DNA of 38,887 nt, taken from a virus. A program made the translations under genes and the position numbers. Shown one piece after another: positions 1-38,887 of this stretch; the stretch's first letter is position 1; each line of letters opens with the position of its first letter. The notes under the pieces were generated by a model that ran no database searches, was not told the origin of the DNA, and saw only the letters and a list, made by a program, of their open reading frames with translations. Location of the stretch: positions 1 to 38,887 of IMG/VR virus record IMGVR_UViG_3300017742_000034. One strand, 5' to 3'.

Positions 1-284
1 GCTTGCATTGTAACAGTCATAGTCTTATCAAACAATTGTTGCTTTGGTACACTAGATCTAAATGCTCTCTGATTACCTGGATAATCTACTTGTGTGACAG
101 CGTCAAATGAAGGCCCTGGTAAATTAAGAGATTGTATTCCATAATTCCAATAATCAATAGGTTCTTTAATTAACCCACCTGGGATTCTTGTAAGAAACGG
201 TTTATACTTACTAGCTATTTCTTTAGGTATAAAGTTTCTAGGGAAGTCAAATTTAAACTGATTATTTCTTGCGCTTAATATCAT
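1..284 (-). CDS. Partial structural protein, 3' end beyond the left edge
   Basis: An open frame starts at an ATG at 284 and runs off the left edge without a stop, giving 94 N-terminal residues. It begins MILSARNNQFKFDFPRNF and contains RIPGGLIKEPIDYWNYGIQ followed by LNLPGPSFD. I do not recognise the family. The Pro/aromatic-rich composition and its place at the end of a run of tail and fibre genes, 6 bases after the preceding stop, suggest another virion or tail protein. The leader (TAATAAATT before ATG) has no Shine-Dalgarno sequence, like most genes here. That it is a gene is supported by tight spacing, the same strand and uninterrupted frame; its function is unknown. Confidence 0.7.
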   Translation of the reverse strand, partial: MILSARNNQFKFDFPRNFIPKEIASKYKPFLTRIPGGLIKEPIDYWNYGIQSLNLPGPSFDAVTQVDYPGNQRAFRSSVPKQQLFDKTMTVTMQ

Positions 285-290
285 AATTTA

Positions 291-1271
291 TTAATATCTA
301 TCTCTGTCGTCAAATTCTCTACTATCCTTAATATAGGATGAGTATGAAACATCATTATTTCCCACTGTATAGTTTTGTAAATTTTGTGCAGCGGATTTAT
401 AAAATGCAACCTTTTGAGATTTTGTTTGTGCAACATTTGACGCTTCACGTATGGCTCTGATTTGTTGTCTCTTTTTAATCTGTAACATACTAACCCTTTG
501 TGCTAATCTGGCTCTCTGCTGTATTAATCTTATTTTAGAAGATTTTAAATCTTTAGTAAGTTCAGCTATTTCATTTGTTAATTCTTCATTACTATTTTGT
601 AAAGATTGTATAACTACATCATCTTCTGATGCAGAAGTTACTAATTCAGCATTTTCTGCTTTAAGTGCTGTAATCTCATCTTGTAATCTACCAAGCAATA
701 TACTATATTCAACTCGTGCCTCTTCAATTTGTCTTGTTAAAGTTATTCTATTAGCATCGTCTACAGATAACCATATACCTTGATATAAAACCGATTCATC
801 TGATGTTGACCCATCAGACGGGTCAATCATTTTTGTAGAAATATAAAAATTATTATTAGATAAAGCTAATATTTTTTTACTATCAGATCTAGTTATTCTA
901 AAAAGAACTTCTCCTTGTGATAAATCCACTTCATCAACTTGTGTATGATTTAAAATATCAATATCATCTTTATCTCCAATAAAGTTTAAATATAAATTTC
1001 CAACATTACTCAGATCAATAGGCTTATCTTCACCGTCAACTTCATCATATAATGTAAAAAGATAATAATCATCAAATTGTGATATTCTTATCATACCATC
1101 GCCCTGCGGTAATGGTTCTTCATTAACCGATAAATTAACAAATCTTTGATAAAATTCTTTTTCAGTTTTAGTCAAAGATATATTAGTCCTTACACCACCA
1201 ACTACCTGTTTAGTTGAGGCTTTCTTTTGTATTTGTTCAGCCTCCGATAATTTATTTTGTTTCGCTGCCAT
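291..1271 (-). CDS. Beta-domain plus coiled-coil structural protein, possible baseplate/fibre adaptor
   Basis: This 326-residue protein has two visible parts. Residues ~55-170 look like a compact beta-sandwich (YYLFTLYDEVDGEDKPIDLS, then GEVLFRITRSD and VLYQGIWLSV). Residues ~173-265 form a long heptad-patterned coiled coil that becomes very basic (250-275, RLIQQRARLAQRV, KKRQQIRAIR). The N-terminal part resembles in layout the BppU-type domain of baseplate upper proteins, which hold fibres through a coiled coil, but this is inference from pattern only. The start overlaps the end of the upstream 458-residue gene by 20 bases, implying translational coupling and perhaps a joint complex. The C-terminus is charged (DSREFDDRDRY). 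Alternative: a tail-fibre trimerisation or chaperone protein. Confidence 0.72.
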   Translation of the reverse strand: MAAKQNKLSEAEQIQKKASTKQVVGGVRTNISLTKTEKEFYQRFVNLSVNEEPLPQGDGMIRISQFDDYYLFTLYDEVDGEDKPIDLSNVGNLYLNFIGDKDDIDILNHTQVDEVDLSQGEVLFRITRSDSKKILALSNNNFYISTKMIDPSDGSTSDESVLYQGIWLSVDDANRITLTRQIEEARVEYSILLGRLQDEITALKAENAELVTSASEDDVVIQSLQNSNEELTNEIAELTKDLKSSKIRLIQQRARLAQRVSMLQIKKRQQIRAIREASNVAQTKSQKVAFYKSAAQNLQNYTVGNNDVSYSSYIKDSREFDDRDRY

Positions 1272-2628
1272 TGTTCTCTGTTATTGTTTGTATTTTGACT
1301 GGTGAAATTGCAGCCTTAACTTTTATTCTATCTCTGAACGTTGTTACATAACTAGTTTTTACTACTAATTTTTCAACTATTTGTTCGGATGTGTCTGCTG
1401 ACGTACTTGCACCACCTGTTCCTACTACTATTTGTTTTCCAGTATCATTATTAATTCTATTATATACATTGGCTACGGTTGGTACTACACCTAAATTAAT
1501 TTGAATCATCTGTCTTCCATATTTCTGTGTATCAAATGAAGTTAATTTAGCATTCTTAATTATTTGTGTAGCATCAGCTTTATTGTATAATCTTAATACA
1601 TAATTTATTGAAAAGGAAACTGCACTATTTGCATTTTTAATAATAGGCCTAAATAACACAGGTTCATCAAAGTCAGTGTCTTGTGATATCACTTGAAAAC
1701 TAGTTTGTGTAAATACCTGCCCTACTTGTTCAGTAACACTTATTTCATGAAATACCATATATTGCCCACCTGATGAATTTAATTGTGCAATAAAGTTACT
1801 AAATGAAGATCCTGCAACCTGCCCTGATAATTCAAAATAATCTCCTGCTTCTGATTGAATTACTTGTGCATATAAATTATCATAGATATCTCTATTTAAA
1901 ATTGATACAGAATTAATTTCTTGCATTTCATAAAAACTATATGCATTTTCAACAATAGTTTCATAAATACCAGTGGCCTTGAGTGTAATAGGTGGAGTAC
2001 CTAAAAATCCTTGCCCTTCAGTAATTTTATAAGCTACACCATTAGGCTGTGCTGCATCAAATAAATTATTCATAAAGAATAATGATGGAACTCTCCATTC
2101 AATATATGTAGCATATAATTTATCAGCAATTAATAAAGGATCAGGATTAAATGTAGGTGTATCTGTTTTTAAAAAATTAATAGATGAAAGATTTAACATT
2201 ACACCATCTCTCCTAGGTGCTAAAGTTTCGAATACAATTCCATCAAAACCTTCAAAACTAAATCCTGAAATAAAATGAATTCTTATTTTATCATAAGCAA
2301 CATCCAATTGAGGCGTGAATGCTTGTAAAAGATTTGCGCTATCAGTTAGCTCCGGGCTATAATCATTATAAGGAACACCTATATCTGTATCTAATGAAAC
2401 ATACTGTGTTTTGGCTTCATTGTTAGATACTGCCGAGATATCTCTATAGTTACCCATTATTGCTGAAACACTATCAGTATTAAAGAAATAAGTTCCTTTA
2501 GTATTAGCATCTCTCATAAGCTCAATAGGATATGTAGCAGTATTAAACGTAGTAGGTGTTGCCTGGCTAGTATAAACATACTCTATAAGTATTTGCTCAG
2601 ATATTTGTATAAATCTTGATGATTCCAT
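1252..2628 (-). CDS. Virion structural protein of unknown family
   Basis: This 458-residue protein is rich in Ser, Thr, Asn, Ile and aromatic residues and predicted beta-structure, with no signal peptide or membrane segment. I cannot assign a family. It begins MESSRFIQISEQILIEYVYTS and ends with a Lys/Val-rich beta region (EQIVEKLVVKTSYVTTFRDR). A Gly/Ser/Thr stretch (VVGTGGASTSADTS) near residue 410 is probably a flexible linker between domains. Composition and position among fibre and baseplate genes support a tail or fibre component. It overlaps the next gene (326 residues) by 20 bases. The start at 2628 has an A-rich leader (AAATAAAATAGA) without Shine-Dalgarno. T4 wedge or fibre-connector proteins are possible analogues, but I see no diagnostic motif. 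Confidence 0.7.
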   Translation of the reverse strand: MESSRFIQISEQILIEYVYTSQATPTTFNTATYPIELMRDANTKGTYFFNTDSVSAIMGNYRDISAVSNNEAKTQYVSLDTDIGVPYNDYSPELTDSANLLQAFTPQLDVAYDKIRIHFISGFSFEGFDGIVFETLAPRRDGVMLNLSSINFLKTDTPTFNPDPLLIADKLYATYIEWRVPSLFFMNNLFDAAQPNGVAYKITEGQGFLGTPPITLKATGIYETIVENAYSFYEMQEINSVSILNRDIYDNLYAQVIQSEAGDYFELSGQVAGSSFSNFIAQLNSSGGQYMVFHEISVTEQVGQVFTQTSFQVISQDTDFDEPVLFRPIIKNANSAVSFSINYVLRLYNKADATQIIKNAKLTSFDTQKYGRQMIQINLGVVPTVANVYNRINNDTGKQIVVGTGGASTSADTSEQIVEKLVVKTSYVTTFRDRIKVKAAISPVKIQTITENNGSETK

Positions 2629-2642
2629 TCTATTTTATTTAT

Positions 2643-3416
2643 TTACCATTGTAAAAACTTTGGTGTGTAATTTAAACCAACCCCAACATAAGGAGTAACA
2701 CCATTACCACTTAGACCAACCCCTAGCTGTAAACCTAATCCTAGTGTTTTTCTATTTTGGTATTGTAGATCTTTAAATGCTTTACTGTTTTGATCAATTA
2801 ATATACCTTCAGCACTATTAAATGTAGTACCAGGATAATCTGTTGAAATATTAACAAATAATTCTTTTGTTTTAGTATCTCTAGTTAAAGCAGCAGATAA
2901 AAATATATTCTGATTTAAGTCTATTTTAGCATTACCAAAATCTATATATGTACCGTCAATCTCATAAGGTACAAAAACACCAACCTTTCTAAAACTTTTA
3001 CCCCATGAAGCCGTATCTGAAAATGTTAAAGCAGAATTAAAATTACCTACAACAGTATCAAGCACAGTAACTGGTACTTCTACAATTACTTCTTTAATAA
3101 CGGTTTCAGTCTTAATTATAGTTAAAGGTGGTTTTTCTTTTTCAAAATCTAGCTTGCTTTCTACCTCTTCTAATGTTAAACTTAATGCCCTTATCTCCGC
3201 TGCCGCATTACCATTTTTATCTATATAGTTTTCAATAGTATCTAATGAAGCTTTCCAATTATTTTCAATTCTACTTGCCTCACCTCTAGCCGCATCAGTA
3301 GCATTACATTGTCTAAGTAATAAAATAAAAAGCAAAACAATTCCACCAAATAAAAACATCCTAGTGTTTTTTGGATCTGTTAAAACGCCAAGAATATTTT
3401 TAATAATTAAAATCAT
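2643..3416 (-). CDS. Membrane-anchored coiled-coil protein, possible spanin-like lysis factor
   Basis: This 257-residue protein has a clear N-terminal membrane segment (residues ~20-35, FLFGGIVLLFILLL) followed by RQC (Cys37). A helical periplasmic-type region follows (~40-95), then a Val/Thr-rich stretch (IIKTETVIKEVIVEVPVTV, 100-118), a beta-rich domain, and a C-terminal pair of alternating Gly/hydrophobic strands ending in Trp (GLGLQLGVGLSG ... TPYVGVGLNYTPKFLQW). The last part looks like an outer-membrane hairpin. An inner-membrane anchor, extended linker and outer-membrane-type end would suit a spanin, which joins both membranes in the last step of lysis. This is inference: RQC is not a good lipobox, and no endolysin or holin is visible beside it. 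Its start overlaps the stop of the 77-residue gene by 4 bases (ATGA). Confidence 0.65.
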   Translation of the reverse strand: MILIIKNILGVLTDPKNTRMFLFGGIVLLFILLLRQCNATDAARGEASRIENNWKASLDTIENYIDKNGNAAAEIRALSLTLEEVESKLDFEKEKPPLTIIKTETVIKEVIVEVPVTVLDTVVGNFNSALTFSDTASWGKSFRKVGVFVPYEIDGTYIDFGNAKIDLNQNIFLSAALTRDTKTKELFVNISTDYPGTTFNSAEGILIDQNSKAFKDLQYQNRKTLGLGLQLGVGLSGNGVTPYVGVGLNYTPKFLQW

Positions 3417-3646
3417 TTAATATACTTCATTAATTTATTAGGAGTTACTTCAGTAGCTCCATACTTTTTTGCAATTTTATCTATAAACCTTTTTTCTTTG
3501 CTTTTCATTTGGTCTACTTCTTCAAAAAGACCATCTCTTTTCTTTGCTAAACTTTCAATACTCTTTTGCATTAAATCTAAGGAAAGTTGAATTTCCCTAT
3601 ATCTACTTACATAACCATTAAGTTCTTTTATTTCTTTTTTTGTCAT
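3413..3646 (-). CDS. Small coiled-coil protein of unknown function
   Basis: This 77-residue, highly charged protein is predicted to be almost wholly helical. Residues ~5-60 show heptad-like spacing of Leu/Ile between Lys and Glu (REIQLSLDLMQKSIESLAKK), followed by a short basic end (KYGATEVTPNKLMKYIK). It has no membrane segment or catalytic motif. It is coupled by a 4-base ATGA overlap to the downstream membrane-anchored protein, so the two are probably made together and may interact. The leader is A/T-rich (AATATTTTTAAA) with no Shine-Dalgarno. It could be a lysis accessory factor, a small chaperone or a fibre assembly factor; nothing in the sequence decides between them. Confidence 0.65.
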   Translation of the reverse strand: MTKKEIKELNGYVSRYREIQLSLDLMQKSIESLAKKRDGLFEEVDQMKSKEKRFIDKIAKKYGATEVTPNKLMKYIK

Positions 3647-3664
3647 TTTAAAAATATTTAAATT

Positions 3665-6214
3665 TTAAGTTGTTTCATAACCAGAAATTCCTCCCTGGAG
3701 AGTTAATTTATCAGATATTATTACCCAGCCCCATTCTGTTTTAGTATCTTCCTGATCGATCACTGTGGTTAAACTGTAATTCCTTCCTCTGTTAATTGAT
3801 TCTGCCCCATCCCATATTAAATCTAAAACTCTTACCACAGTAGCGCCTTGGTTCGCATGCCCAGCATTGGTGGTCGTATCTATTGTATGGAATCCATCAT
3901 ACATGCCGAAATTTCCAGTCTGCATCCAACTCTCCCAAACATTGGAAGATGATGGTATTTTGATCCTATATCTAGGAAAATGTATTCTTACTGTTCCATA
4001 ATAACTAAGTGTTTCGGTCTGCCCAGGGGGATTACTATTCTTTTTGTTTTGAGTCCATAATGTTGCTTGATTTTTAATTATCACAGTAAGTTTTTGTCCA
4101 GGATACAGTCCCGTAGGAAAATTAAAGTTACCTAAGTAATTCTGTTGCCCAAGAGTACCACCACCACCTAGATTATTATCATACCCTAACCCATATCCGA
4201 AATTTAAGAAAATCACAGGCTTATTAAGATCTGCTTGTAATGGCATTGCTCCTGGTGTTGGGAAAGTTGTACTAAACGAAGGTACCGCATTCACCAAATC
4301 CCATCCATATTCATACGGTGCTACTTGTGGAGAAGCATAGTCATACATCGGATTACTATTTTGTACACTATTTGTGTTATTATCTCTCTTATGCACATAT
4401 GTTCCTGCAATAGCAGTTTTATTTGAATTAGCTGAAAAGTATTCGTTATACTCATTAAAAGATCTTACACTTATTGTTAATGAATTATCCCACGCACTAA
4501 ATCCATAGGCTGGAACTGGACTTGATGGTCCTTCACTTCCCATTCCTACTCTAATCATTCCTGCAGATACTCCCGATATTGTTTGAGTACCACCTAGCCA
4601 CTCATGCATACTTGATCCTGGTGTCATACCAAAGTAATTTGCATCTCCCGTTTTAATAAAAGTAGAGGTACTACCTGTCAATACACCTTGCATATTATTA
4701 TATTGGTAAGTATTAGCATTAGGAGGGGTTGTACTAGCTGGTATTCCTGACTTTGTCCAAGTACTTTGCCCAACAAACCTAGTGTGTGGCATAAGTGGCT
4801 TAGTAGGATCGCCGTTTGTATAATAATTATAATCAAGAACTATACTAGGATTAGCTAGCGCACTAGATTGTTCATTTCTTAAAATTATTTGACTATTTCC
4901 TCTAATATAAATATCACCACCTACATCCGGATCACCAGCTGGCGGAAGCTGCCTTAGATTTTCTATAAAAATATCTGCAGTGCCACCAATTTTACTTTGC
5001 TGTATTGTAATATCACCATCAGATGATGTTGCTAATATTCCACCAGTAGCTGATCTTAATTGAATTTGCCCAGCAGGACTAGTTCCTTGTGTAGTATCTA
5101 ATTTTAATTGCCCACCTGAATTTAATTGAATATTTTGATTTACAGATGATGTTAAATTAATTAAACCTGCCTGTAATTGTATAACACCAACTTGCGAGTT
5201 TTGTGATAAGTTAACAGGAAACCCACCACCTGCCTGGAAAACTGTAGTGTTTACTGTACCTGCTGTAGTTAGTACAAATTTGTTTCCAGCGGCATTTGAA
5301 CCAGTACCTACATCAATAAGAAAGTCTGAATTTTCACCACCAAAAGCTGCTATATTTTCAATTCCTGTTTGGAAAGTAATTGCTTTACCTGCAGTATATT
5401 GTTGAGATCTTTTTGGAACATTAACCTCAAAGCCTATTACTTGATTAAGATTTAATGCAGAGGTTGCTTGTTTTGTTGCTGATAAGACTAACCTATCATC
5501 ATTACTAATTCCAATGCTACTCAATTGGCTTATATCTACTTGTTCAAATTTCTCAGGATTACCGACCGTATAACCCCCATGAAATATTATTCCTCTGGCC
5601 GTTGCATCTTTCTGATGAATCATTAATGATGCCGCTGGCGTGTTTAGCGTTGTGGCTATAGCATCAGGTATTACATAAGAAGAAGTTAAAGGTATACTGA
5701 CGTCAACAAATGGTGTATTAGAAACAGCGCCCCCGATCATAACTGAAGGTATTCCTTCATTTGCAAGATCTGCACCGTTACCAAATCCGATAGGTCCATT
5801 ATACACAGCAGTCTGTCTAGATATTTGGATTGGTCCACCAAAGTCTAACCCAAAACCACCACTCTGCCCAGCAGGTCCAGCAGGTCCCATTAAATCTACT
5901 GTTGTTATAGCCCATGTTAATCCAGTGTATTCCCATACTTGCCCATTAAATTGCAAATAGTAATCGCTTTCAAGTGGTGTGCTTGTAGGCGGTGCAACAT
6001 TAGGACTAAGACCTGGTGCAACTATAGAAACATCTTCATACCAAGTAGTTCCTTTTGGCCCTCTGCCTCCGAGAGGTCCTACTGGACCGATAGGACCAGC
6101 TGGTCCTGCGGGCCCTCCACCATTAAGTAACAATTGATCAAAATTAAAATTAGTTTTATCGACCAGTTGTGAAATAGTATCTGATGCTATTATTTCTTGT
6201 ATAGTGATTGGCAT
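3665..6214 (-). CDS. Tail fibre with N-terminal anchor and collagen-like segment
   Basis: This 849-residue protein has a fibre architecture. Residues 1-30 (MPITIQEIIASDTISQL ... NFNFDQLLL) form a short anchor also found at the start of the 216-residue protein at 17049-17699. Residues ~32-55 are Gly-X-Y collagen-like (GPAGPAGPIGPVGPLGGRG), with another short run at ~110-119 (GPAGPAGQSG). The middle (~320-430) is a repetitive Asn/Thr/Ser/Gln beta region (NLTSSVNQNIQLNSGGQLKL) typical of beta-helical shafts. The C-terminal third is Gly/Tyr/Trp-rich and probably globular. Collagen-like shafts trimerise, and such proteins usually carry receptor-binding tips. The start at 6214 gives the anchor motif directly. 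A promoter-like AATATATAA lies 68 bases upstream, inside the preceding gene. The receptor is unknown. Confidence 0.82.
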   Translation of the reverse strand: MPITIQEIIASDTISQLVDKTNFNFDQLLLNGGGPAGPAGPIGPVGPLGGRGPKGTTWYEDVSIVAPGLSPNVAPPTSTPLESDYYLQFNGQVWEYTGLTWAITTVDLMGPAGPAGQSGGFGLDFGGPIQISRQTAVYNGPIGFGNGADLANEGIPSVMIGGAVSNTPFVDVSIPLTSSYVIPDAIATTLNTPAASLMIHQKDATARGIIFHGGYTVGNPEKFEQVDISQLSSIGISNDDRLVLSATKQATSALNLNQVIGFEVNVPKRSQQYTAGKAITFQTGIENIAAFGGENSDFLIDVGTGSNAAGNKFVLTTAGTVNTTVFQAGGGFPVNLSQNSQVGVIQLQAGLINLTSSVNQNIQLNSGGQLKLDTTQGTSPAGQIQLRSATGGILATSSDGDITIQQSKIGGTADIFIENLRQLPPAGDPDVGGDIYIRGNSQIILRNEQSSALANPSIVLDYNYYTNGDPTKPLMPHTRFVGQSTWTKSGIPASTTPPNANTYQYNNMQGVLTGSTSTFIKTGDANYFGMTPGSSMHEWLGGTQTISGVSAGMIRVGMGSEGPSSPVPAYGFSAWDNSLTISVRSFNEYNEYFSANSNKTAIAGTYVHKRDNNTNSVQNSNPMYDYASPQVAPYEYGWDLVNAVPSFSTTFPTPGAMPLQADLNKPVIFLNFGYGLGYDNNLGGGGTLGQQNYLGNFNFPTGLYPGQKLTVIIKNQATLWTQNKKNSNPPGQTETLSYYGTVRIHFPRYRIKIPSSSNVWESWMQTGNFGMYDGFHTIDTTTNAGHANQGATVVRVLDLIWDGAESINRGRNYSLTTVIDQEDTKTEWGWVIISDKLTLQGGISGYETT

Positions 6215-6224
6215 TTCTTTTCTA

Positions 6225-9200
6225 TTATTTTTTAACTATTGTGACACTGAACCCATACGATTCAGAGAAACCTGTTCTTTTATTATATATTAGCTTTAAA
6301 TCAAAAGGGTTTGTATTTAAAGTTTTTGATGCTACATTATTGTTAATAGTTAAACCATTATTAATTTTTTCTGCATCAGTTAATTCAGCTGTGGTATAAT
6401 TAGGTGGATTTTTACTTCTACTTGCTAAACTATAAAATTCTACTTTTTCTATTTTATAAAGCTTTAAAATATTTTCTCTTATATATTGTTCTACATCATC
6501 ATCCAAAGTTTCCAAATCACCCCAACCGTATAAAGGATTAATGTATTTTTGAAATTGTTCTTTTATTGGTGTAAATAGGTATTCTATTAATCTTTTTTCA
6601 TTTAATAAGAAAAATGTTTCTACTGGAGATGAGGGCTTTTTCTTAATAGCATTAACTTGTTTTACTCCATTAGATTTAATAATTCTTTTATTTATCTTTA
6701 CTGAAGGTTGATCAAGATACATAAAAGTACCATCTATTAAGCTTGGTTGTTTTATTGCACCTTTAACAAAAGGGCTCGGTTTAAATGTTTCTAATTTTAT
6801 AGTTTCAGGAACTTTAAGATATTTAGATCCAAAAAATGATTTACGCTCAAGCATTGATCGTGTACCTATAATTTTTTGTATCTGAGACTTGTCAATACTT
6901 TTTATAAAATATGAAGGTTCCCAGTTAGATGAAAATATATAAAAATCTTTATAATCAATACCTATTTCATTAATAAGAGGATATAAACTTGAAAATGCAC
7001 TTTCACTAGATAACTCTAAAATAGTTGAAGGATCTTCTTCATTTACTTTATGATAAAAGAAATTTTGAATTTGGCCAAAGTCTGGATCTGAGCTGTTAAA
7101 TTGTGAATTTTTAAATTTACATAATTCCATTACTTTTATTTTATACGCTGCATCTGGAATAAGCACGCCACCTGTTACTTCTTCAAAATCTAAGTTTTGG
7201 TAAGGGTCTCTAAATGATAGTAAAGGTAATGCATAAGGTTCATAATACCCCGCATGCCTAGCTATAGGAGTTATTCTTGGTGTCTTTTGTAAAGATAAGT
7301 CATATCCTACAACATCAGTTAAATTAAATGCTGTTGGTTTTACCGGGTCAGGTAATATACCTACATAAATAGATTTTAATATATCAGCCTGTGCTCTTAA
7401 TTCAATACTAAATGTTTGTGCTAATGTACCATCAGTATTTTTAACTTGAGTACCATCTTTTGTTATTGTTTCATATATAATAGCAGGATTACCTTCATTA
7501 ACTGAGTCAAATATTTCACCAAAAGAAATATTATTTAATGTGTTAGCAAATTGTTGATAACCACCATTCTGTATTGTATAGGTAGCACTTCTTAATACTG
7601 CATTACCAGGTGATGATGAAGGTAGTGCCATAGGAAAACCATTCTGCGTAAATGTAGATGCTTTAAATGTATCAGAATCTAAAACATCTACAATTCCTCT
7701 AATTTCATATACATTAGTACCGATTGTAAATTTAATATTTCCAAATGTACCATCTTCCAAAACTCTAATATCATTTACAAAGTTTGTAGGAATTCCATTT
7801 ATATCAGGCTGCCCTTTTACTATATAAGTTCCATTTGAGTCGACTGAAGATGAATTCAGCGAAAGAGCACCACTTATATCTATAGATTTGTATAAATAGC
7901 CGTTAGCGGAGCTGTATTGTGGAGAACAATCTGAGTTTATTGCAAAATTACTATTTAAAGAATATAGGCTTGTCCTATCTATTATTGGTTCACCTGCATT
8001 AAGACATTCTACATCATACTGAATAGACACTAACATTACTATAGTTTTCCATTTTTCATTTTTTATAAACTTAATTTCTAATTCAGGCTTGTCTGGTAAA
8101 TTAGGAATTAACATTACAGAAAATCTATAATCATTAATTGAACCATCTTGTACATATGATAGTGAAGATGCATTAAAATTAGGTTTTTGCGACCCTATTG
8201 CTTTAGGTTTTGCTATAATTCTAACCCCTCTTAAAAATGTTTCAGAAAAATTGTTTTCATTTCCACCAGTAAACCTACCGTATCTAAGTTGTCTATCAAT
8301 TTCATTTATAGTACCACCTGCAGTAAATCTTTGTACAATAAAATAATCATTAAAATAATTAGTATTTATATTTTGAAAGGTACCGGGTACATAAACTTGT
8401 CCAGTAACTGGGTTAGCATTAATACTATCAGTAGCCGCCTTATCGACATAACTCCAGGAGCTTTTAATTGCATCATTGTTAGTTAAAAAATATTTTGGAA
8501 ACTCAGATAAGTAATACCATTCATGAGTAAACCCACTAGATTCTTGAACTTTGTCCCATTTAGAAGAAGCGAAATTATTTATACCAAATGCTTCATTAAC
8601 ATTCAACCTATATGGATGGTTTCTTACATCTTTACCATTATTAATCCAAGCCCATTTATTTATATAAGGAGCAATTCTAGACGCAGCCGCCTGTGAAGTT
8701 ATAAAATTTTCTTCGAGCCTGATGTATTCACTCTTTATATACTCATCATTAGGATTCTGGTCTTCGGCATCACTTAATAAACCAATAAGATTATAAAAGC
8801 CACCATTATCATAAAAATTTCTAATATTTGGATTCTTACTCACGCCAGCGTAATCAACAAACGGTGGTGTAGTACTATAAGGTTGGACTGCATTAGCAAC
8901 AAGTTGGTTGTATTCTGCTAATTCAAAATTAAGTTCACCTTCTTCACTATATAAAGTACTATAAAAATCAAAATCAAAATCCTTAACCTCAAAAAATGAA
9001 AATCTACCAAACGAAGGTTTATAATCTGAATACAGAGCTACTTGGTTAGACCTAGTAACCATTATTTGATTATCGTCGCATGTAATTATTGCATACTTAT
9101 CAATATCAGTATATCCAATTATTTGATCTAAGCCATCATAAATAGGTTCATCGGTATAAGGAACCCAATCACCTATTTCAGCGTAGCCTCCAGTAGTCTG

Positions 9201-10943
9201 TACAAAATTACCTTTCACAAATCTTTCTTGATCTCCTAATGTAACTTTAAGTAAACTATTCTTTGTGTCGTTACCTCCTACAAAGTTTTTATCTGGTAAG
9301 GCTAATGATGTGGCAGGATACGTTTCCAATTGTTGAAATTGTTCTGGAAATGAAATATCCATCTTAAAATTCAACCGATTAAATCTAGTTCCACTAAACC
9401 TTGATTTTACATAAACTGTAGTATCATTATAGGATGCTACAAAAAATCTGTCATTTTCATTTATTCCTTTATTAATAGCAGATGTTATGGATTGAGTAAC
9501 TTCCTGTAATGTCCCATTAGGATTAAAAAATCTTTCAAAAGATTTACCAGGAATAGTGGCCATTGTGCTATCTGCAAATATCTCTCCAGTAAAATTAATC
9601 CCATCATAAAATGATATCTTACTCCCTTCTTCAACATTGTCTAATACTTTAATATACATCTGAGAAATACCGGCTCTGTTTAAAATACTTGCATTTGCAA
9701 ATGTATCCGGGTCTTTATACCCAGTGAATAAAGATATGTCTACCTCTGTATCAAATAATCTTATTTGATCATTACCCCACGTAGATCCTTTTTTAATTGT
9801 ATGAAAGTCATCTTCTTTATCTTTAACATAAAAGATAGATTCTACTTCATTAACTCTTTGCGGTGTAGGTAAGCCTGTAATTGTTTCAGTTTTTAGAGGA
9901 TCTAAATAAAGTAATATACCATTTTTATTTGTTAGCTCCAACGGTGTATTTAAAAATTGGGAAACTTCAGTTATACTTTGTATTGTAGGCTGTTGTGTTT
10001 TTTCTGTTGATGTTCCTTTGTAGAATGCCTCACCTGATATATCAAACTGACCTTCTTCAATATCATTAACATACATCCCAAAATATCTATTAATAGAATA
10101 GTCATCAGCAGTAGGATCATCAAACAAAAATTCCATATTTAATAAGTTAGCTAAGATAATACCATTATTCTGAAAACCTTGTGTAAATAAATACTCATCT
10201 TGCATAATAGTAGAATCTTTAACTACCATATCTTTATACGCAAAATTACCAGAACTTGTAAATCCACCACTCTTGTAAGATATACCATTCCATAAAATAG
10301 GTTCATCTTTTCTCCATGTCATATTAAGTGGAACTTCTGGAAAGTTTTCTTGGTTTCTATAATTTCTAATATAAGAACCTAGCGCAGTTCCTTCTGTTAA
10401 ATCAAAAGTTTTAATTGCAGTACAATTCTCTAAAACATTTTTATTAAAATCAACTGAAGTTTGTGCACTGTTAGTATTTTCATTTTGGCTAGGCGCTCTA
10501 AAATTATTAACTGCTGCCGGGTTATCTAATCTAAAAACTACAAAATAGTTTGGAATTTGTTCATTTAACCATAACGGGGCAAGAGTACCTAAACTTTGCG
10601 GATAACTAGTAGATGCTACAGATCTAGTCCCTGCACAGTAAAACATTTCATATTGATTACCATACTTAGATAAAACTGAAGTATCTTCATATTCTTGAAA
10701 TATTTCATATGCAGCCTCAATAGGAAATTTACCAAAATCAAAAAATCTAAAAACATCTTGATCATAGGTACTAGTCCCATCAACTTTAAATGCTTTAAAT
10801 TTTTGTGAAGATAGTCTTGTATTTGCACTAAAAGATTCTAAGTAAATATCTGTGCCATCAGACACAAGCTTTACATTAGCGGTCAATTTAGGATTAGTTC
10901 TAACTAAACTGTATGATGCTTTATCGAATAAGTTTTCGGCCAT
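6225..10943 (-). CDS. Giant virion protein (1572 residues), probable peripheral baseplate/tail component
   Basis: The largest gene of the window encodes 1572 residues with no membrane segment, signal peptide or known catalytic motif. The protein is rich in Asn, Phe, Tyr, Ser and Asp and looks multi-domain and mainly beta-structured. It begins MAENLFDKASYSLVRTNPK and ends with a more helical part (EKRLIEYLFTPIKEQFQKY, then GWGDLETLDDDVEQYI) and a short strand-rich tail (GFSVTIVKK). Its place between the 1299-residue protein and the collagen-like fibre corresponds to that of the large peripheral wedge proteins (T4 gp10 and neighbours), but I see no residue-level match. AATATATAA lies 16 bases upstream of the ATG, so it may head its own late transcript. 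Function assigned by position only. Confidence 0.75.
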   Translation of the reverse strand: MAENLFDKASYSLVRTNPKLTANVKLVSDGTDIYLESFSANTRLSSQKFKAFKVDGTSTYDQDVFRFFDFGKFPIEAAYEIFQEYEDTSVLSKYGNQYEMFYCAGTRSVASTSYPQSLGTLAPLWLNEQIPNYFVVFRLDNPAAVNNFRAPSQNENTNSAQTSVDFNKNVLENCTAIKTFDLTEGTALGSYIRNYRNQENFPEVPLNMTWRKDEPILWNGISYKSGGFTSSGNFAYKDMVVKDSTIMQDEYLFTQGFQNNGIILANLLNMEFLFDDPTADDYSINRYFGMYVNDIEEGQFDISGEAFYKGTSTEKTQQPTIQSITEVSQFLNTPLELTNKNGILLYLDPLKTETITGLPTPQRVNEVESIFYVKDKEDDFHTIKKGSTWGNDQIRLFDTEVDISLFTGYKDPDTFANASILNRAGISQMYIKVLDNVEEGSKISFYDGINFTGEIFADSTMATIPGKSFERFFNPNGTLQEVTQSITSAINKGINENDRFFVASYNDTTVYVKSRFSGTRFNRLNFKMDISFPEQFQQLETYPATSLALPDKNFVGGNDTKNSLLKVTLGDQERFVKGNFVQTTGGYAEIGDWVPYTDEPIYDGLDQIIGYTDIDKYAIITCDDNQIMVTRSNQVALYSDYKPSFGRFSFFEVKDFDFDFYSTLYSEEGELNFELAEYNQLVANAVQPYSTTPPFVDYAGVSKNPNIRNFYDNGGFYNLIGLLSDAEDQNPNDEYIKSEYIRLEENFITSQAAASRIAPYINKWAWINNGKDVRNHPYRLNVNEAFGINNFASSKWDKVQESSGFTHEWYYLSEFPKYFLTNNDAIKSSWSYVDKAATDSINANPVTGQVYVPGTFQNINTNYFNDYFIVQRFTAGGTINEIDRQLRYGRFTGGNENNFSETFLRGVRIIAKPKAIGSQKPNFNASSLSYVQDGSINDYRFSVMLIPNLPDKPELEIKFIKNEKWKTIVMLVSIQYDVECLNAGEPIIDRTSLYSLNSNFAINSDCSPQYSSANGYLYKSIDISGALSLNSSSVDSNGTYIVKGQPDINGIPTNFVNDIRVLEDGTFGNIKFTIGTNVYEIRGIVDVLDSDTFKASTFTQNGFPMALPSSSPGNAVLRSATYTIQNGGYQQFANTLNNISFGEIFDSVNEGNPAIIYETITKDGTQVKNTDGTLAQTFSIELRAQADILKSIYVGILPDPVKPTAFNLTDVVGYDLSLQKTPRITPIARHAGYYEPYALPLLSFRDPYQNLDFEEVTGGVLIPDAAYKIKVMELCKFKNSQFNSSDPDFGQIQNFFYHKVNEEDPSTILELSSESAFSSLYPLINEIGIDYKDFYIFSSNWEPSYFIKSIDKSQIQKIIGTRSMLERKSFFGSKYLKVPETIKLETFKPSPFVKGAIKQPSLIDGTFMYLDQPSVKINKRIIKSNGVKQVNAIKKKPSSPVETFFLLNEKRLIEYLFTPIKEQFQKYINPLYGWGDLETLDDDVEQYIRENILKLYKIEKVEFYSLASRSKNPPNYTTAELTDAEKINNGLTINNNVASKTLNTNPFDLKLIYNKRTGFSESYGFSVTIVKK
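6283..6291 (-). promoter_or_regulatory. Late-promoter-like motif inside the end of the 1572-residue gene
   Basis: AATATATAA followed by TAAAAG lies in the coding end of the 1572-residue gene, 68 bases upstream of the 849-residue fibre start. The distance is nearly the same as for the 216-residue gene, whose product shares the same N-terminal anchor. It could also be a chance codon run. Confidence 0.33.
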
Positions 10944-10959
10944 TTATCTTTCACTTTTT

Positions 10960-10968
10960 TTATATATT
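10960..10968 (-). promoter_or_regulatory. Late-promoter-like motif before the 1572-residue gene
   Basis: AATATATAA followed by A-rich sequence lies 16 bases upstream of the ATG at 10943, in one of the longer gaps (46 bases). It matches the class seen at 24395, 27809, 28167, 34389 and 36064. A weak 7-bp inverted repeat (10947-10953 with 10972-10978) flanks it. Confidence 0.5.
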
Positions 10969-10989
10969 CACTAAAAGACATGGTTAAAT

Positions 10990-13900
10990 TTATAAGTTAG
11001 CTGTACCAATAAAAGTTTGAGACCCACGACCTCTACCTCCACCGCCACCACCACCAGATACTGTGGTTTGCGTTATTGATGGTCTTAGTCCTGCGACAAC
11101 CTTCTCTAAATCATTTAATCCTTTGGTTACTGTTGCTTTAGGGAATACATCTAAAGTCAACCTATCAGATCTATATTTTGCGCTAACCTCAATATCAAAT
11201 TGTATAACATCTGAATTATTAGGTAGTAAATCAAATCCTATTCTTTTTGCATAAGTAAGATTAACAGTAGATCCAGTTGAATCTCCGCCAACATTACCTA
11301 AACCACTACCTGAAACTGTACCGAAATAATCAGTCATTCTATATTGGAATACTAAAGGAACACTAATTGCATTTTGTTGTCCAAATTGCACAATTTCTAT
11401 AGATTGTATAGAATCTCCATCTACTTGAATATTTAAATGATTATCTGAAGATATAAATAAGTAAGATCCACAGCTCTGCTTTCCTAATGTATATTGATCA
11501 AAACCTTCAAATGAAGTTTTAGCATTCCTAGCATAACCACCAGTAATATAACCTGCAGCAGATACATCCCAAAGATTAGCTAGGGCAGGCGTTGTAATTG
11601 AAGGGCTAGCTTGTAAGCTTTGTCCGCTATCAAACGGAACTGTTAATTGTGAAACACCACCAGACCCCGTTGATAAATTATATAAATCAGTAACATTTTC
11701 ATTTAAATAAATTGCTTGTTGCTTACCATAAGGTTGATCTATCTTTAACGGTGCAAATTTTGATTGCCTAAATAATACGCTACCTGTACCATTACCACCT
11801 GCGCTACAATCTAGACCACCTGCAGGAACAGTTGCAGGTAAAGTATTAGTATCGCCAGTAAAAGATTCATAAGCTTCTCTGTATGCAGTATAATTTACTA
11901 AGTATGGGTGGGCGATTGAAACTGCCACCACATCATCATTTACTGGATAAGATGTTGCCGTTGTCGGTAAACCTGATGGTAAAAAACCACCGCCCCAAAT
12001 AAATTCAGTGGTAGGATTTCCTGCACCAGAATTACTTGCTGCATTATAAAAGTTTTCTACGGTATCTAAATTAAAAGTATAATCTGATGCTGGGTTAACA
12101 TAACTATAAAAATCACCTTCGGCCGATACATCAGAATATCTACTATAAATAAATTGATTTTTATTTTGTGTAGACTGGAATGGTGGTATTGAAACAGTTT
12201 GTTCATATTGGGTACTTGCAGTCACATCTGGGTTAGTTAAGATAATAGGAGTTAAATCATATTTTCTAACTGTGTTATAATCTGTATCATCAGCTCTAAA
12301 TGTTGCTCTATTATTAGATTGATTGGCTTGGCTATTATCTAACCATGAATATGTTGCCGGTAGAATAGTAGATCCATTTATAAGAGTACCTACCCCTGGT
12401 GCACCAGTAGCACTATAGTCAGCAGGATTTTCTGATTGTTTTACCATCCTACTTCTATTACCTGTAACTCTAGCTAATAATTGTAAAGCAGTTTGAGATT
12501 CATTTGCAATATTAATAAAATAAGTTTTGGAAACAACAGCTCCTCTTGGATCATCTAAGCTTTTAACCTCTTGTCCATAAAATCCTGCAAATATTTTAGT
12601 AGTAGCATTTCGTCTTAAATTAAATGTATTACCAGTATCATCAACCAATGTTGTTTTTAATTCACCTTGTGCAGAGCTTAATATTTCAGAAAATAAATCT
12701 AATTGATTTTGCATTTCTGTTAATTTTGTAAAAAGATCAATAGGTGTTTGATTCTCTGATAAGAATCCTGATGCAATTACAGGAGATGAGTGAGCAAAAT
12801 AAGTTTCGTTTGCAGTAAAAGAACTGCTTAAATGGGTTGGCAATCCAATAGATTCTAAATTTTCATTTAATGCCACTAATGCCAAATCTTCTTGATTTTG
12901 GGCAAGTATTGATTCTATTGCACTATCAGAACTTAGATCAGCAGGAAATTCTACTCTTATTGCTGTGCTATATTCACTTTCTAATGGATTAGATGGCCAC
13001 CCTGCCTCAGATATAGATTTTACTTGTATTTCAACCTGTTCTCCTTTCCTAATAGGAATATCTAATTGATTTATATTTACTGAATCAGCATTATCATCAT
13101 CTATTGGAGTCCATTCATATAATCCTGTTATAGAATTTTTTGTTCTAGGTCTTAATACACTATCTACTATTACATAATTAGAAAATGCACCTTGGCTAGT
13201 ACCACTACCATCAGTATATGTAAATTGATTAACTGGATTAGCTGCGCCGTCAGATGAAAGATATCTATAACGGTATTTAAATTTTATAATATCCTGTACA
13301 CCAGTTGCAGGTGTAGATTTTTCTTCAGGCATTGACCAGAAACCTCTTACTCTATACTTAGGTGTTATACTACTTACTGAATTATCTGAAGCAAAAGAAT
13401 TAATTTCAGTTACAACAGATGCATATAATTTTGCCGATGCAGCTCTTTCAGTAATTAACCCTTGTAATGCATTTCTATCTGCATCTCGCTCTACTTCAGT
13501 TGTATAATTAGTTGTCTGTATTTTAGTTCTGCTCTGTCCAATTGCTACATCTAACTCTGATAGCGTAGATTGAATAGTATTTTTTTGATTATTTAAATCT
13601 TTAAGTTGAACAATAGCATCTGAATTACTTACTTGGCCATTAATTAAAGATACAGTAAAATCATCTGGTGATAATACTGGGGCATTTGGTGTAACACCTT
13701 CTCTACTAGTTGGCATCTTATCTTGTGCAAACGATAATAGATACCTTCCAAAATCAACTGCATTTTGTTGATAATAATCGGATAGTGTTTGTGCTTCTCC
13801 GGCAGAATTAACAGTTGTCAAAGAATTTGTATAAAATCCACTACCCGGAGACCAATTAACTGCAGGTATTTTAGAATCTGGATCTATTGGTTTAATAAAT

Positions 13901-14889
13901 GTTACACATCTTTCATTAAATCCTACAGTGACGTCAACCTCTAATGTATCACTTAAAGAAGATCCTATTTTTAAAACATCAGCACCAATACTTATAGTTC
14001 TTTGACCTTCTTGTAATCTTACAGTAACTGAATTAGTACTAGAATCAATTTGAGTAACAGTATATCTTGTATCAATAGGCGTAGATACTACTTCTAAACT
14101 ATCGCCTACCTTTAATTGAACAGTATCTGCAAAATCCGCTTCAGAATCAGTATAAAATATTTTATTAAGTTTGTATAGTTTCTGAACAGTTGTTTGTTCT
14201 ACACCGTTAACTGTTTCAGTAACACTTTCCTCTCCTATTCTTATAACACTAAACTTGCCAGAATATCTTTTATCTCTTGGTGGTAAATCAACAACAGCTT
14301 CATCTAATACATAAGAAATATTTTTCTCTACTATTTCTTGTAAAAAAGTATTATAATCTATATTAGCATTTCCATTATATTGATTTTCAAAGAAATTAAT
14401 TTTACTTTGACTATTAGTATCTAAAATATATCTCTGTACAATGGCGCGCTCAGTATCAATAGGTGCCTGGCCTGTAATATCAAATGCTACATACAATAGA
14501 GGATTAATTAATTCTTCAAAGAACCAATTAGGTTTAACATCAAACTCATTAATAGAATTTAATGAGGTCAAGTCTTGCGCTTCTGTTGGTAATTTTGCTA
14601 AAACTAATTTCCTAAAGGTACCATCAGCTAATCTTATCGAACTATTTCCATCGTTAAAATTAGTAATTGTATTAATATTGGTATTTAACCTATCAACAGA
14701 ATTTTTTAGAAATCCAAAACTAGGAATAGTAATCCTAGAGTTAGTACCATCATTATTCTGTATGTTAACAGTTACTGAATCTCGGCTTGATGTAATTGCT
14801 TGGTTAACTTTCTCAAAGCCCTCCAAAGAGTTATTAAAAAGTCTAAGTAACTCCGGTAGCAAAGTTTGTATTGAATTATTTTCAGCCAT
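10990..14889 (-). CDS. Large baseplate/fibre-associated structural protein (1299 residues)
   Basis: This 1299-residue protein begins with a helical N-terminus (MAENNSIQTLLPELLRLFNN, then a coiled-coil-like FEKVNQAITSSRD). Many Ser/Thr/Asn-rich beta segments follow, with a helical stretch around 415-480 (LKDLNNQKNTIQSTLSELD ... ERDADRNALQGLITERA). It ends in a glycine-rich tail with seven consecutive Gly and RGRG, then SQTFIGTANL. I recognise no family. Length, composition and place in the wedge/fibre block suggest a peripheral baseplate protein or large fibre. The AAATAAATATAAAAA element 13 bases upstream of the ATG suggests its own promoter. The Gly/Arg tail may be a flexible tether. T4 gp10-like function is only a positional guess. 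Confidence 0.75.
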   Translation of the reverse strand: MAENNSIQTLLPELLRLFNNSLEGFEKVNQAITSSRDSVTVNIQNNDGTNSRITIPSFGFLKNSVDRLNTNINTITNFNDGNSSIRLADGTFRKLVLAKLPTEAQDLTSLNSINEFDVKPNWFFEELINPLLYVAFDITGQAPIDTERAIVQRYILDTNSQSKINFFENQYNGNANIDYNTFLQEIVEKNISYVLDEAVVDLPPRDKRYSGKFSVIRIGEESVTETVNGVEQTTVQKLYKLNKIFYTDSEADFADTVQLKVGDSLEVVSTPIDTRYTVTQIDSSTNSVTVRLQEGQRTISIGADVLKIGSSLSDTLEVDVTVGFNERCVTFIKPIDPDSKIPAVNWSPGSGFYTNSLTTVNSAGEAQTLSDYYQQNAVDFGRYLLSFAQDKMPTSREGVTPNAPVLSPDDFTVSLINGQVSNSDAIVQLKDLNNQKNTIQSTLSELDVAIGQSRTKIQTTNYTTEVERDADRNALQGLITERAASAKLYASVVTEINSFASDNSVSSITPKYRVRGFWSMPEEKSTPATGVQDIIKFKYRYRYLSSDGAANPVNQFTYTDGSGTSQGAFSNYVIVDSVLRPRTKNSITGLYEWTPIDDDNADSVNINQLDIPIRKGEQVEIQVKSISEAGWPSNPLESEYSTAIRVEFPADLSSDSAIESILAQNQEDLALVALNENLESIGLPTHLSSSFTANETYFAHSSPVIASGFLSENQTPIDLFTKLTEMQNQLDLFSEILSSAQGELKTTLVDDTGNTFNLRRNATTKIFAGFYGQEVKSLDDPRGAVVSKTYFINIANESQTALQLLARVTGNRSRMVKQSENPADYSATGAPGVGTLINGSTILPATYSWLDNSQANQSNNRATFRADDTDYNTVRKYDLTPIILTNPDVTASTQYEQTVSIPPFQSTQNKNQFIYSRYSDVSAEGDFYSYVNPASDYTFNLDTVENFYNAASNSGAGNPTTEFIWGGGFLPSGLPTTATSYPVNDDVVAVSIAHPYLVNYTAYREAYESFTGDTNTLPATVPAGGLDCSAGGNGTGSVLFRQSKFAPLKIDQPYGKQQAIYLNENVTDLYNLSTGSGGVSQLTVPFDSGQSLQASPSITTPALANLWDVSAAGYITGGYARNAKTSFEGFDQYTLGKQSCGSYLFISSDNHLNIQVDGDSIQSIEIVQFGQQNAISVPLVFQYRMTDYFGTVSGSGLGNVGGDSTGSTVNLTYAKRIGFDLLPNNSDVIQFDIEVSAKYRSDRLTLDVFPKATVTKGLNDLEKVVAGLRPSITQTTVSGGGGGGGRGRGSQTFIGTANL

Positions 14890-14902
14890 TATCTATTTTT
14901 AC

Positions 14903-14917
14903 TTTTTATATTTATTT
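14903..14917 (-). promoter_or_regulatory. Late-promoter-like motif (second class) before the 1299-residue gene
   Basis: AAATAAATATAAAAA lies 13 bases upstream of the ATG at 14889. The same 15 bases occur at 30511-30525 and the first 14 at 17767-17780, each near the start of a structural gene. It contains ATAAATA, the core of T4-type late promoters. Confidence 0.5.
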
Positions 14918-17026
14918 GATACAGTCATATACAAATGTTAACACACCTCTCTCTGTACAAATTAAATCAATAATAGGTAAAGAGCTTATTTGTGAATTAG
15001 GTATTGTTGCTGCCAATTTTCCAAACGATCCATTATTAAGTCTGCTTGGCGCGTCGGTGTATATTTTTATATCTCTAGATCCTAACAGAGGAACATTATT
15101 AAATGTTAATCTAATAGTTTGCCCTGTTCTCCATTGAACAGCAGTATCATCAATATAAATAGAAAGATCACCATTTGCTTGATTAATAGTATCTAATCTT
15201 AACATATTAGTATATGTTCCTAGTGTTGTAAATACCTCTGGGTTAACAACGTTAAGATTCAGAGGAGCTGTTGTTGTAATTTGAACATCACTACTATCAA
15301 AAGGAACCATAAAGTTATATGCCTGGACATTATTTGATATTTGAATTTGATTAGGAGTATTAGTATTTACTGTTATACCTTCACCCTGTCTAACTACCTC
15401 AGTATTATATTGTAAAGTTTGAGAAACATCTCCATTGGCTAATGCCTGAATTTCATCAGAATTTTTAGCAATTAAATCTAATAAGGTAGTACTACTCGCA
15501 AATGCCAAAGATGCATTATCAAGTTGTATTTGTAAATTATTAATTTGTGATTGTAAAAAAGCAGATGTACTAACTGAATTTAATGTATTTTCAACTGCAT
15601 TTAATCTAGTCTGTATATCCGTTAATTCTACTTGTTGTGTTTGAAAAATTTGTGCAGATGCTTGAAGCTGAGCAGATGCATCTGAGAATAGCCCCATTGA
15701 AAAGGTATTGTAATCATTTACAATTGTATCAATACCTGCACTACCAGGAGAAGCATCAAATCTTAAATTTATTTTAAACCCATAGCTGTTACCATTTTGC
15801 CCGGTTACTAAATTAGGTTTATATTTTGGGTATCTTTGAATATATCCACCGTCGGTAGTTGGTGTAACGTTATCTAATAATAAAATACCGTATAAATTAG
15901 TTTTTGTTTTAGATGAATCACTTAAGTCCACCATATCATAATAAACAGCTACTGCATTAAATTCAAAAGATTCAGCTAAATCAGTTCCATTAAATTGTGG
16001 TATTGTACTTATCGTAGCATCCTTTACAATTTGCTCATAATCATTAGGATTAAAATCTACACTAATTCCATCTAATTCACTCCTTACATATGCTGAACCA
16101 GAAAACCCTGATGGGTTATTATAATCAGCTGGATATTTTCTAATATTTGCATTAAGAACACTAGTAAATGTATTAGGTTCTGTAAAATATGAATCAACTG
16201 TGTTTGGTGGCGTAGCCTCATCCATCCAATTGGCATCTGGATCAGTATAACCCGCAGGCCCTGCGCCCTGTAATGGTTGATCATAATCATACCAAGCTAA
16301 AATATCTAAACCTTGTGGGTGGACTGTTGCTGTATTCCTACCCATTATGTACTCGCTTGTACCTTGTATTTTTAATGATGGTTGATAGTTATTATCAGAT
16401 ACTGAATCAAAGAGGATTGTAGGTGTTCTACCCACTTCTGTTGGTACATTAATATATAATTCTGTATAAGCTTCTCCGGCTTTATCTACATTATTTACAA
16501 TATCAATTTCACCAATATATCTAACAACCCTTCTATACTGTCTAGTCCCAGACGTTACCTCATCCTCCTCGACAAATCTCGGCGTAGTAATACCGTTGGC
16601 TTTTTCTAATGGTGTGGCTTCTCTAAACCTCATTGCACCAGTTTCTTTTAACCATTTAAAAAATACTCTCTCAGTAACAGTTAAATTTGTAGTATTATCA
16701 TATGATGAGTCGCTAATAATAAGTTCTTCTAAATTCAGCGCGTAATTCTGAAGACTCTCAGTAAAATTAACATTAGGATCACCTTTTAACCCACCGCTCC
16801 AAATTGCACCATCTATAGTATCAAACTGCATATAGTTTTGATATTGGCTAAATGTTGTTGGATCTAATCTATCCATATCTGGAAGATTAAGAAGCACAAA
16901 CTTAGAAAAGACTAATTTAAGCTCGTCATTATTAAGAGTTCTAGATAAGTCTTTAGCAGAAGAAGAGAACGTATAAAACGATCCCCCATCTGCTTGTGGA
17001 GTTCTGATTAAGGGCGTTGTTGCCAT
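14912..17026 (-). CDS. Structural protein with internal coiled coil, baseplate periphery
   Basis: The protein has 704 residues. The N-terminal ~150 residues include FSKFVLLNLPDMDRLDP and VFFKWLKETGAMRFREA, a mixed alpha/beta region. A beta-rich middle follows (~160-440). Residues ~446-535 form a Gln/Leu/Asn coiled coil (AQIFQTQQVELTDIQTRLN, then FLQSQINNLQIQLDN), and a beta C-terminal domain (~545-704) closes with VLTFVYDCIK. A central coiled coil between beta domains is common in trimeric baseplate-attached proteins. It follows the gp7-like and 216-residue genes, in the positions T4 gives to genes 8-11, but there is no diagnostic motif to name it. The leader (AAAGAAAGAAACTATAC) is purine-rich without a true Shine-Dalgarno. 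Confidence 0.75.
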   Translation of the reverse strand: MATTPLIRTPQADGGSFYTFSSSAKDLSRTLNNDELKLVFSKFVLLNLPDMDRLDPTTFSQYQNYMQFDTIDGAIWSGGLKGDPNVNFTESLQNYALNLEELIISDSSYDNTTNLTVTERVFFKWLKETGAMRFREATPLEKANGITTPRFVEEDEVTSGTRQYRRVVRYIGEIDIVNNVDKAGEAYTELYINVPTEVGRTPTILFDSVSDNNYQPSLKIQGTSEYIMGRNTATVHPQGLDILAWYDYDQPLQGAGPAGYTDPDANWMDEATPPNTVDSYFTEPNTFTSVLNANIRKYPADYNNPSGFSGSAYVRSELDGISVDFNPNDYEQIVKDATISTIPQFNGTDLAESFEFNAVAVYYDMVDLSDSSKTKTNLYGILLLDNVTPTTDGGYIQRYPKYKPNLVTGQNGNSYGFKINLRFDASPGSAGIDTIVNDYNTFSMGLFSDASAQLQASAQIFQTQQVELTDIQTRLNAVENTLNSVSTSAFLQSQINNLQIQLDNASLAFASSTTLLDLIAKNSDEIQALANGDVSQTLQYNTEVVRQGEGITVNTNTPNQIQISNNVQAYNFMVPFDSSDVQITTTAPLNLNVVNPEVFTTLGTYTNMLRLDTINQANGDLSIYIDDTAVQWRTGQTIRLTFNNVPLLGSRDIKIYTDAPSRLNNGSFGKLAATIPNSQISSLPIIDLICTERGVLTFVYDCIK

Positions 17027-17048
17027 GTATAGTTTCTTTCTTTAATTA

Positions 17049-17699
17049 TTATGATAATGTATATCCTTCTCCACCGACTATAAACCAGACTGGAATACCT
17101 GATCCATTATCAATAGCTAAAAGATGTACACTTTCACCTACCTCATCTAAAGTAATAGTATTAGTTGCACCAGTAGTTACTATATAGTTTAAACCTGTTG
17201 GTGAAGCTATATTAACAGTACCACTACCTTCAGTGCAAATAAAGAATATTTCTTGTCCTATACTTCCTTGGTATAATGATAATGATAAAGGATTTGTAAT
17301 ATCAGTATTTCCACACCTATTCATTGTGAAAGGTGGTATTGCTGTACTAGTTCCAACATTAATTGCCATACCTGCACCTGCTGTAGTGTCATTAAGAGGT
17401 GTTGGGTTTGTATCATTTCTGAATACTCCGCCACCTGACATATTTAAATTACCGGTCATTTTAACATTCGTTAGAATATCAAAAGTACTAGCATTAATAT
17501 CAAGTAGTATAGTACTTAAACCAACTCTTAATGCTTCAGATGAAAGATTATTTAGATTAGTAAGTGTACCTGCAGCAGGGGCAAAATATACCTCCATTGC
17601 ATTAATCTCACTAGCAAGAACATTAAAGTTATCATTAATAACTAACCTTGATCCGGATAAGGAATCGGTTCCTAAAATTTCTGTTACGCTGATTGCCAT
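17049..17699 (-). CDS. Short fibre/baseplate protein with shared N-terminal anchor
   Basis: The 216 residues start MAISVTEILGTDSLSGSRL then INDNFNVLASEI, the same pattern (EI, D, S, N.NF..L at matching spacing) as the N-terminus of the 849-residue fibre at 3665-6214. I infer a common docking domain on the baseplate. Residues ~75-140 are Gly/Asn/Thr-rich. The C-terminal ~80 residues are beta-rich (IGQEIFFICTEG, TITLDEVGESVHLLAID, IPVWFIVGG), resembling small tip domains of phage fibres. Two AT-rich promoter-like elements lie within the end of the preceding gene, 40-80 bases upstream. A short tail fibre or socket protein (role like T4 gp9 or gp11) is plausible but unproven. Confidence 0.75.
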   Translation of the reverse strand: MAISVTEILGTDSLSGSRLVINDNFNVLASEINAMEVYFAPAAGTLTNLNNLSSEALRVGLSTILLDINASTFDILTNVKMTGNLNMSGGGVFRNDTNPTPLNDTTAGAGMAINVGTSTAIPPFTMNRCGNTDITNPLSLSLYQGSIGQEIFFICTEGSGTVNIASPTGLNYIVTTGATNTITLDEVGESVHLLAIDNGSGIPVWFIVGGEGYTLS

Positions 17700-17714
17700 T
17701 TTATTTTATTTGTT

Positions 17715-20700
17715 TTAAATTTGTTGAGATCTTTCAATCTCTTTTATATTTAAGATATTTCTATCCTTTTTATATTTATTCCCATTCGTATCTGTAAGTT
17801 CTAATGAAATCATATACTTTCCTGGTTCTTTAAAAAGATATGTTAGATACTTGCTTTCAAAATATATATCAGCCACTGATGAGTTAGTAGTATTAGATAT
17901 GATCCACCTAGGAGCATCTTTACCAACTATTCTACATTTATCATAGACAAACATAGCCCATGTCATCGGTGGTAATACTTTACCATCATTAATAAATTTA
18001 GCAGTTCCCCAAGTAGGATTGCTAGTTATACTTTGGCTAGATCGGTAAATTATACTTAAACAATCTACATTCCCGCCCGATGGGTCTATTTCAAAAGGTA
18101 CATAACCTGATAAGTTACTTGGTAATGCAAATATTGAATCTAATACAGTAGTATCAGGTTTTACTAATAATTTACTTATAAAATTAGTATATAGTGCATG
18201 GCCTAATGGGTTGTTAGTTGCAACATCAGAAGGATTATTTGCAGTCCATTCAGGTGATAGTGTCCCACCGCTTATATATGTGGTAATAAGATTCCATTCA
18301 GCATATATTAATAAGTATAAATATTCTCTCATTAATAAAGCTCTAAATTCACCTAATGTTTGGCCAGGCTGTTGTGAATATCCTGATGTATCAAACACAC
18401 CATTATTAATTGCTTCAGACATTGCAGCATATGTTGGGCCAGATGGTGATGTTTGATTAAATACATTTGGATATGCACCAGGTAAACCAAATGTTGTTAT
18501 AGTATGGAGTAAATGTTCTAATACCTCTGTAATTTGTGCCTGTGGAGTAAGACTGTCATCTTGCCAAATAAAATCAACATTTGCATTATCATCACTAGTT
18601 TGGTCCCATCCTGGTAAAGTATCTAAAGCAGGAGTATACGAACCCATACCAATAAATCCAATCTTCTGAATAGTTTTTAATGATTGCATTGATTGTAATA
18701 CGGCGGCTTGCTTATCATATATTATTCCAGTGGCACTTGGGTCTAATATCATTTCAACACATCTTGCAACTTTTTCTACAAAATTAGATTTAACAGCTGG
18801 TGCTCCACTTATTGCACCAACCGAAACTAGTGTCATTCCATTTATTGGTAATGCTTTTGCAAACGGTGGGTAAAGATTAGTTAGTTCTATTGGCCCCCCA
18901 AAATAATCAGTACTATTACCAGTACCTGTTGCGCAAATTCTAATTCCATTTACATCTACTATATCTACTGATTGAAAATCTCCATGCTTTCCAAAATATC
19001 TAGATACTGCCTGTACAAACATTTCACTATTAGCAGAATTTAATACTAAGTTATAAACGTATTTATTAATAATAGGATTAGTGCTAACATTAAGCTGACT
19101 AACAGCATCTCCTAATGTAACGGTTGCAGCATCAAAGAAATGAGTTCCTGTAACACCGTCTTTATCAACAATCTTTAAATATGTATTAGGTTTTATTTCA
19201 CTGAACTGAAAAAATGCAGGTGTATCCCCAGATGTAGATGTCATATCCCACCATAAGTGGTATGCATTATTCCATGTGCATGATCTGTCATTTAAATTTT
19301 TCCATTGATAAGGGCCGCTAAAGCTAGCTTTACCATTATCCTGGTAATTTAATAATTGAAAATCTGTAGGTGTTCCAATTCCAAATGTAGCTAATATTGC
19401 ATTAATTCTATCAAGTGATTCATATAAACTAGGAGTCTCCTCTTCCCATGTTATAGAAGGTGTTATAGGCAAATCCCAAAGAGATCCATAATCTTTCCAA
19501 GTATATTTAGCTTCACTACTCCATGTATATTTTAATTTTCTTGATTGATACCAGCCAGAATATTCGACCTCTCTTCCTTCAACACAAATAGCATCATGCT
19601 TTACTGATGATGAAATATTATTATATAAATCAAATAATTTCATTTCAACATTATAAACACCAACATAAGGTAATGTCATAGGTAAAGTACCATACTGACC
19701 TACCGATCCTCTTATCTGAAAATAATAAGCAGGTGAAATATCAGATGCATCTTTATAAACAGTCCATTCTATTTCTGTAAAGTTGCCAGATTCTAAACCA
19801 TCCCACGTAAATAATGTTTCACCAGGTAATTGTATAGTTGTAAACTGTCCTCCGCTCGCAGGGTTAGCCAATGTAAAACTTGCTCTAAATCTATTAACAT
19901 CATTACCATAACCTCTAATACAAGGTCCTATGTCATTAGTAACCTGTGACCAATCAAACCATAACCAAGGATCTACTTGTGCAGTCTTAAATGCAGCCAC
20001 CTGATTAAATATTGAAGTTGTAATTGTTTGTATAGTATCTCCTGCAATAACTGTATGTGTTGCAGACGTACCTGAAGCAGGATCACTTAAAGTATAAACA
20101 TCACCAACATTTGCTCCTTGAATATTAAAATCAAAAGTAAAGAAATCATTAGCATTTGTTAATTGATCCCATGTACTATCAATATTATTCCATGTTAAAT
20201 TATTAAAACTATCATTGGTTAGCGTAATTAAAGCTCCGCTCGGTACATTAGGTTGGTCTGGTAAATATTCAGATGAATAACCATCTTTATAATCTAACCC
20301 AGCCACTTTATTTAAATTAGGAGCGTATCTAGCAAAGTATGCAGCATATACACCAGCAACATCTTTTATTTGAACTGCTTGGCCAGTTTGTAATGCACCA
20401 AGCACGCTGTTTGGGTCAGGACCAATAGGAGGAGGAGGTAAAATTTGGCCAGGTACATAATTCATTATCATATTTTGTCCAACGGCAGCCACACCACCTG
20501 CACCAGATAAAGGCGCAACAAATGCATTACAATAATTAACTATTGCTTGTCCAACTACAGCAGCTTCATCTAAGCAAAAGGAATCAAATCTTCTTAAGTC
20601 TTCTAAATAAGTACATGTCGCTGGTGCAATTTTAAAATCAGTATTAATACCAGCTTTAATGGTGTTTGTATCATTCCTGCTTATTGTATTTGTAACCTCT

Positions 20701-21863
20701 AATAAACCAAAATAATCAGCCTCAGCCGTAATACCTTGTATATGCGCATTAAGTGGAAGATACTCGTTTTCTAGTTTTCTTTTTAAACCAAATAGCTTAA
20801 TTAAAATTTCTTCAATAGTAAAATCTTGTAATTCTTCAGTTATTGGTAAATCTTCTTCTGTAAATCTATTAGGAACAATTCTGTTAATTCTATAGATGAG
20901 CTCAAACATACTTGTCTTCCTAAAGTTTTTATTAGGCAAAGTAATTTTCTTGTCATCAAATTGTGCAGTAGGAGAAAACAAATCTACTGCATTGCTTTGG
21001 ATAAGCTTTCCAAATTGTGGAGAATTTGCATTTACATTTTTCCAGAATTCTCTAAGTTTTAAATTATCATATCCAAAAAATTTAATAGCATTAATTAAAC
21101 CTTTATAAGATCCTATGAATGGGTATATATTGCTACCCTCCATCATAATTTCTTTACGCTTAAGATTAATCTCTACAAAATCAGGCAATGCTTCTTTTAG
21201 ATTTGTATCTCTAAAAATTGTACTATCAGATGCAATAACATTATAACCCATATTTTGAGTCATAGTTCTTAATCTCTCGTCTTCATCAATACTTTCAGCG
21301 TAAACTGTAAATTCACCTATGATAGTATTTGTGCATTCATCTGTTATAATTAAAGTTCTTCTGTATGTATTTTCATCTGGTGAAGAAAATGCTATATCTA
21401 CTTGAAGAGCCTCAGATTTAATTTGATCAGTTATAATAAAACCTTCAGTATCTATAGTCTGATTATTATCATATTGTAAAGGTACATTTAATTTATCTAC
21501 CTTTATAAGTGGAGGTCCATCAGGTTCCTGTACTAATGCAGACTGTGTACCAGTATTAAATTCTTTATTAAATTGAAAAAGAAATATTTCATTAGGTTGA
21601 GTTGTTTCCCAACTTATATCCCAGTCACAATTATCCCCAGTAGCAATTTGTTCATACCCATGTGGATAACCAAACATAAATGTACCACTAGCGCTATCAA
21701 TCATTTTTTGTAAAATGAATAGCTGACCTACTTCAAATAAATCAATAGAAACCTGTGGCAAGAAAATATCACCAGTCCACTTATCAGTTGAACTGTCATA
21801 TGCCATATTGTAATTCTTCCCATGCTTATCAAAGAAGTATAAATGTTGCCAATTTTTGGTCAC
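17715..21863 (-). CDS. Giant gp7-like (tail protein I-like) baseplate wedge protein
   Basis: The 1382-residue product begins at a GTG (21861-21863), the only usable start before an upstream stop. Residues ~225-276 (LPDFVEINLKRKEIMMEGSN, GSYKGLINAIKFFGYDNLKL) match the conserved core of phage tail protein I, the family that includes the core of T4 gp7 and pairs with gp6 (J-like) in the wedge. Position agrees: it follows the gp6-like gene with one small gene between. Further on are PKD/Ig-like beta domains (~715-765 with GVYNVEMKLFDLYNN, and the last ~70 residues with EPGKYMISLELTDTNGNKY). It is far longer than gpI and longer than T4 gp7 (~1030 residues), so extra domains probably decorate the wedge. 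Family call moderately sure. Confidence 0.75.
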   Translation of the reverse strand: MTKNWQHLYFFDKHGKNYNMAYDSSTDKWTGDIFLPQVSIDLFEVGQLFILQKMIDSASGTFMFGYPHGYEQIATGDNCDWDISWETTQPNEIFLFQFNKEFNTGTQSALVQEPDGPPLIKVDKLNVPLQYDNNQTIDTEGFIITDQIKSEALQVDIAFSSPDENTYRRTLIITDECTNTIIGEFTVYAESIDEDERLRTMTQNMGYNVIASDSTIFRDTNLKEALPDFVEINLKRKEIMMEGSNIYPFIGSYKGLINAIKFFGYDNLKLREFWKNVNANSPQFGKLIQSNAVDLFSPTAQFDDKKITLPNKNFRKTSMFELIYRINRIVPNRFTEEDLPITEELQDFTIEEILIKLFGLKRKLENEYLPLNAHIQGITAEADYFGLLEVTNTISRNDTNTIKAGINTDFKIAPATCTYLEDLRRFDSFCLDEAAVVGQAIVNYCNAFVAPLSGAGGVAAVGQNMIMNYVPGQILPPPPIGPDPNSVLGALQTGQAVQIKDVAGVYAAYFARYAPNLNKVAGLDYKDGYSSEYLPDQPNVPSGALITLTNDSFNNLTWNNIDSTWDQLTNANDFFTFDFNIQGANVGDVYTLSDPASGTSATHTVIAGDTIQTITTSIFNQVAAFKTAQVDPWLWFDWSQVTNDIGPCIRGYGNDVNRFRASFTLANPASGGQFTTIQLPGETLFTWDGLESGNFTEIEWTVYKDASDISPAYYFQIRGSVGQYGTLPMTLPYVGVYNVEMKLFDLYNNISSSVKHDAICVEGREVEYSGWYQSRKLKYTWSSEAKYTWKDYGSLWDLPITPSITWEEETPSLYESLDRINAILATFGIGTPTDFQLLNYQDNGKASFSGPYQWKNLNDRSCTWNNAYHLWWDMTSTSGDTPAFFQFSEIKPNTYLKIVDKDGVTGTHFFDAATVTLGDAVSQLNVSTNPIINKYVYNLVLNSANSEMFVQAVSRYFGKHGDFQSVDIVDVNGIRICATGTGNSTDYFGGPIELTNLYPPFAKALPINGMTLVSVGAISGAPAVKSNFVEKVARCVEMILDPSATGIIYDKQAAVLQSMQSLKTIQKIGFIGMGSYTPALDTLPGWDQTSDDNANVDFIWQDDSLTPQAQITEVLEHLLHTITTFGLPGAYPNVFNQTSPSGPTYAAMSEAINNGVFDTSGYSQQPGQTLGEFRALLMREYLYLLIYAEWNLITTYISGGTLSPEWTANNPSDVATNNPLGHALYTNFISKLLVKPDTTVLDSIFALPSNLSGYVPFEIDPSGGNVDCLSIIYRSSQSITSNPTWGTAKFINDGKVLPPMTWAMFVYDKCRIVGKDAPRWIISNTTNSSVADIYFESKYLTYLFKEPGKYMISLELTDTNGNKYKKDRNILNIKEIERSQQI
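17767..17780 (-). promoter_or_regulatory. Late-promoter-like motif inside the end of the gp7-like gene
   Basis: AATAAATATAAAAA lies in the 3' end of the 1382-residue gene, 67 bases upstream of the start of the 216-residue gene. A weaker TTAAATATAAAA follows at about 17742-17752. Being inside coding sequence makes chance more likely, but the match to the elements at 14903 and 30511 is near complete. Confidence 0.35.
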
Positions 21864-21870
21864 TGTGCTT

Positions 21871-22140
21871 TTAATTTATTTTTTGATACCATTTAGGAAC
21901 TGCAAAATTAAAATAAATTCTTAGGTATTTAACTCTATTAATGTATAAAACCATTATAGGATTTAAGTAATCTTTTAGAAATGTTTTTAAATGTATATTT
22001 CTAAACATATACTTAGACATACTGTTTTGTAATAATACTTTAGAATAATCAAATCCTGTATTTTTTAATTCCCAACCTTCTTCATATGTAGCTCTATATA
22101 AACTAGGGAATCCTGTTCTATTATTTTTTACTGTTGCCAT
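21871..22140 (-). CDS. Small protein between the two main wedge genes, unknown function
   Basis: The 89-residue basic, aromatic-rich protein has no signal peptide or recognisable motif. It begins MATVKNNRTGFPSLYRATYE and ends IYFNFAVPKWYQKIN; the middle has alternating hydrophobic and Lys residues. It lies 1 base after the gp6-like gene and 7 bases before the GTG of the gp7-like gene, so the three are almost certainly co-translated and the small protein probably belongs to the wedge. It is one of the few genes here with a good ribosome binding site (AAAAGGAAAATAAA before ATG), located inside the end of the gp6-like gene. I cannot name a homologue. Confidence 0.68.
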   Translation of the reverse strand: MATVKNNRTGFPSLYRATYEEGWELKNTGFDYSKVLLQNSMSKYMFRNIHLKTFLKDYLNPIMVLYINRVKYLRIYFNFAVPKWYQKIN

Positions 22141-22141
22141 T

Positions 22142-23998
22142 TTATTTTCCTTTTAATGCTTTTAGTGTTGGGTTATTTTGTAACCTTCCAGTGTTTAATC
22201 CTGCTGAGTTTGTACCAGTAGCAATTGTAGTTCCTCTGTTTCTTTTAGTGTTATTATATTTTTCTTGTTGTATTTTATTATAAAGATTATTTGCAATTGC
22301 TTCTTTATAGAATACATTAAGGGAACTTATTTTATTAGCTTCAGGTATAGGCTCATAGTAAGTACCACTTCTATCTTTCCAACCACCTCTTATAATTGCT
22401 ATATCATTATTTTCAATAATCACATCCCCAAAACTGTCTAATCCTAATTGCGGATCTTCGCCTTTCTTTAATACAATTTTTTTATTCTCAATTAGAACTC
22501 TTTGGTCAGTCACAGGATCTGTTCCATACACAGGTATAAAGTAAAAACCATCTCTTATTGCCTGCTCATTAACTTCTGATATAAAAAATACGTTTACAGA
22601 ATCAATACCTTCAACGTTTTCAATTATTGAAATAATATCTGATCTAGGTATTCTATCTCTCCTATTTACATTTAAGAAGTATTCATCTAAATTTTTTCGT
22701 ATTTCAATTCTTATAGAATCTTTATCATAATTATCAAACCATCTTATTACTATATTAAGAGCATACCTTTTAATAGTCGGATCCACTATTCGAGTTTCAG
22801 CAGTAACTACTTGCCTTCCACTTTTATTTAATATTTCATAAGTCATTTCTTTCTCTTGTGTACTCATTGTAAATTCTACCTCAGGTACACTAAAATAATC
22901 TAAATCACTTGTTAATTTTTTCTTAATATCTGGAATTAGGAAAAGGTAAATAATATTATCATCATCTAAATATTCATCATTCTTTGTATTGTAAGCATCT
23001 ATAAAAGACCAGAAATCATACTTACTTAAATAGTAAATATAATTATTAGGATTAGCTAACACAAATGAATTACTTGCATACGGTGCAATTAATCTAGTAA
23101 ACTGAGGGTCTTCTGAATCAGAACCAAACATAGGATTTCTTGTAATATTCATTGCAAGTATTTCATTTAAATCTACCTGCTCACCTGATGAATCTGTTCC
23201 AGGATCTATAAATTTTATATCTAATTGATTTCCTCCAATATTACCTGCCGAACCTCTGGTTTTAATATAAGTAACTTTTATTTTAGAACCTAGCGGTGGC
23301 GGATATCCAAATTGATTATTTCCAAAAAATACAGTTAATCCTCCATTGACACTTGATTTAACCATCGCAGCCTTGTCTCCATTATTCATATCATATATAG
23401 AATCTTCTAATTTCCATAATTCACCGTCTACAAAAACCTCCACTAAGTATTCATCAGTTGGTTCTTTTGTGCTTAAGTTATAACTTTGTAATGGGTTGCC
23501 GCTCCCTGTAAAGGATTGATCCTCTTTTTCCCCTTGTATAACTTCAACATTAACAAAAGACTTATTAGTTTTATCTAATCTAATAAAGTCACTATTAAAT
23601 CTTAAAAAATATTGCAATCCGTTTTGCCCAATTTGAAAAGGTAAACCGTTCATAATTTGTACGTAATCACCATTAAGAAGAGTAGCAGCACTTGTATTTA
23701 ATCTTAATCCAATAATACCTCTTGCCGATATACCTCTTGTAGGGTCATGGCCAGTTAACCTGGATAAGCCATAAATAGATTCAATGTTTCTTGCTCTAGA
23801 TATATTCATTTCTGTAGCAACGGCTTCTATATAAAAGAATATCATTTCACCTAAATTAGAAACAACAGTTAGTATTTGTCCAAACGGCGAAGCCGGTGTA
23901 AACACCTCAACTGATTGATCATATGTACGCTGAAGGTAATCAAATGAATCTTGAAATAACTCCGTGGCTTTTAATCTTGTTTTACTAAAAAATGACAT
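22142..23998 (-). CDS. Baseplate wedge protein, gp6 / baseplate J-like family
   Basis: The 618-residue protein carries the baseplate J signature at residues ~219-256 (GGLTVFFGNNQFGYPPPLGS, KIKVTYIKTRGSAGNIGG): a beta strand, FG-loop, Pro-rich turn and a KVTY strand ending in GN. The N-terminal ~100 residues are helical (FQDSFDYLQRTYDQS, IFFYIEAVATEMNISRARN), and the C-terminal part has a domain typical of wedge dimerisation (KRYALNIVIRWFDNYDKDSI, then NRRDRIPRSDIISIIENVEG). In contractile tails two gp6 copies join one gp7 to build each wedge and form the inner ring that opens on contraction. The neighbours agree: gp25-like just upstream in transcription, gp7-like downstream. T4 gp6 is ~660 residues, a good length match. 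Confidence 0.9.
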   Translation of the reverse strand: MSFFSKTRLKATELFQDSFDYLQRTYDQSVEVFTPASPFGQILTVVSNLGEMIFFYIEAVATEMNISRARNIESIYGLSRLTGHDPTRGISARGIIGLRLNTSAATLLNGDYVQIMNGLPFQIGQNGLQYFLRFNSDFIRLDKTNKSFVNVEVIQGEKEDQSFTGSGNPLQSYNLSTKEPTDEYLVEVFVDGELWKLEDSIYDMNNGDKAAMVKSSVNGGLTVFFGNNQFGYPPPLGSKIKVTYIKTRGSAGNIGGNQLDIKFIDPGTDSSGEQVDLNEILAMNITRNPMFGSDSEDPQFTRLIAPYASNSFVLANPNNYIYYLSKYDFWSFIDAYNTKNDEYLDDDNIIYLFLIPDIKKKLTSDLDYFSVPEVEFTMSTQEKEMTYEILNKSGRQVVTAETRIVDPTIKRYALNIVIRWFDNYDKDSIRIEIRKNLDEYFLNVNRRDRIPRSDIISIIENVEGIDSVNVFFISEVNEQAIRDGFYFIPVYGTDPVTDQRVLIENKKIVLKKGEDPQLGLDSFGDVIIENNDIAIIRGGWKDRSGTYYEPIPEANKISSLNVFYKEAIANNLYNKIQQEKYNNTKRNRGTTIATGTNSAGLNTGRLQNNPTLKALKGK

Positions 23999-24011
23999 TT
24001 ACATTATTATT

Positions 24012-24374
24012 TTAAAAAAGAGCCCCTAATACTCTCTGTTCATTTACAAATATATCAACAAGGCAACCATCCCTTTCTAATGTAGAAAAGAATGAAACTT
24101 TAGTATCTATATCAAACCCGGCCATTTGTGGCAAACAGTATGCAGTGATTTGACTATTGATATTATTTTGTATAGTGTTTTCATTTAATACTAATGAAAA
24201 AATTAATTCATCTAAATTTGCACCTATACCAGGTACTCCTAATACATCTCCTTTATTAGTAAACAGGCAGTTTTCTATTTTAAGAATTAATTGAGATAAC
24301 GTATCGCTAACCTCTAAAGTTTGCTCATTATACTTTGGAGCTAATGCATCTCTACTATAAATGTCTCTAATCAT
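24012..24374 (-). CDS. Baseplate wedge protein, gp25 / gpW-like family
   Basis: The 120-residue protein matches the gp25-like wedge family in size (T4 gp25 is ~130 residues) and pattern: MIRDIYSRDALAPKYNEQ, a helix with LSQLILKIENCLFTNKGDVL, then the Pro-Gly turn and the following helix (GVPGIGANLDELIFSLVL), and a C-terminal strand (GCLVDIFVNEQRVLGALF). gp25 nucleates the first sheath ring and clamps the gp6-gp7 wedge; it is conserved in all contractile systems. The gene lies directly before the gp6-like gene (13 bases), the same order as W-J in P2 and gp25-J in injection systems. A promoter-like AATATATAATA sits 18 bases upstream, so the wedge genes may start a late transcript here. Confidence 0.85.
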   Translation of the reverse strand: MIRDIYSRDALAPKYNEQTLEVSDTLSQLILKIENCLFTNKGDVLGVPGIGANLDELIFSLVLNENTIQNNINSQITAYCLPQMAGFDIDTKVSFFSTLERDGCLVDIFVNEQRVLGALF

Positions 24375-24392
24375 TGAAGAACACTAATTTTT

Positions 24393-24403
24393 TATTATAT
24401 ATT
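24393..24403 (-). promoter_or_regulatory. Late-promoter-like motif before the gp25-like gene
   Basis: AATATATAATA lies 18 bases upstream of the ATG at 24374, in a 60-base gap. It would place the wedge genes (gp25, gp6, gp7) on their own late transcript. Confidence 0.5.
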
Positions 24404-24434
24404 CTCTTTTTATTTAATAGCTTTCAGATTATAA

Positions 24435-25298
24435 TTATCCTGTGAAAAAGTAATCAACACCTTCATCACCTTTAATTTCTTCTACAACTCTGTCAACTTC
24501 TTCTCTACCTTCCGATGAAATCATATCATAATTAATTGTAATATTACCTGGAAGATTAAAAGAAAACGTTCCTAAGATTCTAGAGAGTTGAATTTTAGCC
24601 ATTCCTATAACATATCTTTGGAATGCTTCATCTTCAAATAAAGCACAATCAGGAATCGTAGAAAATATTTCAAATATAACCGCATTCTTAGGTAGCTCTC
24701 CTTGAAATCTAAACTTTTTTGTAAGCCTATTATAAGTATATGATATTTGTGGTAATAAAACTTGTCTTGCATTATCCATAAATAATGAGTTAACAACATA
24801 GTACATTAAATTTTCACTTCCAATACCAGCACCATAAACATCATCATAAATAAATTTATCAATTGAAAAATCTACATCGTCTGCATTAAAGCTCATACTA
24901 CCAAATCCACCATCTTCTCCACTAAATCCACCAATCTCAAATACATCATTCACAGAGTATACCCTAGACGGCATCTGTACTATACCCCTTGGGTTAGCTA
25001 ATTGATTTTTATTTGTTATAGTTTCATTGTCTACACCAGTAGCATGCGGTACTCCTTGTTTAAAATCTGGTTTTCGTAATGCGCCTGCTGGTAATGCAAT
25101 ATACATTTGCTCTACACTATCCTCGTATATTTTATAAAAATAATTCTTTGCCCTATTTATAATATTAGCCAATTCTTTTTTTGGAACCGTAAATGGAATC
25201 TGGCAAGCAATAGTTAAATCATCATTAATTATTTTAATTAATTCATCTAAACACGCAGCTTCTTCTGGGTCATTACAATAAGTATTCTTGTTAGCCAT
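24435..25298 (-). CDS. Putative virion structural protein, role uncertain
   Basis: The protein has 287 residues. The N-terminus has a helical region (DELIKIINDDLTIACQIP, IINRAKNYFYKIYEDSVEQ) and a Gly-rich loop region ~125-145 (FEIGGFSGEDGGFGSMSFN). The C-terminal third has a regular helical pattern (DEAFQRYVIGMAKIQLSRIL, then GTFSFNLPGNITINYDMI, and GREEVDRVVEEIKGDEGVD). This ending recalls neck or head-tail connector proteins of large myoviruses, but that is a memory of pattern, not a match I can prove. It lies between the amidoligase and gp25-like genes. No membrane segment. A short AT-rich element (AAAATATAA) lies 6 bases upstream of the ATG, probably too close to be its promoter. Confidence 0.68.
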   Translation of the reverse strand: MANKNTYCNDPEEAACLDELIKIINDDLTIACQIPFTVPKKELANIINRAKNYFYKIYEDSVEQMYIALPAGALRKPDFKQGVPHATGVDNETITNKNQLANPRGIVQMPSRVYSVNDVFEIGGFSGEDGGFGSMSFNADDVDFSIDKFIYDDVYGAGIGSENLMYYVVNSLFMDNARQVLLPQISYTYNRLTKKFRFQGELPKNAVIFEIFSTIPDCALFEDEAFQRYVIGMAKIQLSRILGTFSFNLPGNITINYDMISSEGREEVDRVVEEIKGDEGVDYFFTG

Positions 25299-25304
25299 AC
25301 TTTT

Positions 25305-26597
25305 TTATATTTTTTCTATTTCAATTATTTCAGCATTTTCAAATCTAGCCATTTTAGTAGCTCTACCTTTTCTAAATATTCCACCGTCCATTTCTCCACT
25401 GAATACACCTTTAGCACCAAAGACATAAGAATCTTTACACATTACATTTTTGCTAACATAAGAATCTTCTATCTTACAATCAGCAGCATCAGTTGCACCA
25501 AATAAATTACTTTCAAATAAAGATGAATTTACTAGTTCTGAACTAAAGATATCACAATTTAAAATATTACCTTGAACTTTACAGTCTACAATATCAATAC
25601 CTCTTATCTCAAAGCATTGCATTAATTCAGCATTCTTTAATTGAATTCTTCCGGTATCAGCATCATAATTAATCAGCCCTTCCTTTAATCCTGCTAAAGT
25701 TAAAAGTTTAAAAACTTTTTCTCTCATCTTAGGATAAAATGTTTCTACAATTTGGTCATATGTTTGTAGATCAACCATTAATTTAACCTTAGGAAATTTT
25801 TTCTTAAATGCTTGGTAGTCTTTATAAGATTCAACTATACCACTATGTTTTTCTAAAACAGCATCTAATTTTTTTATATCTTCTTTAGTATATTTAGGAT
25901 ACATTAAAGATTCATATAATGATACAACAAAATGTTCTGTTAAATTCATTATAGTATTATACTTCTTTTCATAATCCTTTCCACCTAAATATCTAAACTC
26001 TATATAGTTCTTAGGTAATTTAGAAAAGTTTACCCCGTAATACTTTTCAGACACAAACATATAATTTCTCCAAGAAATTTTTTCTGGTGAAGGTTGTGTC
26101 ATTCCACTTAAAGGGACTACGAATTTTATTGATTTTGCGTAAACTGAATTTTTTCTGTTAGGAAATGCTTCATAAATTTTATCTTCATTAAAATTTAAAA
26201 CAAATTTACCAATATCCAAACTAGATACATTAGTAGGAGTTCCTAATTTCTTTCCATCAAAAGCTACATTAATATGAATGCTACATCGCTCATTAGTGGA
26301 TCCATTTTCACGAATCCACTTTAGAGTTTTTGCAATAATAAGTTTTGATTCAACAAACGGCATTGGCCCAGTGACCAATTCAATCATACCACTCCCCCCT
26401 GAATTATCAGGCTCTAATTTAAATACTTCATCACTAGGGGTAAATTCACTGTGAGCTTTTTCTTCTATTTGTATTCTTTTATTTAAAGTATTAGAAAGGC
26501 TTCTTTTAACCTCATCTAATCCTTCATTTGCAAAGAATTCAAATTCTAATCCAATTTTTGATGCATATATAGCATTCAGCTGTTCGTTAGTGTACAT
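25305..26597 (-). CDS. Amidoligase (COOH-NH2 ligase) fused to a beta-helix-like C-terminal domain
   Basis: The 430-residue protein shows the signature of the putative amidoligase family (glutamine-synthetase-like fold; ATP-dependent ligation of a carboxylate to an amine). Visible motifs in order: IGLEFEF (15-21), LEPDNS then MIELVTGPM (61-79), CSIHINV (105-111) and YIEFRYLGG (198-206). The Glu of GLEFE, Asp64, Glu73, His108, Glu200 and Arg202 would be metal/ATP and substrate ligands. The usual HxH is HxN here. Residues ~210-310 are helical. From ~320 to 430 short strands repeat every ~8-10 residues (IRGIDIVDCKVQGNILNCDI, SSLFESNLFGATDAADCKI), a beta-helix or pentapeptide-like stack that may dock on a substrate. 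The gene sits between S1-like and structural genes, with a ribosome-binding-site hairpin just upstream. Substrate unknown; a virion protein or host wall peptide is plausible. Confidence 0.8.
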   Translation of the reverse strand: MYTNEQLNAIYASKIGLEFEFFANEGLDEVKRSLSNTLNKRIQIEEKAHSEFTPSDEVFKLEPDNSGGSGMIELVTGPMPFVESKLIIAKTLKWIRENGSTNERCSIHINVAFDGKKLGTPTNVSSLDIGKFVLNFNEDKIYEAFPNRKNSVYAKSIKFVVPLSGMTQPSPEKISWRNYMFVSEKYYGVNFSKLPKNYIEFRYLGGKDYEKKYNTIMNLTEHFVVSLYESLMYPKYTKEDIKKLDAVLEKHSGIVESYKDYQAFKKKFPKVKLMVDLQTYDQIVETFYPKMREKVFKLLTLAGLKEGLINYDADTGRIQLKNAELMQCFEIRGIDIVDCKVQGNILNCDIFSSELVNSSLFESNLFGATDAADCKIEDSYVSKNVMCKDSYVFGAKGVFSGEMDGGIFRKGRATKMARFENAEIIEIEKI

Positions 26598-26601
26598 GTA
26601 G

Positions 26602-26633
26602 TTCCTGATTTGTTTATATATTCAAACCAGGAA
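26602..26633 (-). promoter_or_regulatory. RNA hairpin covering the amidoligase ribosome binding site
   Basis: On the minus strand the arm UUCCUGGUUUG (26633-26623) pairs fully with CAAAUCAGGAA (26612-26602) over 11 bp (one G-U pair), with a 10-base loop AAUAUAUAAA. The 3' arm contains AGGAA, the only good Shine-Dalgarno candidate for the ATG at 26597, four bases further on. The hairpin starts 4 bases after the S1-like stop. There is no U-tract, so it is not a typical terminator. The loop is itself a copy of the promoter-like motif found elsewhere in the window. A transcript started there would lose the 5' arm and free the site. Confidence 0.7.
26613..26622 (-). promoter_or_regulatory. Late-promoter-like motif in hairpin loop before the amidoligase gene
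   Basis: AATATATAAA occupies the loop of the hairpin, 15 bases upstream of the amidoligase ATG. It matches the motif found before other genes. Late T4 promoters (TATAAATA) are similar in character and lie at similar distance. The start site has not been seen. Confidence 0.5.
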
Positions 26634-26637
26634 TAGG

Positions 26638-27780
26638 TTATGCTATGTTCATTGTAATCTTACGATCACTAACATTTACACTACCAATTTTTATATTTAC
26701 AGAATCACCTTTAGATAAATCAGCACCTTTTAATTTAGATTTATGTATTAATCCACTGATTCCTTTTTCTAATTCAACAAAAGCACCGTATGAAGTTATT
26801 TTAGTTACTTTACCTTCAGTAATCATCATAGGCTTATATTTATCATCTACACCATCCCATAAATCAATTTTAGGACCAAGCTGACTTAATATAATTTTTC
26901 TATCTGATATAACTTCTTTAGCCCAAAAAGTTATTTCATCACCTGGCTTAATACTTCGGTCGTCTAATGATTTTTGCAATTCTTCAGTCAATTCAGCTTT
27001 AGGAATTAAGCCAGTTAAGCATTCATCAAATTCTGCAAATACCCCAAACTTAGTAGTTCCAGTTACAAACCCAGTTCTTGGTTCTTTAATAGTTTCATTT
27101 AATTTTTCTATTGTTGTTGGAATCATTGTTCTTAAATATTCTCTGTGTGATACTACGACAGTATCTTTTTCTCTTGAGAATGTTATTGGCATAACAACTA
27201 TTTCTTTTCCAACAATAGCTTCAAAATTATGCAATTTATTTAAACCTGCTAATGACCCTGGCATAAAGCATTTAATACCTGCTACATCTACCCAATAACC
27301 ACCATGAATTAATTCTTTAACTTTAGCAGTAAATCCTACTGTAGAATTACCAATGGATTCTTTAATTTCTTTTAACTTAACTTCTCTTATTGCATCAGAA
27401 ATAGAAGCAATAACATCTCCAGTTTTTTGATTAGTTTTAATTTTAACATCGATCTCCATACCAACCTCTAATTGTTCTACAATATAATCAGGTTCTTTTG
27501 TTAGAGTACAATATGCAGTATATTTAGATTGAATATCAATAAGGGCTCTTTCTTTATCTTTAGATATAAAGGTAACCTCCCCTCTCGTGGTATAAGCCAC
27601 ATTGTCTTCTATCAGTTGTGTTTTTTGTAAAGTAGGATCTGAAACTCCATACATCGAGAGTACATCTGCTGCATAAGCTTCATTACACATTAATTTTGTT
27701 CCCTCAGGAACTTGAACTTTTACTGTCTTTGTATCAAATGGATCATCACTTAATTGGATTGTGATTTCTTGTTCGGTCAT
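26638..27780 (-). CDS. Ribosomal protein S1-like RNA-binding protein with four S1 domains
   Basis: The 380-residue protein is built of four S1 (OB-fold RNA-binding) repeats: ~65-128 (RGEVTFISKDKERALIDIQS), ~146-213 (KVKELIHGGYWVDVAGIKCF), ~233-300 (GFVTGTTKFGVFAEFDECLT) and ~319-379 (GKVTKITSYGAFVELEKGIS, SGLIHKSKL). Repeats 3 and 4 are most typical. Host S1 (bS1) has about six domains, unfolds mRNA on the 30S subunit and helps start translation; the N-terminal ~60 residues here (QEITIQLSDDPFDTKTVKVQ) could replace the ribosome-anchoring part. I infer a role in translating phage mRNA, most of which lacks Shine-Dalgarno. Decoy or RNA-stability roles are alternatives. The gene lies inside the baseplate block and ends 40 bases before the amidoligase start. 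AAATATATAA lies 28 bases upstream. Confidence 0.88.
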   Translation of the reverse strand: MTEQEITIQLSDDPFDTKTVKVQVPEGTKLMCNEAYAADVLSMYGVSDPTLQKTQLIEDNVAYTTRGEVTFISKDKERALIDIQSKYTAYCTLTKEPDYIVEQLEVGMEIDVKIKTNQKTGDVIASISDAIREVKLKEIKESIGNSTVGFTAKVKELIHGGYWVDVAGIKCFMPGSLAGLNKLHNFEAIVGKEIVVMPITFSREKDTVVVSHREYLRTMIPTTIEKLNETIKEPRTGFVTGTTKFGVFAEFDECLTGLIPKAELTEELQKSLDDRSIKPGDEITFWAKEVISDRKIILSQLGPKIDLWDGVDDKYKPMMITEGKVTKITSYGAFVELEKGISGLIHKSKLKGADLSKGDSVNIKIGSVNVSDRKITMNIA

Positions 27781-27808
27781 TTTTTATTTTTTACGAGGTT
27801 ATTATAGA

Positions 27809-27818
27809 TTATATATTT
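27809..27818 (-). promoter_or_regulatory. Late-promoter-like motif before the S1-like gene
   Basis: AAATATATAA lies 28 bases upstream of the S1-like ATG, in the longest intergenic gap (83 bases). Apart from this motif I see nothing in that gap: no clear hairpin, no small gene. Confidence 0.5.
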
Positions 27819-27863
27819 GTACATCTAGTATTAGTTATACATATGAGTTAGTAGATTGTTTCA

Positions 27864-28148
27864 TTAGGTAATTGCACCTGCACCTGCACCTGTACCAGTT
27901 CCAGGACCACCCGTGGTTGCTACGACAGTTGTAACAGCAGTAGTTACCAATCCTGATTTTATATAAGCATCTATAGCCGGTGCTGCAATTTCAGCAAATG
28001 CCTTACCGCCTGCTTTCTTTATATCAGTATTAGATACAGTTGCTTTTCCATTTTTAATATTTTCACTTGCCTTATTTTCCATTGCAGTTTCACCCGCAAT
28101 AAATGCAGCTTTCATAGCTGCTTCTAAAATACTTGGTACTAATGGCAT
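27864..28148 (-). CDS. Small Ala/Gly-rich protein following the spike
   Basis: The 94-residue protein starts with an Ala-rich helical half (MPLVPSILEAAMKAAFIAGE, then KAFAEIAAPAIDAYIKSGL) and ends with a Val/Thr strand and a Gly/Thr/Ala tail (VTTVVATTGGPGTGTGAGAG). I recognise no catalytic motif, no signal peptide and no PAAR repeat. Its place directly after the spike gene is where contractile systems often carry a small tip or assembly protein, so a spike-associated role is the simplest inference. The leader is A/T-only (TTTTAAATT) and a promoter-like AAATATATAA lies 18 bases upstream. An 83-base untranslated gap, the longest of the window, separates it from the S1-like gene. Confidence 0.65.
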   Translation of the reverse strand: MPLVPSILEAAMKAAFIAGETAMENKASENIKNGKATVSNTDIKKAGGKAFAEIAAPAIDAYIKSGLVTTAVTTVVATTGGPGTGTGAGAGAIT

Positions 28149-28166
28149 AATTTAAAATTTTATAAT

Positions 28167-28176
28167 TTATATATTT
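28167..28176 (-). promoter_or_regulatory. Late-promoter-like motif before the small Ala/Gly-rich gene
   Basis: AAATATATAA lies 18 bases upstream of the ATG at 28148, overlapping the stop codon of the spike gene by two bases. The leader behind it is A/T only. Confidence 0.42.
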
Positions 28177-29071
28177 AAAGAGTTTTGACTTGCTTTTGAC
28201 TCAATTCAGCAGGTGTCATTGGTTTCATAGGCGGGCTTGTTGGTGAACCTCTATCTCCAATATGAGTATGGCTATTAAATAAAGACAAAAATTTATTTCC
28301 TAATACCAATGGCTCACTTGCACCTTGTCCTAATTCAATAGATGATGAATGATTAATAATGGTGTTTTTACAATTAATTATTGCATCTTCGCAATTAATC
28401 TCAGTATTTGCTCCACTGTTAATTGTAACTTGAGCAGAGTGTGTAAAGGTTAGATTACCATCATTAAGCATTACAATAGTATCACCGTTAGCATTTATTA
28501 TTTCAACAGAGTTATCAGGTTTTATGTTTACAGTAGTTGGACCTTCAGTTGTAGTATAGTCCATCATTAACCCCTTTTCTTCTGTAAAGAAAACTTTAAT
28601 ATGTTCACCTTCTCTTTCATTAGTTACTTCAGATACACCATCTTGCAATTCTCCAGTTAAACCAAATGCAGTATCATAAATTAATACATGAGAATTTTGG
28701 TATGAAGGTTCTACCTCAGCTTTAGTTTCATCTGAAGGGTAAATGTTTTCATGATAAACAGGTTGATAAAAATTTCCGTTATCAAAAGTAAGTCTTACAA
28801 TAGAACCTAATTTAGGAATTTCAAATTTACCACTTCCTGTATTACTTCCACCATACATTAACTGATGCGGTCTTGACCATGGGAGAGCAGCGGTTGGAAT
28901 CTTATATGCACTTTCTGGATCTTCAGGATCTACACGATCATCCATTTTACCATATACTCTAATCTTACATCGGCCTTCAAATATATCATCATTAGTATCT
29001 TCGACAATTCCTACCCATTGTGTAGATCTTAAATCATCTGAATTAAAATTTATTGGATTTACTTTTCCCAT
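28175..29071 (-). CDS. Baseplate spike protein, gp5 / gpV-like, without lysozyme domain
   Basis: The 298-residue protein has the order of a membrane-piercing spike. An N-terminal OB-fold spans ~15-115 (WVGIVEDTNDDIFEGRCKIR, PWSRPHQLMYGG, KLGSIVRLTFDNGNFYQPVY). After a linker comes a repetitive Thr/Asn/Ile triple-beta-helix region (~180-250, TVNIKPDNSVEIINANGDTI, INCEDAIINCKNTIINH), then a tip motif FNSHTHIGDRGSPTSPP. His268 and His270 form HxH, as in P2 gpV where such histidines hold an iron ion at the apex. T4 gp5 has a lysozyme domain between OB-fold and helix; there is none here. The ATG overlaps the stop of the preceding gene by 1 base (TAATG). It should trimerise beneath the gp27-like hub. 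Confidence 0.87.
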   Translation of the reverse strand: MGKVNPINFNSDDLRSTQWVGIVEDTNDDIFEGRCKIRVYGKMDDRVDPEDPESAYKIPTAALPWSRPHQLMYGGSNTGSGKFEIPKLGSIVRLTFDNGNFYQPVYHENIYPSDETKAEVEPSYQNSHVLIYDTAFGLTGELQDGVSEVTNEREGEHIKVFFTEEKGLMMDYTTTEGPTTVNIKPDNSVEIINANGDTIVMLNDGNLTFTHSAQVTINSGANTEINCEDAIINCKNTIINHSSSIELGQGASEPLVLGNKFLSLFNSHTHIGDRGSPTSPPMKPMTPAELSQKQVKTL

Positions 29072-30498
29072 TAATCAAATATATTTTCTTTTGTTATAGT
29101 AGAATTAGGCGGTGGCCCAGATGGACCAAAAACATTAGTAGAATCTAGCCCGTCATTAACAGGAGTAGCCGGGTCATAAACTTGAGAGGCAGCAAATGGG
29201 GCAGCATCTGGTGCAACCCCTAGTGGATTATCACCTATGTTTGTAATTGCTGTATCATTTCCAAATGTATCTAATTCACCGTCTGTGCCTGGTATAATTG
29301 CACCGGCAGCTGCATTTGCTAATGCTTGTGGATTGGATATAGCACCAAGTATTTGATTTCTTAATCCAAATACATTTCCTAATGTTAAACCTTGTATGGC
29401 ACTAGATGCAAATCTTCCTGCTAAATTAACCGCCCCATTTACTTGGTTCATTAATTGGTCTTTACCAAATTGTTTTAATTTTCCTGCAAAGCTAGGATCA
29501 GTATTCCCTTGTGTTTTACCTGCATCTAATTTATCATTATAACCAGAATATTGCGATGTATCTTCCATGTTCCCATACGACCATTTTATTTCTGTGGATG
29601 CTATATTACCTCCGGTGTTAGTGACACCTTCAAATACTTTACCACTTGCAGCAGGATCCCACATACATTCCATAAATCTCATTCCTACTTGTGAAGTATT
29701 TTCATTTACAAATTCCTTAGTATCAGCTGTTGCATCACTAGGATTTAGTGCACCTAACCAATTTCTTACAGTTTTAAATTTTCTTATTTCCTGTACATAA
29801 ACATAGACATCAAATTTTAATAAATTTTTAGGAACGACATATCTTTTATAACGATTATCATAAACAGCCATTTTATATAAATTAAATAGAGCAGTAATTT
29901 TTAAATCAATTGCCTCAAGGCAGCCTATAGTTATACCTTCTTCTCCAGTTGTACCTGTATAAGGATCTATGGAGAATGAAGAATTTTTTTCCCATGCTTC
30001 TTTTATGCCTGCAATTGTTTGAAAATAATATGGTCTTGTTTGATTAACTTCCTGAATACCTTGAATAAATGCTTTTAAATATTCAGCTCTATTTGCTTCT
30101 CCTATTTTATTTAAGTATGCTACTGCTGATGGGGTTGAAGGATAATTATTATTTGAATCAGATGGTGTACTAATAAGTCCGCCTTGTGTAGATACCTGAC
30201 CATCTTCAGGTGCAGGTGTTAGAGCAGCAGGAGGAATTCCATTTGAGCCAACCGTGGCGCCATTAAATAACGGCGATGTAATATCAAACATTAAACTAAA
30301 ACCAAGATACGTAGGATCATCTAATGATGTTACAGCATTAGATCCAGATCCGTTAGCTGTCTTTGCATTATTTACAAACCTTTTTGCAAATTCGTAACTA
30401 GATGGAAATGAACTTCCACCTAAATAAGAACCAAAAGGTCCAGCTAATTGCGCCAATCCTTGGCTACCTGCTGGATTTGCTAAATCTATTAAAGGCAT
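29071..30498 (-). CDS. Tail-tube-like baseplate protein, possible tube initiator/cap
   Basis: The 475-residue protein has a low-complexity N-terminal ~120 residues. The central domain (residues ~165-305; LEAIDLKITALFNLYKMAVY, DNRYKRYVVPKNLLKFDVYV, then VGMRFMECMWDPAASGKVF) resembles tail-tube-fold proteins, in which a conserved helix and the P.NL..F strand form the ring. The C-terminal ~150 residues are Ala/Gly/Asn-rich and partly hydrophobic (NQVNGAVNLAGRFASSAIQG). Contractile tails place one or two tube-like caps (T4 gp48, gp54) between hub and tube. The gene lies between the gp27-like hub and the spike, which fits that role. Call rests on pattern and context. An AAATAAATATAAAAA-type element is 12 bases upstream. 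Confidence 0.65.
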   Translation of the reverse strand: MPLIDLANPAGSQGLAQLAGPFGSYLGGSSFPSSYEFAKRFVNNAKTANGSGSNAVTSLDDPTYLGFSLMFDITSPLFNGATVGSNGIPPAALTPAPEDGQVSTQGGLISTPSDSNNNYPSTPSAVAYLNKIGEANRAEYLKAFIQGIQEVNQTRPYYFQTIAGIKEAWEKNSSFSIDPYTGTTGEEGITIGCLEAIDLKITALFNLYKMAVYDNRYKRYVVPKNLLKFDVYVYVQEIRKFKTVRNWLGALNPSDATADTKEFVNENTSQVGMRFMECMWDPAASGKVFEGVTNTGGNIASTEIKWSYGNMEDTSQYSGYNDKLDAGKTQGNTDPSFAGKLKQFGKDQLMNQVNGAVNLAGRFASSAIQGLTLGNVFGLRNQILGAISNPQALANAAAGAIIPGTDGELDTFGNDTAITNIGDNPLGVAPDAAPFAASQVYDPATPVNDGLDSTNVFGPSGPPPNSTITKENIFD

Positions 30499-30510
30499 AA
30501 TCTAATCATG

Positions 30511-30525
30511 TTTTTATATTTATTT
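30511..30525 (-). promoter_or_regulatory. Late-promoter-like motif (second class) before the tube-like gene
   Basis: AAATAAATATAAAAA lies 12 bases upstream of the ATG at 30498, identical over 15 bases to the element before the 1299-residue gene. It reaches into the end of the hub gene by two bases. Confidence 0.5.
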
Positions 30526-32008
30526 ATGTAGACGGAGTAAACTCTCGTCGCTGTAATTTTAATTTCATTCTTATTGGACCAGGTTCAGTATATAACCACT
30601 CTACACCAGTTATAACATAAAATCCCGTTAAGTATTCATTCACTATACCATTCTGTGAAGCTGCATCATTTTCTACATCATCACCTGATCTAGTTTGTGG
30701 TGCATCTTCACCTTCAATCTCATCATTATTTGGTCCAAGTAAAGTACTTTTTATTGGGCTAGCATATTCTAAAATTTGAACATATATTCTACTATATCTT
30801 ACAAGAGCAGGGTTAACTGTATCTAATTCTATAATCATTCCCATTTTATTAATCTCAACATTATTCTGATAGTTTTGAACTACTGCGTATTGAAATTCAG
30901 GGTGAACGTTGTCTCCTTGTGTTCCTAGATATTTATATTTAACTTGGTCATTTCTAGGTCCTTCTGGTTCACCGTCTATAATTCTACCTTTTGTTGCTGG
31001 TATCATTCCTGGTGTATCATTTGTTAAAGGATCTACAAATTCACTTATCCATTCTTTGGCTTCTAAATCCCAATACTGAGTATATCTTTTATAACCGTTA
31101 GCTTTACTAATCTCACCACTCTTATTAACCATTTCATATTTAGAAACATATCTTGCGCCACCTTGCATTTGAACCATGTTACTTAAATAATTTGGAATAT
31201 TACCTTCTTGCCCCTCAGCACCTTCAGCACCAATAGTATCTCCAGCGTTTTGGCTAAAATCTTGGCTTGCTTCAATTTCACCTTCTTGGCTAAATAATCT
31301 ATTAACATCAACCATAGTTAAATAATAGTAAGGGTCAATATAAGATGTAAAAAAAGTTTCATCACTTAAGTAACTATTTGCAACAATATCTTGGATCCAA
31401 GTTTCGGTAGTATCATTAGGATTAGTCCATGTCATAGTATCCGCAGTTTCCTCAACATTAGAAGCATAGCCTAATTGTAATCTTTCTGCAATATTTAATA
31501 AAGCATCCCAACTAGTAACCTCTTCTTCATATTCTACATTTTCTGTAAAAAGGTTTGGAATAAACATTCTACCTGTTACGAGATATTCACTAGCTGAAAC
31601 TCCACCACCTCCGCCAACAGGTTTACAATCGACAACAGTAAAATCTATTCTTATAGGTTTAAATGTAGTCTCATCACCCTGGGATCTGATATTAACTTGT
31701 ATTAAGTCACCATCTTTAGGATAAAATCTTGCAGTAAACATTCCGTCCACATCTGCAAATTGAATTCTACATGTAGGATAAAAAGCATTATTTTTTAGTG
31801 TGAATAGATTTAATCTATCCATTTGAACATCATAGCCATTTATTTTAATAACAGGAACTACCTGTGAAAATTTGGAAGGTCTTTCCTTCATCGTACTATT
31901 ATCCGAATTTTCACTACCGCTTTCTATATCCAATATTTCTAAAGGATCTAATTTAATAGCAGGTTCTATGACTGTTAATATATTTCTTTCAACTATGCTT
32001 TCAGACAT
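30524..32008 (-). CDS. Baseplate hub protein, gp27 / gpD-like
   Basis: The 494-residue protein has the layout of the contractile hub family (T4 gp27, P2 gpD, N-terminal half of VgrG). Tube-like strands at residues ~50-130 (VPVIKINGYDVQMDRLNLFT, GDLIQVNIRSQ, IRIDFTVVDCKP) precede the conserved helix SWDALLNIAERLQLGYASN (166-184) and WIQDIVANSYLSDETFF with YIDPYYYLTMVDVNRLF (204-239). In gp27 these form the torus that links the hexameric tube to the trimeric spike. The gene follows the LysM protein and precedes the second tube-like gene and the spike, the usual neighbourhood. The N-terminal 45 residues are acidic and extended. A stretch of five Gly (132-136) probably forms a loop. Confidence 0.8.
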   Translation of the reverse strand: MSESIVERNILTVIEPAIKLDPLEILDIESGSENSDNSTMKERPSKFSQVVPVIKINGYDVQMDRLNLFTLKNNAFYPTCRIQFADVDGMFTARFYPKDGDLIQVNIRSQGDETTFKPIRIDFTVVDCKPVGGGGGVSASEYLVTGRMFIPNLFTENVEYEEEVTSWDALLNIAERLQLGYASNVEETADTMTWTNPNDTTETWIQDIVANSYLSDETFFTSYIDPYYYLTMVDVNRLFSQEGEIEASQDFSQNAGDTIGAEGAEGQEGNIPNYLSNMVQMQGGARYVSKYEMVNKSGEISKANGYKRYTQYWDLEAKEWISEFVDPLTNDTPGMIPATKGRIIDGEPEGPRNDQVKYKYLGTQGDNVHPEFQYAVVQNYQNNVEINKMGMIIELDTVNPALVRYSRIYVQILEYASPIKSTLLGPNNDEIEGEDAPQTRSGDDVENDAASQNGIVNEYLTGFYVITGVEWLYTEPGPIRMKLKLQRREFTPST

Positions 32009-32017
32009 ATCCTATAA

Positions 32018-32557
32018 TTATGTGTTTGTGTTATTCCTAGTAGGTAAGTTAGCACCTAATTTTATTTTTCCTCCTTCATATACTTTGGCATCTTGCCCTT
32101 GTTGAAGCATGTTAGGTGGAATAGGCGCTTTTACTCCAGCCTTTTTGGTTTTGGCTTTTTGTATCAATCGCTGTATTCTTGATTGATCCATTTCGCTCTG
32201 TCTACCAGTATCAACATATTGTGATAATGCTGCACTTGGTCTAGATGCTGCATTAGGTCTCCTATAAACTAGCTCTTCTTCTTTAAGTTGAGGTATAGCT
32301 AAAACATCACCTTCTTGTAAACTAAAAGGATTAAAAATATTATTAACAACACAGATGGCATCAATGTACTTCCCTGACCCAAAATACTTTTGTGATATTT
32401 TATCAACTCGACCTGCCTCATCAGCTGTTACGTAGTGTAATGCTTTAACACCAAGCTCTCTTTTATATTTAAATGAAGGGGCTGTTAAGTCATAATACTG
32501 TTCTCCAGTTTTATCATCAGATATTTTATTCTTTAATGTAAGAGATTTAATATTCAT
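32018..32557 (-). CDS. LysM-domain baseplate protein, gp53-like
   Basis: The 179-residue protein has a LysM-like domain at residues ~41-90 (DKISQKYFGSGKYIDAICVV, NNIFNPFSLQEGDVLAIPQ): helix, N..F.P..L..G..L.IP turn. In contractile systems a LysM protein (T4 gp53, P2 gpX, Afp7 type) staples wedge to hub rather than binding cell wall. The N-terminal 40 residues are basic and extended. The C-terminal half is Gln/Arg/Lys-rich and probably extended (RIQRLIQKAKTKKAGVKAP). Order tube-like, LysM, hub, spike is the same as in extracellular injection systems. The stop is 9 bases before the hub start. Function by family and context; sure of the LysM, fairly sure of the role. Confidence 0.8.
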   Translation of the reverse strand: MNIKSLTLKNKISDDKTGEQYYDLTAPSFKYKRELGVKALHYVTADEAGRVDKISQKYFGSGKYIDAICVVNNIFNPFSLQEGDVLAIPQLKEEELVYRRPNAASRPSAALSQYVDTGRQSEMDQSRIQRLIQKAKTKKAGVKAPIPPNMLQQGQDAKVYEGGKIKLGANLPTRNNTNT

Positions 32558-32571
32558 TTTTAATTATTCTT

Positions 32572-34371
32572 TTATGAATCAATTAGCATTTGTGTTGTAT
32601 TACTAACCGCTTCGGCTGTTGCTGTTAAACCTAAGTTACCTTTCGCAGACTTATTAGATTTAATATTACTAATCTGTTCATTATTAAAATCAGCTGCTGC
32701 TGCTTGATTAGTACTAGGTTTTAATGATTGTGTTCCAATGTCTGGTATAGAGCCATAAGTAGCAACTTCTTTACCTGCTAAATTTAATACATCTTCCATA
32801 CCGGCGGCAGATGCGTATATTCTACCCTTTCCAGCATTAAACATATTTTCTATATCACCTTTATCACGAGGCTTTGCATGTTTCATATCTATTTCAAATT
32901 TTACCTCCATAGGAAAATCATCATAACCTAAACCTTGGCCTAATGTCATTGTAGAGTTATCACAAATCATATTACCCATCATAACGATAGGATTCAGTGG
33001 ATTACCAACAGTTATATGCCAGTCACCAGTAGGTTCACCACTAATAAAAGCTTTTGTTGCTTGTGTACCTGTTTGCCCACCTACTTGGCTACCTAAAAAT
33101 CCTCCTAACATATTACCTAGTAAATTCTTACCAACCTTTTTTAATCCATCTACAAAACTGTTTGCAGAAAAACCGCCTTCCTGATCGCCAAATAATCCTT
33201 TGAATCCATTCTCAACATCATTAACTACACTTCCCATATACCCAGAAAAATTACCACCTCTTAATAAATTAGGATCTCCAAATTGACTAGCTACATAACC
33301 TGCACTACCATAATACCTATGCCCACCACCAAAGAATTGAGCATTATTAGTAGACATGGTTAACATATTACTAATAATATCAATCATTGCTATTTTAGGA
33401 TTAATATAGCTTAACGATTTTAATTCATATTCAAATGTTAGTTTCATATCATTTGAAAACTTTAATCCTCTATCTCTAATTTGTGTAGTATCAATTACGT
33501 TAACAGGACCTAAAACAAAATTTGCATAAGTAGTACCTAACCTATCTGCTGTACTACTACCTGCACCATTTTGTGCTCTAAACTTAGCTCCAGAACTAAC
33601 ATCCTTTGCAGAATCAGCTATTGCCCTACCTACACCTCCAATTTTGTTGTAAAAAGGTTGCTGAGTATAACCTCCTCCAGCACCACCTTGGTCAATAGCT
33701 TCAAAATCAGCTTTAAGTTCTTTGTAATTTAATCCAAAAGACATTTTTAATAATTCTTCTAATGTATTACCTGCGGTTTCACCTAAATAAGTTATAGCAG
33801 TTACACCAGCAATCTGAGTTGCATCAACTTCATCATTCTCAGAATCCTTAGGCCTAACACTATACTTATAAATATTATCAGGAATAGGTGTTGGAAATCT
33901 TCTTAATGTAATTAAATGATTTACTGGAATCTTTTTGTAATATTTAGAATATAAAAAATCTGATGGCTTATAACCTATCTTAGGATACTTTTCTTCAAAG
34001 TAATTAATTATCTTTGGCAATGAAACTTGATTAGCTTGTGTACCACCCATTAATGGATTATCTGCCTGGTCAATAAAATTATTACCTTGTGAAGATTCTA
34101 GGTTTCCATAAAATCCTTGAAAATTAAAAAGAGCATACTTATTAGCAATAGATGATGGAATTGGGGTATCAGACATACCTTTTGCCACGGTTAGAGAATC
34201 CGCTACTGCTGAATTAGTATAAAAGTTTTTTGAATATAAGTCACTTACACCTTTAGCAAAACCTGTAGATTCACCACCAAAAGGTCCTAACCTATCGTTG
34301 TTTAACTTATTAGGTCCAGGATACATTGCATCATTAAGACTACCTATTTTCTCACTTAAATTAAATCCCAT
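32572..34371 (-). CDS. Tail-tube-like/baseplate protein upstream of the LysM and hub genes
   Basis: The protein has 599 residues. The C-terminal domain (~440-515) reads WHITVGNPLNPIVMMGNMIC, then TLGQGLGYDDFPMEVKFEID and MKHAKPRDKGDIENMFNAG; this GNP..P.. / D.P..V.F.... pattern is the part that looks like tube or tube-cap proteins of large myoviruses (T4 gp48/gp54 role). A middle section ~320-430 is Gly/Asn-rich (NAQFFGGGHRYYGSAGY, NLLGNMLGGFLGSQVGGQTG), perhaps contacting membrane or tape measure. The N-terminus is Asn/Gly/Pro-rich. AAATATATAA lies 17 bases upstream, and with the change from small unknown genes to hub genes this probably marks the start of the hub transcript. Assignment is inferred; confidence in the gene is high. 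Confidence 0.62.
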   Translation of the reverse strand: MGFNLSEKIGSLNDAMYPGPNKLNNDRLGPFGGESTGFAKGVSDLYSKNFYTNSAVADSLTVAKGMSDTPIPSSIANKYALFNFQGFYGNLESSQGNNFIDQADNPLMGGTQANQVSLPKIINYFEEKYPKIGYKPSDFLYSKYYKKIPVNHLITLRRFPTPIPDNIYKYSVRPKDSENDEVDATQIAGVTAITYLGETAGNTLEELLKMSFGLNYKELKADFEAIDQGGAGGGYTQQPFYNKIGGVGRAIADSAKDVSSGAKFRAQNGAGSSTADRLGTTYANFVLGPVNVIDTTQIRDRGLKFSNDMKLTFEYELKSLSYINPKIAMIDIISNMLTMSTNNAQFFGGGHRYYGSAGYVASQFGDPNLLRGGNFSGYMGSVVNDVENGFKGLFGDQEGGFSANSFVDGLKKVGKNLLGNMLGGFLGSQVGGQTGTQATKAFISGEPTGDWHITVGNPLNPIVMMGNMICDNSTMTLGQGLGYDDFPMEVKFEIDMKHAKPRDKGDIENMFNAGKGRIYASAAGMEDVLNLAGKEVATYGSIPDIGTQSLKPSTNQAAAADFNNEQISNIKSNKSAKGNLGLTATAEAVSNTTQMLIDS

Positions 34372-34388
34372 AAAATACAGTTATTTTA

Positions 34389-34398
34389 TTATATATTT
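34389..34398 (-). promoter_or_regulatory. Late-promoter-like motif before the hub block
   Basis: AAATATATAA followed by TAAAATA lies 17 bases upstream of the 599-residue gene, the first of the hub genes. Confidence 0.5.
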
Positions 34399-34960
34399 AA
34401 CCTAAGCTGTTGAGGTACTTGTCGATGCTTAAGTTACTTTTTTCAAATTTGTCAGCCCAGCCTATTTTGTATCTAGCATCAAATTCTCTTACGCTATCTA
34501 ATGATAGGGGCCCTTTGAAAAATGGCCTGGATGATATGTCTCTAATCTCTTTTAAGTTTTTAGAAATCATATAAAGTTGAACCTTTTCAAATAATTCAGA
34601 TAATCCAACTTTTGTTTTTGTACACATGACTGATTCTATAACTACATAAAATCTTTCTCTATCTTTTTCATTTAATCTATCTTCTAAAACTTTAACAGTT
34701 TTAAAGTCTTCAGCTTTGAGAATCATTTTCCTTGCTCTGTTTTCAAACATATGTCTAAAATTCATATCAAAGAAATGTTGTTTAAGAAATCTCATATTAT
34801 CATAAAACTTAATAATACGAATTTGATAAAGTGGATTTACTGGATCCCATTTGGAATCTAAGATTTTACCCTTAACGGGTAAAAGTATGTTAGGATTAGT
34901 ATGAGATGCTAAAAGGCAGTATACATTTTGTCCTTTATTAAATATCCTATGTGTTTTCAT
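34397..34960 (-). CDS. Unknown protein with SH3-like start
   Basis: The 187-residue basic protein begins with short strands (QNVYCLLASHTNPNILLPV, KGKILDSKWDPVNPLYQIRI) that could make a small beta-barrel. Helices follow (FLKQHFFDMNFRHMFENRAR, EDRLNEKDRERFYVVIESVM). No catalytic or membrane motif is visible. The stop lies 25 bases before the tube-like gene, and the start overlaps the preceding 130-residue gene by 4 bases, so it belongs to the same run of small genes. Position before the hub genes would suit an assembly factor or tail-length/hub chaperone, but nothing in the sequence proves this. Confidence 0.68.
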   Translation of the reverse strand: MKTHRIFNKGQNVYCLLASHTNPNILLPVKGKILDSKWDPVNPLYQIRIIKFYDNMRFLKQHFFDMNFRHMFENRARKMILKAEDFKTVKVLEDRLNEKDRERFYVVIESVMCTKTKVGLSELFEKVQLYMISKNLKEIRDISSRPFFKGPLSLDSVREFDARYKIGWADKFEKSNLSIDKYLNSLG

Positions 34961-35349
34961 TCAAATTCTATTATGTCATCGAATAACTCAGCAGTACCGT
35001 TGACAGTAATATCAGGTGAATGATAAATTTTATAAGTAATAGGTTTATCAGATAATGTTTCTACATATGTTTGTATTCCGCCAACTGTTTCTTTATTAAG
35101 ATTTCCTAAAACATAAAATATTGTTGTAGAAATGTTACGCCCTATTGCATTCTGTAACTGTCTCATTAAATAAGATGATACTACTGCATCAGATGGTTCA
35201 TATTGATAAAAATCATTCTTTGTAAGTTTGTTAAATATATCCATATAATTTATACACTCTATACTCCTAGGAACGTTTCCAAGAAATGTTTTAACGCGTA
35301 GCGCATCATTAGAGTATATGAAATTAAATTCTATATGTTCTTCTTCCAT
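34957..35349 (-). CDS. Small acidic protein of unknown function
   Basis: The 130-residue acidic protein shows mixed alpha/beta pattern with strands such as EFNFIYSNDALRVKTFLGN and TTIFYVLGNLNKETVGGI, ending ELFDDIIEFE. I recognise no family. It overlaps the previous gene by 19 bases and the next by 4, so it is strongly coupled to both. Its leader contains AAGGAACTAGAAGA just before the ATG, one of few Shine-Dalgarno-like sites in the window; it lies inside the upstream gene, where a site would help restart. It may be an assembly factor for the hub. Confidence 0.66.
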   Translation of the reverse strand: MEEEHIEFNFIYSNDALRVKTFLGNVPRSIECINYMDIFNKLTKNDFYQYEPSDAVVSSYLMRQLQNAIGRNISTTIFYVLGNLNKETVGGIQTYVETLSDKPITYKIYHSPDITVNGTAELFDDIIEFE

Positions 35350-35663
35350 TCTTCTAGTTCCTTAAGCTCACTCTTAAGTTTCTTTATTTTAAATTCAATA
35401 TCTTTTGCAGAAGGTTCATAGTGAGTACCCCACTGTGTATTAATATCTAATACAGTTTTATCAAATTTACTACCGACCTCTAACCCAAGGTCATCGCACA
35501 AATCAAAAAAGAATCTTTTTACATAACTGTATTGATTCTTATCATTTTCATTTGACTCATAAACATCCGTTGAGGTAAAATGTTCTCTACCTCCACCATG
35601 ATTGTCATCAATGACTTTTTTGATTACACCATTTCTAGCCGGTTCTAAAACTATCTTAATCAT
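35331..35663 (-). CDS. Small protein with C-terminal coiled coil, unknown function
   Basis: The 110-residue protein has an N-terminal strand (MIKIVLEPARNGVIKKVIDD), a Gly/His loop (NHGGGREHF), a mixed middle (SYVKRFFFDLCDDLGLEVG) and a charged C-terminal helix with heptad spacing (DIEFKIKKLKSELKELEEW). It starts directly after the stop of the 128-residue gene (no gap) and its end overlaps the next gene by 19 bases. No known motif. Probably a small structural or assembly factor. Confidence 0.66.
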   Translation of the reverse strand: MIKIVLEPARNGVIKKVIDDNHGGGREHFTSTDVYESNENDKNQYSYVKRFFFDLCDDLGLEVGSKFDKTVLDINTQWGTHYEPSAKDIEFKIKKLKSELKELEEWKKNI

Positions 35664-36050
35664 TTATGATTTTCTTGAGTTTAGTTTTTCCCTTAATTCT
35701 TTAAAGGTTTTCCTTGCAACTTTTTTGTCTTTATGCCAAGTAGATTTATCTTTAATTGTAATCAGAGCTAATGCATCTCTTAATTTTTCTATTTCTTTAT
35801 CTGTATAACCTTCTTCTTTCCATCTATTTATATGAATAAGTTCAGCTGCCTCCAACGAAGCATATATAGATTTTTCAGCAGCTTCAACATTAGCAGCATG
35901 TATTTCATTTCCTTTTTCTCTAGTTTGTTTACAGATTTCTAACCATTCTTTTAATGATAATTTACTTTTCATTTTTAGAATTCCTTGGTAATTCATAGCC
36001 GCTCTTCTTTGGCGACGATTAGGTATAGTTTGATTTGCAGTCTCGCTCAT
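35664..36050 (-). CDS. Small basic helical protein, possible assembly chaperone
   Basis: The 128-residue protein has a basic N-terminal motif (NRRQRRAAMNYQGIL) followed by helices (LKEWLEICKQTREKGNEI, ANVEAAEKSIYASLEAAEL) and a Lys-rich end (TWHKDKKVARKTFKELREKL). The RRQRR motif with acidic/basic helices is seen in some phage tail or head assembly chaperones, but this is weak evidence. AATATATAA lies 13 bases upstream of the ATG in the 39-base gap, so a transcript covering the next genes could start here. The ATG is preceded by TTAATCAT with no ribosome binding site. Confidence 0.66.
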   Translation of the reverse strand: MSETANQTIPNRRQRRAAMNYQGILKMKSKLSLKEWLEICKQTREKGNEIHAANVEAAEKSIYASLEAAELIHINRWKEEGYTDKEIEKLRDALALITIKDKSTWHKDKKVARKTFKELREKLNSRKS

Positions 36051-36063
36051 ATGATTAATTTTA

Positions 36064-36072
36064 TTATATATT
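36064..36072 (-). promoter_or_regulatory. Late-promoter-like motif before the 128-residue gene
   Basis: AATATATAA followed by TAAAATTAATCAT lies 13 bases upstream of the ATG at 36050, within a 39-base gap. A weaker related form, AATGTATAA at 36644-36652, precedes the gene upstream of it. Confidence 0.48.
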
Positions 36073-36089
36073 ACTAGTTATAAAGTGTG

Positions 36090-36626
36090 CTATTCGCCTT
36101 TGTACTTACTCTCGATTAATGATTGTACACTACCGTGTAAGCAGTCTAATATTTCATCTTCAGATAATTGGTCTAAGATAAATGATTCTAATACATCATT
36201 AACTTCATTCTTATCAAAAGAACTACTCATTAATTCGTAAACAGCTTTTTGTGGAATATTTACAGGAAATTCTAGAATAAGTTTTACTTTATTGTTTTTC
36301 TTTTGTTTATTAAATAAAACTCTAATAGGGTTTGGTGTAGTATTTAAAGCAGGAATTGAAACATCAGTTGGTGTCTTTTGTGGTGCTGATACATTTAGTG
36401 GATCTTTTCCAGCAGATGTAGGTTGTACAAATTCTCCAGCTATATCTTCGTTCAATGCTTGTATGTATTCAGACTTTAAACCTTTGGCTAATCTACCACC
36501 ATTTTCAAAGTTTATCCATTTGTCATCTTCATTTTTGATAGTAACTACTAAACCAATATCATCACCCTTAATCCACTGCCAATGTTTAACTTCTGGTGAA
36601 GCTTCATCAATATTATCTTTTTGCAT
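36090..36626 (-). CDS. Protein of unknown function, possible tail assembly factor
   Basis: The protein has 178 residues. N-terminal ~50 residues are mixed (VKHWQWIKGDDIGLVVTIKN, EDDKWINFENGGRLAKGL), a Pro/Thr/Ser linker spans ~68-100 (PTSAGKDPLNVSAPQKTP), and the C-terminal ~70 residues are strand then helix-rich and acidic (NNKVKLILEFPVNIPQKAVY, DVLESFILDQLSEDEIL). The two-part shape with an acidic helical tail recalls tail chaperones that precede the tape measure or hub genes, but there is no overlapping frameshift partner. A weak promoter-like AATGTATAA is ~17 bases upstream. Function unknown. Confidence 0.66.
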   Translation of the reverse strand: MQKDNIDEASPEVKHWQWIKGDDIGLVVTIKNEDDKWINFENGGRLAKGLKSEYIQALNEDIAGEFVQPTSAGKDPLNVSAPQKTPTDVSIPALNTTPNPIRVLFNKQKKNNKVKLILEFPVNIPQKAVYELMSSSFDKNEVNDVLESFILDQLSEDEILDCLHGSVQSLIESKYKGE

Positions 36627-36678
36627 TTGTTGTCTATTTATTATTATACATTAAATATAATAATTGTTTAAGAATCTA

Positions 36679-36969
36679 TTATGTACAGTTTCCATCATTA
36701 TCTTGATTACATTCTTTAGCAGGATCATCCTCTATATACGGATCCCATGTCATAGCAGGTTGTCCAACAGCAATTAATCCATTATTAAAAGCTTCAAAAT
36801 TTGAAAATGTATTTATATTGGCAAGAGGATATTTAACAGTAGCTTCTCTTACACCTCCTTTACCAGATCTATTAATGCCCGTAAGAAATGCTATAAGATA
36901 TGAAGTTTTCTTAGCATCTTCATATACAATATAAAAATCATCTCCAGTTGGTGTTATATCTTGTACCAT
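36679..36969 (-). CDS. Small protein of unknown function, downstream of BspA-like gene
   Basis: The 96-residue protein starts with a compact alpha/beta region (DFYIVYEDAKKTSYLIAFLT) followed by a basic Gly turn (GINRSGKGGVREATVKYPL) and ends with an acidic Asp/Asn/Cys tail (PAKECNQDNDGNCT). There is no signal peptide or membrane segment. It lies 13 bases after the BspA-like gene and may be its accessory protein, for example a fibre chaperone, but that is only a guess from position. The leader is A/T-rich (AAATAATAAATT) with no Shine-Dalgarno. Confidence 0.66.
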   Translation of the reverse strand: MVQDITPTGDDFYIVYEDAKKTSYLIAFLTGINRSGKGGVREATVKYPLANINTFSNFEAFNNGLIAVGQPAMTWDPYIEDDPAKECNQDNDGNCT

Positions 36970-36982
36970 AATTTATTATTTT

Positions 36983-38290
36983 TTAAATTCCTCCTCCGTC
37001 ATTAAGTATTCCCCATTTAGTAGCAAGACTTGAGCGCGCAGATACTACTGAAGGGTTTCCTAAGCTATATTGACTATTACCAAAGTCTACAGTACCACCC
37101 GGCCAAGATGCAAAATTATAAGCATCCCATGCAATTAATAATGCATCATAATTAACAGTAGATAATGTGAAGGTAGATGATGCATTAGTCAAAGGAGTGT
37201 TACCAACAGTGTATATGTTCCATGCGTCTACGTCCCAATTTCCAATAGGTTGATCAAAAGCGCTAGTACCTTTAAACATATTTCTCATATCAACCACATT
37301 TGCAGTATCCCAACCACTAATATTTTGGTTAAAATTTTGAGCATTTTCAAACATACTAAACATGGTTGTAACCCTCTTAGTATCCCATCCTGTTATATCA
37401 TCGTTAAAGATTGTACAATCTTCAAACATCATATACATATTAGTCGCGTATTCCATATCCCAAGAATTCATAGATGCACTATTAACATTATCAAAGACAG
37501 AGCAATTATTAAACATCATTTTAAAATCAAGAGAAAGAGTTCCAGTGTTTGCCCCTACATTAGAAAACATCTTAGCATTCATGAGTACACACCCGTTAAA
37601 CATTCGTTCAAATCTATAACAATTACTTACATCCCATAACGCAAAAGCTAACGGCCCTAGAGCATTTGTTCCATACGCCAATTTTATACACCCACTAAAC
37701 ATTATTTCTAAAATATCACATTGACTTACATCCCAATTCCCAATATTATTAATTGTAGAAAGACTACTACAACCACTAAATAATCCTCTTGCCCCTCTAT
37801 TATTACGAGTGCTAAATGTAGCATGAAGAGGAAACCATGGCGTATCAGGTGCTGATATTTTTGATAAGCTGGTACATTGCCTAAAGGTTTGCCCAGCTGT
37901 TCCTACTTCACCTCCTGTTAATTTTAGATCTCCCCATTGTGTTATTTCCAATAATTTCTTACCATCAGATTTTCCTGGAATATTAATATTCCAAAAACAA
38001 AATCCTGCAATATTACCTTCAGCTGAAATTGTATATGTACCAGATGATGCATAAGTATGCAAACACTCTGTAGCATAATTAGAGGAATCAACATTAGAAG
38101 TTTGACCATCACCCCAGTCTATAGTAAAAGCAATAGTATATCCCAAGCGATCTGTTCCATCAACAATAGGAAAATAAAACTGATTAGTTGCAGATGGTGT
38201 CTGTTTATATGTGGTCTGTATAGCAGTATTAACTACCATTTGAAATCTCCCTCTACCTGAGCCTCGTCTACCTGATAAAATCTTTCTCAT
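36983..38290 (-). CDS. PKD plus BspA/DUF285 repeat surface protein, likely host-contact protein
   Basis: The 435-residue protein begins with an Arg/Gly-rich leader (GRRGSGRGRFQ), then a PKD-like beta domain (~52-92; FTIDWGDGQTS, HTYASSGTYTI), then at least six BspA-type repeats (~150-350) with recurring W-D-V/T...M..MF..C segments (EIMFSGC, ERMFNGC, KMMFNNC, MYMMFEDC, MFSMFENA, MRNMFKGT) and FNQNISGWDT spacers. The end (NYDALLIAWDAYNF, ... LATKWGILNDGGGI) resembles Bacteroidota surface proteins. Such repeats bind host cells, matrix or other bacteria. There is no signal peptide, so it is probably virion-attached. It lies 4 bases after the collagen-like fibre gene, suggesting a fibre tip or partner. 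I infer acquisition from a host-like genome. Confidence 0.82.
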   Translation of the reverse strand: MRKILSGRRGSGRGRFQMVVNTAIQTTYKQTPSATNQFYFPIVDGTDRLGYTIAFTIDWGDGQTSNVDSSNYATECLHTYASSGTYTISAEGNIAGFCFWNINIPGKSDGKKLLEITQWGDLKLTGGEVGTAGQTFRQCTSLSKISAPDTPWFPLHATFSTRNNRGARGLFSGCSSLSTINNIGNWDVSQCDILEIMFSGCIKLAYGTNALGPLAFALWDVSNCYRFERMFNGCVLMNAKMFSNVGANTGTLSLDFKMMFNNCSVFDNVNSASMNSWDMEYATNMYMMFEDCTIFNDDITGWDTKRVTTMFSMFENAQNFNQNISGWDTANVVDMRNMFKGTSAFDQPIGNWDVDAWNIYTVGNTPLTNASSTFTLSTVNYDALLIAWDAYNFASWPGGTVDFGNSQYSLGNPSVVSARSSLATKWGILNDGGGI

Positions 38291-38294
38291 AAGT

Positions 38295-38887
38295 TTATGG
38301 TGCTATTTGTTCTAACCAATATTCATTACGGTTACCATTAAATTGTATAGTTAAATACATGTTAGTGTTACTTATAAATCCATCACCTTTAATCTGCGTA
38401 GCTAAATTGACATTCGGTTGTGTGGCCGTGTTAGACAATATTCTAGCAAACCCACCTACTTCAGATGATGCCGGGCTTATACTGTAAGTTGTAGCTGTAG
38501 CAGCTGAAGACATATTATAATAAGTACCTAATACATTATCAGTTGTAACTGTTCCTGTTGTGGTATTCTCATCCGCTGCCGTGGGTGGCCCGGTCGCGCC
38601 TATTTCACCTTGTGGGCCTTGCGGACCTTGTGGACCTTGAATACCAGTTGCACCAGTTTCTCCTTGTGGTCCTTGTGGACCTTGAATACCAGTTGCACCT
38701 ATTTCTCCTTGTGGACCTTGTGGGCCATCAGCACCTTGTGGCCCTTGTGGACCTTGAATACCTGTTGCACCAGTTTCTCCTTGTGGCCCTTGTGGACCTT
38801 GAATACCAGTTGCACCTATTTCTCCTTGTGGACCTTGCGGGCCATCAGCACCTTGTGGCCCTTGTGGACCTTGAATACCTGTTGCAC
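38295..38887 (-). CDS. Collagen-like tail fibre, partial (5' end beyond right edge)
   Basis: The reading frame is open from the right edge to the stop at 38295, about 197 codons; an internal ATG at 38513 would give only 72 residues and is probably not the start because the frame continues upstream through a Gly-X-Y region. The visible N-terminal half is collagen-like ([14 protein letters not shown] and [20 protein letters not shown], repeated in turn). A linker ([13 protein letters not shown]) and a C-terminal ~90-residue beta-rich domain follow ([36 protein letters not shown]). Phage collagen-like segments form trimeric shafts; the C-terminal domain is a likely trimerisation or binding head. 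Next gene downstream is the BspA-like protein. Confidence 0.85.
38587..38887 (-). repeat. In-frame collagen-coding tandem repeat, alternating 45- and 72-base units
   Basis: The element TTGAATACC[A/T]GTTGCACC (plus strand) recurs at 38637, 38682, 38754, 38799 and 38871. The spacings are 45, 72, 45 and 72, so the true period is 117 bases (39 residues). Each unit codes Gly-X-Y triplets. The near-identical copies at 117-base distance show recent duplication, and slippage or recombination could change fibre length. The array continues beyond the right edge. Confidence 0.9.

Follow-up and report, generated by a model that had tools for sequence, protein, structure and literature searches.

A start-masking RNA hairpin whose loop contains a phage late promoter is likely to lie directly ahead of the gene for an amidoligase-like protein in the phage DNA examined here (IMGVR_UViG_3300017742_000034, positions 1-38,887; this whole stretch of 38,887 nucleotides is referred to as the window). 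All of the genes concerned are read from the minus strand, and the amidoligase-like gene starts 40 nt beyond the end of a gene for an S1-domain protein (S1). The relevant features are as follows.

27780..26638, minus: S1-domain gene, 380 aa, an open reading frame with a PF00575 match (E 1.5e-20) and a TAA stop at 26640-26638
26633-26623, minus: hairpin 5' arm TTCCTGGTTTG, from pairing, fold and stem scan
26622-26613, minus: 10-nt loop consisting of the late-promoter-like motif AATATATAAA, placed by its motif class and near-invariant among relatives
26612-26602, minus: hairpin 3' arm CAAATCAGGAA, with AGGA at 26606-26603, ending 4 nt ahead of the ATG
26605..26609, minus: predicted transcription start at about 26607, on the model of T4 late promoters 6 nt past the motif, so that the leader would be roughly 10 nt long (CAGGAACUAC)
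26597..25305, minus: amidoligase-like gene, 430 aa, ATG at 26597, with a glutamine synthetase-like N-terminal part and a beta-helix C-terminal part
27808..27817, minus: late-type motif AATATATAAT before the S1 gene; no masking hairpin
28166..28175, minus: late-type motif AATATATAAA before a 94-aa gene (27864..28148); again no masking hairpin

The two arms pair as a stem of 11 bp with a single G-U, which covers positions -15 to -5 relative to the amidoligase start, and the 46-nt minus-strand RNA has a predicted folding energy of -12.3 kcal/mol (z -4.7), a stability equalled by 0 of 200 dinucleotide shuffles. Coordinates and fold thus agree with an earlier note on this DNA, which had described an 11-bp stem with one G-U, a promoter motif in its loop and AGGAA in its 3' arm, and had named folding of the region as a check. 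Across the whole minus strand of the window (stems of at least 9 bp with at most one G-U), this stem ranks first of 17 and is the longest near-perfect one, the next best being 10-bp stems with no more than 2 G-C pairs. The fold of the plus strand at the same site was set aside, being weaker (z -1.8) and opposite to the strand on which the genes are read; an Rfam scan of the window returned 0 matches at gathering scores.

The label 'amidoligase-like' is a fair one for the 430-aa protein, judged from sequence comparison and a predicted structure. The window protein has no match to PF12224 (Amidoligase_2) at E<=1, and among its relatives that of locus L059 passes this model (23.9 bits, cut-off 22) and that of L066 scores 15.7 bits. 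When the window protein was modelled with AlphaFold (pLDDT 83.5), the best PDB structures found by Foldseek were glutamine synthetases (E 2.1e-5, with a low TM score of 0.28).

Maintenance of the stem among relatives

Relatives of the amidoligase gene were gathered by two scans of IMG/VR. Their leaders keep the loop motif, and most have complementary arms: when the upstream arm was shuffled, the natural arms paired better than 95% of the shuffles (p<0.05) in 27 of 36 distinct leaders. With strong pairing defined as <= -9.5 kcal/mol, the 249 motif-bearing leaders of the fetched loci include 26 strongly paired cases among 34 amidoligase leaders (2.9 expected) and 4 among 191 leaders of other genes (2.5 expected), these being counts of sequences and not of independent events, as the main-clade leaders share ancestry. 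The covariation score is 0.137 for the stem pairing and falls to 0.024-0.048 when the pairing is slid, and in the outermost pair of the stem A-T replaces T-A in 7 distinct alignment rows. The earlier note had also suggested looking for compensating changes in both arms among related phages, and such changes were found, up to the replacement of entire stems. Around the same loop, both arms are different in L059 (TACCAGGTTTAA/TTAAACCTGGTA), in L060-L061 (ATTCTGCCTGAA/TTCAGGTAGAAT) and in L136 (GTGTGCTTGCC/GGTAGGCACAT). In the protein tree L136 falls in a supported group separate from L059 and L060, and the stem has therefore likely been re-built separately at least twice. Together, these comparisons support the view that the hairpin is maintained in evolution as an RNA structure.

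A palindrome arising by chance and without function would be helped by the ease with which short stems form in AT-rich sequence, and by one sub-clade that lacks the stem, but is scarcely credible in view of the z-score, the rank of the stem as longest on its strand, the 26 strongly paired leaders where 2.9 were expected and the rebuilt stems of L059, L060-L061 and L136. It is also very improbable that the inverted repeat serves as operator DNA for a dimeric repressor. The arms are indeed symmetrical about the promoter, and there is a precedent in I-TevI, which binds an operator over its own late promoter (PMC2988022); however, the unrelated arms of L059, L060 and L136 would each demand a new protein specificity, and at the fifth pair counted from the loop 21 of 25 distinct rows have G-U, which in a DNA palindrome is a mismatch.

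The exceptions among the relatives bear on what the hairpin does. In the sub-clade formed by L039, L046, L051-L058 and L074 both the promoter and the adjacency to S1 are kept while the stem is weak or absent, and masking therefore appears dispensable there. In L124 a gene has been inserted behind S1 (L124:4150-5190), the late-type motif now precedes this inserted gene, and both motif and hairpin are missing before the amidoligase gene. The interval between S1 and the amidoligase gene in L138 is occupied by a small gene and an ordinary terminator (AAGGGAC...GTCCCTTTTTTT); here the motif is retained and the masking stem is gone. Both of these cases, two in number, fit the proposal that the stem matters only where read-through from S1 reaches the amidoligase gene. 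They also weigh against a role for the stem at the 3' end of the S1 mRNA, as terminator, processing site or stabiliser. Such a role is suggested by the position of the stem directly behind the S1 stop; yet no U run follows the stem, in the rebuilt versions the position of its 3' arm follows that of the amidoligase ATG, and it is missing behind S1 in the two loci in which another gene comes next, L124 and L138, the latter having an ordinary terminator instead. We give this explanation very little credence. The distant amidoligases of phages of 462-735 kb (L152-L156) do not show the arrangement of a motif within a hairpin, and a search of genome contigs for hosts or proviruses carrying the amidoligase gave 0 relatives.

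A late-type promoter motif in the loop

Boxes of the AATATATAAA/T-like type stand some 20-40 nt ahead of many gene starts in the window. The class was examined in G001, a relative of 181 kb (contig IMGVR_UViG_3300031519_006853, read as L142-L151), where 22 gene leaders have [AG]ATATATAA[ATG] and the two controls, its reverse complement and its complement, score 0 each; a reversed-motif control (19 leaders) was discounted because it overlaps the motif itself, the other two controls being cleaner. The genes so marked are unevenly distributed, with 21 of 115 outside a block at 60-120 kb and 1 of 86 within it (Fisher p 5e-5), and include those for the portal, the head maturation protease and the tail sheath, whereas the genes for a UvsX-like recombinase, a DnaB-like helicase and a DNA ligase have other leaders. 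Neither the T4 consensus TATAAATA (6 leaders versus 6 for the reversed control) nor the Bacteroidota motif TAnnTTTG (6 versus 7) is enriched in the G001 leaders. On these counts the loop motif belongs to a recurrent, genuine class of late-promoter-like elements and is not an accident. The relative, as distinct from the 38.9-kb window, also encodes a gp55-like late sigma factor (G001:15042-15320; phrog_234, E 3.8e-14), and the motif class, its structural-gene carriers and this gp55-family protein together make a late promoter read by the gp55-like sigma the natural reading. The identification of the loop motif as a promoter in the earlier note is strengthened accordingly, and an uncultured phage family gains a late-promoter motif together with a candidate sigma factor.

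Several other features of G001 were recorded. A second promoter-like motif, [CG]ATATAA[AT]AATA, is present in 10 leaders (0 for its reverse complement), for example before the genes at 5899, 7426, 81234, 85827 and 97671 and including the UvsX-like and DnaB-like genes; it is perhaps a middle-class promoter. There are two sigma-like genes, one sigma70-like (phrog_1740, 51885-52524) and one gp55-like (phrog_234, 15039-15404), which may serve the two motif classes. Of 201 called genes, 198 are on one strand and 3 on the other, and a tmRNA gene with the tag DNAELAMAA adjoins a tRNA-Ala gene (L144:5184-5605).

The proposed switch and its likeness to T4

In the mechanism that we propose, RNA read through from upstream, which presumably exists over the S1/amidoligase junction, would fold into the hairpin, hide the amidoligase start and remain silent in translation. 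RNA begun at the loop promoter, with its start predicted at about 26607 and so inside the 3' arm, would lack the 5' arm and be translated from a leader that is short (about 10 nt) and open. Since the first RNA would be masked and the second open, the firing of the gene's own late promoter would alone decide when amidoligase is made and in what amount. The predicted cost of opening the start region, calculated as that of keeping -10 to +9 open, is 13.3 kcal/mol with both arms present and 1.8 kcal/mol for RNA begun in the loop region, 6 nt beyond the motif. Calculated likewise, gene e of T4 gives 14.8-15.3 versus 1.5-4.3 kcal/mol, depending on the promoter, and T4 soc a smaller gap (9.7 versus 7.3 kcal/mol).

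Hairpin and late-promoter arrangements are known for the T4 genes e, soc, 49 and I-TevI (PMC3014915; PMC2988022), and in the case of e the synthesis of lysozyme from the long RNA is reduced 100-fold (PMC3014915). The earlier appeal to e and soc as precedents is borne out by this literature and by the similar opening energies of e. As in T4 e (PMC3014915), the late promoter lies in the loop region, the initiation site of the read-through RNA would be hidden, the gene's own RNA would be without the 5' arm, and the predicted opening cost is nearly equal. In contrast to the present case, T4 hides a strong Shine-Dalgarno (SD) sequence, AGGAGGU, while here it is the start region that would be hidden, with an AGGA that is not conserved; the promoter is TATATAAA and not TATAAATA; host group, gene and phage lineage all differ, and the amidoligase switch is a predicted one. 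Further likenesses are provided by T4 soc, 49, I-TevI/II/III and segB and by mobE of Aeh1, in which a hairpin covers the initiation region of a late gene in polycistronic RNA and the promoter is sited such that the late RNA escapes it (PMC3014915; PMC2988022). The homing endonuclease cases guard against early synthesis of a nuclease, whereas here the gene is amidoligase-like and its upstream neighbours are seemingly late too. At every step that sequence can test, the arrangement corresponds to a switch of the T4 e/soc type in another phage lineage, in which the SD is not the conserved target. No prior report of a promoter-in-hairpin arrangement in jumbo or Bacteroidota phages was found in the open-access literature.

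The purpose of the hairpin would be timing or dosage. T4-style timing, in which early or middle RNA entering the late block is silenced by the same hairpin and only late transcription yields the enzyme, is a reading we regard as possible while leaning somewhat against it. T4 e, soc, 49 and I-TevI operate in this way, and the nearly one-stranded gene order of the 181-kb relative (198 versus 3 genes) means that early RNA can enter late genes. However, the late motif also stands ahead of S1 and of the preceding gene, such that the read-through RNA may itself be late; the nearest motif-poor block in the 181-kb relative ends about 20 kb upstream, and insulation of amidoligase dosage from S1 read-through fits equally well.

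The S1 stop is 4 nt ahead of the 5' arm, within the footprint of a terminating ribosome, and a ribosome finishing S1 in the window could open the stem. Translational coupling of this kind, making amidoligase output from the long RNA proportional to that of S1, is nevertheless unlikely: in L059 and L060 the S1 stop is farther upstream although the stem is strongest there, and coupling alone needs no promoter in the loop, where the promoter is always found. The start-masking hairpin with an internal late promoter is the preferred reading, and the rebuilt stems, being natural compensatory mutants, make it testable with simple reporters.

A further point is which element the stem hides. The earlier note had proposed a ribosome binding site of the SD type, good and standing out by being hidden; AGGA is in the 3' arm as claimed, but it occurs at -4 to -18 in 3 of 30 window genes (amidoligase included) and so is not conspicuous by itself, and it is absent from the rebuilt stems of L059, L060 and L136. 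In Flavobacterium johnsoniae, moreover, AGGA (a weak SD) added to a reporter leader has virtually no effect (PMC9976891), and initiation is modulated by secondary structure in the vicinity of the start (PMC6847099). The SD proposal is therefore not upheld, and these comparisons identify the start region as the conserved element that the stem hides. Because initiation in F. johnsoniae depends on structure around the start and is hardly affected by AGGA, hiding the start region should work without an SD.

Several observations relate to the host. Genes for ribosomal protein bS21 are present at G001:114138-114287, G002:80186-80335 and G003:66548-66706. The one bS21 tested, that of G001, is closest among solved ribosomes to the bS21 of F. 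johnsoniae (entry 7jil, which we take to be the F. johnsoniae ribosome). Baseplate matches are in many cases to phages of Prevotella, Tenacibaculum, Flavobacterium and Chryseobacterium, and also to phages of Rhizobium and Sphingomonas. The leaders of the window are SD-poor. The family is one of large, uncultured, marine phages whose hosts are probably Bacteroidota, which would hardly use an SD site. It resembles the bS21-encoding Bacteroidota phages described previously (PMC9723584) in that G001-G003 encode bS21 and the structural genes form the late class; promoters, by contrast, go unmentioned in that paper (term count 0). The arrangement would place a translational switch of the T4 type in phages that do not belong to the T4 group, and in probable hosts without SD use it separates the hiding of a start from the hiding of an SD. 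The predicted late leaders of about 10 nt also suggest why genes of this family lack ribosome binding sites.

Further candidate promoter-in-hairpin leaders

A weaker hairpin of the same kind precedes a 1572-aa gene of the window.

10946..10979, minus: arms GTCTTTTA (10979-10972) and TGAAAGAT (10953-10946) around the loop motif AATATATAAA (10968-10959), p=0.004 versus shuffles

In L216-L219 the leader of the same gene (upstream of position 501) has a perfect rebuilt stem of 12 bp, TTTAATTTTCAC/GTGAAAATTAAA (p<0.002, 0 of 500 shuffles), although with a modest predicted opening cost, and pairing of <= -9.5 kcal/mol is found in 8 of 24 leaders of the gene, versus 1.0 expected. We tentatively put forward, as an idea somewhat short of probable, that large SD-independent Bacteroidota phages reuse promoter-in-hairpin leaders, built afresh across genes and lineages (amidoligase, the 1572-aa gene and perhaps a 120-aa gene), and that these leaders would insulate single genes of a one-stranded genome from read-through translation by hiding the start region and not an SD. 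The leader of gene 32572..34371 was rejected as a further case, its arms pairing in some relatives and not in others.

In the leader of the 120-aa gene (window 24375-24435), bases adjoining the ATG pair with the beginning of the promoter motif. Its stems are altered in L003, L136 and L059, and the pairing is mostly not significant against shuffles, with the exception of L003 and a few others; as a third promoter-in-hairpin case it is suggestive. Elsewhere in the window, 36983-38290 encodes a DUF285 (BspA-like repeat) protein (E 2.2e-36), possibly linked to the host surface, in the same gene block as the tail and baseplate genes.
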